A stretch of DNA of 64,000 nucleotides from contig NZ_JAYEZN010000001.1 of NCBI RefSeq assembly GCF_037031225.1, forward strand, positions 2,108,001 through 2,172,000, written 5' to 3'. Of the stretch, positions 1 to 64,000 are shown piece after piece (within the stretch, counting starts at the first letter, position 1; the number at the start of each line of letters is the position of its first letter). The notes beneath the pieces are model-generated. The model saw nothing but the letters and a program-made list of their open reading frames with translations, was not told the DNA's origin and searched no databases. The DNA is from Halorientalis sp. LT38 (GTDB lineage: Archaea > Halobacteriota > Halobacteria > Halobacteriales > Haloarculaceae). The position numbers and the translations under genes are program-made.

Positions 1-1297
1 CTGCGCTGGCCTCGCCCATCACCGCCGAGAGGTCGAGCCCCTGCGCGACCAGGCGGCCGGTCCCCCGCGAGGACACTTTGGTCTCGTCCTCGTTCTTCCG
101 GGCGAAGGCGACGATCGGGCGGTCGCGGTCGACGCCGTCGACCCCGACGGCCATGCCCGCGACGATGCCGACGATGGTCTCCCGGATCTCCTCGCCCGCG
201 TCGAACCACTGGAGGTGCTCCTCCCGTGTCACGCCCGTCTCTTTGACCCACTGGAGCCCCTCCGAGAGGTTCCGGCGGTGGTTCCGGAGGAGTTTCCGGG
301 CCCGCTCGAGTCCCTCGTCGCGGTCGCCGAGACAGACCGCCAGGCCGACGTCGGCCCGCTCGTAGCGGGCGGTCGCGTTCAACAGCGTGGAGAACTCGCT
401 GGCGTCCCGCAACTCGGTCCCGGACGGCTCCGCGAGGAGGGTGTAGGTCGTCCCCACGAGCGCGTCCACCTTGTCGGCGGGGACGCCTTTCTGCAGCGCG
501 CGCTGGACGAGCGAACTGGCGACGGTCTGGCGCTCGTCGTCGGTCAGGTCCACCCAGCGCCGCCACTCGCCGTCCTCCTTGAGATCGAGCCCCAGCCCGT
601 CCAGAAACCGGATCGCGCCGCTCTGGTTGTTGCTGATCCCCGGAATACGGACCTCGCTGGCGTACTCGAGCAGTTTCGGCAGCGGCCGGGTCTGTTTCCC
701 GTAGAAGGCGATGTCCGTGCCCTCTTCGAGGACTCCTGCCTCGACTCCCTCGGCGACGATCTCCCGGTTCGCGCCGACGAGTTCGCCGCCCACTGCCTGC
801 ATGTCGCCGACGGCGCCGACGACCGCCAGTCTGGCGAGGTCGCGGTTGTCGACCCCGTCGTCTTCCAGCGCCCGCGCGAGGACGTAGCTGGCGCCCGCCC
901 CCGAGAGCTCCGAAGCCCCGTCGATGCCCTCCAGCAGAGGGTTGAGGTGGAACTCCGTCTCGGTTTCGGCGGGCTGGTGGTGGTCGGCGATCACGGGCGT
1001 GAAGTCGCCCGCGGCCTCGTGCTCGCCGATGGCGTCGAGTTGCCCGCTTCCGAAGTCGGTGAACAGGACCGTCTCCTCCTCGCGGGCCGCGATGGTCGCG
1101 ATCTCGTCGGGGTCGAGCTGTTTCTTGAACACGACCTCGAAGTCGATTCCGGCCCGTTCGAGGGCCGTCGCGGCGATTCCCGCGCTCGTCAGTCCGTCGG
1201 CGTCGATGTGCGACGCGAGCAACACCGCCTCGGCGCGCCGCAGGCGCTCGGCACACGCCGCGGCGCGGTCGTCGAGCGCTCCTACTGGGCCGGCCAT
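1..1297 (-). CDS. DHH-family phosphoesterase, RecJ-like single-strand exonuclease (3' part cut by window edge)
   Basis: Reading back from an ATG at 1297 gives an open frame to the window edge, about 432 residues without a stop. The N-terminus has the DHH-family metal motif SHIDADGLTSAG, and later VIADHHQPAE, which contains the family's name-giving DHH triplet. The family cleaves single-stranded nucleic acids or small phosphodiesters with two metal ions. Archaeal RecJ-like proteins act in DNA repair or associate with the replisome as GAN. The visible part covers the DHH domain and much of a likely DHHA1 domain. The start is supported by a TATA-like TTTAAA at 1324-1329, which fits a leaderless transcript. 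The class is secure. The exact role (GAN, RecJ or nanoRNase type) is not, because the C-terminus is missing. Confidence 0.85.
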   Translation of the reverse strand, partial: MAGPVGALDDRAAACAERLRRAEAVLLASHIDADGLTSAGIAATALERAGIDFEVVFKKQLDPDEIATIAAREEETVLFTDFGSGQLDAIGEHEAAGDFTPVIADHHQPAETETEFHLNPLLEGIDGASELSGAGASYVLARALEDDGVDNRDLARLAVVGAVGDMQAVGGELVGANREIVAEGVEAGVLEEGTDIAFYGKQTRPLPKLLEYASEVRIPGISNNQSGAIRFLDGLGLDLKEDGEWRRWVDLTDDERQTVASSLVQRALQKGVPADKVDALVGTTYTLLAEPSGTELRDASEFSTLLNATARYERADVGLAVCLGDRDEGLERARKLLRNHRRNLSEGLQWVKETGVTREEHLQWFDAGEEIRETIVGIVAGMAVGVDGVDRDRPIVAFARKNEDETKVSSRGTGRLVAQGLDLSAVMGEASA

Positions 1298-1321
1298 TGG
1301 CAGTTTCTTATCGCGGTCTCC

Positions 1322-1335
1322 GGTTTAAACCTCCG
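1322..1335 (-). promoter_or_regulatory. TATA-like box of the RecJ-like gene
   Basis: The sequence around 1324-1329 is TTTAAA, centred about 29 bases before the ATG at 1297. This is the expected spacing for a leaderless haloarchaeal promoter. No Shine-Dalgarno sequence is seen before the start. Confidence 0.5.
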
Positions 1336-1474
1336 GTCCGGTGGTGGCTCCCACGCGACAAGGACCGGTCGTTGTCGGGCGATTACGGCGCGCCTCCGGT
1401 ACCCGATCATGCGAAATGCTACCGAGAATGTAATTTATCGGACCGTCAGCCCCGCAACGCCGCCGCCGAACTCC

Positions 1475-2212
1475 TCACCGCTCGTCGAGGGCCGCGACGG
1501 CGTCGGTGGCGAGTTCCTCGAAGTCCGCTCGCTCGGGAATCACGTCCACGTCGATGCCGTGGGAGCGGGCGGTCTCGGCCGTCGGGTCGCCGATCACGCC
1601 GACGACGGCGTCTTCCAGGCCCCTCACGGCCTCGTCCCGGACGCCGCGCTCGGCGGCCGCCGCGAGGAAGTGCTCGACGGTCAGCGAGGAGGTAAACAGC
1701 GCCGCGTCCAGGCCGCCGTCCGCGGCCGCCTCGGCCGACTCGCCCGCGCCGTCGGGCCTGACGAGTCGGTAGAGGACCGTCTCGTGGACGTACGCGCCCG
1801 CTTCGTTCAGTCCGTCCAGGAGGACGTCGCTCCCGTGGTCGCTCCTGGCCACCTCGACGCGGGCGCCGGAGATCTCGCCTTCGAGGGCAGCCACGAGCCC
1901 GCTCGAGGAGAACTCCTCGGGAACGAGGTCGACCCGGAACCCCTCCGCTTCGAGCGCGTCGGCGGTGGGGTCGCCGATGGCGCAGACGGTCGTCTCGCCG
2001 GCGCGCCAGCCGGTTTCGGCGACCAGTTCTGCCCCGGTCTTGCTGGTGAAGACCGCGTAGTCGGCGTCCGTCCGGGGCGATGCGCCCGTCGGCGCGACTT
2101 CGAGCATCGGGTCGGCGAGCGCGTCGGCGCCCAGGTCGTCGAGCAGGGCGACCGCCTCGGTCGTGCGCTCGTCGTCGGGGCGGAAGAACGCGACGCGGGG
2201 GCGGTCGCTCAC
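1475..2212 (-). CDS. hemD: Uroporphyrinogen-III synthase
   Basis: This 245-residue protein has the two-domain alpha/beta HemD pattern: an N-terminal RVAFFRP strand, then alternating helices, and the CAIGDPTADAL and VGVIGDPTAETA segments typical of the family. It cyclises hydroxymethylbilane to uroporphyrinogen III, the branch point for siroheme, cobalamin and heme. It is the last gene of hemC-cobA-hemD. Its ATG overlaps the cobA stop by four bases (ATGA), so translational coupling is likely. HemD sequences are poorly conserved and the call leans partly on this neighbourhood. Confidence 0.88.
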   Translation of the reverse strand: MSDRPRVAFFRPDDERTTEAVALLDDLGADALADPMLEVAPTGASPRTDADYAVFTSKTGAELVAETGWRAGETTVCAIGDPTADALEAEGFRVDLVPEEFSSSGLVAALEGEISGARVEVARSDHGSDVLLDGLNEAGAYVHETVLYRLVRPDGAGESAEAAADGGLDAALFTSSLTVEHFLAAAAERGVRDEAVRGLEDAVVGVIGDPTAETARSHGIDVDVIPERADFEELATDAVAALDER

Positions 2213-2991
2213 GACGGATCCGCTCCGTTCTCGAGGAAGGCGACGACGCGCTGGCGCTCGCGGGCCACGTCGCCGATGACGGTGACCGCGGGTGGTTCGA
2301 TCCCCACCTCGTCGCGCGCCTCGACGATGGTCTCGAGCGTCCCGGTCGCGACCTGCTGGTCCGGCCAGGTGCCGCGTTCGACCAGTGCGACGGGCGTGTC
2401 CGGGTCCATCCCGACGTCCAGGAGTTCGCGGGTGTACTCCGGCAGTTTCCCGACGCCCATCAGGACGACGATGGTGCCGCCGGTGGCCGCCAGTGCTTCC
2501 CAGTCGACGGCCGAATCGTCCTTCGTGGGGTCCTCGTGGCCCGTGACGAAGGAGACCGAAGAGGCGTAGTCGCGGTGGGTGACCGGGATGCCGGCCACGC
2601 CAGGTCCGGCGATGGCCGAGGTCACGCCGGGGACGACCTCGAAGGGGACGCCGTGTTTGGCGAGGTAGACCATCTCCTCGCCGCCCCGGCCGAAGACGAA
2701 GGAGTCGCCGCCCTTGAGCCGGACGACGGTCTTGCCTTCGTGGGCGAGTTCTGCGAGTCGCTCGTTGGTGTACTGCTGGGAGGTGCGCTCGCCGCGGGCG
2801 CGCTTGCCCACGTCCTCGCGGCGCTCTTCGGGGATCAGTTCGATGATGTCCGGGCCGGGGAGCTTGTCGTGGAGGACCACGTCGGCCTCGTCGAGCAGCC
2901 GGCGGGCCTTGACCGTCAGCAGGTCCGGATCGCCCGGGCCGCTGCCGACGAGGTAGACCTTCCCCGGCGCGATGTCGGCGTCGTCCGTCAT
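2209..2991 (-). CDS. cobA: Uroporphyrinogen-III C-methyltransferase
   Basis: This 260-residue protein begins with the SUMT signature KVYLVGSGPGDPDLLTVKA, followed by ADVVLHDKL and the VVRLKGGDSFVFGRGGEE motif that binds S-adenosylmethionine. It methylates uroporphyrinogen III at C2 and C7 to give precorrin-2, for siroheme, cobalamin and the archaeal alternative heme route. It is a single-domain SUMT without CysG dehydrogenase or chelatase domains. It lies between hemC (25-base gap) and hemD (4-base overlap), so the three probably form one transcript and substrate passes between neighbouring steps. Confidence 0.95.
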   Translation of the reverse strand: MTDDADIAPGKVYLVGSGPGDPDLLTVKARRLLDEADVVLHDKLPGPDIIELIPEERREDVGKRARGERTSQQYTNERLAELAHEGKTVVRLKGGDSFVFGRGGEEMVYLAKHGVPFEVVPGVTSAIAGPGVAGIPVTHRDYASSVSFVTGHEDPTKDDSAVDWEALAATGGTIVVLMGVGKLPEYTRELLDVGMDPDTPVALVERGTWPDQQVATGTLETIVEARDEVGIEPPAVTVIGDVARERQRVVAFLENGADPS

Positions 2992-3016
2992 ATTGGGCGG
3001 CCTTTCGCGTCCCCGG

Positions 3017-4144
3017 TCAAGAATCCTCCCGTTTCGCCTCGTCGGGCTCCGCCCGTTTGGCCCGCTCGATCAGGTCGTCGGCGCCCTGGTCGGCCAGCTC
3101 GGCCGCCAGGTCGCGGGCGGCCCCCGCGTGGTGTTCGACGGGCAGGTCCCGGCCCGCGTTGATCTCCTCGGTTCCGTCCCGCGAGAGCACGCGCACGACC
3201 GTGTGGACGACCGTCCCCTGCACCGTCGCGTGGACGCCGATGGGCGCGACACAGCCCCCGCCGAGTTCGTCGAGGACGATCCGCTCGACGCTGGTGGCGA
3301 CCCGCGTCGGCGGGTGATCGAGCGCCTCGTGGATCGCGTTTCCGACCGCGTCGTCGTGCGCGGTCACCGCCAGCGCCCCCTGTCCCGGCGCGGGGACGAA
3401 CCGCTCGACGGGGAGTCGCTCGTACTCGACGGCGTGGAGCAGCCCCGTGCGCTCCAGCCCGGCCTCGGCCAGCACGATGGCGTCGTACTCGGTCTCGACC
3501 TCGCGCTCGGTCGCGCGGCGCTCGACCTCGTGGAGCCCGTCGAACCACTTCTCCATCTCGGCCCGCGTCGCGTCCGAGAGGTCCTCGAGGTCGGGGCCGT
3601 CTCCGTCGTCATCACTCTCACCGGCGGCCCGTTCCAGCCGCCGCTCGTGTTCGGCCTGCAGCGTGGGCGCGAGCAGCTTCTCGACGCGCGTGTCGACGTT
3701 CCCCCGGAGGGGTGCGATCTCCAGGTCCGGCCGCTCGGCGAGCAGTTCCGCCCCGCGCCGGAGGCTGGCGGTGCCGACCGTCGCGCCCTCGGGGAGGTCC
3801 GCGAAGGCGGTGCCCTCGGGCGTCACCATCACGTCGCCCGCCGGGCCGCGTTCGGGGACGCCGGCGACGATCAGGTCGGGCGCGCCCTCCGTCGGAACGT
3901 CCTTCATCGAGTGGACGGCGGCGTCCACGTCGCCGTCGATCACGCGCTGGTCGAGGCTCCGGACGAAGGCTCCGGTCTTGCCGAGGCGGTGGATCAGTTC
4001 GTCCTGCAACTGGTCGCCGGTGGTCTCGACCTCGACGAGTTCGACCGACCGCCGTCGCCCCTCGAGGGCCTCCGCGACGGTGGCGGCCTGCCGGAGTGCG
4101 AGATCGGACCCTCGCGTCGCCAGCCGGAGCGTCCTGTCTGTCAT
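3017..4144 (-). CDS. hemC: Hydroxymethylbilane synthase (porphobilinogen deaminase)
   Basis: The protein has 375 residues, more than the usual 310. It begins LRLATRGSDLALRQA and contains TGAFVRSLDQRVIDG and AAVHSMKDVPT. The dipyrromethane cofactor cysteine is in ELGGGCVAPIG. It polymerises four porphobilinogen units to hydroxymethylbilane. The extra length is mainly an acidic insertion (AAGESDDDGDGPDLEDLSD, near residues 165-200) plus a charged C-terminus, both common in halophilic versions. It is the first gene of the hemC-cobA-hemD run. Confidence 0.96.
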   Translation of the reverse strand: MTDRTLRLATRGSDLALRQAATVAEALEGRRRSVELVEVETTGDQLQDELIHRLGKTGAFVRSLDQRVIDGDVDAAVHSMKDVPTEGAPDLIVAGVPERGPAGDVMVTPEGTAFADLPEGATVGTASLRRGAELLAERPDLEIAPLRGNVDTRVEKLLAPTLQAEHERRLERAAGESDDDGDGPDLEDLSDATRAEMEKWFDGLHEVERRATEREVETEYDAIVLAEAGLERTGLLHAVEYERLPVERFVPAPGQGALAVTAHDDAVGNAIHEALDHPPTRVATSVERIVLDELGGGCVAPIGVHATVQGTVVHTVVRVLSRDGTEEINAGRDLPVEHHAGAARDLAAELADQGADDLIERAKRAEPDEAKREDS

Positions 4145-4192
4145 ACCACTCCCTCGACGGCCCGCCGTGAAAAGGACATCAGTTCGGGCTCG

Positions 4193-4738
4193 CTACCAGG
4201 GTTCGCTCTTCAGCGAGAGCTTGTAGGCCACCAGGTTCGTCCCGACGTGCAGGACGGGGGTCATCACGAGGACCACCGCCAGCACCGCGGCGGTGAACGT
4301 CTCGAGGAACCAGCCCGGGGCCACGAGCGCCGTGAGCGCGAGGCCCCCGACGACGAAGTCCAGTTGATCGAGGCCGGGAAACGCCGCCCCGCGCTGTCTG
4401 CCCGACCGCCGCTTCAGGAACGACGCGGCGATGTCCCCGACCATCGCGCCGACCGGCAGGCTCACGACGACCGCGGGCTCGAAGGTCGGCAGCGTCGCCC
4501 CCACCGCGCCGTCGAGCAGCGGCTGCAGGACGTTCAGGAGTAGCGCCAGGGACGCGCCGGCCGCGATCCCCGCGGCGGTCCCCAGCCAGGTCTTCCCGTC
4601 GCCGAGCAGCCGTTTGTCGTTCCACGTCCGCCCACCGTCGATCGGTGGTCCCCCGCCCACCAGGACCGCAGCGTTGTTCGGGACGTACGCGGGCAACATC
4701 GTCCAGAACGCGACCGCGAGTACGGCGACGAGATCCAT
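4193..4738 (-). CDS. carS: CDP-archaeol synthase
   Basis: This 181-residue integral membrane protein has about five hydrophobic segments. It carries the family sequences FWTMLPAYVPNNAAVL near the start and DGGRTWNDKRLLGDGKTW, the conserved nucleotide-binding region. CarS activates unsaturated archaeol phosphate with CTP for polar lipid synthesis, so this is a strictly archaeal gene. It lies 48 bases upstream of hemC on the same strand and may be co-transcribed, though the functions are unrelated. An 89-base gap separates it from the divergent proline dehydrogenase. Confidence 0.95.
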   Translation of the reverse strand: MDLVAVLAVAFWTMLPAYVPNNAAVLVGGGPPIDGGRTWNDKRLLGDGKTWLGTAAGIAAGASLALLLNVLQPLLDGAVGATLPTFEPAVVVSLPVGAMVGDIAASFLKRRSGRQRGAAFPGLDQLDFVVGGLALTALVAPGWFLETFTAAVLAVVLVMTPVLHVGTNLVAYKLSLKSEPW

Positions 4739-4827
4739 TCCTGCCGGATGAGAGACCAGCCCGTCCCTTAAGGCCCCGGGTTCCTGTCGGGCGATAGACT
4801 CAGTAGCGTGGGCCGCCAGCTACCGCC

Positions 4828-5658
4828 ATGCTCCCGCCACTCGCGAGTCGGTTCGTCGCCGGCGAGACCGAAGCCACCGCGCTCGAACGGGCCCGCCGGC
4901 TGAACGAGCGCGGTATCGGCGCGATCCTGAACCGCCTGGGCGAACACTACGACCGCTCCGAACCGGCCGACGCGGACGCGAACGCCTATCTGACGCTGCT
5001 CGGGGATCTCGAAGGGACGGACCTCCGTGCGTGTCTCTCGATCAAGCCCTCCCAGATCGGCCTCGGCGTCGACGCGTCGCTGTTCCGGGCGAACCTCGAC
5101 CGGATCGTCGAGCGGGCGCGCGAGACGGACGTCTTCGTCTGGCTCGACATGGAGGACCACACGACGACCGACGCGACACTCGACGCCTACGAGGCGCTGG
5201 CCGAGGAGTACGGCGGTGGGGTCGGCGTCTGCCTGCAGGCGAACCTCCAGCGCACCCCGGACGACATCGCCCGGCTGGCCGACTGCCCGGGGAAGGTACG
5301 GCTGGTCAAGGGGGCCTACGACGAACCGGCCGACCTGGCGGTCCCGGCCGACCGGGTCGACGACGCCTACCGCACCCTGCTGGAACAGTCGTTCGCGGAG
5401 CGTGACGGGGGGATCGCCGTGGGCAGTCACGACCCGGCGATGCTCGACGCCGCCGACCGCCTCCACGCCGAGTACGACACCCCCTACGAGATCCAGATGC
5501 TGATGGGCGTCCGCGAGGACGCCCAGGAACGGCTCGCGGCGGACCACGAGGTCTGGCAGTACGTCCCCTACGGTAGCAAGTGGCCCTCCTATTTCTACCG
5601 GCGCGTGGCCGAACGGCGGTCGAATCTGTACTTCGCGCTACGGGCAATCGTCAACTAG
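4828..5658 (+). CDS. Proline dehydrogenase, monofunctional
   Basis: This 276-residue TIM-barrel protein carries PRODH motifs: LSIKPSQIGLG, VFVWLDMEDHTTTDATL, GVCLQANLQRT, VRLVKGAYDEP and, near the C-terminus, YEIQMLMGVREDAQ followed by VPYGSKWPSYFYRRVAER, which binds flavin and substrate. It oxidises proline to pyrroline-5-carboxylate and passes electrons to the respiratory chain. The length fits the compact PutA-like PRODH of archaea and Gram-positive bacteria. No P5C dehydrogenase gene is adjacent. It stands alone between divergent carS and the next gene on its own strand. Confidence 0.93.
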   Translation: MLPPLASRFVAGETEATALERARRLNERGIGAILNRLGEHYDRSEPADADANAYLTLLGDLEGTDLRACLSIKPSQIGLGVDASLFRANLDRIVERARETDVFVWLDMEDHTTTDATLDAYEALAEEYGGGVGVCLQANLQRTPDDIARLADCPGKVRLVKGAYDEPADLAVPADRVDDAYRTLLEQSFAERDGGIAVGSHDPAMLDAADRLHAEYDTPYEIQMLMGVREDAQERLAADHEVWQYVPYGSKWPSYFYRRVAERRSNLYFALRAIVN

Positions 5659-5673
5659 TAAAGGGAGGCACAA

Positions 5674-5687
5674 GTACGGTCCCGTAC
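5674..5687. promoter_or_regulatory. Perfect inverted repeat before a DUF502 gene
   Basis: GTACGG and CCGTAC are separated by TC and end six bases before the ATG at 5693. A TATA-like TAGTAAAG lies just upstream, so the repeat sits where a repressor could block transcription or initiation. No regulator is linked to it. Confidence 0.4.
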
Positions 5688-5692
5688 CGCAT

Positions 5693-6376
5693 ATGGCCTC
5701 CTGGAAACGGGACATCGCGAGCGGGCTCATCGTCCTGCTGCCGGTCATCGTCACGCTGTACGTCATCGCGTACCTCTACGGCATCATCGCCAGCTCGACG
5801 GCCGTCTTCGGCCTCGATCTCACGGTGTTGACGCAGCTGGGCGTTCCAGACGGGGCCCTGGGACTGGTCCGCGTGCTGACGACGCTCGTCGTCTTCTTCC
5901 TGCTGGTCCTCTCGATCGGCTATCTCAGCCGGACCGCCTTCGGCGACATCTTCGAGGACGTCCTGGACAACCTGATGAACCGCCTGCCCGGGCTCCGGGT
6001 CGTCTACAACGCCTCGAAGATGGCCGTCGAGACCGCCGTCTCGGGCACCGACGAACTCCAGACGCCCGTCCGGGTCGAGACCTGGCAGGGTCTCCGCATG
6101 ACCGCGTTCAAGACCGGCAAGAAGACCGAGGACGGCCGCGACGTGCTCTTTCTCCCGACCGCGCCGAACATCACCACGGGCTTCGTCATCGAAGTCGAAC
6201 CCGACGAGTACGAGGAACTGGACGAACGCGTCGAGGACGCCCTCACGCGCATCCTCAGCGCCGGCTTCGGCGAGTCCCGCGACGACAGCGTCGCGATCAG
6301 CGTCACCGAGGAACTGACCGGCGACGGGCGGGGTAGCTCGGACGGCGAATCGAGCCCCGACCGGACGGACGACTAA
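5693..6376 (+). CDS. DUF502 family membrane protein
   Basis: This 227-residue protein has two N-terminal membrane segments (IASGLIVLLPVIVTLYVIAY near residues 8-27 and VLTTLVVFFLLVLSIGYL near 61-78), the family motif LMNRLPGLRVVYNASK, and a soluble beta-rich domain with VLFLPTAPNITTGFVIEVE. The acidic, serine-rich tail is disordered. The biochemical function of DUF502 is unknown; related proteins occur in bacteria, archaea and plants. A paralogue lies at 40045-40755. The short promoter region contains a perfect inverted repeat. Confidence 0.88.
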   Translation: MASWKRDIASGLIVLLPVIVTLYVIAYLYGIIASSTAVFGLDLTVLTQLGVPDGALGLVRVLTTLVVFFLLVLSIGYLSRTAFGDIFEDVLDNLMNRLPGLRVVYNASKMAVETAVSGTDELQTPVRVETWQGLRMTAFKTGKKTEDGRDVLFLPTAPNITTGFVIEVEPDEYEELDERVEDALTRILSAGFGESRDDSVAISVTEELTGDGRGSSDGESSPDRTDD

Positions 6377-6455
6377 GCTCGCCTTACGCACCGCTTCGGA
6401 CGGCTTACTCCCGCCGAGGGTCAGCTTACTCGCGCCGCGGCTCGCCTTACCTGCA
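6377..6455. repeat. Imperfect short repeats after the DUF502 gene
   Basis: GCTCGCCTTAC occurs at 6377-6387 and again at 6440-6450. GCTTACTC occurs at 6403-6410 and 6424-6431. Together they make a small, degenerate repeat cluster in the 135-base gap after the gene. It may affect RNA 3' ends, but no clean hairpin with a T-tract is present. Confidence 0.35.
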
Positions 6456-6511
6456 GCGCAGACGACAACGCGGCGCGTAACTATACCCGTCGCCGAACAA
6501 CGAACGCGGGC

Positions 6512-6793
6512 ATGGCAACGAGCACAACGGAGCCACAGGAAGTAGCCGAGACGGCACAACGGACCGGGACGGACCCGTGGGTGATCGCCGCCGGCGCGTC
6601 GGTGATCCTCTCGTGGTACGAGTTCTTCCTCCGCGGGAACAAGGAGATGGGGCTGTTCGTCGGGCTGTGGCCGCCGACGTTCCTGGCCTTCGCGAGTTAC
6701 TTCGAACAGCTCCGGATGGGCGGTCTCATGGACCGCGCGATGGGCAAGAGCGGGTTCGTGGAATCGGTCGAACGGATGATCCAGAACCGCTAG
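6512..6793 (+). CDS. Small haloarchaeal membrane protein, function unknown
   Basis: This 93-residue protein has a polar, threonine-rich N-terminus and hydrophobic stretches (WVIAAGASVILSWYEFFL and GLFVGLWPPTFLAFASYFEQL). I do not recognise a named family. The sequence quality, with acidic ends and regular third-position GC, supports a real gene. Its stop codon shares the palindrome CTAG (6790-6793) with the stop of convergent ilvE. Upstream TAACTATACCC near 6478-6487 is a plausible TATA element. Confidence 0.7.
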   Translation: MATSTTEPQEVAETAQRTGTDPWVIAAGASVILSWYEFFLRGNKEMGLFVGLWPPTFLAFASYFEQLRMGGLMDRAMGKSGFVESVERMIQNR

Positions 6794-7719
6794 ACGTAGT
6801 CGAACCAGTCGGCGTAGTCGTCGGTCCGGCGCTCGATGACCTCGAAGAAGCGCGTCTGCAACTCGTCGGTGACCGGGCCCTTCCGGCCCGCACCGATCTC
6901 GTTGTCGTCGACGCTCCGGATCGGCGTGACCTCCGCTGCCGTCCCCGTGAAGAACAGTTCGTCGGCGGTGTAGAGTTCGCCCCGTGAGATGGTCGCGCCG
7001 TCGTGGACGGTGTAGCCCAGGTCCTCAGCGATCGTGACGATCGACTGGCGCGTGATCCCGTCCAGGATCGACTCCGCCAGCCCCGTCGTGTACAGTTCGC
7101 CGTCGCGAACGAGGAAGATGTTCTCGCCCGGCCCTTCTGCGACGTTGCCCTCCCCGTTGAGGACGATGGCCTCGGTGTAGCCGTTGCCCGTCGCCTCCAG
7201 GTTGGCGAGGACGCTGTTGACGTACGGCCCGGTGGTCTTCGCGTTGGTCGGGATCTGGTCGGAGCCGTACTTGCGCCAGGAGGAGACGGAGACGTCGACG
7301 CCCTCCTCCAGGGCCTCCTCGCCGAGGTAGGCGCCCCACGGCCAGACGGCGATGGCGACCTCGACCGGGCAGTTCGAGGGGTTCAGCCCCAGTTCCTCGT
7401 AGCCGTAGAAGGCGACCGGCCGGATGTAACACGACTCCAGGTCCTGCCGGCGGATCAGTTCCTTCGTGGCATCGGTCAGCTCCTCGGGCTCGAAGGGGAT
7501 CTCGATGTCGTAGGGCTTGCCCGACTGGTAGAACCGCTCCAGGTGCTCCTCCCAGCGGAAGATCGCGGGGCCCTCTTCCGTGTCGTAACACCGGACTCCC
7601 TCGAAGATCCCGGTCCCGTAGTGCAGTCCGTGCGTGAGGACGTGGACCTGTGCGTCGTCCCAGTCGACGAACTCACCGTCCTGCCAGATCGTGTCGACGT
7701 CCATCTCGTCGAATCCCAT
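6790..7719 (-). CDS. ilvE: Branched-chain amino acid aminotransferase
   Basis: This 309-residue class IV PLP aminotransferase contains HGLHYGTGIFEGVRCY near the start, CYIRPVAFYG, the PLP lysine in TNAKTTGPYVNS, and EGPGENIFLV with SILDGITRQS. It transfers amino groups between glutamate and the keto acids of leucine, isoleucine and valine, in both synthesis and breakdown. It is a single gene. The ATG at 7719 lies inside a near-perfect 23-base palindrome, with a TATA-like TGTTAAGA (reverse strand, 7747-7754) just upstream. This suggests a leaderless mRNA whose initiation is controlled by a bound regulator. Confidence 0.96.
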   Translation of the reverse strand: MGFDEMDVDTIWQDGEFVDWDDAQVHVLTHGLHYGTGIFEGVRCYDTEEGPAIFRWEEHLERFYQSGKPYDIEIPFEPEELTDATKELIRRQDLESCYIRPVAFYGYEELGLNPSNCPVEVAIAVWPWGAYLGEEALEEGVDVSVSSWRKYGSDQIPTNAKTTGPYVNSVLANLEATGNGYTEAIVLNGEGNVAEGPGENIFLVRDGELYTTGLAESILDGITRQSIVTIAEDLGYTVHDGATISRGELYTADELFFTGTAAEVTPIRSVDDNEIGAGRKGPVTDELQTRFFEVIERRTDDYADWFDYV

Positions 7720-7740
7720 TGGACCAACTGTTGGCCCAAT
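7718..7740 (-). promoter_or_regulatory. 23-base palindrome at the ilvE start, probable operator
   Basis: The arms ATTGGACCAAC and GTTGGCCCAAT flank a central T at 7729 and match at ten of eleven pairs. The palindrome begins inside the ilvE start codon and ends about seven bases short of the TATA-like box at 7747-7754, so it covers the expected transcription start. Lrp/AsnC-type feedback regulation by amino acids would be a natural fit, but no regulator gene is adjacent. Confidence 0.6.
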
Positions 7741-8743
7741 CCGCTCTTAACAGTTTTCGTGCCGTGCCGACGTGCCCCGCGATCGCCGCCCGATCCGGTC
7801 GACGGTCTGCGACCGCCCCTCACCGGCGCCGAGGCCCTCCAGACAGGGTGTGAAAACGGCTGAAACGCTGCAAATCACACGAGCGACGCTTTCTATCCAG
7901 TACTGGGCCATTCGGTCGAAATTCGACGATAAACTCTATTTCGCGATATAGAAACTGCCGCGCCGGGCCAGTGGCAGTTCAGACGGTCGGCGCCGAAACG
8001 GCTGTCTCTCGTCGTCTGTGACGGAAACACGGGCGATACAGTCGAACGAGTGGGCGGAAACCGTCACTCAGGCCGGGTCTGCGCGGTGGTTGACGGGGTT
8101 GGGCAGTTTCTCCGGCCGCCCGGCCGCGTGGTGGGTCCGAGATCGGGGCGATTCCCGAGGGAAGCCGCCCACTCGGGACTCTCGAATCTGGCTCGCAGGG
8201 CCGTCATTCGGCGTTCTCGCCCGCTGCGACCCTGCTACCCTTCCACTGGGGGCTCCCGGTACGAGTGGCCCGGCCGATCGCCGCGAGAACGGGGGCTCGT
8301 GCGAACACTGTAGTTCCCCTCCCGCGCGGGCGCTCGCGGGGCGGGTCACGCCTTGCCCCTCCAGCCTTCCGGCCTGGTCCTACGGCCACGGGCTGGGTTT
8401 CGACGCCGAAGTTGCACGCGTAGATCTCGCGTCCCTGGTGGGTTCGCGGATCGAATCCCTCGATCGGGCGCTGTTCGGGGGGTCACAATTCAGCGACTGT
8501 GGTCCTCGTCTCGCGTCAGTTTGGCACCGCGCTCGCGCTCCTGTCACGGCACAGCTGACCGTTCGAGCGCAATTCGGGAGCGAGAAGCCGTCTCTGACCG
8601 GTTCGCTGTGTCCTGGCTGGAACCCGCGCAGGGGCGCGACCTGGTATTTTGTATCGCGGTTATTGGTTTATGACTTCGTGACGGCCGACGACGCTACCGG
8701 TGAGGGAAATTGCTGAACCGCCGGAAAAGAGGCGCCAGACGGG
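7741..8743. other. About 1 kb without a supportable gene
   Basis: This stretch separates the 5' end of ilvE from the 3' end of ribB. Its first 220 bases are less GC-rich. They include an 18-base near-palindrome (TCTATTTCG/CGATATAGA, 7935-7952) and TATA-like runs that could start a plus-strand transcript. The rest is GC-rich. The open frames here (longest 8018-8716, plus) encode proteins that are not acidic and resemble nothing I know, unlike every neighbouring gene. I found no tRNA, and no RNase P or SRP RNA core motifs by eye. It may be a decayed gene, a long regulatory region, or an unrecognised RNA. Confidence 0.45.
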
Positions 8744-9403
8744 CTACCGAAGCCGATCGACGATCTCGCTGCCCTCGACGTACGGGATGTCGTTGCGCTC
8801 GCCGTACGCGCGGGCGGCGGCGGGCGAGAGGGCCTCGCCCGATTCGTCGTCGAGCATCTCGCAGACGACGACCGCCGGCGGCTGGTCGGTCGCGGCAGCG
8901 AGCGCAACGCCGAGTTCGGTATGGCCCAGCCGGTCCTCGAGCAGGTTCGGGGCGGCCCGGAGCAGGTGGACGTGGCCGGGCGCGCGGAACTCGTCGGCGA
9001 AATCGGTCGCCTCGGGGTCGCTGGCGGCCGCTGCCAGTTCGGTGATCGTCAGGGAGCGGTCCTCGTCGGTGATCCCGGTAAACGTGTCGCGGTGGTTCAC
9101 GGTCAGGGAGAAGGAGGACCGCTCGTCGTAGGCGAGGTCGTGGTCGGCCCCGGCGGGGTGCTCGATGACGTCCTGGAGGAACGGCAGGTCGAACGCCGCT
9201 GCGACCCCATCGGAGAGGGCCGTACAGATCAGCCCGCCGGCGTCGTTGCGCATCCGCGCGACGGCGTCGGGGGTGACGGCGCCCGCCGGGTAGACGAGGT
9301 CGGTCTCGCCCTCGCGGTCGGCGGCGTCGTGGATCAGTATGGGCTCGTCGGCGCGGAAGGCGGCGAGCGCCGCGTCCACGCCGGTCCGGGACTCGGTGTG
9401 CAT
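8744..9403 (-). CDS. ribB: 3,4-dihydroxy-2-butanone-4-phosphate synthase
   Basis: The 219-residue protein has the RibB acidic loop ILIHDAADREGETDLVYPAG, then GGLICTALSD, and HRDTFTGITDEDRSLTI, with the late GHVHLLRAAPNLLEDRLGHTE segment. It converts ribulose 5-phosphate to the four-carbon unit of riboflavin. I chose the ATG at 9403, one base after the ribK stop (TAAGATG). An in-frame start at 9421 would overlap ribK. It is coupled to ribK, giving a two-gene flavin operon. Confidence 0.94.
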   Translation of the reverse strand: MHTESRTGVDAALAAFRADEPILIHDAADREGETDLVYPAGAVTPDAVARMRNDAGGLICTALSDGVAAAFDLPFLQDVIEHPAGADHDLAYDERSSFSLTVNHRDTFTGITDEDRSLTITELAAAASDPEATDFADEFRAPGHVHLLRAAPNLLEDRLGHTELGVALAAATDQPPAVVVCEMLDDESGEALSPAAARAYGERNDIPYVEGSEIVDRLR

Positions 9404-9404
9404 C

Positions 9405-10106
9405 TTATCGCTCCGTGACATTGATCGTCACCTCGTCGTCGTCGGCCACTCCCAGTTCGTCCCGGAGCTTCGCCGGGGCGATCACTTCCAGCTGGTCCTC
9501 GTCGTGGTGGGTGCGCTCGGGCGCGATGACGTGGGCCGGTTCGTAGATGGAGTCGCCCACCTCGACGCTCGCCGGGTAACAGAACGCCGGCCCGTAGGTG
9601 CGCTCGTCGTCCTCCCAGCCCTCGATGGTGACCGGTTCGAGCGACGCCATCCCGGCGCGGGCGCGGACGCTCTCGTCGGTGAGGTCGACGTTCAGCGTGC
9701 CCGCGAAGGGCTCGTACCCGAGCTTCTCGATGAACTGCTCCATGTAGCCCGGCAGCGAGATGTAGTGGCGACCCTCGCCCATCCCGCTCGTGACGAACCC
9801 CGTGAGTTCGATGGCCGCGTCGCGCTCGAAGATCCGGCGGTAGTCGGCGTACTCGCGTCGGAGCGCCGATTCGCCGGCGGGCGTGACCGCGACCCACTGT
9901 CCGTCGGTGACCATCTCCCGTTCGACGTACTCGGCGTCCTCCAGCCGCTGGAGCCGCCGGGAGGCCGTCTGGTTCGACGCGTCCAGCGCCTCGGCGAGCG
10001 CCGAGCACGACACCTTCTGCTGGCCGTCGAGCGCGCCCTCCAGAGCCAGCAACTTCAGCGTCGCCAGTTCGTCGTATCCGACTGCCTCCCCCGTAGCCTG
10101 TGCCAT
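9405..10106 (-). CDS. ribK: CTP-dependent riboflavin kinase with N-terminal winged-helix domain
   Basis: The protein has 233 residues. Residues 1-90 form a winged-helix region ([30 protein letters not shown]). The rest is the archaeal RibK (DUF120) domain with [33 protein letters not shown] and a C-terminal [13 protein letters not shown]. The archaeal enzyme phosphorylates riboflavin with CTP to make FMN. In other archaea the fused domain (RbkR) represses flavin genes, so this protein may be both enzyme and regulator of ribK-ribB. It is the first gene of the pair. Confidence 0.93.
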
Positions 10107-10256
10107 GCTCCTAATTGGCGGGTCTCCGGGATAAGCGTAACGAAGGTGGAACGCGTAACGGGTTTGGAACGGAAAGGAACGGAGGTCGCGTTTCTCGTTC
10201 GTACGTCAGGCGACGTCAGTGTAAAGGCGTTGGTTCGAACACCTTCGCTGGGTGTC

Positions 10257-10850
10257 CTACGCGACGGAACCGCGGGGTTCGTACTCCATCTCCGTCCGAA
10301 CGGCCGCTGCGACGTCGGGCCCGAACTCCCGTTCGACGAGGTGGACGGCCAGGTCCAGGCCCGAGGTGACGCCGCCGGCGGTCACCACGTCGCCGTCGTC
10401 GACCACGCGGGCCTCGACGACGTCTGCGCCCGCGGCTGCGAGGTCCTCGAGGGCGATCGCGTGTGTCACCGCCGGCCGGCCCTCCAGGATGCCGGCCCGC
10501 GCCAGCAACATCCCACCGGTGCAGACGCCGGCGACGGTCCCGCCCGACTCGTGGTGGGCCGCGAGCGCCTCGGGGACCGCGCCCCGCTCGGCCTCCCGCC
10601 AGGTGCCCGGCGAGTCGCGGTCGTTCCACCCGCCGCCCGGCACCAGCAGGAGGTCCGGATCGACGTCGGCCAGCGGCCCGTCGGTGCCCACGTCGAGGCC
10701 GTGACTCGCGGTGACGCGCTCGCTCCCGTCGACGGTCCGCAACGTCGTCGTCACGTCGGCGCCCGCATCGGCCGCGTTCTGGAAGACCTCGAACGGCCCG
10801 ATGGCGTCCAGCTCGTCGAACCCCTCGAACAGCAGGATGGCGATGTCCAT
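10257..10850 (-). CDS. DJ-1/PfpI family protein (class I glutamine amidotransferase-like)
   Basis: This 197-residue protein follows the DJ-1/PfpI fold: an N-terminal DIAILLFEGFDELDAIGPFEVF, LLLVPGGGWNDRD, and the nucleophile elbow AGVCTGGMLLA with the reactive cysteine. The C-terminal TSGLDLAVHLVEREFG resembles isonitrile hydratase-like and AraC-associated members, but no DNA-binding domain is attached. Substrates for this branch (isonitriles, glyoxals or damaged proteins) cannot be told from sequence. It is a single gene, 150 bases from ribK. Confidence 0.88.
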   Translation of the reverse strand: MDIAILLFEGFDELDAIGPFEVFQNAADAGADVTTTLRTVDGSERVTASHGLDVGTDGPLADVDPDLLLVPGGGWNDRDSPGTWREAERGAVPEALAAHHESGGTVAGVCTGGMLLARAGILEGRPAVTHAIALEDLAAAGADVVEARVVDDGDVVTAGGVTSGLDLAVHLVEREFGPDVAAAVRTEMEYEPRGSVA

Positions 10851-10959
10851 GCGATTCCTCCGCGAGGCAAGAACAAAAGTGCGTCCGTCTGACCGATTTC
10901 AGTCTCCTATTACGGGATCACGCTGCTCACGGCTCGCTCTGCTCGCCGTTCGCACGTTT

Positions 10960-10986
10960 CGAGGTGCTCCCTACGGTCGCACCTCG
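10960..10986 (-). terminator. Hairpin directly after the twy1 stop codon
   Basis: CGAGGTGC (10960-10967) and GCACCTCG (10979-10986) form a perfect 8-base stem with an 11-base loop. The stem begins at the base after the twy1 TAG. There is no T-run, so it may process or protect the RNA 3' end rather than terminate by itself. Confidence 0.45.
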
Positions 10987-11955
10987 CTACTCCCAAAAGT
11001 CACTGTCTTTCTGCAGTTTCGGAACGAGCGTATTGCGCTCCTCGGCCAGCAGCGCGACCCGCGAGGCGGGCACCTGCTTCAGCACGTCGTGGTCGGGCAT
11101 GTGTTCCATCACGTCCTCGGCGAACTCGACGACGCGTTCGTGGTCGGGCATCGAGTCCCGGTCCAGCCGCCCGCGCGAGTGGCCGACGTGCATGTACGCT
11201 TTCAGCTCCACGAAGTCCGGATCGGCCCGCTGGAACATCGAGGCGTACCAGCCCGGATTGTGCATGTTCAGCCCCTCGATGCAGGTCGTCCGCAGCACGG
11301 TCCGGGTCTCGTCCTTTGCCGCGAGCACGTCCAGCGTGTCGATCAGGTTCTCCCAGGCGTCGTCCTCGACGGCCTTGACGGTTTCATCGAAGGTGGCCCG
11401 ATCGCCGGCGTCGACGCTGACGTACAGCTGGGTGGGGTCGCACTCGGCGAGGACCTCGGGCCGGGTGCCGTTCGAGACGAGGAAGGTGGTGATATCGCGG
11501 TCGTGGAAGGCCTCGATGAGTTCCGGGAGGTAGGGGTAGAGCGTCGGTTCGCCGTCGAGGGAAATCGCGACGTGGCGCGGTTCCATCGCCTCTTCGAACA
11601 CGTCACGGGGGACCTCGTCGTTGCCGCCGAAGCCCGAGAGCAGTTTGGTCTGGAGTTCGATCGAGGCGTCGACGACGGCCTCGGGGTCGTCCCACTCCAC
11701 CTCGTCCATCTCGTATGCGTGGCCGGCGTGGTCGCGCCAGCAGAAGACGCAGCGCTCGTTGCACTTGACGACCGGCGTCATCTGGATGCACCTGTGGGAC
11801 TCGATCCCGTAGAAGATCTTCTTGTAACACTTCCCCTCGCCGCGGAGGGCGTTCTTGGTCCACCCGCAGGTCTGGGCGGCCGTGTGATTCTCGCTGTGGT
11901 AGTCGGGATCGGAGACCTGCTTCGGCCCACCGTCCCCGGACTCCGAGTCGCTCAT
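10987..11955 (-). CDS. twy1: 4-demethylwyosine synthase, radical SAM
   Basis: This 322-residue protein has both iron-sulfur motifs of Taw1/TYW1. The radical SAM CX3CX2C is at C65, C69 and C72 (CNERCVFCWRDH). The N-terminal C30-X12-C43-X12-C56 spacing matches the second cluster of the archaeal enzyme. It condenses pyruvate carbons onto N1-methylguanosine at position 37 of tRNA-Phe to build the tricyclic wyosine base. The start at 11955 begins MSDSES; longer frames upstream read into basic, unrelated sequence. No fused flavodoxin domain is present, as usual in archaea. Confidence 0.96.
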   Translation of the reverse strand: MSDSESGDGGPKQVSDPDYHSENHTAAQTCGWTKNALRGEGKCYKKIFYGIESHRCIQMTPVVKCNERCVFCWRDHAGHAYEMDEVEWDDPEAVVDASIELQTKLLSGFGGNDEVPRDVFEEAMEPRHVAISLDGEPTLYPYLPELIEAFHDRDITTFLVSNGTRPEVLAECDPTQLYVSVDAGDRATFDETVKAVEDDAWENLIDTLDVLAAKDETRTVLRTTCIEGLNMHNPGWYASMFQRADPDFVELKAYMHVGHSRGRLDRDSMPDHERVVEFAEDVMEHMPDHDVLKQVPASRVALLAEERNTLVPKLQKDSDFWE

Positions 11956-12156
11956 TGCTACGGGGTTGTCGCCAGCGGCTAAAACATCCTTCCCTCCCGT
12001 CTCCCGGCCCCGTTTTCTCCCGCCCGACCCGTCGCACAAGTATGCTGGAAACGTCACCTCCTCTCCGGATGATATGGACGGATATGGTGAAAAGACGCGC
12101 AGAAGCAGACGGATGGTCGAGCAAAGAACTAATAGCCGTAATTCCGAAAGTGATGT

Positions 12157-12684
12157 ATGGCCACCGACGTACAGGGTACTCGCGACCCCGAGCGGGAGGC
12201 TGCGGCGGACAGTGACGGTGACCGCGCGGGACGGCACACGGTGACGGTGCATCTGCGGACCGCGCCCTCGGGCCCGGCGGCCCGGCGTCAACAGGCGGTG
12301 CTTGAACGGGTCCGGGCGCTCGAATCGCGCGACGACGCCCCCGAATTCTCGGTCGAGCGGTGGGGCGCACAGGTCAACGTCCCCGTCGGCGACACCGACC
12401 ACGACGCGGGGGCCGTCGACCTGTACGAGGAGTTCCGGACCGCCGTCGAGTCGGTCGACGGGCGCCTGGAGCCGTTCTTCGAGACCCGGGAGGCCGTCGG
12501 CGGATTGCTCTCCGCGGGGCCGCCGACCGACCGGACCATCGTGTTCCCGGTGGTCTGCCTCACGGTCCGCGAGGACGGCGACCTGACCGGGCTCTACCCT
12601 CACTGGAGCGACGGGGCCCACCACAGCGTCGAGGACGGACTGGCCGCGCTCGCCGCCGGGGCGACCGGGGCGAACCTCTGCTGA
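12157..12684 (+). CDS. Haloarchaeal conserved protein of unknown function
   Basis: The 175-residue protein is acidic, with a polar N-terminus, then HTVTVHLRTAPSGPAARRQ, a central EFSVERWGAQVNVP strand pair, and near the C-terminus IVFPVVCLTVREDGDLTGLYP. It resembles a haloarchaea-only family sometimes labelled as containing a helix-turn-helix, but I see no clear DNA-binding helix and assign no function. A TATA-like ACTAATAG lies about 27 bases before the ATG. It stands alone, divergent from twy1 across a 201-base gap. Confidence 0.78.
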   Translation: MATDVQGTRDPEREAAADSDGDRAGRHTVTVHLRTAPSGPAARRQQAVLERVRALESRDDAPEFSVERWGAQVNVPVGDTDHDAGAVDLYEEFRTAVESVDGRLEPFFETREAVGGLLSAGPPTDRTIVFPVVCLTVREDGDLTGLYPHWSDGAHHSVEDGLAALAAGATGANLC

Positions 12685-12716
12685 ACGCCCTCTCCCCGCC
12701 TGTTCCGGTCAGGACC

Positions 12717-12753
12717 GAGTAAATAAAACGGTTCACGAATGAACAAATAAATA
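12717..12753 (+). promoter_or_regulatory. Tandem TATA-like boxes flanking an inverted repeat
   Basis: An AT-rich box (AGTAAATAAAAC, near 12718-12729) is followed by GTTCA-CGAA-TGAAC at 12731-12744 and a second box (AACAAATAAATAG, 12742-12754), before the ATG at 12785. The arrangement suggests one regulated promoter or two alternative ones for the secreted protein. Confidence 0.5.
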
Positions 12754-12784
12754 GAATCGAACGGCCCACGAACGTGAGGTTACG

Positions 12785-13690
12785 ATGGGGGGCAAACGTA
12801 CTGCAGACAGTGACAGTGACGAATCGAGCGACCTGCGTCGCCGGTCGGTGCTCCAGGCGGTCGGAGCGGCGGCCGGCGCCGGACTGGTGGGGGCCGGCGC
12901 GGTCGGGCCGGCGAGCGCCGATCCGACGGCGCTCGAACTGACGAACTGCGCGACCGTCTGGGAGAGCGCCCCGGCGGAGTTCCCGCAGGTCGACGTCCGC
13001 GAGTCCGAGCCGACGACGCGGAACCTGCCGGCGGAGCCCGAGGAAGTGGTGTTCTACTACGTCGGGTGGACCAGCGAGGGACAGATCGCCGACGATCAGG
13101 CCTACACGCTCGAGCAGACGCTCGAGGCCAACGGCTACGACCACCCGGTCGTCACCGTCCAGTGGGAGTCCGATACGATCCTGTTCTCGACCGGCGAAGA
13201 CAACGCCGACCGCGACGGTCGGCGGTTCGCGGACTTCCTCCGGGAGTACCACGCCGACAACCCCGACACGACGATCAGGCTCGCGGGGCTCTCGCTGGGC
13301 GGGCGGCCGCCGCTCGCGACGCTCGACGACCTCGACGGCGACGTCCCAGTCGAGACGGTGTCCCTGTTCGGGGCCTCCGTCGACGACAACGAGGTCTGTG
13401 ACGACGACAGCGCGACCTTCTCGGCGTCGGCCATCGAAGCGACCGCCGACCGGGTGTACAACTACCACTCCAGGGAAGACAACACCATCTGCGTCTTCTA
13501 CGAACTCCAGACGTTCCGGGACGGAATGGGGTGTGTCGGCATCGACTGTCGGGGCTGGTTCAGCGACGACTCGCCGGCAAACTGGGTCGACGTGGACGTG
13601 ACCGACGAGATCGACAGCCACTGCAACTACCAGGTGCCCGAGGTCGGCATCGGGGACCGCATCGCCGCCGACCTCCGTTCGAGTGACTGA
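12785..13690 (+). CDS. Tat-exported alpha/beta hydrolase-like protein
   Basis: The protein has 301 residues. The N-terminus has a twin-arginine signal, [20 protein letters not shown], with a likely cleavage near PASADP. The mature part has an RLAGLSLGG segment that matches the GxSxG nucleophile elbow of lipases and esterases. It also has several cysteines ([23 protein letters not shown]) that could form disulfides outside the cell. A C-terminal aspartate/histidine pair is plausible but not certain. It is probably a secreted or cell-surface hydrolase; the substrate is unknown. Confidence 0.78.
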
Positions 13691-13770
13691 TCCCTGAGGC
13701 CGGACGCCCTGGTCGGTCGACGCCAGACCGACCACGACTCGTTACGCCTATACCCGGCGCTCGAAAACGG

Positions 13771-15534
13771 GTGGGTATGTTCCTTGCCGCGCGACGGGAG
13801 GTCGAGGACGCCGTCGAGTCCGCGCTCGACGAGCTTGACCTCCCCACCGACGACCTCGGGATCGAGGAGCCGCCGGAAGACGTCGACGCCGTCCTGGCTT
13901 CGAGCGTCGCCTTCCGGCTGGCCGGCGAGGTCGGCGCCGCACCCCCCGAGGTGGCCGCCGACGTCGCGAGCGAGATCGACGCCGCCGACTACGAGTATAT
14001 CGCCGCAGTGCGGACGCAGGGTCCCTATCTCAACTTCCTGCCCAGCGACGCCTACTTCGCCGCGACGCTCGAGGCCGCACAGGCCGACGACTACGGCCGG
14101 CTCGACCCGAAGGGCGTGTCGGTCGCCGTCGAACACACCAGCGCCAATCCGACGGGGCCGGTCCACGTCGGCCGGGCGCGCAATCCCATCATCGGCGACG
14201 CACTGGCGAACGTCCTCGACTTCGCCGGCTACGATGTCGACCGCCACTACTACGTCAACGACGCCGGCCGCCAGCTCGCGGTGTTCACCTGGGCCTACGA
14301 GACCTTCGACGAGTCAGAACTCCCCGAGCCCGAACGCGACCGCGCGGAGTACGACATGGTCCGCTACTACCGGAAGGGCAACGAGTTCCTCGAAAACGCC
14401 CCCGAGTCCGAGGTCGAGGCCGCGGAGGACGAGATCCAGTCGATCATGCAGGGGCTGGAATCGGGCGACGAGGCGGCCTACGAGCGCGTCGGCGAGGTCG
14501 TCGACACGGTGCTCGCGGGGATGCGCGAGTGTCTGGCGCGCCTGCCCGCCGAGTTCGACGAGTTCGTCAAGGAGACGCGGTTCATCCGCGACGGCGCCAC
14601 GGACGACGTCGTCGAGCGCCTGCAGGACCTGGACGAGGCCGTCTACGAGGAAGACGCCTGGCAACTGGACCTCCCCGATATCGACAAGAACCTCGTCTTC
14701 CTGCGCTCCGACGGCACCAGCCTCTACGCGACGCGGGACCTGGCCCACCACGAGTGGAAGTTCGACAACTACGACCGCGCGGTGACGGTCCTCGGCGAGG
14801 ACCACAAGCTCCAGGCCGAGCAGGTCCGGACCACCCTCGAACTGCTGGGCCACGACACCGACCAGCTCGACCAGGTGCTGTACTCCTACGTCAACCTCCC
14901 CGAGGGGAAGATGAGCACCCGCCGGGGCACCGGGATCGACCTCGACGACCTGCTCGACGAGGCCATCGACCGCGCCCGCGAGGAGGTCGAGGACCGCCTC
15001 GAAGACCGGCTCAGAAACGACGACCTCGACGACGAGGACGTCGAACGCATCGCCCACCAGGTCGGGATCGGCGCCGTCCGCTACGACGTCGTCTCGAAAC
15101 AGCCCGCCAAGGCCATCACCTTCGAGTGGGACCGGGCCCTGGACTTCGAGGCCCAGTCGGCCCCCTACGTCCAGTACGTCCACGCGCGGGCGTGCGGCAT
15201 CCTCGGGGAAGCCCGCGAGGCCGGCCACCAGGTGGTCGACGCCGCGGACCTGGACGCCGACCCGCTGGAGACGCCGGAAGCCCGTCACCTGCTCGCGACG
15301 ATCGCGCGGTTCCCGGCAGTGATCGACGACGCGGCCGACGACCACCATCCGCACGTCGTGGCCACCTACACCCGCGAGTTCGCCGAGGCGTTCAACGCCT
15401 TCTACCGGGCGTGCCCGGTGCTCGACGCCGACGCGGAGACGCGGGCGGCGCGGCTGGCGCTGGTCGCCGCGGCGCGACACACCGTCGCCAACGCGCTCTC
15501 CGTGCTCGGCGTCGCCGCCCCGGAGTCGATGTGA
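13771..15534 (+). CDS. argS: Arginyl-tRNA synthetase
   Basis: This 587-residue class I synthetase has the HIGH-type motif in [20 protein letters not shown] and a KMSKS-type loop in [18 protein letters not shown]. It also has the DALR anticodon-binding C-terminal domain ([17 protein letters not shown] onward) and an N-terminal additional domain. It charges tRNA-Arg. An alternative in-frame ATG at 13777 would remove two residues. Third-codon-position GC is extreme, as for the other core genes. It is a single gene. Confidence 0.97.
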
Positions 15535-15660
15535 CTACAGGGGGACGAAAAGCGTCGGGAGCACCGACCCGCCGGCGAACTGCACGGCCGCGAGCCCGAG
15601 ACCGAGCGCGAGCAACAGGAAGATCAGGATCCAGCTCAGTCGGACCGTATCGTCTGCCAT
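15535..15660 (-). CDS. 41-residue single-span membrane protein
   Basis: Reading the minus strand from the ATG at 15660 gives a 41-residue protein: a charged start (MADDTVRLSW), a long hydrophobic span (ILIFLLLALGLGLAAV) and a short end ending in FVPL. The stop lies one base past the argS stop, so the two genes are convergent and tightly packed. Haloarchaea encode many such small membrane proteins. The fit between the two genes and the good hydrophobic span support a real gene, but no function can be given. Confidence 0.55.
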   Translation of the reverse strand: MADDTVRLSWILIFLLLALGLGLAAVQFAGGSVLPTLFVPL

Positions 15661-15738
15661 ACCTGACGTGGCAGGACCGGCGGTTTCAAAGTATCGCTTC
15701 GCGAGAACGGGAATCCGGACCGGCGGGAGCGAAACGGG

Positions 15739-16578
15739 TCAGTTGAACAGGCCGAAGACGCCTTCCTCGTCGTCCTCGTCGTCGCCGTCGTCCGCGTCCG
15801 CGTCGGCCGCGTCGTCGTCGCCGTCGTCGGTGGCCACGCCGCTGGGCTCGAACTCCTGGTCGGGCTCGACGCCGCCCTCGGTGTTTGCCTCGTAGATCTC
15901 CTCGAGCGTGGAGGCCAGCCGGCGGTAGGCCTCGGCGGCGTAGCTGTCCGGATCGTTGATGATCAGCGGCTCGGACTTGGTGGCGTCCTGGTCCTCGGGG
16001 ACGACCGCCAGCATCTCGAGGTCGAGTTTGTCGGCGACCGCCGAGACGTTGGTGTCGTCGTCGGCCCGCGTCAGGACCGCGCCGACGACCTCGCCGTCGA
16101 TGCGTTCGGCGAGCTGTGCGGTCTTGACGGTGTCGCCGATGGCGACCTCGTCGGCGGTGGTGACGAGCAAGACCCCGTCGGCGAGGCCGAGCGGCACCGT
16201 CGTCTCGTGGCTCAACCCCGCGCCGGTGTCGATGAGGACGATCTCGTAGGCCGTCGAGAGGGCCTTCACGACCTTCCGGAGCTTCGCGGGGTCGGCGTCG
16301 GCGAAGGCCTCCAGGTTGCGCTCACCGGGGACGAGCGTGATCCCGCCGGGGCCTTCGATGATCGCGTCGCTGACGGCCGCCTTCCCGGCGAGGACCTGGT
16401 GGAGGCTCGGTTCGTGATCTACGTCGAGCATCGCGCCCAGGTTGGCCATCCCCAGGTCGGCGTCGACCACGACGACGTCGTGGCCGGCGTCCTGGAGCGA
16501 CACGGCGACGTTGATCGCCGTCGTGGTCTTCCCGACGCCGCCCTTCCCGCCTGCGATTGTGTAGACGTATCCCGTCAT
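15739..16578 (-). CDS. minD: MinD/ParA-family P-loop ATPase with acidic tail
   Basis: This 279-residue protein has a deviant Walker A, GGKGGVGKTTTAINVAV, then VVVDADLGMANLG and VLIDTGAGLSHE. This places it in the MinD group, which forms ATP-dependent dimers on membranes or protein scaffolds. Haloarchaea have several such proteins; one positions archaella and chemosensory arrays, while others have no known role. The last 40 residues are a run of aspartate and glutamate ending in GVFGLFN, not the amphipathic helix of bacterial MinD. A TATA box (16611-16620) precedes it. It is divergent from aRF1. Confidence 0.88.
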   Translation of the reverse strand: MTGYVYTIAGGKGGVGKTTTAINVAVSLQDAGHDVVVVDADLGMANLGAMLDVDHEPSLHQVLAGKAAVSDAIIEGPGGITLVPGERNLEAFADADPAKLRKVVKALSTAYEIVLIDTGAGLSHETTVPLGLADGVLLVTTADEVAIGDTVKTAQLAERIDGEVVGAVLTRADDDTNVSAVADKLDLEMLAVVPEDQDATKSEPLIINDPDSYAAEAYRRLASTLEEIYEANTEGGVEPDQEFEPSGVATDDGDDDAADADADDGDDEDDEEGVFGLFN

Positions 16579-16610
16579 GCTTCCTGTTGCCTTGGTACAG
16601 ACGAGGGAAA

Positions 16611-16620
16611 CATATAAACC
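16611..16620 (-). promoter_or_regulatory. TATA box of the minD-like gene
   Basis: On the minus strand this reads GGTTTATATG. Transcription would begin near 16588, leaving a leader of about ten bases before the ATG at 16578. Confidence 0.6.
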
Positions 16621-16835
16621 CGTGCGTCTGCCGGGTTCCGATCCCTCGCCTCGACTGCGCCCCGCCCGGGATCGCGATACCGAACCACACCGATCCCCGG
16701 ACGTCTCTAGATGGATACACGCTCGCTATGGTTGAAAAGCGCCACGGTCGATTTCACCTTTCGAACACGTGTAGGGATCGGTGCCGGCGGGAGCGGTCAA
16801 CAGTTACTTACCCATCATCGGGCTATACTGGAGTA

Positions 16836-18089
16836 ATGAGTAGCTCCGAGCAGGACCAGACGGACAAACAAAAATACGAGTTCCAGAAGGTCATCGAGGA
16901 CCTCAAAGAGTACGAGGGCTCGGGGACCCAGCTCGTCACCATCTACATCCCCGATGACCGGCAGATCAGCTCCGTCGTCGAACACGTCACCCAGGAGCAC
17001 AGCGAAGCCTCCAACATCAAGTCCAAGCAGACCCGGACCGCCGTCCAGGACGCCCTGACCTCCATCAAGGACCGCCTGCGCTACTACGACGTCTACCCGC
17101 CCGACAACGGCATGGTCGTCTTCTCCGGCGCCATCGATTCGGGCGGCGGCCGCACCGAGATGGTCACCAAGGTCCTCGAATCGCCGCCCCAGCCCGTCGA
17201 GTCCTTCCGCTATCACTGCGATTCGGACTTTCTCACCGAGCCCCTCGAGGAGATGCTGGGCGACAAGGGCCTGTTCGGCCTGATCGTCCTCGATCGACGG
17301 GAATCAAACGTCGGCTGGCTCAAGGGCAAGCGCGTCGAACCCGTGAAATCCGCCTCCTCGCTGGTCCCGGGCAAGCAGCGCAAAGGTGGCCAGTCCGCAC
17401 AGCGATTCGCCCGCCTGCGCCTCGAGGCCATCGACAACTTCTACCAGGAGGTCGCCGGCATGGCCGACGAACTGTTCGTCGACCAGCGCCACGAGATGGA
17501 CGGCATCCTCGTCGGCGGTCCCTCGCCCACGAAGGACGAGTTCCTCGACGGTGACTACCTCCACCACGAACTCGGGGACATGGTCCTCGGGAAGTTCGAC
17601 GTCTCCTACACCGACGAGTCGGGCCTCCACGACCTCGTCGACGCCGCCCAGGACATCCTCGACGAACACGAGGTGATGCAGGACAAATCGGAGATGGAGG
17701 AGTTCTTCAAGGAACTCCACGACGGGAGCCTCGCCACCTACGGGTTCGAGGCCACCCGCGAGAACCTCGTCATGGGCGCGGTCGACCGCCTGCTCATCTC
17801 CGAGGACATGCGCCGGGACGTGATCTCCTACGAGTGTCCCAACGAGCACGATGAACGCGAGATCGTCGACCGCCGCGAGGAGACGCCCGACCACGACTGC
17901 ACGCGCTGTGGCGAGACCGTCGACGCCGACGACGCCGAGCGCGAGGACCTCATCGACCACCTGATGAACATCGCCGACCAGCGCGGCACCGAGACGAAGT
18001 TCATCTCCACGGACTTCGAGAAGGGCGAACAGCTCCTCAACGCCTTCGGCGGCGTCGCCGGCATCCTCCGCTACGACACCGGCGTCTGA
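16836..18089 (+). CDS. prf1: Peptide chain release factor aRF1
   Basis: The 417-residue protein contains the stop-codon recognition motifs NIKS (in ASNIKSKQTR) and YHCDSDF (YxCxxxF), and the catalytic GGQ in GKQRKGGQSAQRF. A zinc-ribbon-like stretch (YECPNEHDE ... CTRCGETV) is in the C-terminal domain. It reads all three stop codons and releases the peptide. I chose the ATG at 16836: the frame is open further upstream but that part is basic and unrelated, and GTTACTTAC at 16802-16810 lies at promoter distance from this start. Confidence 0.97.
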   Translation: MSSSEQDQTDKQKYEFQKVIEDLKEYEGSGTQLVTIYIPDDRQISSVVEHVTQEHSEASNIKSKQTRTAVQDALTSIKDRLRYYDVYPPDNGMVVFSGAIDSGGGRTEMVTKVLESPPQPVESFRYHCDSDFLTEPLEEMLGDKGLFGLIVLDRRESNVGWLKGKRVEPVKSASSLVPGKQRKGGQSAQRFARLRLEAIDNFYQEVAGMADELFVDQRHEMDGILVGGPSPTKDEFLDGDYLHHELGDMVLGKFDVSYTDESGLHDLVDAAQDILDEHEVMQDKSEMEEFFKELHDGSLATYGFEATRENLVMGAVDRLLISEDMRRDVISYECPNEHDEREIVDRREETPDHDCTRCGETVDADDAEREDLIDHLMNIADQRGTETKFISTDFEKGEQLLNAFGGVAGILRYDTGV

Positions 18090-18106
18090 TCGAGCCGCGG
18101 TCGATT

Positions 18107-18499
18107 CTAGTCGAGCAACTGTTCGAGCTGCTGTCTCCGGCCCTGTAGATCGACCCGACTGTCGACGCTCCCCGCGGTCGCGAGCCTGTCGAGCACCAGC
18201 AGCGGATCGGTGCCCGCCTCCTCGACGGCCGCGAACAGGTCGGTGATCTCCGACCTGTTGAGCGCCAGCGAATCCAGGAGGCCCAGCGAGATGGCCATCG
18301 GGACCGCGGCCTCGCCCTCCGGGAACGGCTCACCGATGTGGTAGAACTCCGGCGGCGACGCCGGTGGGTCCGGATCGGGTTCCATCGTGAGACAGGTCGG
18401 GCAGATCGCCGCCCCCGGCGAGTCCTCCGGGAGATGCGACCGCCACTCGTCGGCCACCGCGAACCGCACCATGGCGGTCTGGCAGTGTGGACAGTCCAT
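18107..18499 (-). CDS. Haloarchaeal zinc-ribbon protein, function unknown
   Basis: This 130-residue protein begins with MDCPHCQTAMVRF and has a second pair CPTC near residue 33, making a four-cysteine zinc ribbon. A mostly helical tail follows (ISLGLLDSLALNRSEITDLFAAVEEAG). It matches a haloarchaea-only family, DUF6276 if my recollection is right. It is convergent with prf1 (17-base gap) and lies 39 bases upstream of atpD on the minus strand, a position after the ATP synthase genes in genome order but transcribed the same way. Confidence 0.75.
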   Translation of the reverse strand: MDCPHCQTAMVRFAVADEWRSHLPEDSPGAAICPTCLTMEPDPDPPASPPEFYHIGEPFPEGEAAVPMAISLGLLDSLALNRSEITDLFAAVEEAGTDPLLVLDRLATAGSVDSRVDLQGRRQQLEQLLD

Positions 18500-18538
18500 A
18501 CCGCAGAAACGAGTGGCCGCCGGAAAAGCCTATCCCGA

Positions 18539-19237
18539 TCAGTCGTCGGCTGCGACCGCTTCTTCCTCGGCTTCCGCTTCTTCGGCCTCCGCCTCGCGTT
18601 CGGCCTTCTCCTCCTCTTCTTTCTTGGCCTTGATCTTCTTCATGCGGAAGATCTCTTCTCGCTCTTGCTCCTCGAGCTTCTGCTCGATGTACTCCTGGTT
18701 GTTCTTCAGTTCGGGCAGGAGCTTGAACTCCAGGGCGTTGACGCGGCGCTTGGTCGTCTCGATCTCCGTGAGCATCTTCTTCATCGCCGTCTCGACCTCG
18801 GCGGCGAGGATGATGGTCTCCAGCAGTTGCTCGTAGGCCTCGGCGGCCTCGTCGATGCGGGCGCTGGTCCCGAGCACGCCGTAGCCCCGCTCGTCGAGGC
18901 TCTTTTTCACCTTCGAGGACTCGATCTGGGGCACGACGACGCCCATGATGTTCTTGGACTCGGTGGTGAGTTCGGGGTGTTCCTTCAGCGCGGCGGCGGC
19001 CCCGCGGACCGCCATGTCGCCCTCCATCGCGCGCGCCATGTTGATCTTGCGCTGGGCGTCCGCGTAGTGCTGATTGAGGTCCGACCGGACGTCCTGGGCC
19101 TGGTCGAGGATGTCCATGAACTCCATGATGAGGCCGTCCCGCTTCTTCTCGAGCGTGTCGTGGCCCCGTTCGGAGAGTTCGATCCGGTCCTCGATGGCCA
19201 TGAGGTTCTTCCGGGTCGGTTTGACGTCCTTAGCCAT
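18539..19237 (-). CDS. atpD: A-type ATP synthase subunit D (central stalk)
   Basis: The 232-residue protein begins with [22 protein letters not shown] and is almost wholly coiled-coil, as expected for the rotor shaft subunit that turns inside the A3B3 head. The end is a glutamate/alanine-rich halophilic tail. It is separated from atpB by the DUF892 gene. A TATA-like element (GTAAAGAGTTAAC on the minus strand, near 19263-19275) suggests its own promoter as well as read-through. Confidence 0.96.
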
Positions 19238-19340
19238 TATCGGGGGTTACCGACCCAGGCGGTTAACTCTTTACAGATTCGGCGCTCGCGGTTCGACGGC
19301 CGCGTCTGGATCCGGAAAATAGCGCGTGCGTCGGCCCGGT

Positions 19341-19838
19341 TCAGGCCGTGAGTTTCGCGTAGTCGAACTCCTCGGCGATCCCCTGGAGCTTCTGGAGGGC
19401 CTGGATCTCCTCGTCGAGATTCTCTCGGAGCGCCTTGGACACGTCGCTGTGCATCCCGCCCTCGTTGGCCCACTGGAGCATGTTCTCGTAGACCGTGATC
19501 TCGTAGCGCTCGGTCTTCTGGGCCGCCGTGACCGCGTAGCGGTCTTTGACCTCCTGGGACGGGTCCATCTCCGAGAGGAAGTGTTCGGTCTCCTCGACCA
19601 TCCCCTTCGAGGCCATGCACTCCTCGCGCGTGGCCGATTCGCCCATCGCCTCGAACACCGTCTCCAGACGCTCGATCTGGTCCTCCGTCTGTTTCTCGTG
19701 CTCTTCGAAGGCGGTGACGATCTCCTCCTGTTCGGCGTGGTCGGCCAGTTTCGATAGCGCGTCGGTCAGGCGGTGTTCGGCGTCGTAGATGTCTTTGAGC
19801 TCGTTCAGGAACAGGTCTTCGAGTGCTTCGACGGCCAT
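19341..19838 (-). CDS. DUF892 (YciE/YciF-like) ferritin-like protein
   Basis: The 165-residue all-helical protein has the family start ALEDLFLNELKDIYDAEHRL and the helix pattern of ferritin-like YciE/YciF proteins, with ExxH pairs (DAEHR, ENMLQWANEGGMH). Bacterial members are stress-induced; metal binding is likely but the reaction is not known. It sits inside the ATP synthase operon between atpB and atpD with 81- and 103-base gaps, and a CCTAACC element upstream that could be its own promoter. It does not belong to the ATPase. Confidence 0.88.
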   Translation of the reverse strand: MAVEALEDLFLNELKDIYDAEHRLTDALSKLADHAEQEEIVTAFEEHEKQTEDQIERLETVFEAMGESATREECMASKGMVEETEHFLSEMDPSQEVKDRYAVTAAQKTERYEITVYENMLQWANEGGMHSDVSKALRENLDEEIQALQKLQGIAEEFDYAKLTA

Positions 19839-19919
19839 ACCCGCAGGTACGGGGGATGAGTGGTTAGGCGCGGTGCCTGCGAGCGCAGGGCGAGAAAGAC
19901 GGCGACGAAAATCGCGGCG

Positions 19920-21344
19920 TCAGTCGTCGGCTTCGACGGCCTCGGCCTGCTCGTCCTCGACGTAGTACTCCGCGATGAGTTCCTCGTCGATCCGGTTGAG
20001 CTCCTCCTTCGGGAGTTCCGAGAGCAGGTCCCAGCCCAGGTCGAGCGTCTCTTCGAGGCTGCGGTTCGTCCGGAAGCCCTGCTGGACGAACTCGGACTCG
20101 AAGGCGTCCGCGAAGTCGAGGTACTTGTTGTCACGCTCGGACAGGGCCTCGCGGCCGACGATGTTCACCAGGTCACGGAGGTCCTCACCTTCCGCGTACG
20201 CGGCGTACATCTGGTCGGACACGTCGGCGTGGTCCTCGCGGGTCAGCCCCTCGCCGATACCGTCGTCCATCAGTCGGCTGAGCGAGGGCAGCACGTAGAC
20301 CGGCGGCTCGACGCCCTGGCTGTTGAGGTCCCGATCGACGTAGATCTGGCCCTCGGTAATGTAGCCGGTCAGGTCCGGGATCGGGTGGGTGTCGTCGTCG
20401 CCGGGCATCGTGAGGATCGGGATCTGGGTCACCGAGCCGTCGTTGCCCTCGATACGGCCGGCCCGCTCGTAGAGCTGGGCCAGGTCCGTGTACATGTACC
20501 CCGGGTAGCCACGCCGACCGGGGACCTCCTCGCGGGCGGCCCCGATCTCGCGTAGCGCCTCGCAGTAGTTGGTCATGTCCGTCAGGATGACCAGGACGTG
20601 GTAGTCCTTCTCGAAGGCGAGGTACTCCGCGGTCGTCAGCGCCAGTCGCGGCGTGACCGTCCGCTCGACTGCGGGGTCGTCCGCGAGGTTCATGAAGACG
20701 ACCGAGCGTTCGAGCGCGCCGGTGCGCTCGAAGTCGTCCATGAACTCGTTGGCCTCCTCCTGGGTGATCCCCATCGCGCCGAAGATCACTGCGAACTCGG
20801 AGCCCTCGCCGTCGTCGCTGTCGTCGTCCTCTTCCGGCACGGTCGCCTGCCGGGCGATCTGGAGTGCGAGGTCGCTGTGGGGCAGCCCCGACGCCGAGAA
20901 GATGGGGAGCTTCTGGCCCCGGACCAGCGTGTTCATGCCGTCGATGGCGGAGACGCCGGTCTGGATGAACTCCTCGGGGTACTCCCGGGAGTAGGGGTTG
21001 ATCGCCTCGCCGACGATCGGTCGTTCCTCGTCCGGTTCGATCTCGGGCCCACCGTCGATGGGCTCACCGGTCCCGCTCAGGACGCGCCCGAGCAGGTCCT
21101 CGGTGAGCTTCATCTGCATGGTCTCGCCGAGGAAGCGGACGGAGGAGTTGCGGTCGATCCCCTCGGTCCCCTCGAACACCTGGATGGCGACGAAGTCGCT
21201 CGTCGATTCGAGCACCTGGCCGCGACGGGTCTGGCCGTCGGGGGTCTCGATCTCGACGATCTCGTCGTAGCCGACGGGTTCGTCGACCTCGGCGAACACC
21301 AGCGGGCCGCTGATTTCCGTGATGGTCTGGTATTCTTTCTGCAT
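19920..21344 (-). CDS. atpB: A-type ATP synthase subunit B
   Basis: This 474-residue subunit has the non-catalytic B pattern: no Walker A lysine, [20 protein letters not shown] at the corresponding place, then [20 protein letters not shown] and [18 protein letters not shown]. It alternates with subunit A in the head. The ATG at 21344 shares one base with the atpA stop (TAATG), so translation is coupled. The longer open frame upstream of this start reads basic sequence inside atpA and was rejected. Confidence 0.97.
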
Positions 21345-23104
21345 TAGTAGAGCTCCCTGATCTGGTCCGCGATGTCGTCTTCCAGTTCGTCGATGTAGCT
21401 CTCCCACTCCTCCTGCACGCCGATGCGGTTCAGGCGGGGGAGCGCCTCGACGTCCGTGATCTCCTCGACCGGGACGCCGGCCTCCAGCGCGTCGAAGGCC
21501 TCGTCGTTGAACGTCTTGATCGCCCCGAGGATCCCGTAGGTCTTCTCGGGTTCACAGAAGGTGTCGATGTCGTTGAACGCGTCCTGCTGGAGCCAGGCTT
21601 CACGGAGGTACCGTGCAACCTCCAGGGTCAGCTGCTGGTCCTCCGGCAGTGCGTCCTTGCCGACGAGCTGGACGATCTCCTGCAGTTCCGTCTCCTCGTC
21701 GAGGACGTCGATCGCCCACTGGCGCTGTTCGGGCCAGTCGGCGGCGACGTTGTCCTCGAACCACGGGTCCAGCTGATTCCGGTACAGCGAGTACGACTCG
21801 TTCCAGTTGATCGCCGGGAAGTGCCGACGTTCCGCGAGGTCGGCGTCCAGCGCCCAGAAGGTCTTGACGATACGCAGGGTGTTCTGGGTGACCGGCTCCG
21901 AGAAGTCACCGCCCGGCGGGGAGACGGCCCCGATGGCCGACACCGACCCCTCCGTGCCGTTGATGTTCTCGAAGTAGCCGGCGCGCTCGTAGAACTCCGC
22001 GAGGCGGGCGGCCAGGTAGGCCGGGTAGCCCTCCTCGCCGGGCATCTCCTCGAGTCGCGAGGAGATCTCCCGCATGGCCTCGGCCCACCGCGAGGTGGAG
22101 TCGGCCATCAGCGCCACGTCGTAGCCCATGTCGCGGAAGTACTCCGCGATGGTGATCCCCGTGTAGATGCAGGACTCACGGGCCGCGACGGGCATGTTCG
22201 AGGTGTTGGCGATGAGGCACGTCCGGTCCATCAGCGCGTTGCCGGTGGTCGGGTCCTCGAGTTCCGGGAAGTCCTCGATCACTTCCGTCATCTCGTTGCC
22301 GCGCTCGCCACAGCCGACGTAGACGACGATGTCCGCGTCGGCCCACTTGGCGAGCTGGTGCTGGGTGACCGTCTTCCCGGAGCCGAAGGGCCCGGGAATC
22401 GCGGCCGTCCCGCCCTTCGCGATGGGGAACAGGCCGTCGAGGATGCGCTGGCCGGAGACGAGCGGCGTCTTCGGCGTCCGCTTTTCCTCGGCCGGGCGCT
22501 GGGAGCGGACGGGCCACTCCTGGCGCATCTGGATCTCCTCGCCGTTGTCGAGTTCGACGACCGTCTCCTCGACGTTGAAATCGCCGGACTCGATGTGCGT
22601 GACTTCGCCGCCCTCGTAGTCGGGCGGGACCATCACCTTGTGGTCGATGCTGGGCGTCTCCGGGACGGTGCCGACGATGTCGTTCGGGCCGACCTCGTCG
22701 CCTTCCTCGACCTCGGGGGTGAACTCCCAGGTCTTCTCCAGGTCGATCCCGGGGGCGTCGACCCCGCGGTCGAGGAACGCCGACCCCATCTTCTCCTCGA
22801 GGACGTCTAGCGGGCGCTGGACGCCGTCGTAGATGGCGTCGAGCATCCCCGGCCCGAGGTCCACGGAGAGGGGTGCGCCCGTCGACTCGACGGGTTCGCC
22901 CGGTGCGACCGCGGAGGTCTCCTCGTACACCTGGATGGTCGTGATGTTCCCTTCGATCTCGATGACCTCGCCCATCAGTCCCTCGTGACCGACGTAGACG
23001 ACGTCGTTCATCTTCGCGTCGAGGTCGACCGCCGTCACGACGGGACCGCTCACGCTCTCGATCTGTCCGTCTTCGCGGACGTCGGATTCCGTTGCTTGAC
23101 TCAT
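21344..23104 (-). CDS. atpA: A-type ATP synthase catalytic subunit A
   Basis: The 586-residue protein has Walker [14 protein letters not shown] near residue 235, the non-homologous region of A-type and V-type subunits (residues about 110-200), [15 protein letters not shown], and [22 protein letters not shown]. It hydrolyses or makes ATP. No intein interrupts the P-loop, although some archaeal atpA genes carry one there. Six bases separate it from atpF. Confidence 0.98.
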
Positions 23105-23110
23105 TCGTAG

Positions 23111-23437
23111 TTAGTCTTCCTCCATGAGGTCGATGCCGATAGCTCGTTTGATCTGCTCTCGCAGCCCGCCGCTGCCGGCCCCCTCGCCGCCGAGGGTGAC
23201 GAGCACCGGTTCGACGCTCGTCTCGACGTCGTCGCGGACGCCCCGCGACAGGTGCTCGAGGTCGTCGTCGTACATCACGAGGATGCCGACGTCGTCGTCC
23301 CCGAGCATCTCCTCGACCGCCGCGTCCAGTTCCGTCGCCTTCTCCTCGCTGGGGACGTCCGCGAACTTGCGGACGCCCGCCAGCCGGAAGCCGGTCGTGA
23401 AGTCCGGACTGCCGACGACGGCGATCTCCTGGCTCAT
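23111..23437 (-). CDS. atpF: A-type ATP synthase subunit F
   Basis: The 108-residue protein starts MSQEIAVVGSPDFTTGFRLAG, the subunit F signature, and has DDVGILVMYDDDLEHLS and a basic/hydrophobic C-terminal helix. It sits on the central stalk with D and modulates catalysis. The ATG at 23437 overlaps the atpC stop by four bases. Confidence 0.95.
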   Translation of the reverse strand: MSQEIAVVGSPDFTTGFRLAGVRKFADVPSEEKATELDAAVEEMLGDDDVGILVMYDDDLEHLSRGVRDDVETSVEPVLVTLGGEGAGSGGLREQIKRAIGIDLMEED

Positions 23438-24498
23438 AGTATCACCAGTTCGGTCTCGATCTCCTCCTGCGAGAGGCCGGCCTCCCGACCGCGCGCGATC
23501 GCGCGGATGTTGTCGACCTCCCGCTCCTTGGCGAGGACGTACGCCAGGACCGGACAGACCGACAGCGGGTACCGGTTCGACAGCCGCCCGGAGTACTCGA
23601 GCAGCGCCGCGTCGACGGCGCGCTCGAACTCGAGCAGGCTGCCCGCCTCTTCGAGGGCGTCCAGGCCCTCGCGCAACTCGTCGCCGTAGCGACTCTGGCG
23701 GACGTGCTCGACCAGCCGGTCCACGTCGCCGGCCAGCTGGCGGATGTCGTTCGTGTCGAACAGGTCGCCGCCCTCGATGTAGTACTCCTCGGGCTCCATG
23801 TCCGCGCCGCTCCGGGCGATCCGGAAGGCGTTGCGAAGGTTGCGGAAGTCGACCTCCGCGCTCAGGAACTCGACGTACAGCGCCATCGGCCGACTGGGCT
23901 CGGCCGGGAGCCCGGTCAGCAGTTCCTCGTAGAACGCCCGGTCGAGGGCGTTCTCCAGGGGCACCAGCACGTCGCTCTCCTCGAAGACCTCGTAGGCCTC
24001 CGCGAGCGCGTCGCCGTAGCGCGTCGTTTCGAGCCGTTCGACGACGCCCTGGATCGAGCCGGCCGCCAGCAGTTCGTCGAGGAGTCCCTCGTCGAACTCG
24101 CCGGCGCGGATCAGGTCGGTCTCGATTCCCTCGCGGCTCTCGCCGGAGTAGAGCCCGCGGATGATCGTCTTGACGTTCCAGACGTCGAACTTCCGGAGGT
24201 AGCGGACGATGTAGCCGTAGAGCTCGCCTTCGGACCACCGCAGCAGGTCGTCGAAGTGCTTGGCGACGTTGCGGTTCAGTGCGAACTCGATGAGGTCGAC
24301 CCCGGAGTGGCGAGCGGCGAGCGCGTTCATCTCGGTCTCGTACTCGCTTTCCTCCATGAAGCGGGCGATCTCGCCCGTCCCCATCCGGACCAGCTTCCGG
24401 TAGTCGTCGTCGTCGAACAGCACGGCCCGGCGCGAACGGACCCGCGCGATCACGTACTCGTAATTGCCCGGGCCGCTCGTTTTCTCGGTGTCGATCAT
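23434..24498 (-). CDS. atpC: A-type ATP synthase subunit C
   Basis: The 354-residue, mainly helical protein begins NYEYVIARVRSRRAVLFDD and has the repeated helical layout of the funnel-shaped subunit that joins the central stalk to the c-ring (WNVKTIIRGLYSGES; VDFRNLRNAFRIA; EVDNIRAIARGREAG). It overlaps atpE and atpF by four bases at each end, so all three are translationally coupled. Confidence 0.96.
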   Translation of the reverse strand: MIDTEKTSGPGNYEYVIARVRSRRAVLFDDDDYRKLVRMGTGEIARFMEESEYETEMNALAARHSGVDLIEFALNRNVAKHFDDLLRWSEGELYGYIVRYLRKFDVWNVKTIIRGLYSGESREGIETDLIRAGEFDEGLLDELLAAGSIQGVVERLETTRYGDALAEAYEVFEESDVLVPLENALDRAFYEELLTGLPAEPSRPMALYVEFLSAEVDFRNLRNAFRIARSGADMEPEEYYIEGGDLFDTNDIRQLAGDVDRLVEHVRQSRYGDELREGLDALEEAGSLLEFERAVDAALLEYSGRLSNRYPLSVCPVLAYVLAKEREVDNIRAIARGREAGLSQEEIETELVIL

Positions 24499-25079
24499 TG
24501 CTCGAACAGATCGTCGCTGATCTCGCCCAGGTTCTCCTCCCAGACGTCCTCGAGGATCGCGTCGAAGGTGTTGGTCACCTGGACGCGGGACTGCTCGCTG
24601 GAGACCACGACGCCGCCGAGGCAGTCGTACTCGCCCGCGTAGCTCCCCTCGACCTCGCGGTCTTCGAGCAGCGACTCGATCAGTTCCTCGTCGTCGGCGC
24701 GGCCCCGCACTGCCAGGTCGCCGTCGTCGTCGAACTCCGAGACGGCGGCGTCGAGCAGCGCGCCGGTCAGCTCCTCGCGCTTTTCGCCGTCCAGACTCTC
24801 GATCTCGTCCTCGACCGCCTCGCGCACCTCGCCCAGGACGTTCCGTCGGGCCTCGAGTCGGGCCTGTTTGGCCTCCAGTTTCGCGCTGGAGAGGCGCTGT
24901 TCGCGCTCCTGTGCGATGGTCGATTCCACGTCGGCCTCGCGCTCGTTTCGGATCTCCTCGGCGTCGCGTTCGGCCGCCGAGCGGATCTCTTCGGCCTCGG
25001 CTTCCGCCTCGGACCGAATGTCCTCCGCACGCGCGCGGGCTTTCTCCCGTATGTCCTCTACGACTGTATCAAGGCTCAT
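24495..25079 (-). CDS. atpE: A-type ATP synthase subunit E (peripheral stalk)
   Basis: The 194-residue protein has a long N-terminal alanine/glutamate coiled coil (about residues 1-100) and a globular C-terminal domain with DCLGGVVVSSEQSRVQVTNTF, the subunit E landmark. With H it forms the stator stalks. It starts 21 bases after the atpK stop. Confidence 0.95.
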   Translation of the reverse strand: MSLDTVVEDIREKARARAEDIRSEAEAEAEEIRSAAERDAEEIRNEREADVESTIAQEREQRLSSAKLEAKQARLEARRNVLGEVREAVEDEIESLDGEKREELTGALLDAAVSEFDDDGDLAVRGRADDEELIESLLEDREVEGSYAGEYDCLGGVVVSSEQSRVQVTNTFDAILEDVWEENLGEISDDLFEQ

Positions 25080-25100
25080 CGTTAGAAATGGGAAGCGGTG

Positions 25101-25361
25101 TTAGACGAAGACGACGACCAGGGCCAGGATGACGAGCGTCTCCGGCAGCACCGTCAGGATCAGCCCACGGCCGAACATCTCGTCGTTCTCGGCGATCGCC
25201 CCGACGGCGGCCGCCCCGATCCCGCGCTCCGCGTAGCCCGCACCGAGGGCCGCCAGACCGACCGCCAGCGCCGCCGCCGCGCCCGTCGGGATGGCGGGCT
25301 GCGGGTTGAATTCCTGGAGAAGCGTTACCAGCACCGTCGTGAGTTCGAGTGCTTCGAGCAT
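25101..25361 (-). CDS. atpK: A-type ATP synthase subunit K (c-ring proteolipid)
   Basis: The 86-residue hydrophobic hairpin has two membrane helices. The ion-carrying glutamate lies in ILTVLPETLVILAL in the second. It forms the rotor ring. This is a single-hairpin c-subunit, unlike the fused forms of some methanogens. A 219-base gap with a good TATA box (25413-25420) separates it from atpI, so it probably has extra transcription, which fits the many copies needed per enzyme. Confidence 0.95.
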   Translation of the reverse strand: MLEALELTTVLVTLLQEFNPQPAIPTGAAAALAVGLAALGAGYAERGIGAAAVGAIAENDEMFGRGLILTVLPETLVILALVVVFV

Positions 25362-25412
25362 GATTACGTCCTCAAGTGTGTCTCCGAACAGGCTGATATC
25401 ACCCTAGCGGCC

Positions 25413-25420
25413 CCATAAAA
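25413..25420 (-). promoter_or_regulatory. Internal promoter before atpK
   Basis: The minus strand reads TTTTATGG here, about 52 bases before the atpK ATG, so RNA would start near 25390 with a leader of about 30 bases. The AT-rich segment stands out within an otherwise dense operon. Confidence 0.55.
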
Positions 25421-25580
25421 CTTCCCAAATACCGTCGTCAGCGCGTGAAAACCAAGTGTGAGACGGTCTCACGGTTCGATCGGCTAACGGGACGAGTGCG
25501 CCCGCGTTTCGCTTCCCGCAACATTCGCGCCCGCCAGCGACCGCCCGGGGCGGCCGGTCAGTTCCGGCCGCCGGTCGGCC

Positions 25581-27848
25581 TCAGTCCTCGGCGGTGTACT
25601 CCCGCTCGTAGCCGAACGGGGTGTACTTCCGACCGCCGCCCTCGTAGAACTTCCCGAAGAACTCCACGTACTCGAGACGGACCCCCTGCAGGCCGGCGCT
25701 GGTGACGCCCAGCGCGAGCACGAGCAGGTGGCCGATCACGAGGATGAGGATGCCGACGAGGATGCCGGCGACCCCCGAGTGGACGAGCCCGCCGAACATG
25801 ATCTCGACGACCTCGTACCCGTGGTACGTCGTGCCGGCTTCGGGCATCCCGCCGGTCCCGAAGTGCCAGGCTTCGCCGCCGTGCTCTTCGGTGACGTAGA
25901 CGCCGAAGACCAGCAGGTTGACCACGAAGGCCATCGCGGCCTTGGCCAGCAGCACCGCCGCGATCCGGGTGTAAGAGAGCACGTTGACGAGCACGTTCAG
26001 GAACTCGACGCCCTCGACGGGCTCTGCGTTGACGAGCAAGACGAGTCCCACGAAGAACGCACCCAGGCCGACGAGCCCGAACGGCTCCGGGAGCCCGGCG
26101 AAGCCGAGCGGGAGCGGGTGCCCGTTGAAGACGCTGTCGGACCCGTAGAGCAGGCCCGGTGCGCTACCGAAGGCGCCGCCGAAGATCCACGCCCAGATGC
26201 CAAAGAGCATCAGCAGCCACGACCCGCTCTCGCCCATCGCGTCGCCGAAGCCGTGACTCTGGAAATTGTGGACGAAGTCGAGAACCCACCCGATCGCGAG
26301 GTGGACCATTCCGGCCAGCAGGCTGATCACGAGCCAGGCCTGCGCCCAGGTGCTGTGGTAGGGCTGGAGGCCCTTGTGGATCGGCGCGGAACCGCCCCAC
26401 AGGTACTCGGCGATGTAGTGGAATCCGAAGATCTCGCCGTAGAGGATCCCGAAGATCGCGGTGAACGCACCGGCCCAGATGCCGACGCCGCCGAGACTCC
26501 GCAGCATGTCGCTGTCGAAGCTACTGTAGAGCCAGTAGCCCAGCACGATGTAGAGGATCCCGTACCCCAGGTCGCCGATCATGAACCCGAAGAAGGCCGG
26601 GAAGGTCAGGAAGAGCAGGACGGTCGGGTCGAACTCCGAGTACTTCGGCCGGTTGATGACCCCGACCAGTGCCTCGAAGGGCTTGGCCGGGCCCGGGTTG
26701 TCCTGCACGACCGGCGGGTCCTCGTCGCCCATCGTGACGTTACCCCCGTCCGCAACAGGCTCTTTCTCCTGTTCCTGCTCGGCCTCCTCGGACTCGGCGG
26801 CCGAGGCCGCCGAGTCCGGGGAGTCCGTGCTGACCGGGGATCCGACGCCGCCGGTCTCGCCCTCGGTCGCGCCGCCTTCCTCGGCCACGTCCTCCGTGTG
26901 GTGGACGTGCCCGTCGGTATCGTACTCGGCGCGTTCGAGTTCCTCGACCTCGACGCGGTCGCCGACGGTCGAATCGAGCGCGGCGACCAGCTCTTCGTAC
27001 TGCTCCGTCGGGAGCCACCCTTCGGCGACGAAGGCGTTCTCCGTCGTCGCGAAGGAGAGGGGCGCTTCGGACTTCTGTGCCTCGATGGCCAGGGTCTCCT
27101 CGGCCGCGAGCAGGAAGCCCGCGACGTCGAGGCGGAGGTCGCCGAGTTCGTCCTCGACGGTACCGAGTTTGGATTCGAGCTGCTGTTTGCGGTGGTGTAG
27201 CTCCGAGATGTACTCCTCGGGGCTGCCCTCGGCGTCGGGCACCTCGTAGGACTGATAGCGCGCGCCGACGAGCAGGTCCTGGACGGTGACGTCGGTCCCC
27301 GTCGTGGGGTCCCCGTCCTCGGGATAGACGAAGACGGCGACGGCGTCGCCCTCCGAGAACACCTCGAAGTCGGCGACGCGGTCGGAGTCTGCGAGTTCGG
27401 CTTCGATGGCGTCGGCGTCGCCCTCGCCCACGCCGACCGCGAGCGAGTCGTAGCCGGTCAGCAGGTCCAGATCGAGGCCGAGCGCGGCGAAGGGCTCGAC
27501 GCTGTCGATGTTCTCCTCGACCGTCCGGAGTTCGTCTTTCAGTCCGTCGCGGCGGTCGTCGAGTTCGTTGACCTCTTCGCGGATCTCGCCGAGTTCCTCG
27601 TCGAGGGCCTCCTCGGTGACCAGCCGGGTCGGGCCGGCGTCGGTCTCCGCCACGCCGAGGATGGACTTCAGCGAGCGGACGGTGACGAGTTTCTCCGAGG
27701 CCTCGTTGCCGCCCTCGACGGTGTCGCCGGGCTCGAAGCCCTCCCAGGCGCCGTCGTAGTCGGTGAGATCAACCAGTCGGAGGTCGTGCATGGCCTCGAC
27801 GACCGGCTCCATGACCTGTTTGGAGCCGGTCACCGAGACGCGGCTCAT
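25581..27848 (-). CDS. atpI: A-type ATP synthase subunit I (membrane stator)
   Basis: This protein of about 755 residues has an acidic N-terminal cytoplasmic half with coiled coils and a C-terminal half with about eight membrane segments. Family sequences include FPAFFGFMIGDLGYGILY and the conserved arginine in VLVNVLSYTRIAAVLLAKAAMAF, which faces the c-ring ions. A halophile-specific acidic linker (near residues 325-385, rich in E, S and G) joins the halves. I chose the start MSRVSVTGSKQ at 27848; an alternative ATG at 27866 would overlap atpH by 14 bases. Confidence 0.94.
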   Translation of the reverse strand: MSRVSVTGSKQVMEPVVEAMHDLRLVDLTDYDGAWEGFEPGDTVEGGNEASEKLVTVRSLKSILGVAETDAGPTRLVTEEALDEELGEIREEVNELDDRRDGLKDELRTVEENIDSVEPFAALGLDLDLLTGYDSLAVGVGEGDADAIEAELADSDRVADFEVFSEGDAVAVFVYPEDGDPTTGTDVTVQDLLVGARYQSYEVPDAEGSPEEYISELHHRKQQLESKLGTVEDELGDLRLDVAGFLLAAEETLAIEAQKSEAPLSFATTENAFVAEGWLPTEQYEELVAALDSTVGDRVEVEELERAEYDTDGHVHHTEDVAEEGGATEGETGGVGSPVSTDSPDSAASAAESEEAEQEQEKEPVADGGNVTMGDEDPPVVQDNPGPAKPFEALVGVINRPKYSEFDPTVLLFLTFPAFFGFMIGDLGYGILYIVLGYWLYSSFDSDMLRSLGGVGIWAGAFTAIFGILYGEIFGFHYIAEYLWGGSAPIHKGLQPYHSTWAQAWLVISLLAGMVHLAIGWVLDFVHNFQSHGFGDAMGESGSWLLMLFGIWAWIFGGAFGSAPGLLYGSDSVFNGHPLPLGFAGLPEPFGLVGLGAFFVGLVLLVNAEPVEGVEFLNVLVNVLSYTRIAAVLLAKAAMAFVVNLLVFGVYVTEEHGGEAWHFGTGGMPEAGTTYHGYEVVEIMFGGLVHSGVAGILVGILILVIGHLLVLALGVTSAGLQGVRLEYVEFFGKFYEGGGRKYTPFGYEREYTAED

Positions 27849-27852
27849 CCGC

Positions 27853-28194
27853 TCAGGTCTGAGCATGCACCGCCTCCTCGAACAGGTCTGTCACGCGGTC
27901 GATCACCTCGTCGCGCTGGTCGGCGGCCTGTGCCTCCAGCGCCTCGCGCTGTTCGTCGCCCTCTGCGAGGATGCGCTCGCGCTCTTCCTCGATCTCGGCG
28001 CGAGCGTCCTCGAGGCGCTCCTGTGCGATCTCCTCGGCCTCCTCTCGGGCCTGCTGGCGGATCTCCTCGGCCTCCTCTCGGGCCTCCTCGATGAGCGCCT
28101 CGGCCTCCTGCTCGGCCTCGGCGACGATATCGTCGGCCTCGTCTTCGGTCTCTTTGATCCGGTCGAGAACCTCTGGCCTTGGCATTTGAATCAT
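27853..28194 (-). CDS. atpH: A-type ATP synthase subunit H (peripheral stalk)
   Basis: The 113-residue protein is a single long coiled coil built of alanine/glutamate heptads (EEAREEAEEIRQQAREEAEEI), typical of the stator subunit that pairs with E. It is the first gene of the operon. Starts at 28194 (MIQMPRPEVL) and 28185 (MPRPEVL) are both possible; the TATA-like box at 28212-28223 fits the first as a leaderless start. Confidence 0.9.
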   Translation of the reverse strand: MIQMPRPEVLDRIKETEDEADDIVAEAEQEAEALIEEAREEAEEIRQQAREEAEEIAQERLEDARAEIEEERERILAEGDEQREALEAQAADQRDEVIDRVTDLFEEAVHAQT

Positions 28195-28211
28195 CCGGAA
28201 CTAGCACCAAC

Positions 28212-28223
28212 GCCTATTTGGTA
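28212..28223 (-). promoter_or_regulatory. Main promoter of the ATP synthase operon
   Basis: The minus strand reads CTACCAAATAGG, centred about 24 bases before the atpH ATG at 28194. The divergent methyltransferase starts at 28377, so both promoters lie in one 182-base gap. Confidence 0.5.
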
Positions 28224-28376
28224 GTTGCGAAGTTTGCCGCCCGAACCGCTCGTTCGCAGTCGTGTGACAGGTTCACGGCCCGCTCCGCGTCCGGGACCGT
28301 GGCCCGACCCGTGCCGGCCCCGTCCGATGGACGGAAATCCGGGGAATTATGAGCCGGAGCGCCGAAACGACGACCA

Positions 28377-29000
28377 ATGGGAGTGCTCGAAGACAAGTCC
28401 CGGGCTCGCCTCTTCTACAAGTACCTCTCGAAGGTGTACGACCGGATCAACCCGTTCATCTGGAACGAGCAGATGCGGACCGCGGCCATCGACCTGCTCG
28501 ACATCGAACCGGACGACCGGGTGCTGGACGTGGGGTGTGGCACCGGCTTCGCGACCGAGGGCCTGCTCTCCCGCGTCGATACGGTCTACGGGCTCGACCA
28601 GAGCCCCCACCAGCTTGAGAAGGCCTACGAGAAGTTCGGCAAACGCGACGGCCCCGTCCAGTTCCACCTCGGCGACGCCGAGCGGCTCCCCTTCCGCGAC
28701 GACGCCTTCGACGTGGTCTGGTCCTCGGGCTCAATCGAGTACTGGCCCAACCCGGTCGACGCCCTCAGGGAGTGTCGCCGCGTCGCGAAACCCGGCGGCC
28801 AGGTGCTGATCGTCGGCCCGAACTACCCGAACTCGACGATCTTCCAGAAGCTCGCCGACGCGATCATGCTGTTCTACGACGAGCACGAGGCCGACCGGAT
28901 GTTCCGCGAGGCCGGCTTCACCGCCTTCGAGCACTACACGATGGGCCCCGACTACAACCCCGAAATCGCGATTACTACCGTGGCGAAGGTGCCGGAGTAG
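28377..29000 (+). CDS. Class I SAM-dependent methyltransferase (quinone-type, MPBQ/MSBQ- or UbiE-like)
   Basis: The 207-residue protein has motif I RVLDVGCGTGFATEG, motif II DAFDVVWSSGSIEYWPN and the late GQVLIVGPNYPNST. The start LEDKSRARLFYKYLSKVYDRINPF resembles enzymes that methylate menaquinone or tocopherol precursors, and haloarchaeal copies are often labelled that way; the substrate here is inferred. Its last 14 codons and stop are repeated at 29161-29205 after a hairpin element, which shows that the 3' end was rearranged. Confidence 0.8.
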   Translation: MGVLEDKSRARLFYKYLSKVYDRINPFIWNEQMRTAAIDLLDIEPDDRVLDVGCGTGFATEGLLSRVDTVYGLDQSPHQLEKAYEKFGKRDGPVQFHLGDAERLPFRDDAFDVVWSSGSIEYWPNPVDALRECRRVAKPGGQVLIVGPNYPNSTIFQKLADAIMLFYDEHEADRMFREAGFTAFEHYTMGPDYNPEIAITTVAKVPE

Positions 29001-29012
29001 GAGAGTATTGTA

Positions 29013-29160
29013 CCGAGCGCGACCAACGGGAGCGCTCGGCTTTTTCGCCCACGTTTTTCGACGTTCACGAGAGCGGAACTCTCGTGAGCAAACCAGAAAT
29101 CGGAGATTTCTGGTGTGAGCGGTGGCGAGCGTAGCGAGTCACCCGAGGAGAAAAAGGTGG
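29013..29160 (+). repeat. Hairpin repeat element, copy A
   Basis: It begins with CCGAGCGC/GCGCTCGG (29013-29020 and 29032-29039), then the left core CTTTTTCGCCCACGTTTTT (29040-29058). Two more perfect 9-base hairpins follow: TCACGAGAG/CTCTCGTGA (29065-29087) and CCAGAAATC/GATTTCTGG (29093-29113). It ends with AAAAAGGTGG (29151-29160). Copies B and C share the left core and right end but have different hairpins. The first hairpin plus T-run could terminate the methyltransferase transcript. Confidence 0.8.
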
Positions 29161-29205
29161 AATCCGGAGATCGCGATTACTACCGTGGCGCAGGTGCCGG
29201 AGTAG
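29161..29205 (+). pseudogene. Displaced duplicate of the methyltransferase 3' end (14 codons plus stop)
   Basis: This 45-base segment reads in frame as N P E I A I T T V A Q V P E stop and matches 28956-29000 except for four bases: AAC/AAT, CCC/CCG, GAA/GAG (all silent) and AAG/CAG (K to Q). It starts right after the AAAAAGGTGG end of element copy A and ends four bases before the stop of the convergent pilin-like gene. It looks like the original gene end, displaced when the element arrived. Confidence 0.8.
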
Positions 29206-29209
29206 CCCG

Positions 29210-29674
29210 TCAGGCGACCGTTTCCAGCGTAGCCAGTTTTCTGCCGTCCAGATAGAGTGCCACGGTGACCTCCGAACCCTCGCCGGGGAGCGGTGCGTTC
29301 GTTCCCGCAAGCTCGAAACTCGCCCGCTCGCCGGCCGTCCAGCGCTCGTCGCCGGCGACGTTGACGGGGCCGGTCGGCCCCGAGACGAACCCGGTGGTCG
29401 CGAAGAAGGGGACCGGCGGCTGGTGGGCGAGCGGCTCGCCGTCGATCCGGACCCGGATTCGGAGGTCCGCGACGGACACGGCGTCGCCGCCGCTGTGCGT
29501 GAGGGTGATTCGGTTCGCGTCGGCGTCGACCTGCAACTCGAACGCGGTTCTCGTGGGGTCGTCGCCCGCGGGCGCGGCGCCGAAGGCGGTGGCCCCGACG
29601 ACCGAGGCGGCGAGGACGGCGACGAGGGTCAGGAGGGCGACGCCGACGACGGAACTGAGCGCGCGAGTCGACAC
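29210..29674 (-). CDS. Type IV pilin-like protein
   Basis: The 154-residue protein has a short basic N-terminus followed by the hydrophobic pilin helix ALSSVVGVALLTLVAVLAAS, with a likely prepilin peptidase site just before it. The exported part is beta-rich (ITLTHSGGDAVSVADLRIRV), like the haloarchaeal pilin N-terminal domain family (DUF1628 group). It would be assembled on the cell surface or act as a minor pilin. No secretion ATPase genes are near. The next gene upstream on the same strand is also exported. Confidence 0.8.
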   Translation of the reverse strand: MSTRALSSVVGVALLTLVAVLAASVVGATAFGAAPAGDDPTRTAFELQVDADANRITLTHSGGDAVSVADLRIRVRIDGEPLAHQPPVPFFATTGFVSGPTGPVNVAGDERWTAGERASFELAGTNAPLPGEGSEVTVALYLDGRKLATLETVA

Positions 29675-29722
29675 GCGGGAGGGTGGTCCCGGCTTCCCAC
29701 TTCAATCTCCGCTCGTCCCGGC

Positions 29723-30967
29723 TCAGTCCGCGACCCCGGTGACGGAGACGGTTTCGTTGCCGACGGCGGCCTCGACGCGGACGGACGCGTCGGGCTGGAG
29801 CGTCCAGAGGCGGCCGTTCTCGCCGGTCTGGCCGACGTACTGACCGTCGACCCTGATCCGGGCGTCCTCGGCCGCGCCGGTCACGGAGTCGCGGACGGTG
29901 ACCTGCATCGGACCGGTCGGGTGGCTGAGGTTCGCCTCGACGGTGAGGTCGGCGGTCTCGTTCGTCCCGGTGACGGTCTGCCCCGGCGGCAGGACGGAGA
30001 GCCGTTTCACCTGCTCTTCGAGGAAGACGTCGGCGCTGGCCCCGTCGAGGTAGGTCACGAGTTCGCCGTGGGCGTGGTTGATGTTGATCCGGTAGACGCT
30101 GTGGACGCCCAGCGGGACGACGCCGGGGCTCGTGACCCGGTTCTCGTCGGCCCAGGGGTACAGCCCGAGCGCGAAGTCGTAGGCGTTCTCGAAGTCGTCG
30201 TTGAACCGGTCGTCGCCGCTCTGTCGGTACCGCCCGTCGATGTACGCCTCGCGCTCGTAGGTCTGCTCGCCGCGAGCGATCTTCGCGAGGACGAGGCCGC
30301 CGTCGGTCGTCGACACGAACTGGTCGAGCCGACTGCGGTCGCCGACGAGCGCGCGCCGGATGCTCGTGCGCTGGTCCGTGGAGTAGAGCATCGTGGCCTG
30401 TCTGAGTTCGTCGAATCGGTCGTCGACTTCGGCCGGCACGGAGTAGCCCGTCGTCGTCTGCTGGATGGTCCGGATCCCGTTGCGAACCTCCCTGGCCCGG
30501 ACGTCGACGACGGCGAAGCGTTTGAACAGCGTCTCCGCCGTGATGCGGCCGGCGGTGAACTCACCGATCGACCGCCGCTGGTATCGCCGGATCGCAGTCG
30601 TCCGGTTCTCGATGTCGTCCGCGGCCCGTTCGAGGACGGTCACGCGCGCAGACGAGTTCGGGGCCGATCGGAAGGCCTCGACGGTGGTCTGGTCGACGAA
30701 CGACTCCTGCAGGCGGGCGCTGTCGATCGCGGCGGCGGCCCCGAGGTCGAGCGATGCGTTGCCGAACGCGCTGCGCTGTGGGTTGCCTCCGGGGAGCGCG
30801 AGGTAGTTACTGGTGTTCGCCGAGGTGGCGATCGGTGCCGTGGCGGGACGGGACGCGTCCTGCGCCGTCGGCTGGACGGGCGTCGCGGGTGAGAGGGCCG
30901 GCGTGCCGGCTGCCACCGTCGCGGTGAGCAGCAGCACGCAGAGGAGGACGGGGGATGCGTGTCGCAT
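29723..30967 (-). CDS. Haloarchaeal secreted protein with signal peptide
   Basis: The 414-residue protein starts MRHASPVLLCVLLLTATVAA, a Sec-type signal. The middle is helical (residues about 60-290: ARLQESFVDQTTVEAF, RAADDIENRTTAIRRYQRR). The end is a beta domain with VTVRDSVTGAAEDARIRVDG, a carboxypeptidase-regulatory or Ig-like fold. I recognise a haloarchaea-only surface family (DUF7094/DUF7096 group, from memory) but no function. It is divergent from the membrane-anchored winged-helix gene, and the two families are often neighbours. Confidence 0.75.
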   Translation of the reverse strand: MRHASPVLLCVLLLTATVAAGTPALSPATPVQPTAQDASRPATAPIATSANTSNYLALPGGNPQRSAFGNASLDLGAAAAIDSARLQESFVDQTTVEAFRSAPNSSARVTVLERAADDIENRTTAIRRYQRRSIGEFTAGRITAETLFKRFAVVDVRAREVRNGIRTIQQTTTGYSVPAEVDDRFDELRQATMLYSTDQRTSIRRALVGDRSRLDQFVSTTDGGLVLAKIARGEQTYEREAYIDGRYRQSGDDRFNDDFENAYDFALGLYPWADENRVTSPGVVPLGVHSVYRININHAHGELVTYLDGASADVFLEEQVKRLSVLPPGQTVTGTNETADLTVEANLSHPTGPMQVTVRDSVTGAAEDARIRVDGQYVGQTGENGRLWTLQPDASVRVEAAVGNETVSVTGVAD

Positions 30968-31154
30968 AGCGGATATATGGCACATGGACGTGGGACTACA
31001 AAAAACCCGACCGAGTGTGGTCGCACCGCCACACCTGTTACTCGAACTAACATTACATCGCCGCCTGAGGGCTGCTTAGACGTTTCACGGCCGCTCCTGA
31101 CGCTTTCTCACCTGATGGAAAGTGTTTTCCCCGAGGCGCGAGCAGAGACGACTA

Positions 31155-32336
31155 ATGTTGACGCGGGCACATGCCGCCCTGCTCGCCTCACTCGCCCTCC
31201 TCCTGACCGCCGGTCCCGTGGTCGGGCCAGCGCTCGCCTCCGGCCCCGTCGCGGACGGACCGGCGGTCGAACGCGACGCGGTCGCCGCCCAGACGGCCGA
31301 CGGGGACCTGCGGCCGCCGGACACCGACTTCCGGATCCAGGTGTCGCCGAACGGGGACGCCCAGTGGACGGTCACGCGGAACTACACGGTCGCGACGGAG
31401 GCCGAGCGAGCGGCGTTCAGGTCGATCGCACAGCGGTTCGAGAACGGCCAGGGACTGAAGACGCTCCAGACGGCCCGGCGGGCCAGCGACCTGGCCGCCG
31501 ACGCGACCGGCCGGGAGATGGGCATCACCGGCGTCTCGAGGGAGAGCGCCCTCGACGACGGCACCGGCGAACTCGTCCTCGAGTTCACCTGGACCGCCTT
31601 CGCCCGGCAGTCCGACGGGTTCCTCTACCTCGACGACGTGTTCGTCGCCGCCGACGGGACGTGGTTCCCCACGCTGGGGACGAACCAGTCGCTGACCATC
31701 GTGCCGCCGCGACCGTACGACCTCTACAGTGCGTCACCGGCGGGCTACCAGGTCTCGAACGCCTCGCTCCAGTGGACGGGCCAGCAGTCCTTCGATCGCG
31801 GCCAGCCGGCGGTCGTCTACGAGCGCCGCGGGGACGCGGGGTCGAACACCACCGGCGATCCGGTGTCGGGCGGGCTTCCACTGGTGTGGGTGTTCGCCGC
31901 CGCCGCGGTCGTCCTGGCCGTGCTGGTGGCGTACCTGCTCGCGACGCGCGACGTCGACCTGCCGTCCCCCGCGACGACCGCCAGTGGTAGCGACGCGGAC
32001 GACGGCCCGGGCGATGCGGCCTCCGTGGCGGGCGGCGCGGCCGCGTCGACGACCGACGGCGGGACGACGGCGGCCGACCCGGACCCCGGAGACGCCGACA
32101 TCGACGAGGAACTGCTGAGCGACGAGGAGCGCATCGAGCGGTTGCTCGAGCAAAACGGCGGCCGCATGAAGCAGGCCAACATCGTCGACGAGACCGACTG
32201 GTCGAACGCCAAGGTCTCGCAGTTGCTCTCGGCGATGGACAACGAGGGCCGGATCGACAAGCTCCGGATCGGTCGCGAGAACCTCATCTCCTTCCCCGAC
32301 GAGGACGTCACCGACGGCGGCGACGACGGCGTCTGA
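31155..32336 (+). CDS. Membrane-anchored protein with C-terminal winged-helix DNA-binding domain
   Basis: The protein has 393 residues. A signal-like N-terminus (HAALLASLALLLTAG) leads to an extracytoplasmic beta domain (FRIQVSPNGDAQWTVTRNY), then one membrane span (VWVFAAAAVVLAVLVAYLL, about residue 250), an acidic linker, and a C-terminal winged helix (RIERLLEQNGGRMKQANIVDETDWSNAKVSQLLSAM, about 320-375). This layout lets an outside signal reach DNA directly in one protein. It matches haloarchaeal DUF7345/DUF7343-type proteins. Its divergent partner across 187 bases is a secreted protein, a possible target. Confidence 0.82.
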   Translation: MLTRAHAALLASLALLLTAGPVVGPALASGPVADGPAVERDAVAAQTADGDLRPPDTDFRIQVSPNGDAQWTVTRNYTVATEAERAAFRSIAQRFENGQGLKTLQTARRASDLAADATGREMGITGVSRESALDDGTGELVLEFTWTAFARQSDGFLYLDDVFVAADGTWFPTLGTNQSLTIVPPRPYDLYSASPAGYQVSNASLQWTGQQSFDRGQPAVVYERRGDAGSNTTGDPVSGGLPLVWVFAAAAVVLAVLVAYLLATRDVDLPSPATTASGSDADDGPGDAASVAGGAAASTTDGGTTAADPDPGDADIDEELLSDEERIERLLEQNGGRMKQANIVDETDWSNAKVSQLLSAMDNEGRIDKLRIGRENLISFPDEDVTDGGDDGV

Positions 32337-32450
32337 GACGTCGCGTTCGGGCCGGACGAGGGCCCACGCGCGCTTCCGGGTCGGGGAATGAACGGTTTTC
32401 CGCGGTTTCGACGTTCGGAAACGTTTAACGGGGAGTAAATCCCAGTTCCG

Positions 32451-33251
32451 ATGAGCATGAAGATTCTCGTAACGGTAAAGGAGGTGGCGGAAGTCGAGGA
32501 CGAGTTCGAGATCTCGGGCGGTGATATCGCCGAGCAGTATCTCGAATACGACCTCAACGAGTGGGACGACTACGCGGTCGAGGAGGCCGTCCAGATCAGC
32601 GAGGACGTCGACGACGTGGAGGTCGTCACGGCCACGATCGGTCCGGAGCGGGCCGAGGAGACGATCCGGATGGCACTCGCGAAGGGCGCCGACCGCGCGA
32701 TCCGCGTGTGGGACGACGACCTCGAGGCAGACAGCTATCTCGACGTCGACTCGAAGGCCGAACTGCTGGCCGCGGTCGTCGAGGAGGAAGCCCCCGATCT
32801 GGTCCTGACCGGCGTGCAGGCCGGCGACGAGGCCAACGGTGCGACGGGCGTCACACTGGCCGAGAAGATCGGCTTCGAGTGGGCCGCAGTCGTCAACCAG
32901 CTCGATCTGGACGTCGAGGGCGGCGTCGCCAACGTCCACCGCGAACTGGAGGGCGGCGTCGAGGAGCTCACCGAGGTCGAGAGCCCCGCCGTGCTCACGA
33001 TCCAGTCGGGGATCAACGAGCCCCGCTACGCCAGCCTGCGCGGCATCCGCCAGGCCCAGAGCAAGCCGCTCGACGTCAAGACCCTCGGAGACGTTGGTCT
33101 CGACGCGAGCGTGCTCGAGAGCTCGCTGAACCAGACCGACCTGTACGAGCCCGAGTCCGAGGGCGACGCGACCGTCTGGAGCGGCGACGCCGAGGAGACG
33201 GCCGGGGAACTGGCTGCGTTCCTCCGCGACAAGGGGGTGGTCGAGGCATGA
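32451..33251 (+). CDS. etfB: Electron transfer flavoprotein subunit beta
   Basis: The 266-residue protein starts MKILVTVKEVAEVEDEFE and contains VLTGVQAGDEANGATGVTLAEKIG, and the ETF-beta signature region VLTIQSGINEPRYASLRGI. ETF accepts electrons from acyl-CoA dehydrogenases, one of which is encoded at 55859-57121. A TTTAA at 32424-32428 suggests a leaderless start; a second ATG at 32457 is two codons in. It overlaps etfA by four bases. Confidence 0.96.
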   Translation: MSMKILVTVKEVAEVEDEFEISGGDIAEQYLEYDLNEWDDYAVEEAVQISEDVDDVEVVTATIGPERAEETIRMALAKGADRAIRVWDDDLEADSYLDVDSKAELLAAVVEEEAPDLVLTGVQAGDEANGATGVTLAEKIGFEWAAVVNQLDLDVEGGVANVHRELEGGVEELTEVESPAVLTIQSGINEPRYASLRGIRQAQSKPLDVKTLGDVGLDASVLESSLNQTDLYEPESEGDATVWSGDAEETAGELAAFLRDKGVVEA

Positions 33252-34219
33252 GTGACGTCCTCGCCATCACGGAACACCGCCGCGGCGAACTGCGCGACGT
33301 GAGTCTCGAGATGGTCTCGGCCGGCCGCGACCTGGCCGACCAGACCGGCGGCGACCTGCACCTGGCCGTCGTCAGCGGCGACGTCGACGCGCTGGCCGAC
33401 GACGTCAACCGCGAGGGCGCCGACGCCATCCACACCGTCGAGTACGGTGAGGAGTTCAACCACGACGTCTACACGCAGGCCATCGAGCAGCTCTACGCAG
33501 AGGTCGACCCGCAGTTCCTGCTGGCGCCGAACTCGGTCAACGGGATGGACTACGCGCCCGCCGTCGCCGAGGGCCTCGCGCTGCCCCTGGTGACCGACGC
33601 GATCGACCTGGCCTACGACGACGGCCTCACCGTCACCCGCGAGGAGTACGGCGGCAAGGTCGAGACGACCATCGACGTCGAGGAGGACCACGCCGCGGTC
33701 ACGATCCGGCCCGCCGAGTGGCCCCAGGCCGAGGGGACCGGCGACGCCGCGATCGAGGCGTTCGACGCCGACATCGACGAGAGCGAGATCAAGTCCACCG
33801 TCACCGGCTACGAGGAGGTCGCCGGCGGTGACGTCGACATCAGCGAGGCGGACTTCCTGGTCTCGATCGGCCGCGGGATCGACGAGGAGGAGAACCTCCC
33901 GCTGATCGAGGCGCTGGTCGAGGCGACCGACGCCACGCTGTCGTCGTCCCGACCGATCGTCGACAACGGCTGGCTGCCCGCCAACCGGCAGGTCGGCCAG
34001 TCCGGAAAGGTCGTCACGCCCGACGTCTACATCGCCATCGGTATCTCCGGCGCCGTCCAGCACGTCGCCGGCATGAAGGGCGCCGACACCATCGTCGCGA
34101 TCAACACGGACCCCAACGCGCCCATCTGGGACCTCGCCGACTACGGCATCGAAGACGACCTCTTCGACGTCGTCCCCGCGCTCATCGAGGAGTTCGGCGG
34201 CGAAGTGCCGGACCTCTGA
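33248..34219 (+). CDS. etfA: Electron transfer flavoprotein subunit alpha
   Basis: The 323-residue protein has the C-terminal FAD-binding signature VGQSGKVVTPDVYIAIGISG followed by AVQHVAGMKGADTIVAINTDPNAPI. With EtfB it carries electrons to the quinone pool. The ATG overlaps the etfB stop (ATGA); longer upstream frames are shadows. The last nine codons, stop and 21 further bases are repeated exactly at 34338-34387 after hairpin element copy B. Confidence 0.96.
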   Translation: MSDVLAITEHRRGELRDVSLEMVSAGRDLADQTGGDLHLAVVSGDVDALADDVNREGADAIHTVEYGEEFNHDVYTQAIEQLYAEVDPQFLLAPNSVNGMDYAPAVAEGLALPLVTDAIDLAYDDGLTVTREEYGGKVETTIDVEEDHAAVTIRPAEWPQAEGTGDAAIEAFDADIDESEIKSTVTGYEEVAGGDVDISEADFLVSIGRGIDEEENLPLIEALVEATDATLSSSRPIVDNGWLPANRQVGQSGKVVTPDVYIAIGISGAVQHVAGMKGADTIVAINTDPNAPIWDLADYGIEDDLFDVVPALIEEFGGEVPDL

Positions 34220-34235
34220 TCGGCTAACTCTCTCC
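34186..34235 (+). repeat. 50-base direct repeat, left copy (etfA end)
   Basis: This segment covers the last codons of etfA, its TGA and 16 following bases, ending CTAACTCTCTCC. It is identical to 34338-34387. The two copies flank hairpin element copy B. Confidence 0.9.
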
Positions 34236-34243
34236 GTTTTTTC

Positions 34244-34333
34244 GCCGGCCGTGAGCGACGCGAGCGGCCGGCTTTTTTCGCCCACGTTTTTGCGCGAGTG
34301 GTCGCAGCAGGCGACCCGAGCGGAAAAAGGTGG
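34244..34333 (+). repeat. Hairpin repeat element, copy B
   Basis: GCCGGCCG (34244-34251) and CGGCCGGC (34265-34272) form a stem followed by the left core TTTTTTCGCCCACGTTTTT (34273-34291). A smaller hairpin GGTCGC/GCGACC (34300-34316) and the right end GGAAAAAGGTGG (34322-34333) complete it. It is the shortest of the three copies. Confidence 0.8.
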
Positions 34334-34337
34334 CATC

Positions 34338-34387
34338 CGAGGAGTTCGGCGGCGAAGTGCCGGACCTCTGATCGGCTAACTCTCTCC
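34338..34387 (+). repeat. 50-base direct repeat, right copy (displaced etfA end)
   Basis: This is an exact second copy of 34186-34235, including the etfA codons and stop, beginning four bases after the right end of element copy B. It is followed by ATTTTTGGCG, which may be the original terminator region of etfA. Confidence 0.9.
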
Positions 34388-34506
34388 ATTTTTGGCGCAA
34401 CGCGAATCCGGGGTGCGGTTTCGCTGCCTCCCGTCACCCGGTCCGCCTTGGTACCCTTCAGAAGCCAGCGCGCACCTTTATCCCCGTACCACTCCTCGGA
34501 CCTGCT

Positions 34507-35568
34507 ATGCGAGCAGCAGTACTCGAGGACCACGGCGAACCGCTGGCCATAGAGGACGTCGACGCGCCGGAGCCGGCGCCCCACGGGGTCGTCGTCGAGA
34601 CAGAGGCCTGCGGGATCTGCCGCAGCGACTGGCACGTCTGGCAGGGTGACTGGGACTGGCTGGGGATCGACGCCGGGGCGGGACAGATCCTCGGTCACGA
34701 ACCGGCAGGCCACGTCGTCGCGGTGGGCGACGAAGTCGAGACCGTCCGGGAGGGCGACCACGTCGCCATCCCGTTCAACCTGGGCGACGGGCAGTGCCCG
34801 GAGTGTCGGACCGGGCACTCGAACACCTGCGAGAACGGGATGCCGCTGGGCTTCATCGAACAGGCGCAGGGCGCGTTCGCCGAGCAGGTGCACGTCCCCT
34901 TCGCCGACCACAACGCGGTCGAACTCCCCGAGGGCGTCACCTCCGTCGACATGGCGGGGCTGGGCTGTCGGTTCATGACGTCGTTCCACGGGCTGGCCCA
35001 CCGCGCGGACGTGAACGCGGGCGACTGGGTGGCCGTCCACGGCTGCGGCGGCGTCGGCCTCTCCGCCGTCCACATCGCGGACGCGCTGGGCGCGAACGTG
35101 ATCGCGGTGGACCTGAAAGACGACAAGCTCGCCCAGGCCGCCGAGCTCGGAGCGGTCGAGACGGTCAACGCCGCCGAGACCGAGCGCGTCCCGAAGGCGA
35201 TCAAGGGGCTGACCGACGGCGGGGCGGCGGTCAGCGTCGACGCGCTGGGGATCGCCGAAACCAGCCGCAACTCCGTGCAGAGCCTGGGCAACCGCGGGCA
35301 GCACCTCCAGATCGGGCTGACGACGGAGGCGGAGAAGGGGTCGGTGTCGCTCCCGACCGACGCGATGGTGATGCAGGAGATCGAGTTCCTGGGTTCCTAC
35401 GGGATGCCGGTGTCGAGCTACGACGAGATCTTCCGGATGGTCGCGACGGGCAAGATCGATCCCAGTGCCGTGGTCTCGGAGACCGTGGGGCTGGAAGACG
35501 TCTCGGACAGGCTGGCGGCGATGACCGACTTCGAGACCGACGGGATCCCCGTCGTCGACTCCTTCTGA
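34507..35568 (+). CDS. Zinc-dependent alcohol dehydrogenase (MDR family)
   Basis: The 353-residue protein has the catalytic zinc ligands in EACGICRSDWH and LGHEPAGHVV, the structural zinc loop GDGQCPECRTGHSNTCENG, and the NAD(P) motif HGCGGVGLSAVHIA. Three of the four structural cysteines are present; the first position is aspartate. It belongs to the medium-chain reductases. Its alcohol or polyol substrate cannot be named. A haloarchaeal promoter lies in the 119 bases after the etfA repeat. Confidence 0.92.
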   Translation: MRAAVLEDHGEPLAIEDVDAPEPAPHGVVVETEACGICRSDWHVWQGDWDWLGIDAGAGQILGHEPAGHVVAVGDEVETVREGDHVAIPFNLGDGQCPECRTGHSNTCENGMPLGFIEQAQGAFAEQVHVPFADHNAVELPEGVTSVDMAGLGCRFMTSFHGLAHRADVNAGDWVAVHGCGGVGLSAVHIADALGANVIAVDLKDDKLAQAAELGAVETVNAAETERVPKAIKGLTDGGAAVSVDALGIAETSRNSVQSLGNRGQHLQIGLTTEAEKGSVSLPTDAMVMQEIEFLGSYGMPVSSYDEIFRMVATGKIDPSAVVSETVGLEDVSDRLAAMTDFETDGIPVVDSF

Positions 35569-35653
35569 GCGGCTCCGCCCGCCGAGGGCGACGGTGTGGG
35601 CCGAACGATGCGGTTCGTTACCCTCATTGACCCCTGGTCCTAACGCCACGGCA

Positions 35654-36496
35654 ATGGAGTATCTGGAGCGCCGACGGGCGCTCGTCGAGGAGCGGCTCGA
35701 AGCGGTCCTCGACGGGGTCGAGCCAGCGGAGCTGGCCGACGAGCTGGATCACGTCACGCTGTCGGGGGGCAAGCGGGTCCGCCCGACGGTGACGGTGCTG
35801 GTCTGTGAGTCGCTGGGCGGCGATCCGGAGGCGGCGGTCGACTACGCGGTGGGGATCGAACTCGTCCACAACGCCTCGCTGGTGATCGACGACATCATCG
35901 ACGACTCGGCGGTCCGCCGGGACGTCCCCAGCGCGTGGGCCGAGTTCGGCTACGGCCCGGCGATCATCGCCTCCGACGGGCTGCTGGGGGAGGCGTTCGC
36001 GCTGTTCTCGGCCGACGAGCGAGCGATGCAGGCCGTCGCGGAGTCGATGGTCGAACTCGGCGAGGGCGAGGCGACGGAGCTGGTCGCCCGGCCCGAAAAC
36101 GAGGCCGAGTACGTTGAGCTGGCCCGCCGGAAGACGGGGGCGCTGTTCCGCGCGGCGGCCGAACTGGGCGCCATCGCGGCCGACGCCGACGCCTACACGG
36201 TCGAGGCGCTCGGCCGGTACGCCGAGCGAGTGGGCATCGCGTTCCAGATGCGCGACGACGTGCTCGACGCGACCGCCGAGGCCGAGGACCTCGGGAAACC
36301 GACGGGCCACGACGAGGAGATGGACCGCCCGTCGTTCGTGCAGGTGACCGATCTCACGCCGGAGGAGGCCAACGAGCGCGCACGCGAGATGTCGGACGAG
36401 GCGCTGGCGTCGCTGTCGACGGTCGACGCGGCGGACTCGGAGGCGCTGGCGTATCTGGAGGACCTGGCCGAGTTCGTGGTCGTACGAGAGAGATAG
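35654..36496 (+). CDS. Polyprenyl (geranylgeranyl-type) diphosphate synthase
   Basis: The 280-residue protein has GGKRVRP, the first aspartate-rich motif in VIDDIIDDSAVRR and the second in FQMRDDVLDATAE. It condenses isopentenyl diphosphate onto an allylic substrate for archaeal lipid or quinone side chains. It is shorter than typical haloarchaeal IdsA proteins (about 340-350), so it may be a second, specialised copy. The start at 35654 was chosen over an upstream in-frame codon because MEYLERRRALVEERL matches the family start. Confidence 0.88.
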   Translation: MEYLERRRALVEERLEAVLDGVEPAELADELDHVTLSGGKRVRPTVTVLVCESLGGDPEAAVDYAVGIELVHNASLVIDDIIDDSAVRRDVPSAWAEFGYGPAIIASDGLLGEAFALFSADERAMQAVAESMVELGEGEATELVARPENEAEYVELARRKTGALFRAAAELGAIAADADAYTVEALGRYAERVGIAFQMRDDVLDATAEAEDLGKPTGHDEEMDRPSFVQVTDLTPEEANERAREMSDEALASLSTVDAADSEALAYLEDLAEFVVVRER

Positions 36497-36524
36497 CGAG
36501 GGCTCGCTCCGCTAGCCCTCGCTA
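36494..36524 (+). terminator. Hairpin that includes the stop codon of the prenyltransferase
   Basis: TAGCGAGGGCT (36494-36504), whose first three bases are the stop codon, pairs perfectly with AGCCCTCGCTA (36514-36524). More GC-rich hairpins (for example GAGCCGCG/CGCGGCTC near 36624-36645) fill the 198 bases before the next gene. No T-run follows. Confidence 0.45.
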
Positions 36525-36694
36525 CTCACGGGTCGCTTCGCTCTCACGGACTGCGTCCGTTCGAGTCGAGGTCGAAGACCTCGCACTCCCCGTTCGTGAT
36601 TAACGCGACTCTCCCTGCGGTCGAGCCGCGCTCCGCTCGCGGCTCCCGGTGGTCACCGCTCGCAATTTCCGAGGCCTCACTGCGTTCGTCCTCG

Positions 36695-36943
36695 CTACTG
36701 CATGAAATCCGGAAGATCCCGTGGATCGGTGACCTTGGCGGGATCGATCCCGTGGTCTTCGAGGAAGGCCACCTCGTCGCCGATGGCGGTGCCCTCGTCG
36801 TCGGTGTAGAGGGAGACGGCTTCGTCCAGCACTTCGAGGGCCTGCTGGCGCGTCTCGCCCTGGCTGACCACACTGGTCCCGACGTCGACCGCGGACCAGC
36901 CGTTGTCCTCTTCGATGAGACGGATCTCCCGACTATCGGTCAT
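36695..36943 (-). CDS. Orphan HicB-family antitoxin-like protein
   Basis: The 82-residue protein has the HicB partial RNase H-like fold (IRLIEEDNGWSAVDVGTSVVSQGETRQQALEVLDEAV). It is clearly related to the HicB at 54752-55021: both have EIRL, a VxxQG turn, ALxxLDEAVxL and GIDPA. No hicA lies on either side. I chose the start MTDSREIRL at 36943; the longer frame upstream is basic. It may act as a spare antitoxin or as a regulator. Confidence 0.75.
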   Translation of the reverse strand: MTDSREIRLIEEDNGWSAVDVGTSVVSQGETRQQALEVLDEAVSLYTDDEGTAIGDEVAFLEDHGIDPAKVTDPRDLPDFMQ

Positions 36944-37024
36944 GCCAGTAGGGTACGAGCGACGGTGGAATAAGCGTTCTGTCGGTGTCGGGCGGTGTAG
37001 CGGTGCGGTCGCGCGCACGATCGG

Positions 37025-38107
37025 TCAGGCGGAGGGACGCTCGGCCCGGTCCCGGGACTCGACGACGGCGAAGGCGAGCGTGCTGACGAGGCCGAGGATG
37101 GTCCCGCCCGTCAGGGTGGCCGCCAGGAAGGACAGGGTCACCTGATCGAGGAAGTAGGCGCTCATGCCGTAGAGGACGGCGGCGATGGCGACGACGTAGA
37201 ACGGGGCGTTGAGGTAGTGCCACTGGAACTCGCCGGCGAGGAACTCGTCGGTGACGCGGCCCAGGCTGGAGGTGATGCCGGCGGCGGCGAACCAGCGGAC
37301 GGCGCCGTTGACGACCGCCGAGACGACCTCGAGCACGCTCAACTCCGGGCGTGCGGACTGGGCGGCGTCCAGCGCCTGGAGTCCCTCGGCGCCGCCGATC
37401 AGCAGCAGCGCCGCCGCGACCACGGAGGTGATCAGCGTCACGCGACCGGCGTAGAACACCGACCGGAGGCGATCGATGGCCGAGTCCAGCGCCCGTTCGG
37501 CGCCGAGCCCCCGACCGAGGATGTACAGGCCGAGCAGCCCCGAGGTGAGGCCGAACACGGCGCCGGGGAGGCCGAGGTAGTCGGCGATGATGGCGAGGGG
37601 ATAGATGAGAAGCAGGATGCCGAGGGGGACGAGGATGGTCCCGCGAGTCTCGGGGTCGTCGAGGACCTGCTTGATCGTGTAATACATCGATTCGAGGTCC
37701 TGTGCCTGGCGGACGACGACGCGCTGGACGCCGTCGATGTAGACGCGGGAGCGGATGACGGGGACGACGGACTCGTCCTGGGCCCCGTCGGTGACGACGA
37801 TGGCGCGGACGTCGTCGCTGGCGGAGATGCTCGCGAGGACGGTGTCGACCTCCTCGCCCACCTTCCGGTTCGCCGCCACGTCGCTGCCGTCGACGCCGGT
37901 CACCGCGGCGACCTCGACGTCCTCGTCCTCGATGGACTTCTGGAGGTGCAGGCCCTCGAACAGCACGTTGACGTCGCTGTCCTCGGGGTCGGCGGTCGCC
38001 AGGGCGACGGCGGCCTCCTCGACGGCGTCGCGGCCGATCACCGGCGTCTCGAGGCCGGTCTTGCGACCGAGGTCGTCGTCGAGGTCCACGCACAGGACCA
38101 GCAGCAT
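37025..38107 (-). CDS. DUF373 family membrane protein
   Basis: The 360-residue protein has an N-terminal Toprim-like or P-loop-like soluble domain starting MLLVLCVDLDDDLGRKTG, with RAIVVTDGAQDESVVPVI, then about six membrane segments from residue 155 (GTILVPLGILLLIYPLAII onward). DUF373 is almost confined to archaea and has no known function; the aspartate-rich start is its hallmark. It lies 81 bases upstream of the orphan HicB on the same strand. Confidence 0.88.
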   Translation of the reverse strand: MLLVLCVDLDDDLGRKTGLETPVIGRDAVEEAAVALATADPEDSDVNVLFEGLHLQKSIEDEDVEVAAVTGVDGSDVAANRKVGEEVDTVLASISASDDVRAIVVTDGAQDESVVPVIRSRVYIDGVQRVVVRQAQDLESMYYTIKQVLDDPETRGTILVPLGILLLIYPLAIIADYLGLPGAVFGLTSGLLGLYILGRGLGAERALDSAIDRLRSVFYAGRVTLITSVVAAALLLIGGAEGLQALDAAQSARPELSVLEVVSAVVNGAVRWFAAAGITSSLGRVTDEFLAGEFQWHYLNAPFYVVAIAAVLYGMSAYFLDQVTLSFLAATLTGGTILGLVSTLAFAVVESRDRAERPSA

Positions 38108-38245
38108 CGTTTGCCCCTTCGCCGCTGTGGTTTATCTGCTTTTGGGCGGCGGGCCCGTGCCGAGGCTCGCCTCGCGACCCACCGGTCGACTCGCCGACCC
38201 GTTTCGCACGGCTTTTGCCGCTCGACGGGAAACGAAGGGTAACCG

Positions 38246-39238
38246 ATGATCTCGAAGGGCTGTGAACAGTGCGCCGAGGGCGGCAAGCTCGTCCTCTTCG
38301 TCTACGGCTACTGCGACCAGCGCGACTGTTTCTACTGCCCGCTCGGCGAGAACCGCAAGAACGTCACCGACGTGTACGCCAACGAACGCCTCGTCGAGGC
38401 GGACCATGACGTCATCGAGGAGGCCGAGCGGATGGACGCCCTCGGCGCCTCGATCACCGGCGGCGAGCCCCAGGAGGCGATGGAGCGGACCTGCCGCTAT
38501 CTCTCCCTCCTCAAGGACGAGTACGGCGAGGACTTCCACACGCACCTCTACACCGGCATCACGGGCGGGCGCGAGAACATGCGCCGCCTGAGCGAGGCCG
38601 GTCTCGACGAGATCCGTTTTCACCCACCGTTCGAGCAGTGGGGCGACCTGCACGGCACCGAGTGGGAGGACATCCTCTACGCCGCCCGCGAGGAGGGTCT
38701 CACTCCCGCGTTCGAGATTCCGGGCATCCGCCCGGAGGAAGAGTTCCTCGACTTCCTGGACGAGGGCGCCGCCGACTTCTGCAACGTCAACGAGTTCGAG
38801 ATGTCCGACGGGAACTACCGCCGGATGCAGGAGGAGGGCTTCGAGCTGAAGGACGGCCACATGAGCGCCGTCGAGGACACCCGCGAGGAGATCCTCGAGG
38901 TCATGGGCGACCACGAGAAGGTCTACTTCTGTACGTCCGTGTTCAAGGACGCCGCCCAGCACCGCCGCCGCCTGAAGCGCATGGCCCGGCAGATCCGGCG
39001 CGAGTTCGACGAGGTGACCGACGACGGCACCCTCGTCTACGGGAAGACCTGGGCCGAGCCCGAACGGTTCGAGGCCCTCGGTGTGCCCGAGGAGTTCTAC
39101 ACGGTGAAGTCGGACCACGTCGAAGTGGCGTGGTGGCTGCTGGAGGAGATGGTCGAGGACGGCGATCTGGAGAAAGGCGAGATCGTCGAGCAGTACCCGA
39201 CCTACGACGGGCAAGTGGTCGAGAGAACTCCGGTCTGA
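38246..39238 (+). CDS. Radical SAM protein with CX4CX2C motif (COG2108-like)
   Basis: The 330-residue protein starts MISKGCEQCAEGGKLVLFVYG and has the cluster motif CDQRDCFYC, with four rather than three residues between the first two cysteines. SITGGEPQEAMERTCRYLSL is the SAM-binding GGEP region. The family is annotated as pyruvate-formate-lyase-activating-like but no substrate is known. A second cysteine pair (CEQC) at the N-terminus could hold an extra metal site. It is a single gene, divergent from the DUF373 gene. Confidence 0.85.
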   Translation: MISKGCEQCAEGGKLVLFVYGYCDQRDCFYCPLGENRKNVTDVYANERLVEADHDVIEEAERMDALGASITGGEPQEAMERTCRYLSLLKDEYGEDFHTHLYTGITGGRENMRRLSEAGLDEIRFHPPFEQWGDLHGTEWEDILYAAREEGLTPAFEIPGIRPEEEFLDFLDEGAADFCNVNEFEMSDGNYRRMQEEGFELKDGHMSAVEDTREEILEVMGDHEKVYFCTSVFKDAAQHRRRLKRMARQIRREFDEVTDDGTLVYGKTWAEPERFEALGVPEEFYTVKSDHVEVAWWLLEEMVEDGDLEKGEIVEQYPTYDGQVVERTPV

Positions 39239-39379
39239 ATTCAGTGCAACAACTTCCCGGACGCTCGCCTCGTTGGCGCGGTTGCGAGGGCTCAGTGTAG
39301 AAAGTGCAGCTTGTATCCAGCTCTACCGCGATTATATCCATCTCACAAGAATAAGTATCGAGGAGACAATTCGACAGGT

Positions 39380-39559
39380 ATGGTCTCTCGCAAAAACGAA
39401 ATCGTGTTCGCGTGTGCTGTCATGGGGATCGTTCTCGCCGCACTGGTTGACGATGGGCTAGACGCTCCGGTATTCGTGTCGACCAGTGTCCTGGTTTTTA
39501 CCGCAGCAGTTCTCCCGATGGTTATCAATAATTACCTCGAGACAGTGGAGAGGGCTTGA
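39380..39559 (+). CDS. Small two-span membrane protein
   Basis: The 59-residue protein has a basic start MVSRKNE, two hydrophobic helices (IVFACAVMGIVLAALV and VSTSVLVFTAAVLPMVI) and a short polar end. A GAGGAGA ribosome-binding site (39360-39366) lies about 13 bases before the ATG, and ATTATATCC at 39331-39339 is a good TATA element. The DNA here is less GC-rich than its surroundings, so the gene may have been acquired. Function unknown. Confidence 0.65.
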   Translation: MVSRKNEIVFACAVMGIVLAALVDDGLDAPVFVSTSVLVFTAAVLPMVINNYLETVERA

Positions 39560-40044
39560 GTAGAGACGGTACGCCGGTAGATCCATTCGAACGCGGACTC
39601 TCGATCCCCGTTCAGTTCACACGCCTGCCGGCAGCTGTAGCGCGGAATTTGCGTGGGGAACCATCAGCCGCGCGAGTAGTGGGCCGCCGGTCCCGCTGGT
39701 AGCCGGCGGGAAGCCGTTCGAAAGGCGCCGACTGCCTTTCGTGACGTCGCCGGAAGGCTTCGACTTCTGGCTGTAAGCGGGAACTCGGAGAGTTCCCGCA
39801 ATGACGAGAGAGCGTCGCTCTCTCGGACCACGTCGGCGACGAAGCGAGTGCGGTTCACCGTCAGCGCGCCGCTCTGACGAGCCATCGCTCCGTGGTCACT
39901 CACGATGACACCGGACGCGAGGCGAAGCCGACCGTTCGTGACGTTTTTGTACTACAGTTTTGCGAGTAGTGAGGGACGCTCCGCGCCCCTCATTCGATGC
40001 GAACGGGCGGGAGGCGCCCGTTCGCATGGCGGGAGCCGACGGGC
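39560..40044. other. 485-base gap with hairpins, no gene
   Basis: The gap holds several perfect hairpins: CGGGAACTC/GAGTTCCCG (39778-39798), GAGAGAGCG/CGCTCTCTC (39810-39828), GAGGG/CCCTC (39971-39991), and the long one at 39997-40027. The stem and GGA-loop style matches that of the three hairpin elements, but their conserved cores are missing. Open frames here give non-acidic proteins with no resemblance to known ones. It may be a decayed repeat cluster. Confidence 0.45.
39997..40027 (-). terminator. 13-base-pair hairpin beyond a DUF502 gene
   Basis: ATGCGAACGGGCG (39997-40009) pairs perfectly with CGCCCGTTCGCAT (40015-40027) around GGAGG. It lies 17 bases beyond the stop of the DUF502 gene at 40045, a likely RNA 3'-end structure. 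Confidence 0.5.
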
Positions 40045-40755
40045 TCACGAGCCGTCCTGCTCGGGAGCACGCAGGTCGAAGGGGACGTCGGAGTCCTGTG
40101 GGTCCTTCTCGACTGCGACACCGAACGAGACGATCGAAGAGATCCCTTCTTCGACGCTGAGATCGACCGGGTGGACCTCGCTTTCTGAGATGTGAAGGAT
40201 GAACCCGCCCATGAAGGGATTCGGGCCCATCGGCATGAAGACGGTGAGCATATCGTCTTCGTCGGTCGCCGCCTCGATTCGCTCAGGGGGGTGCGACGTC
40301 TGGAACGCGAGCGAGTACGATCCCGCCTTCGGAAACTCGACGAGGACGACCTCCTGGAAATTCTGGGTGTCTCCCTCTACCAACATCGTGCTGATCTGAT
40401 CGAGGGGTCCGTAGATGGATCTGAACCCGGGAATGTGAGCGATAGTGGCGTCAAGTCCCTCCTTCAGGCGGTCGCCCCCGAAACGGCTCTCGGTGATCGC
40501 CCCGACGGAAAAGATGGTCAGGACCAACACGACGAGAGAGATGAGCTGGGGGACCAGGCGGGAGCGCATCCCCAACCCCTCCTGGATCGGGATCACTAAC
40601 GGATCCAACAGGCCCGAGAGGAAATTGACGATGAGCAGGAACAGGAACGCGGCTATCAGCACCGGCAGCACGATCGCGGTCCCGGTGAGGAGCGTTTGCC
40701 GGAGATAGTCGTCGATGCTGCCCTTCGTGCCCTGGCGCGTGTCACCCTTTGGCAT
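40045..40755 (-). CDS. DUF502 family membrane protein, second copy
   Basis: The 236-residue protein has membrane segments TGTAIVLPVLIAAFLFLLIV and LVPQLISLVVLVLTIFSVGA, the family sequence IAHIPGFRSIYGPLDQIS, and VFMPMGPNPFMGGFILHI. It is clearly the same family as 5693-6376 but diverged. The DNA is noticeably less GC-rich at third codon positions than neighbouring genes, which hints at more recent acquisition. Function unknown. Confidence 0.86.
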   Translation of the reverse strand: MPKGDTRQGTKGSIDDYLRQTLLTGTAIVLPVLIAAFLFLLIVNFLSGLLDPLVIPIQEGLGMRSRLVPQLISLVVLVLTIFSVGAITESRFGGDRLKEGLDATIAHIPGFRSIYGPLDQISTMLVEGDTQNFQEVVLVEFPKAGSYSLAFQTSHPPERIEAATDEDDMLTVFMPMGPNPFMGGFILHISESEVHPVDLSVEEGISSIVSFGVAVEKDPQDSDVPFDLRAPEQDGS

Positions 40756-40908
40756 AGGGTGCCGTAGTGAGCGGTGGCGGTTAAAGGGCGCCGACTCGGC
40801 CGATCGAGGCCTGCAGGTCGGACTACGGGCGGCCAGGAATCGGGGCGTTCCGGCAACAGCACGGGAGTGCGTCGCTCTCTCGACCGACGGCGAAAATGTC
40901 GAACCGAT

Positions 40909-41076
40909 CTAGTCCTTCATGTGCTGCAGCTGGTCCACCAGCTCGTCGGTGGACTTGTCGGACTGGAACTCGACGTCGCCGGTGTCGTGGTCCTCGTGGA
41001 CGTTGACGGCTTCGTCCTCGTCGGTGTCCACGTTCTGATCCTTCTGCTCGGATTCGTCGTAGCTTCCAAAGCCCAT
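40909..41076 (-). CDS. DUF5786 family small acidic protein
   Basis: The 55-residue protein starts MGFGSYDESEQKDQNVDTD, typical of this haloarchaea-only family, and ends STDELVDQLQHMKD. It is extremely acidic, soluble and probably partly disordered. Function unknown, but it is well conserved. The start at 41076 was chosen by family match; the longer frame upstream is basic. Confidence 0.82.
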   Translation of the reverse strand: MGFGSYDESEQKDQNVDTDEDEAVNVHEDHDTGDVEFQSDKSTDELVDQLQHMKD

Positions 41077-41188
41077 TGTATCCCATCCCAGCGGGGCCCG
41101 TTGTAAAACTGCCCCGGTCTCCCACCGCCGTGCGTGCGAGTCTCCCACACGCCGCGGGTATTTAGGGTCGGCCAGTCGAAGGCGACCC

Positions 41189-42037
41189 ATGCCACGCAGC
41201 GACGAATTCGCGACGGTGGACGGCTTCGAGATGCACTACTCGGCGTGGGGCGACCCGTCGGATCCGCCGGTGCTGTGCGTTCACGGGCTCTCCCGGAACG
41301 GGCGGGACTTCGACCCGCTGGCGCGGGCGCTGGAGGAGGACTACTACGTGGTCTGTCCGGACATGCCGGGCCGGGGGTGGAGCGAGTGGGCCGACGACCC
41401 CGCCGAGCGGTACACAAACACGGCGATGATCGAGATCCTGGTGGGCCTGTGCGACGAGCTCGGGTTCGAGTCGCTGCGGTACGTCGGGACGTCGATGGGT
41501 GGCGGGCTGGGGATGGCGCTCGCCGCCGGGCCGCTGGCCGACCGGATCGGAGACCTGGTGATCAACGACATGCCGCCGAATCCGGAGACCGACGCCGCGC
41601 CGGAGGCGCTGGGCCGGATCATGGAGTACGTGCCGAACCCGCCGACGGTCGAGACGATGTCGGAACTGGAGGCGTACTTCCGGGACCTCTACGAGGGGCG
41701 GTTCAGCGAGATGAGCGACGCCGAGTATCGCCGACTGACGATGACCTCGGCGCGGCGGACCGAAGACGGACAGATCGCGCCGCACTACGACCCGCGGATT
41801 CTGGTCGCGGACGAGGAGAGCGAGGACGACCCCGACCCGTGGGACGTCTGGGCGGCTATCGACGCTTCCATCCTGATCCTCCGCGGGATCGACTCGGACA
41901 TCCTGCCCGAGGAGCCGTTCGAGCGGATGCAGGAGGTCCAGCCGGACGCCGAGACGGTCGAGATCGACTGCGCCCACGCGCCGGCGCTGAACACGCCGGA
42001 ACAGATCGACCCGATCGAGGCGTTCTTCGCGGGGTAG
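41189..42037 (+). CDS. Alpha/beta hydrolase
   Basis: The 282-residue protein has VLCVHGLSRNGRDF (oxyanion HG), the nucleophile elbow VGTSMGGGLGMAL, an aspartate in ILILRGIDSDILP and the histidine in CAHAPALN, so the triad is complete. The cap region is helical. Family members include esterases, C-C hydrolases and haloperoxidases, so the substrate cannot be given. It is followed by hairpin element copy C. Confidence 0.88.
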   Translation: MPRSDEFATVDGFEMHYSAWGDPSDPPVLCVHGLSRNGRDFDPLARALEEDYYVVCPDMPGRGWSEWADDPAERYTNTAMIEILVGLCDELGFESLRYVGTSMGGGLGMALAAGPLADRIGDLVINDMPPNPETDAAPEALGRIMEYVPNPPTVETMSELEAYFRDLYEGRFSEMSDAEYRRLTMTSARRTEDGQIAPHYDPRILVADEESEDDPDPWDVWAAIDASILILRGIDSDILPEEPFERMQEVQPDAETVEIDCAHAPALNTPEQIDPIEAFFAG

Positions 42038-42063
42038 GCTGGCGGTGCAGTAGATTCGAACGT

Positions 42064-42181
42064 CCGGCGCGCCTCGCGCGCCGGTTCCCGCGAGCGACGG
42101 AGTCGCTCGCGCCTTTTTTCGCCCACGTTTTTCGAGGAGTGGTTCGCGCCGATGGCGCGAACCCGACGAAGAAAAAGGTGG
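42064..42181 (+). repeat. Hairpin repeat element, copy C
   Basis: It has CCGGCGCGC/GCGCGCCGG (42064-42084), CGCGAGCGAC/GTCGCTCGCG (42089-42111) followed by CCTTTTTT like an intrinsic terminator, and the left core TTTTTTCGCCCACGTTTTT (42114-42132). GGTTCGCGCC/GGCGCGAACC (42141-42163) and the right end GAAAAAGGTGG (42171-42181) complete it. The upstream gene end is not repeated beyond it. The right end abuts the promoter of the TRAM gene. Confidence 0.8.
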
Positions 42182-42220
42182 GTCGTAAGCGTTTAATCGC
42201 CGCTCTGACTAAGGGTTTTT

Positions 42221-42694
42221 ATGCCGGATTGTCCACTGGCGGACGACTGCCCCAGTTTTAGCGAGCGAATCGAGGGCATGGGGTGCCAGCACTACGGCGA
42301 CCGCGGTGGCGCCGAGTGGTGCAATCACTACAACCAGCCGATCAACGACCTGAAAGAACAGCCGGTCCAGCGGGGCGAGGAGGTCGTGGTCACGGTCGAA
42401 GACATCCACGAGAGCGGCGCGGGCGTCGGCCGCACCGAGGACGGCTTCATCGTGATGGTCGACGGGGTACTCCCGGAGGCCCGCTCGAAGGTCCAGATCA
42501 CGCGCGTCCACTCGAACCACGCCAAGGCCGAGGAGGTCGAACGGCTCCCGATGGAGGAAGCGGGGGAGGAAGACGACGAGGCGGTCGCGGAAGACGGGGA
42601 TGGCGAGGCCGAAGAAGACGAGGAAGCGGAGGACGCGGATCGGACGGAGGAGGACCCGCACCTGGGCAGTCGCGACAACTTCTGGGGCGGGTGA
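42221..42694 (+). CDS. TRAM-domain RNA-binding protein with N-terminal cysteine cluster
   Basis: The protein has 157 residues. The N-terminal 40 have cysteines and histidines (MPDCPLADDCPSF, GCQHYGD, EWCNHY) that could bind a metal or cluster. A TRAM domain follows (EEVVVTVEDIHESGAGVGRTEDGFIVMVDGV), then a long acidic tail. TRAM proteins bind RNA, and small archaeal ones act as RNA chaperones. GTTTAATC near 42199 gives a leaderless promoter directly after element copy C. Confidence 0.85.
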   Translation: MPDCPLADDCPSFSERIEGMGCQHYGDRGGAEWCNHYNQPINDLKEQPVQRGEEVVVTVEDIHESGAGVGRTEDGFIVMVDGVLPEARSKVQITRVHSNHAKAEEVERLPMEEAGEEDDEAVAEDGDGEAEEDEEAEDADRTEEDPHLGSRDNFWGG

Positions 42695-42838
42695 GGCGGC
42701 GACCGCCGTCGCGAGCGGCGGGACCGGACGGAGTGGACGATCCGAACGCGGGCGCCGGCGTCGATCGGGGCAGATCGATCCCGGTGTCGGACGGTGGGTT
42801 TTTCGCGCGGGCCATGCTACGATGGACAACGACAACCG

Positions 42839-43312
42839 ATGAGCGAGGGCGACACGGACGTCGACGCGGTTCTCGACCGGGCGGGGTTCGACCCCGCGGA
42901 GAACGTGCTGACGCGCCGGCAGGCGGAGGTGCTGGCGCTGCGCGAGCGGGGCCTGGCCCAGGCGGAGATCGCGGACCTGCTGGGTACCTCCCGAGCGAAC
43001 GTCTCCAGCGTCGAGTCGAGCGCCCGGGACAACGTGGCGAAGGCCCACGAGACGGTCGCCTTCGCGGAGACGCTCCGTGCGCCGGTCCGGGTGACGGTCG
43101 ACCCCGGGACGGACCTCTACGACGTGCCGGCGCGGGTGTTCGCCGAGTGCGACGAGGTGGGGGTCAAGGTCAACCACACGGCGCCGGAACTCATGAAGCG
43201 GATCAGCGACGAGGCGGGGGACGCGGTCGTCGGGCGCAGCGTCGAACAGCGGCTGTTCGTCGGCGTCACGAGCGACGGCGCGGTCCGGGTGCGCCGACGG
43301 GCCGAGGAGTGA
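42839..43312 (+). CDS. Tfx family DNA-binding protein
   Basis: The 157-residue protein has an N-terminal helix-turn-helix (LTRRQAEVLALRERGLAQAEIADLLGTSRANVSSVESSARDNV) and a C-terminal archaeal Tfx domain (VRVTVDPGTDLYDVPARVFAE). The first Tfx described controls molybdopterin-related genes in a methanogen; targets here are unknown. The start at 42839 (MSEGDTD) was chosen over a longer basic extension. Confidence 0.88.
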   Translation: MSEGDTDVDAVLDRAGFDPAENVLTRRQAEVLALRERGLAQAEIADLLGTSRANVSSVESSARDNVAKAHETVAFAETLRAPVRVTVDPGTDLYDVPARVFAECDEVGVKVNHTAPELMKRISDEAGDAVVGRSVEQRLFVGVTSDGAVRVRRRAEE

Positions 43313-43344
43313 GCCTTTAGGCCGGGGCGGTCGTCGAGCCGGGT

Positions 43345-44130
43345 ATGGAACTCGAACTCGACGGGAACGCGGCACTGTTCACGGCGGCCAGCAGCGGCCT
43401 CGGACTGGCGAGCGCGGAGACCTTCGCCGCCGAGGGCGCGGACGTGGCGATCTGCGGCCGCTCGGCCGACCGACTGGCCGAGGCCGAGGCGACCCTCGAA
43501 GAACTGGGTGACGGTGAGGTACTCGCCGTCGAGGCGGACATCACCGAGCGAGAGGACGTCGAAACCTTCGTCGCCGAGACGGTCGAGACCTTCGGCGGGC
43601 TCGATCACGTCGTCACGAGCGCGGGCGGGCCGCCGAGCGGCCCCTTCCTCGACATGGACGACGGGGACTTCTACACCGCCTACGACCTGCTGGTGATGAG
43701 CGTGGTGTGGACGACGCGGGAGGCCTACCCCCACCTGCGGGAGAGCGACGCGGGAACGATCGTCAACATCACCTCTCGCTCGGTCCAGGAGGTCATCGAC
43801 GGCCTCGTGCTCTCGAACTCCGTGCGCCGGGCGGTGATCGGGCTGATGAAGACCCAGGCGCGGGAGTTCGCGCCCGACGTGCGGGTCAACGCCGTCCTGC
43901 CGGGCGCTCACGAGACGAGTCGCATCGAGGACCTGATCGAGCAGAACATCGAGCGCGGCGAGTACGAGAGCTACGAGGCGGGACTGGACGACTGGTCCGA
44001 CGGCATCCCGCTCGAGCGCATCGGCGACCCCGAAGAGCTGGGAGAGGCCGTCGCCTACCTCTCGAGCGACGCGGCGAGTTACGTCAACGGCGCGGCGGTG
44101 CCGGTCGACGGCGGGAGCCTGCGGAGCTAG
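43345..44130 (+). CDS. SDR-family oxidoreductase lacking the usual YxxxK
   Basis: The 261-residue protein has an SDR Rossmann fold (ALFTAASSGLGLASAETFA, DVAICGRS) and the C-terminal YVNGAAVPVDGG. At the catalytic place, the usual Y-x3-K is replaced by VLSNSVRRAVIGLMK, with no tyrosine and an arginine for lysine. NITSRS supplies the serine region. This LSNSxR pattern is known in a subgroup annotated as 3-oxoacyl-ACP reductase-like, so it may use another mechanism or not be a reductase. Confidence 0.85.
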   Translation: MELELDGNAALFTAASSGLGLASAETFAAEGADVAICGRSADRLAEAEATLEELGDGEVLAVEADITEREDVETFVAETVETFGGLDHVVTSAGGPPSGPFLDMDDGDFYTAYDLLVMSVVWTTREAYPHLRESDAGTIVNITSRSVQEVIDGLVLSNSVRRAVIGLMKTQAREFAPDVRVNAVLPGAHETSRIEDLIEQNIERGEYESYEAGLDDWSDGIPLERIGDPEELGEAVAYLSSDAASYVNGAAVPVDGGSLRS

Positions 44131-44142
44131 CGAGTAAAGTCG

Positions 44143-45141
44143 CTAGTACAGGTCGTCTTCGCGCAACTGCCCGACCACGTCGCGGACGCGCTGGGCCTGT
44201 TCCTTCGGAATCACGAGCGTGCGGTCGCCGTAGCTGGCGATCACCAGGTCGGAGACGCCCAGGGCGCTGACGTGGCCGTCGGTGGCCACGACGTTGTCCC
44301 CGGCCTCGTCCAGCAGCGCGTCGCCCAGAACGACGTTGCCGTCCTCGTCGCTCTCGAACAGGCGTTCGACGGCGTCCCACGAGCCGAGGTCGTCCCACTC
44401 GAAGGCGGCGGGGACGACGTAGGCCTTGTCCGTGCGTTCGAGGACGGCGTAGTCGACGCTAACCGGGTCGACGGCGGCGAAGCCCCGCTCCCCGTCGCCG
44501 TCGTCGAGGGCCTCGACCAGCCCCTCGAGCGGCGAGTTGCGCGCCTCGCCGAGGAAGGCGTTGGGCGTCCAGGCGAAGACGCCGGCGTTCCAGTAGTAGC
44601 CTCGCTCGACGTACGCTTCGGCCGTTTCGGCGTCCGGCTTTTCGGTGAAGGAGGCGACGGTGTGGTAGCCGTCTCGTTGTTCCCCCGGTTCGACGTAGCC
44701 GTACCCGGTCGCGGCGCGCGTCGGTTCGACGCCGACGGTGACGAGGCCGCCGGTGTCGAGGGCCACCTCGGCGGCCGTCCGAGCGGTCGACGCGAAGTCG
44801 CCGTCGACGCGGTGATCGCTGGGCATCGCCACCATGACGGCGTCGCCGACCTGCTCGCGGACCCGGTGGGCCGCGTAGACCAGGGCCGGGCCCGTGTCTC
44901 TGGGTTCGGGTTCGGTGAGGACGGCCGCGGCGGGGGCGTGTTCGCGCACTGCGTCGGCGAACTCGGGACGGGTGAGGACGTACACCTCGTCGGCGAACCC
45001 GGCCCGATCGACGGTGGCTTCGAGCAGCGACGCCTCGCGGCCGAAGGACTGGAACTGCTTGGGGCGGTGGCTCCGGCTGGCGGGGTAGAGCCGGGTGCCG
45101 GTGCCGCCGGCGAGGACGACGGCGACGAGCGGACGGTCCAT
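44143..45141 (-). CDS. Mannose-1-phosphate guanylyltransferase-type nucleotidyltransferase
   Basis: The 332-residue protein has VVLAGGTGTRLYPASRSHRPKQF (nucleotide-binding GGxGxRL and PKQ), EPRDTGPALVYAA, MPSDHRV, and FTEKPDAETAEAYVERGYYWNAGVF, typical of GDP-mannose pyrophosphorylases. It makes GDP-mannose for glycoprotein or lipid glycosylation. There is no fused isomerase domain. No glycosyltransferases are near. Confidence 0.9.
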   Translation of the reverse strand: MDRPLVAVVLAGGTGTRLYPASRSHRPKQFQSFGREASLLEATVDRAGFADEVYVLTRPEFADAVREHAPAAAVLTEPEPRDTGPALVYAAHRVREQVGDAVMVAMPSDHRVDGDFASTARTAAEVALDTGGLVTVGVEPTRAATGYGYVEPGEQRDGYHTVASFTEKPDAETAEAYVERGYYWNAGVFAWTPNAFLGEARNSPLEGLVEALDDGDGERGFAAVDPVSVDYAVLERTDKAYVVPAAFEWDDLGSWDAVERLFESDEDGNVVLGDALLDEAGDNVVATDGHVSALGVSDLVIASYGDRTLVIPKEQAQRVRDVVGQLREDDLY

Positions 45142-45171
45142 ACCGGCCGGACGGCCGCGTCTGGCAAAAGC

Positions 45172-45453
45172 CTACCAGGTCTCCACGACGCCCTCGCGGA
45201 CGTCTTCGACGCAGCCCTGGCAGTCGGTGTGGTCGGGATCGAAACAGGCCGGCCGCCCCGCGTCGTCGACGGCGACGGCGCGGCGCTCGGCGTAGCGGCG
45301 ACAGACGATCTTCGCCCGCCCGCGCTCGTCCTGGGGGAGATCGGCCTGTGCCGACCGCTTGGCGTCGCCGTAGGCTCGCCTGGCCTCGGCGACCTGATCG
45401 CCGGCGGCCCGGAGGTTCGCGACGAACCGCTCGAGTCGTCCCTCGTCGGCCAT
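45172..45453 (-). CDS. Small haloarchaeal protein with conserved cysteines
   Basis: The 93-residue protein has a helical, basic first half (RLERFVANLRAAGDQVAEARRAYGDAKRS) and a cysteine-rich second half (IVCRRYAERR, ACFDPDHTDCQGCVED). It matches a haloarchaea-only family (DUF7091 from memory) with no function. It lies 30 bases upstream of the nucleotidyltransferase on the same strand and may be co-transcribed. Confidence 0.72.
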   Translation of the reverse strand: MADEGRLERFVANLRAAGDQVAEARRAYGDAKRSAQADLPQDERGRAKIVCRRYAERRAVAVDDAGRPACFDPDHTDCQGCVEDVREGVVETW

Positions 45454-45511
45454 ACCGTGGATTGGCGGTCCTGTTACAAAGGGCCGACGCTACCGCCGGG
45501 CGTCGGGGGAG

Positions 45512-46255
45512 TCAGACGACCGTCGCCACGTCAGCGAGGTAGATGCTGCCGAAGAGTGTGGCGTTGTAGAGGCTGTGAACCAGCGCCGGGACGACGAAGT
45601 TGTCGGTGTACTCGTAGACCGCGCCGAAGACCAGACTCGGGAGGGTGAGGATGCCGATGGTGACCGCGGCGGCCTGTAGCGAGCCCACGAGGGAGAAGAT
45701 GTGGATCGGGGCGAACATCATCGTGGCCAGGACGATGGCCGCGGCGGGGTGGAACTCCTCTCTGAACTGGCCCTGGATGACCCCGCGGAAGAGGAACTCC
45801 TCGCCGGGGCCGTTCAGGAGGAAGACGAAGGGCAGCAGGTAGGGGACGAAGCCGGGGTTCTCGGAGATGATCTGGCCGGCCTGGTTCTCGGCGGCGGTCG
45901 TGCCGGTCACCTGGATCGCGACGCCGACGATGCCGACGAGGACGAGCGCGCCGATCCAGCCGCCGACGATGACGCCGACCTCCCGGAGGCTCGGCACGCG
46001 AACGGGGACGAACTCCCGGACGCGACGGCCCCGGTACCGGAGGTAGACGAAGCCAACCAGTGGGAAGCCGATCCCCTGCACGCCGATCAGGCTCAGGAGC
46101 AGGAACGACGTGTCCGACAGTTCCAGGCCGGCCGCGAAGGCCGCGATGGCCAGGCCGATCACCGCGATGGTGCCGAGAATCATCCCGCCGATCGTGAGCA
46201 CCAGCCCGGCCGCGATCAGGCCGACCCGTCGCCAGGTCAGCGCCGGTACGTTCAT
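45512..46255 (-). CDS. CPBP-family intramembrane metalloprotease
   Basis: The 247-residue protein has about eight membrane segments and the CPBP motifs: GPGEEFLFRGVIQG (EExxxR), FAPIHIF with a histidine, and LVHSLYNAT with the late histidine and asparagine. Relatives are CAAX-type proteases or bacteriocin-immunity proteins. It lies 74 bases downstream of acr3 on the same strand, so read-through from the ars operon is possible. Confidence 0.88.
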   Translation of the reverse strand: MNVPALTWRRVGLIAAGLVLTIGGMILGTIAVIGLAIAAFAAGLELSDTSFLLLSLIGVQGIGFPLVGFVYLRYRGRRVREFVPVRVPSLREVGVIVGGWIGALVLVGIVGVAIQVTGTTAAENQAGQIISENPGFVPYLLPFVFLLNGPGEEFLFRGVIQGQFREEFHPAAAIVLATMMFAPIHIFSLVGSLQAAAVTIGILTLPSLVFGAVYEYTDNFVVPALVHSLYNATLFGSIYLADVATVV

Positions 46256-46329
46256 ACACGACCTTCAGGCGGCCGAACAAAAATACCGGCGTGTTCCGGT
46301 CGGCGGCGGGGCGCCGTGAGAGGGCTCTC

Positions 46330-47490
46330 TCAGTCGTCGGTCGCCGGATCGGGCGTCGAGCCCTCTGGACTCTCGATCGTGCTTTCGCCCCAGTCGTACC
46401 GGCGCTGGAAGTACAGCGCGACGTTGACCAGCGCGAGCAGGACGGGCACCTCGATCAGCGGCCCGACGACGGTGGCGAAGGCGACGCCCGAGCCCACGCC
46501 GAACACGGCGACCGCGACGGCGATGGCGAGTTCGAAGTTGTTCGAGGCGGCGGTGAAGCCGATGGCGGTCGTCGTCGAGTAGTCCGCGCCGATCCCCCGG
46601 CCCATCCCGAAGCTGACGAGGAACATCACGACGAAGTAGATCGTCAGCGGGACGGCGATCAGGAGCACGTCCGCGGGCGCGGCGACGATGCTCTCGCCCT
46701 GCGTCGCGAACATCACGATCACGGTCCCCAGCAGCGCGATCAGGGTCAGGGGATCGATCCGCGGGACGAACTCGTTCTCGTACCACTCCTCGCCCTTCGT
46801 CCGGGTCCCGACGTAGCGGGTGAGGAAGCCGCCGACGAAGGGGATGCCGAGGAAGACGACGATGGCCTCGAAGACCTGCATCGGGGAGACGTCGAACGTC
46901 TCGATGCCCGCCACCAGCGTATCCATCCCCAGCAGCGGCGGGAGGAAGAGCCCGAAGAACCAGACGTAGACGCCGTAGGTCAGGATCTGGAAGAGGCTGT
47001 TGAAGGCGACGAGGCCGGTGACGTACTCGGTCGAGCCTTCAGCCAACTCGTTCCAGACCAGCACCATCGCGATGCAGCGGGCCATCCCGATGAACACGAG
47101 CCCGAGGAAGTACTCGGGGCGGGCCGGCAGGCCGGGGACGAGGCCGCTGAAGAAGACGACCGCGAGGCCGAACATCAGCGTGGGGCCGATCAGCCAGTTC
47201 TGGACGAGGCTCAGACTCAGGACCCGGTAGTTGCTGAAGACGGCCCGAAGCTGCGAGTAGTCGGCCTTCGCGAGCGGCGGGTACATCATCGCGATCAGGC
47301 CGATCTCGACGAGGTGGAAGTCACGGATCGGTTCCGTTACGGAGGGCGCGACGAAGCCCAGGCCGACGCCGACGGCCATCGCCCCGAAGATCCAGACGGT
47401 GAGGTACTTGTCGAGGAAGTCCATCGACCGCGGGTCGCCACAGCTCGAACAGTCACACTCCGGGCCGTGCTCGTGGGCGGCGTCACTCAT
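46330..47490 (-). CDS. acr3: ACR3-type arsenite efflux permease
   Basis: The 386-residue protein has ten membrane segments and ACR3 landmarks: LAKADYSQLRAVF, FIGMARCIAMVLVWNELAEG (with the essential cysteine) and FTAASNNFELAIAVAVAVFG. A short histidine/cysteine-rich start (EHGPECDCSSCGD) could bind arsenite at the membrane. It overlaps arsM by eight bases. It exports arsenite (or antimonite). Confidence 0.95.
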   Translation of the reverse strand: MSDAAHEHGPECDCSSCGDPRSMDFLDKYLTVWIFGAMAVGVGLGFVAPSVTEPIRDFHLVEIGLIAMMYPPLAKADYSQLRAVFSNYRVLSLSLVQNWLIGPTLMFGLAVVFFSGLVPGLPARPEYFLGLVFIGMARCIAMVLVWNELAEGSTEYVTGLVAFNSLFQILTYGVYVWFFGLFLPPLLGMDTLVAGIETFDVSPMQVFEAIVVFLGIPFVGGFLTRYVGTRTKGEEWYENEFVPRIDPLTLIALLGTVIVMFATQGESIVAAPADVLLIAVPLTIYFVVMFLVSFGMGRGIGADYSTTTAIGFTAASNNFELAIAVAVAVFGVGSGVAFATVVGPLIEVPVLLALVNVALYFQRRYDWGESTIESPEGSTPDPATDD

Positions 47491-48328
47491 CGGCCACCTC
47501 CGGCTTCCGTGCGGTGATCGACGCCGAGACGAGGAACTCGCTCACGTCGCGGTCGTCGTCCCACTCGCGGATGAAGCGGTCGCTCTCCGATTTCGGCGTG
47601 ATCTCGACGGCCTCGAAACCGGCGTCGGTGAGGAGCCGTTCGAGCCGCCCGATCCGCGACGCGCCGGCGACACAGGACGCGACCGAGTCCGGGTCGGCCC
47701 CGACGCCCTCTGGCATCGGTGCGGTCTGGACCACGTCCGAGATCGCGACCCGACCGCCCGGTCGCAGGACGCGGAAGGCCTCGTCGAACACCCGTGCCTT
47801 GTCCGGCGAGAGGTTCACGACGCAGTTCGAGATGATCACGTCGACGCGCCCGTCGGCGACCGGGAGGTGTTCGATCTCGCCAAGCCGGATGGACACGTTC
47901 CCGGTCCCGTTCTCGCGGGCGTTCTCGCGCGCCTTCTCGACCATCTCGGGGGTCATGTCGACGCCGATCACCCGTCCGGTCTCCCCGACTTCCTGCGCGG
48001 CGAGGAAACAGTCGAACCCCGCGCCGGATCCGAGGTCGAGGACCGTCTCGCCCGGCGAGAGGTCGGCCAGCGCCTGGGGGTTGCCACAGCCGAGCCCGAG
48101 GTTCGCGTCGCCCTCGACAGCCTCGACCTCGTCGGCCGAGTAGCCGTACTGTTTGGCAGTCTCGTCCGCAGGGGCCGACGCCGACCCGCCGTCACAGCAG
48201 TCGTCGGCACAGCAGCCGCCCTCGTCGCCGTCGCCGGTCGCGATGTCGGCGTATCGCTGCCGGACCACGCTGCGCTGGGTCTCCGCGTCGAGTCCCGTCG
48301 CGTCGGCCGAGTCGTCGGCGTCAGGCAT
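47483..48328 (-). CDS. arsM: Arsenite S-adenosylmethionine methyltransferase
   Basis: The 281-residue protein has ArsM features: GGCCADDCCDG near residue 40, LGLGCGNPQALADLSPGETVLDLGSGAGFD (the substrate cysteine and SAM motif I), ISNCVVNLSPDK and SVASCVAGA (the other arsenite-binding cysteines). It methylates arsenite to less toxic or volatile forms. The start at 48328 was chosen: it overlaps arsC by eight bases, as arsM overlaps acr3. Confidence 0.94.
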   Translation of the reverse strand: MPDADDSADATGLDAETQRSVVRQRYADIATGDGDEGGCCADDCCDGGSASAPADETAKQYGYSADEVEAVEGDANLGLGCGNPQALADLSPGETVLDLGSGAGFDCFLAAQEVGETGRVIGVDMTPEMVEKARENARENGTGNVSIRLGEIEHLPVADGRVDVIISNCVVNLSPDKARVFDEAFRVLRPGGRVAISDVVQTAPMPEGVGADPDSVASCVAGASRIGRLERLLTDAGFEAVEITPKSESDRFIREWDDDRDVSEFLVSASITARKPEVADE

Positions 48329-48752
48329 CGACGAGCACCTCCTCGATCTCGTCGAAGAGGTCGCGCACCCGATCCCGAATCTCGTCGCGGATCTCGCGCA
48401 CCCGCTCTGGGTCTTTCCCGTCGGGATCGTCGAGCGCCCAGTCGCGCACGGCCGGGCCGTCGGCGTCGAGTTCGAGCGTCGAACAGCCCATCGTCGCGAC
48501 GTAGTCACACGCGTTCAGTTCCGACGTCGAAATCTCGCGGGGCTCCCGGTCCGAGAGGTCGAACCCGACCTCGGCCATGGTCTCGACGACTCCCTCGTGG
48601 ACGTGGTCGGCCGGGTGCGTCCCGCCGGTGACGATCTCGACTGCGTCGTCGAGTCCGCGCTCCGTCCGCTCCCGTTCCGCGAACGCGGTCGACATCTGGG
48701 AGCGCCCGGCGTTCTGGACGCAGACGAACGCCACTCGTACCGGGTCGCTCAT
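48321..48752 (-). CDS. arsC: Arsenate reductase, low-molecular-weight phosphatase type
   Basis: The 143-residue protein has the P-loop CVQNAGRSQMSTAF (CX5R) and a second cysteine in VATMGCSTLELD, placed as in thioredoxin-linked ArsC. It reduces arsenate to arsenite, which Acr3 exports or ArsM methylates. The stop codon of arsR overlaps its ATG by four bases. Confidence 0.93.
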   Translation of the reverse strand: MSDPVRVAFVCVQNAGRSQMSTAFAERERTERGLDDAVEIVTGGTHPADHVHEGVVETMAEVGFDLSDREPREISTSELNACDYVATMGCSTLELDADGPAVRDWALDDPDGKDPERVREIRDEIRDRVRDLFDEIEEVLVDA

Positions 48753-49144
48753 CGGTCACCTCGCGTCTCGTCCAGCGCGGCGAGTAGCGCCTCCGCCCGG
48801 TCGGTCGCCTCGTAGTACCGCCAGGTCCCCGATTTCCGGCGGGTGACCAGCCCGGCGTCGTGGAGGTCCGAGAGCGCGTGGCTGACCGCGCTGTCGCTGA
48901 CGTCGACGACGGGGTCGATCTCGCAGACGCACAGTTCGCCGTCGGCCGCCGCGAGCAGCCGGACGATCTCGTACCGGGTGTCGTTTCCGAGCGTCCGCAA
49001 GGCGTCGCGGTCGGCGGCGTGATCCGCCCCGACCGCCGTCCGGTACTCCCGCAGGGTATCGAGCCTGTCTTCGACGTCGGCCCGGCAGCACTCCCCCGAC
49101 TCCTCGGTGATGAGCCGCTCGAGCCGCGCCGTTTTCTCGCTCAT
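48749..49144 (-). CDS. arsR: ArsR-family metalloid-responsive repressor
   Basis: The 131-residue winged-helix protein has the metal-binding ELCVCEIDPVVDVSDSAVSHAL (cysteines in the recognition region) and an extra GECCRAD pair near residue 18. Arsenite binding should release it from DNA. It is first in the operon, and the inverted repeat at 49152-49173 just before it overlaps the TATA box. Confidence 0.94.
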   Translation of the reverse strand: MSEKTARLERLITEESGECCRADVEDRLDTLREYRTAVGADHAADRDALRTLGNDTRYEIVRLLAAADGELCVCEIDPVVDVSDSAVSHALSDLHDAGLVTRRKSGTWRYYEATDRAEALLAALDETRGDR

Positions 49145-49151
49145 ACCTGAG

Positions 49152-49173
49152 TATCTGAACAGCCATTCATATA
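49152..49173 (-). promoter_or_regulatory. Probable ArsR operator overlapping the arsR TATA box
   Basis: TAT-C-TGAA and TTCA-T-ATA flank a six-base centre (49160-49165). The TATA-like part (CTATATGAA on the minus strand, 49166-49174) is about 27 bases before the ATG. Binding here would stop the polymerase. Confidence 0.6.
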
Positions 49174-49273
49174 GACTTACCGGGACGCAATCGGGGCCGG
49201 CGCAGGGACCGCTGGTGTCACTCGCAGACCCGCTTCCGTCTCCCGATTACACTTCCGCTTCGGCCGGGGCGAG

Positions 49274-49282
49274 CATTTATAC
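49274..49282 (+). promoter_or_regulatory. TATA box of rpa3
   Basis: CATTTATAC sits about 65 bases before the rpa3 ATG at 49343, giving a leader of about 38 bases. The divergent ars promoter lies 100 bases away. Confidence 0.6.
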
Positions 49283-49342
49283 CCGAAGCCGACCAAGCTC
49301 GGGTTGTCTCCCATTGAAAACGACGCGGAGACAGTGAGAGCA

Positions 49343-50275
49343 ATGACAGATTTGCGTACCCAGGCGGAAGAGATACAGGAGCAGTTTTCCGACCAGCTCG
49401 ACATCGACGTGGACGACGTCCACGAGCGACTGGAGACGCTGGTCGAGGAGTACAAGGTCCCGCTCGACGAGGCCCGGCGCAGCGTCACGAGCACGTACCT
49501 CGACGAGGCGGGGATGGAGCGCGACCAGCTCTCGAGCGGCGGGGGCAACGAGCAGGTCCAGGTCAGCGACGTCGACGCGGCCGAGCAGTGGGTCGACCTG
49601 ACCGCGAAGGTCGTCGAGCTGTGGGAGCCAAACAGCGACGCGGTCGCCCAGGTCGGCCTGCTCGGTGACGAGACGGGCACGATCAAGTTCACGAAGTGGT
49701 CGAAGTCCGAGCTGCCGGAACTCGAGAAGGACGCGGTCTACCACCTGCGGAACATCGTCACCGACGAGTACCAGGGCCGCTTCTCGGTCAAGCTCAACCG
49801 GACGACGGTGATCGAGGAGGCAGAGGAGGACATCGAGGTCGGCGACGACGATACGACCGTCGAGGGCGCGCTGGTGGACATCCAGAGCGGCTCCGGACTC
49901 ATCAAGCGCTGCCCCGAGGAGGACTGCACGCGCGTCCTCCAGAACGGCCGCTGTTCGGAGCACGGCGAGGCCGAAGGCGAGTTCGACCTCCGTATCAAGG
50001 GGGTCCTCGACGACGGTGAGGACGTCCACGAGGTGATCTTCGATCAGGCGGCCACCGAGGACTTCACCGGGATCACCCTGGAGGAGGCCAAAGAGATGGC
50101 CATGGACGCGCTGGACACGACGGTCGTGGCCGACAAGATGCGCAAGGAGACGCTGGGGCGGTACTACCGGGTGACGGGGCCGACCTTCAGCCGGTACGTC
50201 CTGGCCGACGAGGTGGAGGTACTGGGCGAGCCGACAGACGCGGAAGAGACGCTGATCAAAGCGAGGTCGATCTGA
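49343..50275 (+). CDS. rpa3: Replication protein A, single-OB-fold type
   Basis: The 310-residue protein has one clear OB fold (WVDLTAKVVELWEPNSDAVAQVGLLGDETGTIKFTKW), a second, weaker OB-like region and a zinc finger (CPEEDCTRVLQNGRCSEHG). It binds single-stranded DNA in replication and repair. Length and layout match the RPA3 type of haloarchaea rather than the three-OB RPA1. The start at 49343 was chosen over an upstream TTG. The associated-protein gene follows two bases later, as expected. Confidence 0.93.
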   Translation: MTDLRTQAEEIQEQFSDQLDIDVDDVHERLETLVEEYKVPLDEARRSVTSTYLDEAGMERDQLSSGGGNEQVQVSDVDAAEQWVDLTAKVVELWEPNSDAVAQVGLLGDETGTIKFTKWSKSELPELEKDAVYHLRNIVTDEYQGRFSVKLNRTTVIEEAEEDIEVGDDDTTVEGALVDIQSGSGLIKRCPEEDCTRVLQNGRCSEHGEAEGEFDLRIKGVLDDGEDVHEVIFDQAATEDFTGITLEEAKEMAMDALDTTVVADKMRKETLGRYYRVTGPTFSRYVLADEVEVLGEPTDAEETLIKARSI

Positions 50276-50276
50276 C

Positions 50277-50897
50277 ATGGCAGCAGTTCCATCCCGAGAG
50301 GTCGCACGGCGCGTGTTCGCGAGCGAGTTCAACGACGCCGCGTACACGTTCAAGGAATCGGACGACGAGCGCGCGCCGGTCTACCTGCTGCTCCCGACCG
50401 GGGAGCGAGCAAACCGGATCTTCCTGGTCGGCACGCTCACCGAGACCGAAGACGTCGGCGAGGACAGCGAGTACTGGCAGGGACGCGTCGTCGATCCGAA
50501 CGGCGACACGTTCTTCATGTACGCCGGGCAGTACCAGCCCGACGCCGCCTCGATGCTCCGGGAACTGGAGCCGCCGGCCTACGTCTCGGTCGTCGGCAAG
50601 CCCCGCACCTACGAGACCGACGACGGCGAGGTGAACGTCTCCGTCCGACCGGAGTCGATCACGACCGTGGACGAGGCGACGCGGAACCGCTGGATCGTCG
50701 AGACCGCCGAGCGAACGATCGAGCGCATCCGCGACTACCAGGCCGCCGACGAGGACGACGGCGCCGCGGTCGACGAGTACGTCCGGATGGCTCGCGAGGA
50801 GTACGACCTCCCCGTCGAGAACTACCGCCGGGCCGCGATCGAGGCGCTGGAGAGCCTGGACGCGACCGACGACGAGCAGGTCGAAGCCTCGCCCTGA
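50277..50897 (+). CDS. rpap3: RPA-associated protein (COG3390)
   Basis: The 206-residue protein has an OB-like N-terminal domain (RVFASEFNDAAYTFKESDDERAPVYLLLPTG, RIFLVGTLTETED) and a helical, acidic C-terminus. In haloarchaea each RPA is encoded with such a partner and the two form a complex needed for function. It starts one base after the rpa3 stop, so the two are translationally coupled. Confidence 0.92.
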   Translation: MAAVPSREVARRVFASEFNDAAYTFKESDDERAPVYLLLPTGERANRIFLVGTLTETEDVGEDSEYWQGRVVDPNGDTFFMYAGQYQPDAASMLRELEPPAYVSVVGKPRTYETDDGEVNVSVRPESITTVDEATRNRWIVETAERTIERIRDYQAADEDDGAAVDEYVRMAREEYDLPVENYRRAAIEALESLDATDDEQVEASP

Positions 50898-51140
50898 CGG
50901 GCCCGTCGGGGCTGGCTGGTCGGCTTCGCGACGCTCGGGCTCGGCTCGCGGCGAATTTCGCCGGTCAGTGCAACTAGCTCGCACCGACCGCTGACCACGA
51001 CGCAAGAAAGAACCTCCTTCTGGTCGTCGTACGGTAGTTCCAACCAGTGACTCGCGACCGACCGTACAGGGAGGTGCGAACAGACGGAAACGACACGATT
51101 GCCGCGACCGACGGGTTCGACCCACGGCACTCCGAGACCG

Positions 51141-52259
51141 ATGTACGTTCCTGACCGGCCGCGGTTCAGCCCGACCTGGCTCGCGTCCGGGTCGCCGGAG
51201 CGGCCGGCGTGGCTGACCGACGACCGCTGGCTGCCGGCGGGGGAGCGCGAACTGTACGCCCGGGCGAGCGCGGGGCTGTACGCGACGCTCGGTCGATTCG
51301 ACCACGGTGGGACGGCGTTGCTCCCGGCGTACGTCCCGCAGGCGGTCGTCCGTGCGGTGCTCGAACGGGGATACGACGTCGCGTACTACCCGGTCTCGGC
51401 CCACCTCTCGCTGCCCGCCGATGCGGTCGCGTCGCGGATCGAGGCGACGGAGCCGGACCTGGCCCTGTTCGTCGACTACCTCGGGTTCAGAGACGAGTCG
51501 TTCCCGGCGCTCGCCGAGCGCGCCCGGGCGGCGGGTGCGATCGTCGTCGAGGACTGCGCCCGGGCCGCGTTCGGCCGGGACCGCGAGGGCGACCCGCTGG
51601 GGGCGACTGGCGACCTGGCGATCTACAGTCTCCACAAGACCTTGCCGGTGCCCAACGGGGGGCTCGTGGTCGCCCGGGACGTGACGCCGCCGTCGCCGAG
51701 CGGGACGGTGCCGGAACGACGGGACGTGTTCACGAGCGGTCTCGTCGGCCTCATGTCCAGACTCGGGCTCCCCCCGACGGCGGTCAAGGGCTCGTCGAAG
51801 CCGGCCCGGTCGGGTGCGGAGATCCGGGACGCTCCCACCCGGGCCGACGACGCGACGCTGGTTCGGGGTCCCGGGCGTGCGACGGTCCGTGGCCTGGCGC
51901 GCTGTGACCCCGACCGCGTGCAGACTCGCCGCCGAGACGCCTACCGTTCACTCCGACGGGCGGTGGCGGACGTCGACGGGATCGCGACGCTCACGCCGCC
52001 CGCACACGACGGCGCGTGTCCCTACGGGGTCGGGATTCGCGGGCCCGACCGCGAGTGGCGTGACGATTTCTACCGCCGCGTGCGGCGGGCGGGGCTCCCG
52101 ATCGAGGTGTACCAGTGGCCGCCGGCGGCACGCGGGGCCGCCACCGCCGGCGCACAGCGACTCCGAAACACCGCCTGCGTCCTGCCCACGTATCGACGGC
52201 TCCCGTCGGACGGGAGGGCGCGACTCGTCCGCATTCTCGAAGACAGTCTGGCGGACTGA
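51141..52259 (+). CDS. DegT/DnrJ/EryC1/StrS-type PLP-dependent aminotransferase-like protein
   Basis: The 372-residue protein has LLPAYVPQAVVRAVL, FVDYLGF and VEDCARAAFG (the PLP aspartate), and IYSLHKTLPVPNGGLVV with the PLP lysine. Family members aminate keto-sugars for glycans or antibiotics. It stands alone, without sugar genes, and has an arginine-rich second half unlike most haloarchaeal proteins. The start at 51141 (MYVPDRPRF) was chosen. A 243-base gap with no clear feature precedes it. Confidence 0.82.
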   Translation: MYVPDRPRFSPTWLASGSPERPAWLTDDRWLPAGERELYARASAGLYATLGRFDHGGTALLPAYVPQAVVRAVLERGYDVAYYPVSAHLSLPADAVASRIEATEPDLALFVDYLGFRDESFPALAERARAAGAIVVEDCARAAFGRDREGDPLGATGDLAIYSLHKTLPVPNGGLVVARDVTPPSPSGTVPERRDVFTSGLVGLMSRLGLPPTAVKGSSKPARSGAEIRDAPTRADDATLVRGPGRATVRGLARCDPDRVQTRRRDAYRSLRRAVADVDGIATLTPPAHDGACPYGVGIRGPDREWRDDFYRRVRRAGLPIEVYQWPPAARGAATAGAQRLRNTACVLPTYRRLPSDGRARLVRILEDSLAD

Positions 52260-52433
52260 CCGCCGGAGGGCCCGCCAGTTCGGGTGTGGAAAATCGCCAT
52301 CGCGGCAGTGACTTCTCCCCGGCGAGGACGGCGACATCCCCGGGCGGCTGGCACGGGGCCGAGACGGCAAACCGCCGGACGTGGCGACGTCTGACAAACC
52401 GTTAAGTGGGAGTAGTAACGACAGAGACGTACG

Positions 52434-52880
52434 ATGGGCAACAAGAACAAGACGATCTCCTTTCGCGTGAGCCAGGAGAAATTCGAGACGCTCCGCGAGA
52501 TCGCCGAGGAGCGAGATCTCTCGCTCTCGGCCGTCTTCCGCGACTACGTGGACCTGCTCGTTGCCCACGACGGCCAGGTCGAGGTCGTCCCGGAACACGA
52601 GATCTCGGAGCGCGCAGAGGCGAGCGGCGGGACGAGTTTCCCGCCCAAGGTCGAAGTTCCCAAGAGCTTCGTCCGCGAACACGAGCGGCTGGAACTGGAG
52701 GCCGAACACCTCCGCGAACAGCTCGAAGAGCACAAACGCTACGTGACGAAGCTCCGCCAGGAACTCGACGAACACGAAGCAGGCGAGGAGGTCATCCAGC
52801 TCGAGGACCTCGACGGCGAGGACGACGACGAGGAGGACCCCTCCTACCGCATCGGCAGCAGCTTCGACGAATCGATCTGA
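52434..52880 (+). CDS. Ribbon-helix-helix protein with coiled-coil tail
   Basis: The protein has 148 residues. The N-terminal 45 (KNKTISFRVSQEKFETLREIAEERDLSLSAVFRDYVDLL) form a CopG/Arc-type ribbon-helix-helix. A coiled coil follows (EHERLELEAEHLREQLEEHKRYVTKLRQELDEH, about 80-115), then an acidic tail. The layout suggests a DNA-binding dimer with an oligomerising arm. A TATA-like CCGTTAAGTGG lies about 30 bases before the ATG. Confidence 0.82.
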   Translation: MGNKNKTISFRVSQEKFETLREIAEERDLSLSAVFRDYVDLLVAHDGQVEVVPEHEISERAEASGGTSFPPKVEVPKSFVREHERLELEAEHLREQLEEHKRYVTKLRQELDEHEAGEEVIQLEDLDGEDDDEEDPSYRIGSSFDESI

Positions 52881-52949
52881 GCGGCCCCTGGCTCACGGCT
52901 CTCCGACGCGAACCGACCCGATTTTCACGCTCGTCCCTAAGGATCAGGC

Positions 52950-53156
52950 ATGTCCGACGAGCAACCGTCCGTGCCCATCTTCTGCGAGGCCTGCGACACC
53001 ACGACCAGAGTCCCCCTCGACGACGTCGGCGAGGCCGTCGACCGCCACAACGAGCAACTCCACGACGGCGAGGAAATGGCGCAGGTCGATCCCGATATCG
53101 CCGACCACCTCGCGGACCTGATCGTCGACGACCTCGGCCTGCTGGACGAGGAGTGA
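52950..53156 (+). CDS. Small acidic protein with one cysteine pair
   Basis: The 68-residue protein has IFCEACDTTTRVPLDD, a knuckle with one CxxC, and a histidine-containing helix (AVDRHNEQLHDGEE). It is a common small haloarchaeal type with no known function. Two proteins or a histidine would be needed to complete a metal site. Confidence 0.65.
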   Translation: MSDEQPSVPIFCEACDTTTRVPLDDVGEAVDRHNEQLHDGEEMAQVDPDIADHLADLIVDDLGLLDEE

Positions 53157-53180
53157 CTGCGACAGCGGCCCCGCCGAGCT

Positions 53181-53226
53181 GTTGTTGGCTGGGACAACAC
53201 TTTTGTCGTTGTGGGTGATAACAACG
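53181..53226 (+). promoter_or_regulatory. Two identical-architecture operators before tumE
   Basis: GTTGT-N8-ACAAC occurs at 53181-53198 and again at 53208-53225 (the second extended to CGTTGT/ACAACG). The centres are 27 bases apart. The TATA-like ACTTTTGT (53199-53206) lies between them and the ATG follows at 53230. This is the expected layout for repression by the module's own DNA-binding antitoxin. Confidence 0.65.
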
Positions 53227-53229
53227 GCT

Positions 53230-53541
53230 ATGGGGCGCGACGAGGCGACGCTGGTCATCGACGTCACGAAGGACTTCGGCGACCGTTTCGCGGAGGTTCG
53301 GGCGTGGCGCGTCCCTGAATCGGAGCGTTATCCGAAGGGAATCAAGTACTCGATGCAGTACGGCAACGCCGCCGGCGAAACGATCGTTCGCTACGACAAT
53401 TTCCCGGACCATCCGGACGCAGCCCGGCATCACAAACACACCGCGTCCGGAACGGTCGAAGACGTCGAGTTCGAGGGGGTGCGGGACCTGTTTGCGCGGT
53501 TCAAAACGGAGGTACAAAGACATGGCGACGACTGGGACTGA
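53230..53541 (+). CDS. tumE: TumE-family (DUF6516) toxin
   Basis: The 103-residue protein has the family pattern KDFGDRFAEVRAWRVPES, KYSMQYG and the histidine cluster NFPDHPDAARHHKHT. DUF6516 proteins are toxins of the TumE/TumA toxin-antitoxin type. The start at 53230 was chosen: MGRDEATLVID matches the family and follows the operator region. It overlaps tumA by 20 bases, an unusually long overlap that couples the two tightly. Confidence 0.8.
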   Translation: MGRDEATLVIDVTKDFGDRFAEVRAWRVPESERYPKGIKYSMQYGNAAGETIVRYDNFPDHPDAARHHKHTASGTVEDVEFEGVRDLFARFKTEVQRHGDDWD

Positions 53542-53944
53542 CGACACGACGACGGACCGAACGCTCTACGTCCGGTATCGCGAGGGCGCGGAGACGGATC
53601 TCCGCGATGCACTCGCCGCACTGGATCGCGGCGAAACGCCCGACCCGCACTTCGAGGTCGTCTACGACGACCCGGCCGACGTGCATCGGGTCACCCGTCC
53701 GAAGAACCTCGAACTGCTCCGCGCGATCGTGCAGCACGAACCGGCGAGCATTCGGGAGACTGCTCGGTTGGTCGACCGCGACGTTCGCCAGGTCCACGAC
53801 AACCTCTCGGAACTGGCGTCCCTCCATTTGATCGACCTGGTGGACGAGGGACAGGCGAAACGACCGGCGGTCTGGTACGACGCGATCGAACTCGACCTGC
53901 CGCTGGCGGCTCCCGAGGTTCAGTCCGACCAAGCCCAGGCCTGA
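53522..53944 (+). CDS. tumA: TumA-like antitoxin, winged-helix DNA-binding protein
   Basis: The 140-residue protein has a winged helix in its second half (NLELLRAIVQHEPASIRETARLVDRDVRQVHDNLSELASLHLIDLV). Related haloarchaeal proteins (HVO_A0114 group) follow TumE-type genes. It should bind the GTTGT-N8-ACAAC repeats and neutralise the toxin. The start at 53522 lies inside tumE. Confidence 0.8.
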   Translation: MATTGTDDTTTDRTLYVRYREGAETDLRDALAALDRGETPDPHFEVVYDDPADVHRVTRPKNLELLRAIVQHEPASIRETARLVDRDVRQVHDNLSELASLHLIDLVDEGQAKRPAVWYDAIELDLPLAAPEVQSDQAQA

Positions 53945-53945
53945 C

Positions 53946-54401
53946 CTACCGAACCAGGTCGCGGCGCATCCCCCGCGCCCGGTCGGCCATCGAGGGGTTC
54001 CCGTCCACGTCGGCCAGCGCCTCCACGGCCTCGAGCGTCCGGACGGAGTCGTCGAGGAAGGAGAGCACGTCGCCCGGATAGGCGTAGAGCATGTAGTCGT
54101 CGCCCATCACGTCGACGATGGCGTCGGGACCGAGCCCCTGCGCGCGCAGTTCCAGCAGGTACTCGACGAACTTCTCCTCGGGGTGACCACAGTGGGGGTT
54201 GCCCTCGCAGTCGCAGTCGAGGAAGTCCTCGGCGAACTCCAGGACGCGGTCGCGGGTGGCGTCGTCGAGTTTCGCCAGCCCGTCGCCCTGGAAGAGGATG
54301 TCCAGCGTCGCCCCCGAGAAGGCTCCCTTTGGGATGGAGGTCTCCAGCTGAGAGGCGATCTGCCGGTGGTTTTTGATGTAGATCTTGTCCGTGATGGCCA
54401 C
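53946..54401 (-). CDS. Haloarchaeal DUF5814-like protein
   Basis: The 151-residue protein starts MAITDKIYIKNHRQIASQLETSIPKG and has CDCEGNPHCGHPEEKFVEYLLELR, a cysteine/histidine cluster able to bind zinc. Most of the rest is helical. It belongs to a haloarchaea-only family (DUF5814, from memory) of unknown function. It is convergent with tumA, one base apart. Confidence 0.72.
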   Translation of the reverse strand: MAITDKIYIKNHRQIASQLETSIPKGAFSGATLDILFQGDGLAKLDDATRDRVLEFAEDFLDCDCEGNPHCGHPEEKFVEYLLELRAQGLGPDAIVDVMGDDYMLYAYPGDVLSFLDDSVRTLEAVEALADVDGNPSMADRARGMRRDLVR

Positions 54402-54500
54402 GCGTGGCTGTTCGTTGACGGCTGGGGCGCAAAAGCTTCTCGGAAGGATCCTATCTCACGCACGTCGTCGTCCAGCAGCCCTCGACGGACTGGGAGTCGT

Positions 54501-54752
54501 TCAGCTGTGCTCGTCGATCCAGTCACAGAACGACTCGAAGTCCCGTGCGCCGGCACGCTCGGCGATCTCTCGCAGCGTGCCCGTTCGAAGTTCGTCGTGG
54601 AGGGGGACGGTGACTCGCCGCCGGTCGTCGTCGTTCGTCGGGTGCTCGTAGTACAACTGCGCGTGGTCGCCAGCCGTCCGTCGCCACTCGAATCCGCCGA
54701 CGTTCACGAGCACTTTTGCGACCTCCATCCCCGAAAACGTCCGCCGCCCCAT
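54501..54752 (-). CDS. hicA: HicA-family mRNA interferase toxin
   Basis: The 83-residue double-stranded-RNA-binding-like protein starts MGRRTFSGMEVAKVLVNVGGFEW and has RTAGDHAQLYYEHP, with the catalytic histidine of the G-[SD]-H motif, and VTVPLHDELRTGTLREI. HicA cleaves mRNA. Its ATG shares one base with the hicB stop (TGATG). Antitoxin first, toxin second is the less common gene order for HicAB, but it is known. Confidence 0.88.
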   Translation of the reverse strand: MGRRTFSGMEVAKVLVNVGGFEWRRTAGDHAQLYYEHPTNDDDRRRVTVPLHDELRTGTLREIAERAGARDFESFCDWIDEHS

Positions 54753-55021
54753 CAGTCGAGGACGTCCGGCGGTTCCCGGTCCCCGGTGGTGTTGTCCGCT
54801 GGGTCGATACCGAGTTCGCGGAGTTCCGCGTCGGTCGGCTCGCGTCCCGTGTCGCCCTCGTGCAGCGCGACCGCCTCGTCGAGGTTCGCCAGCGCCTCCT
54901 CGCGGGACGGTCCCTGCGTCGTGACGCCCGTCTCGACGTCTCTCGCGACCCACCAGTCCTCCTCCCGCCAGAGCCGGATCTCGCCGTCGTGGGCGTCTCC
55001 GTCCCGGGTCGAACTCGCCAT
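54752..55021 (-). CDS. hicB: HicB-family antitoxin
   Basis: The 89-residue protein has a partial RNase H-like fold (GEIRLWREEDWWVARDVETGVTTQGPSREEALANLDEAVAL) and a GIDPADN end, the same as in the orphan HicB at 36695-36943. It neutralises HicA. It lacks an obvious C-terminal DNA-binding domain. An ATG at 55027 is an alternative start. Confidence 0.85.
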   Translation of the reverse strand: MASSTRDGDAHDGEIRLWREEDWWVARDVETGVTTQGPSREEALANLDEAVALHEGDTGREPTDAELRELGIDPADNTTGDREPPDVLD

Positions 55022-55088
55022 ACCCATTCGTAGGCCCGGAATCACGGAAAAGGGTTTGGCCCGGAAAATACCGGATCCGGACTCACCC

Positions 55089-55862
55089 CTACGTCGTCGT
55101 CCAGCCGCCGTCGACGGTCATCACGCTCCCGGTGCAGTAGGCGGAGGCCTCGCTGGCGAGGAACAGTGCGATCCCTTTCAGGTCGTCCGGTTCGCCGAGT
55201 CGCCCGAGAAGGGTCTCCTCCTCCATCTGCTCGTGGAGGTGGTCCATGCCCGAGTCCTTGCGGAAGGCGCCGCCGCCGATGCCGGTGTGGGTCCAGCCGG
55301 GGGCGATTGCGTTGACGCGGATGCCCTGTTGCCCGAGGTCGGCGGCGGCCTGCTTCGTGAGCTGGGCGACCCCGCCCTTCGAGGCGACGTAGGCGGCGAC
55401 GCCGGGGAAGTCGGAGGCCACCTGGCTGAGAACCGAGGCGGTCGTGACGATGCGGCCGCCCTCTTCCATCGCCACGGCGGCCTCGCGGATCGTGTAGAAG
55501 ACGCCGTCGAGGTTGACGTCCATGACCTGCTCCCACTGCTCGACGTCGTAGCTGTCGATGGGCGCGCCGAGTCGGCCGATGCCGGCGTTGGCGAAGGCGA
55601 CGTCGAGCCGGCCGAATTGGTCGACGGTCTCCTCGACCATCGCGACGACTTCCTCGTACTCGGAGACGTCCACCCGGAGGGCGAGCGTCTCGGCGTCGAG
55701 GTCGGCGGCCACCTCGTCGAGGCCCGGTTCGTCCTTGTCAGCGAGCGCGAGTCGCGCGCCGGCGTCGGCACACGCCTCGGCGATGGCCTTGCCGATGCCC
55801 GAGGCCGCACCCGTCACGAGGACGACCTCGTCGTCCAGTCGGAAGCGGTCGAGCGTGCTCAT
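55089..55862 (-). CDS. SDR-family oxidoreductase of the acyl-CoA module
   Basis: The 257-residue protein has the full set of SDR motifs: VVLVTGAASGIGKAIAEA, VAFANAGIGRLG, TTASVLSQVA and YVASKGGVAQL (YxxxK), with VMTVDGGWTT at the end. It is last in its two-gene operon; its ATG overlaps the acyl-CoA dehydrogenase stop by four bases (ATGA), so the two act in one path. It probably oxidises a hydroxyacyl or related intermediate. Confidence 0.9.
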   Translation of the reverse strand: MSTLDRFRLDDEVVLVTGAASGIGKAIAEACADAGARLALADKDEPGLDEVAADLDAETLALRVDVSEYEEVVAMVEETVDQFGRLDVAFANAGIGRLGAPIDSYDVEQWEQVMDVNLDGVFYTIREAAVAMEEGGRIVTTASVLSQVASDFPGVAAYVASKGGVAQLTKQAAADLGQQGIRVNAIAPGWTHTGIGGGAFRKDSGMDHLHEQMEEETLLGRLGEPDDLKGIALFLASEASAYCTGSVMTVDGGWTTT

Positions 55863-57121
55863 CGCCGCGCCTCCCCGAACCGTGTGACGTACTCCAGTTC
55901 TTCGGGCACGATCTCGTCGTCGTCGAAGGCGCGCTTGGCGATCGAGCGCATGTGGGCCTCGTCGGCCCCGTCGACGATGCGGAAACAGCGGACGTTCTCG
56001 TAGAAGTCGGCGAGCGGCAGGTCCTTGCCGATGCCGTTGCCGCCACAGACCTGCACGCAGGTGTCGACGATGTCCTGCACAGTCCGGGCGGCGAACACCT
56101 TCGACATCGAGACCTCGGTGTCGGCCGTCCCCTCGGCCTGGATGGTCCGGGCGGCGTGGCGCACCATCGTCCGGGCGGCGTGCAGGCGCACGTGGGCCTC
56201 CGAGATATCGAATCGAAGTGCTTGCTTCTCGCTCAGTTTGTCGCCGTAGGCCGACCGCTCGTCCATGTAGGCCTTGGCGATGTCGAGCGAGCGGTCGGCC
56301 ATCCCCATAAAGCGCATGCAGTGGGTCAGGCGCGCTTTGCCGAGGCGCTGCTGGGCGATGGCGAGCCCGCCGTCTTCCGGGCCGAGCATGTTCTCCTCGG
56401 GGACCCGGACGCCGTCGTAGACGATCTCGGCGTGGCCCATGCCGGACTCGCCCATGTGGGGGATGTCCCGGACGTACTCGACGCCGTCCGCGTCGGCGTC
56501 GACGATGAACGCCGAGGTACCGACGTATGGGTGGACGTCCTCGTTGGTCCGGGCGACGACGATCAGGAAGTCCGGTGCACCCCCCTGTCCGAAGCTCGTC
56601 CACCACTTGTGGCCGTCGATGACCCACTCGTCGCCGTCCTTCTCCGCTTTCGTGTTGATCTGTTTCGCGTCGGAGCCACAGCCGTCCATCGGCTCGGTCA
56701 TCGAGAAGCCCGAGGAGACCTCGCCCTCGACCAGCGGTCGGAGGTACTCCTCTTTCTGTGCCTCCGTGCCCGCTTCTTCGAGAATCTCCATGTTGCCCTC
56801 GTCGGGGGCGGCGACGTGCATCGCACCCATCGCGAAGATGGAACGACCGGCCTGCTCGAAGACGGGCAGCAGGTCCGCGAAGTCGAGGCCGAGGCCGCCG
56901 TACTTCTCGGGGATCTGGGGCCCGAACACCTCCCGTTCGCGGGCGATCTCCCGCAACTCTTCGATCAGTTCCCGGCCCGCTTCCTGTCGGTCCGAATCGC
57001 TGGCGGCGTCGCGCTGCCCGAGCAGCTCCCGCTCTCTGGGCAGCACCTCCTCGTCGACGAACGCGCGGGTTCGCTCGGCGACTTCACGCGCTCGCTCGGA
57101 ATCCTGGTAACTGAGATCCAT
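55859..57121 (-). CDS. Acyl-CoA dehydrogenase, ACAD10/11-like
   Basis: The 420-residue flavoprotein has PQIPEKYGGLGLDFADL, GFSMTEPMDGCGSDAKQINTKA, WWTSFGQGGAPDFLIVVARTNED, and the C-terminal QVCGGNGIGKDLPLADFYENVRCFRIVDGADE. The features around the catalytic base and the kinase and SDR neighbours match the ACAD domain of animal ACAD10/11. Electrons should go to ETF (32451-34219). The start at 57121 begins MDLSYQDSER. Confidence 0.92.
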   Translation of the reverse strand: MDLSYQDSERAREVAERTRAFVDEEVLPRERELLGQRDAASDSDRQEAGRELIEELREIAREREVFGPQIPEKYGGLGLDFADLLPVFEQAGRSIFAMGAMHVAAPDEGNMEILEEAGTEAQKEEYLRPLVEGEVSSGFSMTEPMDGCGSDAKQINTKAEKDGDEWVIDGHKWWTSFGQGGAPDFLIVVARTNEDVHPYVGTSAFIVDADADGVEYVRDIPHMGESGMGHAEIVYDGVRVPEENMLGPEDGGLAIAQQRLGKARLTHCMRFMGMADRSLDIAKAYMDERSAYGDKLSEKQALRFDISEAHVRLHAARTMVRHAARTIQAEGTADTEVSMSKVFAARTVQDIVDTCVQVCGGNGIGKDLPLADFYENVRCFRIVDGADEAHMRSIAKRAFDDDEIVPEELEYVTRFGEARR

Positions 57122-57135
57122 ATCATAGCAGTCCG

Positions 57136-57149
57136 AAACGGGGCGTTTA
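57136..57149 (-). promoter_or_regulatory. Short inverted repeat over the acyl-CoA dehydrogenase TATA box
   Basis: AAACG-GGG-CGTTT (57136-57148) coincides with the TATA-like CTAAACG on the minus strand, about 27 bases before the ATG. A divergent box, CTTTACTAC near 57213, serves the kinase gene. Confidence 0.4.
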
Positions 57150-57244
57150 GTTGTACTGCCGCTCAACGCAGACCATTGTAATCCCCCCGGATACTCCCGG
57201 CTGGATGACAACTCCTTTACTACAGTCCATGTAACTCGCTGGCA

Positions 57245-58303
57245 ATGCCAGACGAAGCCGATCTCGTCGACCGCGACCGGCTCCGGGCCTTTCTCGCGGA
57301 CCGACTCGGCGAGACCGACGCCTTCGACGTCGAACGACACGACCAGGGCTTCTCCAACGAGACGCTGTTCGTCACCTGGGGCGACCGCGACCTGGTCGTC
57401 CGCCGACCCCCGCCGGGCGAGACCGCCGACACCGCCCACGACGTCCTCCGGGAGTACGAGGTCGTTCACGCGCTGCAGGACACCGACGTGCCCGTCCCGG
57501 CGACCGTCGCCGAGAGCGAAGACCCCGATATCATGGGCTGTCCGTTCTACGTGATGCAGAGGTTAGAAGGCGACGTGATGCGGTTCGTCGAACTCGACCG
57601 CTTCGGCGACGCCGACTCGCGCCGACGGGTGGGCGAGGAGATGGTCGACACCCTCGCGGCCATCCACACCGTCGACGTCGAAGCCGTGGGACTCGCCGAC
57701 TTCGGCAACCCCGAAGGGTTCGCCCAGCGCCAGGTCGACCGCTGGACCGAGCAGTTCGAGTGGGCCTTCGAGGAGACCACAGCCGAGCGCGAGGTGCCGG
57801 CAATCCACCGCATCGGCGACTGGCTCGACGACAACGTCCCCGAGGAGTCCGCCCACGCGCTGGTCCACGGCGACTACAAACTCGACAACGTCATCTTCCG
57901 GCCGGGCACGCCCCCGGAGATCGGCGGCGTCCTCGACTGGGAGATGTCCACCCTGGGCGACCCCCTCTGTGATCTCGGCTGGCTGCTCTTCTTCTGGCCC
58001 GACCCCGAGGACGACCTCACACCGCTGATGCAGACGATGGCGCCCTCCTTCACCGCGAACGAGGACTACCTGACCCGGGGGGAACTCGTCACACGCTACG
58101 AGAAGCAGACGGGCGTCACCGTCGAGCACCAGCGCTTCTACCGCGTGCTCGCGGTCTACAAGATGGCCGCGCTGGGCGAGATGTTCTTCGCCCGCTACCT
58201 GATGGGCAACAGCGACAACACCCTCTACCAGATGATGGAAGACGGCGTCCCGACCATGGCCGATCACGCCGTCGAGATCATCGAGGGCGAGCGTCCCCTC
58301 TGA
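57245..58303 (+). CDS. APH-like phosphotransferase, ACAD10/11 kinase-domain homologue
   Basis: The 352-residue protein has the aminoglycoside-kinase fold: FSNETLFVTWGDRDLVVRRPPPGE, ALVHGDYKLDNVIFRPGTPPEIGGVLDWEMSTLGDPLCDLGWLL (Brenner motif HGDYKLDN and metal-binding DWE). It matches the N-terminal domain of animal ACAD10/11, which phosphorylates 4-hydroxyacyl-CoA. It is divergent from the acyl-CoA dehydrogenase and shares one base with comB (TGATG). Confidence 0.9.
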   Translation: MPDEADLVDRDRLRAFLADRLGETDAFDVERHDQGFSNETLFVTWGDRDLVVRRPPPGETADTAHDVLREYEVVHALQDTDVPVPATVAESEDPDIMGCPFYVMQRLEGDVMRFVELDRFGDADSRRRVGEEMVDTLAAIHTVDVEAVGLADFGNPEGFAQRQVDRWTEQFEWAFEETTAEREVPAIHRIGDWLDDNVPEESAHALVHGDYKLDNVIFRPGTPPEIGGVLDWEMSTLGDPLCDLGWLLFFWPDPEDDLTPLMQTMAPSFTANEDYLTRGELVTRYEKQTGVTVEHQRFYRVLAVYKMAALGEMFFARYLMGNSDNTLYQMMEDGVPTMADHAVEIIEGERPL

Positions 58304-58968
58304 TGACCGTCCACACCGTCGACCGGCTGGAGGACGTGCCCGATCCGAGCCCCGACGCCACGTTCGTCGTCGTCGACGTCATCATCTCCTCGACCAGCAT
58401 CGTGCGCCTGCTGGAGGCGGGCGCCAGCTACGTCCGCCCCTTCGCCGACGCCGACGAGGCACGCGCGTTCGCGGCCGACACCGAGGACGCCGTCCTCGTC
58501 GGCGAGCAGGGCGGCCAGCCCGTCGACGGCTTCGACTGCTCGCCGCTCCCCTCCCTGATCGCCCAGCGGGAGTTCGCAGACCGCCCGGTCGGCATCCTCA
58601 CCTCGAACGGCACCCGCGCAGTCTCCCGGATCGGCCACGGCGCCGACGTGCTGATCGGCAGCACCGTCAACGCCGCCGCGGTCGCCGCCCACCTGCGTGA
58701 GCGCGACCGGGACGTCTGGCTGGTCGCCGCCGGCCGGCAGGGCGACCCGACGCCCGAGGACTCCGCCGGCGTCGAGTTGATCCGCCGCTGTTACGAGGAC
58801 GGGTCCACCGACTTCGACCCGGCCGACCTGGCCGCGCAGGTCCGCGAGAGCGGCACCGCCGAGTGGCTTCAAAACTTAGGCTTCGAGAACGAGGTCGAGG
58901 ACCTCTGTGCGTTCAACACGAGCGACGTGGTCCCCAGACTCGTCGACGGTCGGTTCGTCGCCGAGTAA
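58303..58968 (+). CDS. comB: ComB-like 2-phosphosulfolactate phosphatase
   Basis: The 221-residue protein has VVVDVIISSTSIVRLLEAGAS, LVGEQGGQPVDGFDCSPLPSLI, GILTSNGTRAVSRI and VAAGRQGDPTPEDSAGVELIRR, typical of ComB. In methanogens ComB makes sulfolactate for coenzyme M; haloarchaea make no methane, so the role here is open. It overlaps the kinase-like gene by one base and may belong to the same pathway. Confidence 0.88.
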   Translation: MTVHTVDRLEDVPDPSPDATFVVVDVIISSTSIVRLLEAGASYVRPFADADEARAFAADTEDAVLVGEQGGQPVDGFDCSPLPSLIAQREFADRPVGILTSNGTRAVSRIGHGADVLIGSTVNAAAVAAHLRERDRDVWLVAAGRQGDPTPEDSAGVELIRRCYEDGSTDFDPADLAAQVRESGTAEWLQNLGFENEVEDLCAFNTSDVVPRLVDGRFVAE

Positions 58969-59052
58969 GCCGCCCTGTCACGGCGTTGCAGGGCGTTCCC
59001 GGAGTCGTAACGTATTTCAGGTGCAGGTGGCCTATTGTTTCCTGTTGCGCGT

Positions 59053-59124
59053 GTCCGGGCTGGGGTACTGGTATCCTGTAGCCTTGTGGTGGCTACGAAG
59101 CGGGTTCGATTCCCGCGCCTGGAC
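59053..59124 (+). tRNA. tRNA-His (anticodon GTG)
   Basis: The acceptor arms TCCGGGC (59054-59060) and GCCTGGA (59117-59123) pair with one G-U. An encoded G at 59053 faces discriminator C at 59124, the G-1:C73 identity of tRNA-His. The anticodon loop TTGTGGT carries GTG at 59086-59088, and GCGGG-TTCGATT-CCCGC forms the T-arm. CCA is not encoded. CCTATTG at 59030 is a possible promoter. Confidence 0.9.
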
Positions 59125-59231
59125 CTGAATTATCTTTCATTACAAACAACGCCGTAGCAACGACTGTCTTCAGCTCCACTTTCACCGCGTGCGGCTCGGA
59201 ATAAAGTCCCGGTCGTGTGTAAGAACAGGCC

Positions 59232-60143
59232 ATGCCGGAAGAGGGATGTCCGACCTGTGGTAGGGTGTTCGATAGTCGCCGTGGGCTCGCTGTCCATCAT
59301 AGCCACGCACACGACGAGAAGCTACCGAACAGGGAGTGTGCCGAGTGTGGAACGGCGTTCCACTGTAAACACGAGAAGCGGTACTGTTCCGAGGATTGCC
59401 GAGATTCTGCGGTTTCGTACGAGGGCGAGAACAATCCGAACTACGACGGAGGGATGACCGAAACCACCTGCGAGATCTGTGGCACCTCCTTCGAGTACTA
59501 TCCGTCGGATAAGGAGGGGCTGTACTGCGCCGACTGTGTCGAATCAGAACAATGGCGACACAAACGGGACATAGAGGGCGAAAAGAACCCTCGCTGGAAC
59601 GGCGGCAAGAGAGAGTTGGAATGTGACCGGTGCGGCGAGACGGTCGAACGATACCCGTGGAACATTACTGGCGAAGCCACCCTCTGCAGCGACGACTGCC
59701 AGTACGAGTGGCTCTCCGAGGAATTCACGGGCGACGGCCACCCCAACTGGGAGGGTGGGGACACCGGGAACTACGGCAAGGGCTGGAACCGGATCCGGAA
59801 GAAGGCGCTCGAACGGGACGGCTACGAGTGTACGCACTGCGGGAAGACGAAGGAAGAGATCGGGCGGAATCCGGACGTCCACCACATCGTCCCGGTCAGG
59901 GTGTTCGCCGAGGCGAGGGGATTCACGAGAGCCGACGCGCACTTCAAGGAGAACGTGGTGTCGCTGTGTGTCGAGTGCCACCGGAAAGCGGATTTCGGGC
60001 TGATTCCCGAGACGATACTTCGATCGTTCGTCCCCTTCGGAACGCGGAACGGGCCGCACACGTCGCTGCCGGGGGACGCGGGCCGGATCGGAAACGAGTA
60101 TCGGGCGGCCGAACGACGATACGAAGCGCCGGCGCGAGGGTAG
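59232..60143 (+). CDS. HNH endonuclease with zinc-finger repeats
   Basis: The protein has 303 residues. A C2H2 finger at the start (CPTCGRVFDSRRGLAVHHSHAH) is followed by three four-cysteine zinc ribbons (C36-C56, C80-C102, C131-C156). Each is followed by a ten-residue linker (GENNPNYDGG 65-74, GEKNPRWNGG 116-125, GDGHPNWEGG 167-176) at exactly 51-residue intervals. The HNH domain is C-terminal: ECTHCGK, VHHIVPV, ENVVSLCVECHRKA. It is probably a sequence-specific nuclease of mobile type. It starts 108 bases after tRNA-His and its GC is lower than its neighbours. Confidence 0.88.
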   Translation: MPEEGCPTCGRVFDSRRGLAVHHSHAHDEKLPNRECAECGTAFHCKHEKRYCSEDCRDSAVSYEGENNPNYDGGMTETTCEICGTSFEYYPSDKEGLYCADCVESEQWRHKRDIEGEKNPRWNGGKRELECDRCGETVERYPWNITGEATLCSDDCQYEWLSEEFTGDGHPNWEGGDTGNYGKGWNRIRKKALERDGYECTHCGKTKEEIGRNPDVHHIVPVRVFAEARGFTRADAHFKENVVSLCVECHRKADFGLIPETILRSFVPFGTRNGPHTSLPGDAGRIGNEYRAAERRYEAPARG

Positions 60144-61235
60144 TTACGGACTGGTGCCGTTGCCGGGGAGCGGCGAGGTGCCGTTGCCCGGGAACGTGGG
60201 CGTCGAGCCGGGCTGCGAGGGATCGGTGATCCCGCCGGGGCCGTCGGTTCCGCCGCTCGACTCGGGCACGCCGGGTCGCTTGTCGCCGTTCACGAGGAAC
60301 GCGGCGAGGTTGCCGACGAACGCCTCGTTGTCGGCGACGGTCGCGCTGGACGGGGAGAGGAAGTCCGTGTTGCCGACGGCGGCGACGCCGCCGGTCCGGG
60401 CGGCGACGGCGTAGGTGCCGGCGCGGCGCGTCTCGGAGCGGCGGACGTCGGCGCTCTCCGCGATTGCGGTCGCGTCGTCGTCGGTCGTGATCGGTGCGGC
60501 CTCGTCGAGCACCAGTCGGTCGACGCCGGCGGTGAGGTCGCCGTCACCGGCGGGCCGGGCGTAGACGCGCTGGAAGTTGTTGGCGTTGTCCGCCATGTCG
60601 TAGAGGTAGCCGGCGCCGAAGGCGATCCCGAAGCGGGCGGCGAGGTTCGTCGGCTGTCCGGGCGTCGCGGCGCTACCGGACTGGACGCCGGCGGGGACGT
60701 CGATCGGCAGGGACTGCCCGCCGGCGGACGGCGGGACCGGATCGGCCAGCAGGAGGAGGCGGCCGCCGGCGTCGGCGAAGGCCGCGATCCCGTCGATCTC
60801 GCTGTCGGTGTACTCGCTGGCCGGGTTCGCGACGACCAAGGCGTCGGCCGACTGCAGGGTGGCGTTCAGGCCGCCCCCTCCGCTCGACATCCCGCCGCCG
60901 AAGCCGCCGCTCGAGTCGCCGCCGGTGTAGAACCGGACGTCGTGGCCGGCTTCGATCAGGGCGTCGACGAGCGGCTCCAGGTCGCGCTCGCCGACCCCGT
61001 TACCGTGGCTCTGGTCGACGACGACGGTCTTCGTCTCGCCGCCGTCGGGGGCCGCCACGCTGCCGTCGTCGTCGACGGCAGTCGGTCGGAGGTCGGCGTC
61101 GTAGGCCGGGGCGTCGACGTCGCTGGACTGCGGGGAGCCCGAGAGCAGCACGCCCGTGGCAGCCGTGGCCGCGAGTACGACCACGACCACGAGGGCGAAC
61201 GCGCCGACGCCTTTCAGGAGGTCAGTTCGCGACAT
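60144..61235 (-). CDS. DUF4350-domain exported protein
   Basis: The 363-residue protein has one N-terminal membrane span (VGAFALVVVVVLAATAATGV) and a GldG/ThuA-like alpha/beta domain (TVVVDQSHGNGVGERDLEPLVDALIEAGHDVRFYTGG; ADALVVANPASEYTDSEIDGIAAFADAGGRLLLLADP). A C-terminal proline/glycine tail with PGNGTSP twice follows. DUF4350 proteins sit beside membrane transport or protease genes; function unknown. It is last in a three-gene operon and overlaps the S49 gene by 14 bases. Its stop abuts that of the HNH gene. Confidence 0.85.
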   Translation of the reverse strand: MSRTDLLKGVGAFALVVVVVLAATAATGVLLSGSPQSSDVDAPAYDADLRPTAVDDDGSVAAPDGGETKTVVVDQSHGNGVGERDLEPLVDALIEAGHDVRFYTGGDSSGGFGGGMSSGGGGLNATLQSADALVVANPASEYTDSEIDGIAAFADAGGRLLLLADPVPPSAGGQSLPIDVPAGVQSGSAATPGQPTNLAARFGIAFGAGYLYDMADNANNFQRVYARPAGDGDLTAGVDRLVLDEAAPITTDDDATAIAESADVRRSETRRAGTYAVAARTGGVAAVGNTDFLSPSSATVADNEAFVGNLAAFLVNGDKRPGVPESSGGTDGPGGITDPSQPGSTPTFPGNGTSPLPGNGTSP

Positions 61236-62124
61236 CGGCGCTCACCTCCGTTGCGTTGCCGCCGGCGACGTCCAGTTGCCCGTGGACCATGAGGTACTGG
61301 GTCGACTGGACGGTGGTTCGCGGGGTGGAACCGCCGTCGGAGCCGTCGAGCCCGAGCAGCCCCAGCGAGCTCTGCGTCGGCGATTCCATGCGCACGGTGT
61401 CGTAGTCCGAGAGGCCAGCATCGTCGGCCGCGGCGCTCACGGCGGTGTCGAGGCCGCCCACCTCGTCGGCGAGCCCGTTGCCGACGCCGTGCGTGCCGGA
61501 GTAGACCTTCGCGTAGGACAGTTCCGAGGCCGAGAGGTTCAGGCGGTCGCCGCGCTCTTCGACGACGCTGTCGACGAAGGCGCGCCGGAGCGTCTCGACC
61601 TGCCGACGGGCTTCGCCCCGGGTGGAGCCCGTGGCCTTGTCGGGGCCGGTCGTGATCTGGTTGTCCGGCGATCCGCCGCTGGGGACGATCGCGCGGACGC
61701 CCACGCTGCCGACGGTGCTCGCCGGGGTCACGTAGATGTCGTCCGCCGGAACGCTCGCGTAGTAGGCGCCGGAGGCCGCCATCCCGGTGACCGCGACCGT
61801 GACCGGCATCTCCTCGCTGGTCCGTTTGACCGCGAGGTAGAGCTGTTCGCTGACGGAGGCCAGCCCGCCGCCGCTGTTGACGTCGAGCGTGACGGCCTGG
61901 ATCGAGTCGTTCTGGCGCGCCTCGCGGAGGTCGTCGATGGCCGCCGAGGCGGTGTCGCCGTCGATCGTGCCGTGGACCTCCACGACGGCGACGGTGCCGT
62001 CGGCGTCGGTCGACGCGCCCCAGGCGTACGGGACGAGGGCAGCGGCGACGACGAGGCCGACGACGCCGAACACGAGAACCGGGCCGCCGAACCGATCGAG
62101 CCGGCCGGTCGAACGGTCTCTCAT
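61222..62124 (-). CDS. S49-family (SppA-like) membrane peptidase
   Basis: The 300-residue protein has an N-terminal membrane span (PVLVFGVVGLVVAAALVPYA), VAVVEVHGTIDGD, LDVNSGGGLASVSEQLYLAV, the nucleophile serine in GMAASGAYYAS, and a downstream general-base lysine candidate in ITTGPDKATGSTRG. The family cuts signal peptides and misfolded membrane proteins with a Ser/Lys pair. It is middle in its operon, four bases overlapping the lipoprotein gene. Confidence 0.87.
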   Translation of the reverse strand: MRDRSTGRLDRFGGPVLVFGVVGLVVAAALVPYAWGASTDADGTVAVVEVHGTIDGDTASAAIDDLREARQNDSIQAVTLDVNSGGGLASVSEQLYLAVKRTSEEMPVTVAVTGMAASGAYYASVPADDIYVTPASTVGSVGVRAIVPSGGSPDNQITTGPDKATGSTRGEARRQVETLRRAFVDSVVEERGDRLNLSASELSYAKVYSGTHGVGNGLADEVGGLDTAVSAAADDAGLSDYDTVRMESPTQSSLGLLGLDGSDGGSTPRTTVQSTQYLMVHGQLDVAGGNATEVSADVAN

Positions 62125-62798
62125 GCGATCGCACCTCCGGGGGCCGGGGCGGATTCGCCCCTCTTCTCGGGAACGCCCAGCGAGACGTTCTCGAAGCGGA
62201 TCGTCTCGGAGACGGGCTCGCCGTCGGCGGTCCAGTTCGACTCGATACGGAGCGGGACGACGTGCTCGGCGTCGATCCAGACCCGCCGTTCGGGCCGCGT
62301 CTCGCTGGCGTCGCCGTCGGTCGGCGGCGTGATCGAGAAGACGGCGGTCCGCCGGTCGCGGATCGTCTCCGTGCCCTCGAAGACGACCTCGTTCTCGCGG
62401 ACCAGATCGCCCGCAAGGGTGCCGTAGACGGCCGAGGCGTCAGATTCGGAGCTTCCGACGGCGTCACCGCCGAGCACGCGGGCGGGCGAGGGGTCGTCGA
62501 TCACGGTGACCTCGCCGGCCTTCGGCCCGGTGTGGTAGGCGATCCGGAGGCGGTCGCCCTTGTCGAAGGTGACCGTCGCTCTCGCCGTTGCGGTCTCGTC
62601 GCCGGTCTCGAGGGTCCGGACCATCGTGGCCTGGAACCCCTCCAGGTTCTCGTAGCGCGATTCCACCTGGTTCGCGACGGCGTCGGGATCGTCGACCTCG
62701 GTCCCCGGTGTCCCGAGGCACCCGGCCGTCACGAACACCAGTCCGACGACGCCCAGGAGGGCGCGCCGTCTGGTCCAGCCTGCAAATACGTCTGACAT
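62121..62798 (-). CDS. Tat-exported lipoprotein, LolA-like fold
   Basis: The 225-residue protein has a twin-arginine signal (TRRRALLGVVGLVFVTAGCLG) with a lipobox cysteine, so it is probably lipid-anchored outside the cell. The mature part (NQVESRYENLEGFQATMVRTLETGDE, KGDRLRIAYHTGPKAGEVTVID, RPERRVWIDAEHVVPLRIE) has the half-barrel pattern of LolA/LolB-like and anti-sigma-linked proteins. It is first in an operon with the S49 protease and DUF4350. Confidence 0.85.
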   Translation of the reverse strand: MSDVFAGWTRRRALLGVVGLVFVTAGCLGTPGTEVDDPDAVANQVESRYENLEGFQATMVRTLETGDETATARATVTFDKGDRLRIAYHTGPKAGEVTVIDDPSPARVLGGDAVGSSESDASAVYGTLAGDLVRENEVVFEGTETIRDRRTAVFSITPPTDGDASETRPERRVWIDAEHVVPLRIESNWTADGEPVSETIRFENVSLGVPEKRGESAPAPGGAIA

Positions 62799-62982
62799 GT
62801 TCCGTCACCGGCTACGAACAGGCCCGATAAAGCACCGGACGGACGGTTTCCGACCCGGCACACCGGCCACATGATTTATGGGGTTCCGGCGATCCGAAAT
62901 TCGGCTCGGGCGGTCGGGCGGCCCCGGCGGGACGGCGACTCGCGATAGCACGTTTTAATTTCACCGGCACCGAACTGAGACC

Positions 62983-63423
62983 ATGGTCGAGGAGTACGAG
63001 GCCGCGGGGTGGGACGAAGCGCTGGTTCGGGCGCGACGGCTGGATCACCAGAGCCGGATCGTCGTCCCGAAGGCGGCCGAACCGGGGCTGCCGCAATCGG
63101 TCGAGTTGCTGCACTCGAACTTCCCGTGGTCGATCCACGGCGGCGCGGTCCGGGTCTACCGGGAGGACAGACCGGGCGAACACCTCCAGATCCGCGAGTT
63201 CCGGGACCGCTGGACGGTGTCGCTCGATCGGGTCAACCCGCAGTATCGCCCACTGAGTCACGCGAAGGGCGACGTCCCGGTAGCGTCGCTGGCGTCGCTC
63301 CCGCTGTTCGCGGCGACCCGGTCGGTCGGCGTCGCCGGCTCGCTCGCTGGGGCCGCCATCGACCGCCAGGGATCGCTGCTCAACGACCGGCTGGTCCCGC
63401 TGATCGGTCGGGTCCTGATCTAG
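62983..63423 (+). CDS. Haloarchaeal conserved protein of unknown function
   Basis: The 146-residue protein is less acidic than most. It has ALVRARRLDHQSRIVVPKA, NFPWSIHGGAVRVYREDRPG and REFRDRWTVSLDRVNPQYRP, an alpha/beta pattern, and a hydrophobic C-terminal region. I do not recognise a family. Its stop shares the palindrome CTAG (63420-63423) with the convergent oxidase gene. It has its own promoter region (TTTTAATTT near 62953). Confidence 0.65.
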   Translation: MVEEYEAAGWDEALVRARRLDHQSRIVVPKAAEPGLPQSVELLHSNFPWSIHGGAVRVYREDRPGEHLQIREFRDRWTVSLDRVNPQYRPLSHAKGDVPVASLASLPLFAATRSVGVAGSLAGAAIDRQGSLLNDRLVPLIGRVLI

Positions 63424-64000
63424 TCCGCTGGCGTCACGGGCCCCCGAAGTCGGTTCTCCGGATCGTAGGTGGTCTTCAGTTCGCGCAGTCGGTCGTAGTT
63501 CCCGCCGAAGGTCAGGCGGGCGGGGTCTTCGTCGAATCCGGGGAAGTTGCCGTAGCGGCCGGCCGCTTCCTCGAGCGCCGTGACGGCGTCCATCCCGTCC
63601 CGCGCCCAGTCGACGTTCGCGTCGTCGTCCTCGGGGTCCTCCCAGTTGGCCTCGAAGTTGCACATGAACGGTTTGTCCCGGTGCCAGAAGGCCGTCGCCT
63701 CGCGCGGCACGTCGGCGACCGCGCCGCCGAGGTGCCACACGTCGATCGTCGAGAGCGGTGAGGGCGCGGACTCGGTGTGCTCGGCCACGACGTCGATCAC
63801 TTCGTCGGTGAGGTCGGTGAGGTACGTCGACTTCCAGTAGTAGCGCAGCCCGTCGGGGTAGTCCTCGTCGAGCATCGACTGCAGGCCCTCGTAGGCCATC
63901 GGCCCGCTGAAGTCGGCGATGGGTTCGGCGACCGACAGGAGGGGTTCGAACACCTCGTCGGCCGTCGGGGACCCGTCGTCGCCGCGGTACGAGCCGAGGA
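63420..64000 (-). CDS. FAD-linked oxidase, berberine-bridge type (C-terminal part, 5' cut by window edge)
   Basis: The visible 193 residues end with NYDRLRELKTTYDPENRLRG, the BBE motif at the C-terminus of BBE-like oxidoreductases. Upstream are WHRDKPFMCNFEANWEDPEDDD and STIDVWHLGGAVADV, typical of the substrate domain. The FAD-binding half lies beyond the window. The frame continues past the edge, so no start can be given. The substrate is unknown. Confidence 0.85.
   Translation of the reverse strand, partial: LGSYRGDDGSPTADEVFEPLLSVAEPIADFSGPMAYEGLQSMLDEDYPDGLRYYWKSTYLTDLTDEVIDVVAEHTESAPSPLSTIDVWHLGGAVADVPREATAFWHRDKPFMCNFEANWEDPEDDDANVDWARDGMDAVTALEEAAGRYGNFPGFDEDPARLTFGGNYDRLRELKTTYDPENRLRGPVTPAD

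Follow-up and report, generated by a model that had tools for sequence, protein, structure and literature searches.

Several previously described systems bear a partial resemblance to the element considered here. The e14 prophage of Escherichia coli resides in the end of the icd gene in such a way that the end in use is the one borne by the element, and the used and displaced ends differ by ten synonymous and two non-synonymous changes (PMC2973815). However, e14 is far larger, a prophage of 15 kb, and has a single target, whereas the present element is non-coding, about 60-160 nt long and found at dozens of target genes. Haloarchaea, typified by Haloquadratum, also possess short non-coding mobile repeats, namely the SMRs, MITEs and PATEs. 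The SMRs have inverted ends, an enigmatic mode of movement and no known parent transposon; neither they nor the PATEs produce a target duplication, the duplications of the MITEs follow their transposase, and displaced gene ends are not described for any of the three in that study (PMC3119063). The T-tract terminators of haloarchaea are a further point of comparison, given that the present element contains TTTTTC twice, once directly behind a hairpin, but ordinary terminators of this kind do not form a conserved, dispersed repeat family accompanied by gene-end duplicates. Finally, the insertion sequences IS1634 and IS1549 differ from the element in being coding, and no link of their direct repeats to gene ends is known. 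Their resemblance lies in the long direct repeats that they are reported to generate upon insertion, which are of variable length in IS1634 (cited in PMC2266710).

The locus under study lies in a 64,000-nt stretch of DNA from Halorientalis sp. LT38 (hereafter the window), in which the gene for a SAM-dependent methyltransferase is directly followed by a hairpin element and then by a second copy of its own 3' end (Table 1). An earlier note on this DNA had described a 45-nt repeat of the gene end with three silent differences and one K to Q change, and a repeat search and blastn recovered precisely this (E 6e-13): the inner and outer copies differ silently at the codon pairs AAC/AAT, CCC/CCG and GAA/GAG and non-silently at AAG/CAG. 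Adenine mutagenesis of the kind mediated by diversity-generating retroelements was rejected at this locus, since the outer copy reads T, G, G and C at the four positions of difference, none of them a template adenine. Two further copies of the element are found in the window, of which the one behind etfA is likewise flanked by a duplicated gene end.

Table 1. Features of the methyltransferase locus and of the other element copies, in coordinates of the window
Feature	Position	Strand	Remarks
SAM-dependent methyltransferase gene	28377..29000	+	207 aa; clear orthologue in nearly all 57 relatives searched
Methyltransferase gene end, inner copy	28956..29000	+	last 14 codons and TAG, in frame
Hairpin element behind methyltransferase	29001..29160	+	160 nt; about 50 nt of two extra hairpins within the usual 55-65 nt core
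Terminator-type hairpin of this element	29013..29040	+	directly before T-tract
Element family signature TTTTTCGCCCACGTTTTT	29041..29058	+	
Element right end AAAAAGGTGG	29151..29160	+	imperfectly complementary to CCCACGTTTTT
Methyltransferase gene end, outer (displaced) copy	29161..29205	+	41/45 identical to inner copy; begins at the base right after the element end; in-frame TAG retained, finishing at 29205
Type IV pilin-like gene, convergent	29210..29674	-	stop (TCA) from 29210, 4 nt from outer copy
etfA gene end and 3' region, inner copy	34186..34241	+	56 nt
Second element copy, behind etfA	34242..34333	+	
etfA gene end, outer copy	34338..34393	+	55/56 identical to inner copy
Third element copy (core)	42117..42181	+	no detectable gene-end duplicate

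In the element-free relatives G003, G001 and G007, as well as in G008 and G027 from outside the genus, the methyltransferase gene end directly adjoins the pilin gene, which places the outer copy at the native position of the gene end, as had been supposed. The result that would have told against the note, with relatives lacking the element carrying the inner version and none of them matching the outer copy, was not obtained: the outer CAG is the codon of element-free G001 and G006, while the outer AAT, CCG and GAG are those of element-free G008, a member of another genus. Alignment of both copies to the orthologues did not single out a source for either. The AAC, CCC and GAA codons of the inner copy are those of element-free G006, to which it is overall slightly nearer (41/45) than the outer copy (39/45), a point that counts against the explanation preferred below; against G001 and G003 the two copies tie. 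With four differences in 45 nt being too few, no donor can be named at this locus. An ACT codon common to both copies is present in no other sampled orthologue, implying that the two copies descend from closely related lineages and that a donor, if there was one, was a near relative. Taken by themselves, the four differences would be insufficient grounds for the claim that the inner end came in with the element from a homologous allele; the locus is compatible with it, and its support comes from the family as a whole. The methyltransferase is followed by the element with an outer copy in four of eight congeneric genomes, and its end is also duplicated next to an element of the same type in other genera (L011, L012, L025).

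The taxonomic family comprising Haloarcula and Halorientalis harbours a dispersed, hairpin-forming "terminator cassette" without coding capacity, and pattern searches established that the element is one of its copies; these are situated immediately downstream of stop codons and tRNA ends. In Halorientalis sp. LT38 the signature TTTCGCCCACGTTTTT was found at 18 places in the genome, with no match in the reversed control, CGCCCACGTTTTT occurs 138 times across the eight Halorientalis genomes, and TTTTCGCCCACGTTTTT is carried by 57 of 293 sampled genomes of the order, mostly from the same family and including named Haloarcula, Halomicrobium and Halosimplex. The pattern also matches some bacterial genomes and nine viral contigs, and recognised bacterial and non-haloarchaeal loci were excluded from the combined duplicate test described below. 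A variant family with TTTTTGGTCCAGATTTTT instead of the CGCCCACG signature (L008, L170 of G004) shows the same behaviour, gene-end duplicates included. All 142 unique cores (53-71 nt) fold as one hairpin between the fixed ends CCCACGTTTTT... and ...AAAAAGGTGG. Like the ends of MITEs, those of the element form terminal inverted repeats: CCCACgTTTTT and AAAAAgGTGGG pair, save for one fixed mismatch, in 142/142 cores, a count that is partly by construction as the end motif was itself used to gather them. The inner stem covaries, its pairs changing among GC, CG, TA and AT with 94-96% remaining paired in these cores. A second hairpin module, with an AGCATCC-stem-GGTTC organization, is often encountered upstream of the core (L031, L037, L038, L043, L048, L095), and at L082 its first bases form the TAG stop codon of the gene.

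As in intrinsic or T-tract terminators, the element presents a hairpin and then a T-tract behind a gene. A hairpin adjoining a T-tract (exact stem of at least 5 bp, no more than 3 nt away) was detected in 166 of 230 elements, as against 19% of random control stretches. The T5C motif terminates efficiently (95%) in vivo in Haloferax (PMC7237163), and on these sequence features a terminator role for the element appears likely. Comparison of positions 28900-42400 with the Rfam 15 covariance models yielded chance-level matches alone, which lay outside the elements. In at least 21 of the approximately 80 copies devoid of a duplicate the right end directly abuts the stop codon of a convergent gene, no base intervening (L033, L037, L070, L075, L080, L088, L114, L131, L154 and others), such that the reversed element starts directly after TAA, TAG or TGA; at tRNA genes it starts with CCA.

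Between about one third and two fifths of the element copies abut a partial copy of the end of their own gene. A gene- or tRNA-end duplicate adjoins the right end of the element in 43 of 123 scored copies from the eight congeneric genomes (three of the 43 being tRNA ends) and in 29 of 67 copies from other genera. Given that among 1695 random positions taken from these loci only 12 show such a duplicate, the one at the methyltransferase is not a product of chance. In the 68 coding duplicates the matched coding part spans 20-141 nt (median 45.5), and duplicates are always located at gene or tRNA ends; this sets the element apart from MITEs, with their short target duplication of fixed length, and the presence of duplicates sets it apart from the SMRs of Haloquadratum. 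The host genes, as judged from their translations, are housekeeping genes such as argF, etfA, hisH, a NuoI-like gene and gatB. The element with an outer copy stands behind argF in six of the eight genomes and behind etfA in six as well, and a given orthologous site can be occupied in one congener yet empty in another. The same genes are targeted in different species, often at different junctions, with at least four different right junctions between species in argF. Searches of the accessible literature, from which many subscription journals are absent, turned up no account of gene-end duplicates next to an element of this kind.

These junctions bear on the most literal form of the earlier note's picture, in which the element brings a donor gene end with it and is joined, in the manner of e14 at icd, inside the resident end by a one-step reaction of an end-specific, integrase-like kind. 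The right junction is at GGTGG, within a few bases, in all duplicates, which accords well with such a reaction. Partial copies of tRNA 3' ends, a classic mark of integrases, also occur beyond the element, directly before the AGCATCC hairpin module, at L050, L055 and L121. However, every element copy that was looked at is about 60-170 nt long and hence too short to encode an integrase, the targets are dozens of unrelated genes, and the junctions fall at different places in the same gene; one-step joining is a rather improbable account. Tandem arrays of two or three near-identical [gene end + element] units were also observed (L077, L079, L082, L096, L099, L136; a further array, in G302, is suggested by evenly spaced motif matches), and are likely to have arisen by unequal crossing-over across the duplicate. 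Such arrays could suggest that the duplicates arose from tandem duplication of this unit by slippage or unequal crossing-over, after which the outer element was lost and the copies underwent gene conversion, and the clumping of differences noted below would be in keeping with conversion. Against this, duplicates with a single element pass directly into the native sequence downstream, where a second element is lacking, and the process would yield neither a silent bias nor foreign alleles; we regard it as improbable.

Clues to the history of the duplicates come from the differences between their inner and outer copies. Differing codons in the 68 duplicates are synonymous or otherwise in a ratio of 104:52. 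In the Halorientalis set, comprising 41 pairs, synonymous changes account for 57 of 80 codon differences (57:23), and in another set of 29 pairs, which does not overlap with the first and derives mostly from other genera, they account for 61 of 93 (61:32). With neutral decay 27% would be expected to be silent (P 3e-16 and 4e-15 for the two sets), and with a gene copy changing only silently while the other decays 43% (P 2e-7 and 3e-6); these P values are optimistic, as codon differences were treated as independent and orthologous sites may share history. Where the homology reaches the stop codon it is the same in 37 cases, different yet still a stop in 11, some of which could reflect a duplicate boundary inside the stop codon, and lost in two. 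Furthermore, the differences are clumped, the longest clean run covering 0.57 of the length where 0.44 would be expected (P 2e-4), a result that persists with codon phase preserved, and the copies thus look like recombinant mosaics. The silent-bias argument that the earlier note had made for a single locus therefore generalizes to both sets, each of which rejects neutral decay, with stops that are swapped but intact. As the differences mostly accord with coding constraint, the diverged outer copies are displaced, once functional gene ends that were shaped as coding sequence in a lineage in which they still closed the gene, a gene end with silent-biased differences being supplied by the element much as in e14.

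Consistent with exchange between lineages, some outer copies are nearer to the allele of another species than to their own gene. The clearest cases are the etfA outer copy of G003, which matches G005 at 30 of 34 positions and its own gene at 20 of 34, and the argF outer copy of the first unit of G005 (56 against 53 of 62); the hisH outer copies of G005 (57 against 54 of 62) and of the second unit of G002 (22 against 17 of 24) show the same preference. Along with the silent bias, the swapped stops and the clumped differences, these copies strongly support the arrival of an incoming allele with the element, but not as a universal rule, since 18 of the 68 duplicates are identical, indicating that plain duplication on insertion also occurs.

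An alternative that we consider unlikely would make insertion responsible for the entire pattern: the element would insert like a transposon, with a long and variable target duplication at transcript ends, and the copies would then drift, the outer one as junk. The identical pairs, with fresh cases such as 64/64 at L059 and 74/74 at L031, speak for it, as do the direct repeats reported for IS1634 and IS1549 (PMC2266710, as above), but the silent bias and the kept stops rule out neutral decay of the outer copy, and the copies looked at, all of them short, included no coding parent. As the sole explanation of the diverged pairs, transposon-like insertion is refuted by the silent bias and the retained stop codons; it is probably the founding step, and thus part of the story rather than all of it. 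It is also conceivable, if very improbable, that the outer copy works as a guide or template sequence lying after a structured RNA (similar to an omega-RNA or a diversity-generating retroelement), with the silent changes protecting the inner copy. The copy does begin exactly where the covarying hairpin ends, and many differences (33 of 89) fall within its first 12 nt, but there is no Rfam match, many pairs are identical from the junction onward, and the copies extend to the stop codon, far past the length of a guide.

The best explanation, to which we assign about even confidence on comparative evidence, is that a terminator cassette with a gene-end duplicate subsequently moves by homologous recombination with the duplicates as arms. 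Upon first arrival at a gene, the element would duplicate some 20-140 nt around the transcript end, a step for which we favour insertion at terminators, either aimed at gene ends or tolerated only there. The simplest guess for this founding event is that the element inserted at the transcript end and thereby generated a long target duplication, and a separate event is required as identical duplicates exist and junctions differ; likewise, recombination alone is insufficient to account for the spread, given that the right junctions differ between species at a single gene, argF. Later, the unit [gene end - element - gene end] would pass between strains and species by homologous recombination; recombination between species of haloarchaea is described as continuous (PMC4500145). 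The mosaics suggest that the two gene-end copies might act as the homology arms, in which case the inner end would be the incoming allele, wholly or in part, and the outer end the resident one. The host gene would never be broken during such a transfer, and the gene would equally remain intact if recombination between its two end copies were to delete the element. Against this explanation it may be held that intragenomic gene conversion could also make such mosaics, and that the identical duplicates need no foreign allele; the comparisons, moreover, were all run between species.

Tentatively, then, these elements could be non-coding mobile terminator cassettes that lack a recombinase of their own, and whose flanking gene-end copies serve as homology arms through which host recombination carries them, with the gene unbroken, into the corresponding housekeeping gene in other strains and species. 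If this is true, a tiny element without genes would be able to settle behind essential genes and to spread at little cost to the host. The displaced gene end would then constitute a readable fossil of each allele exchange, and recombination between haloarchaeal species might be traced gene by gene.
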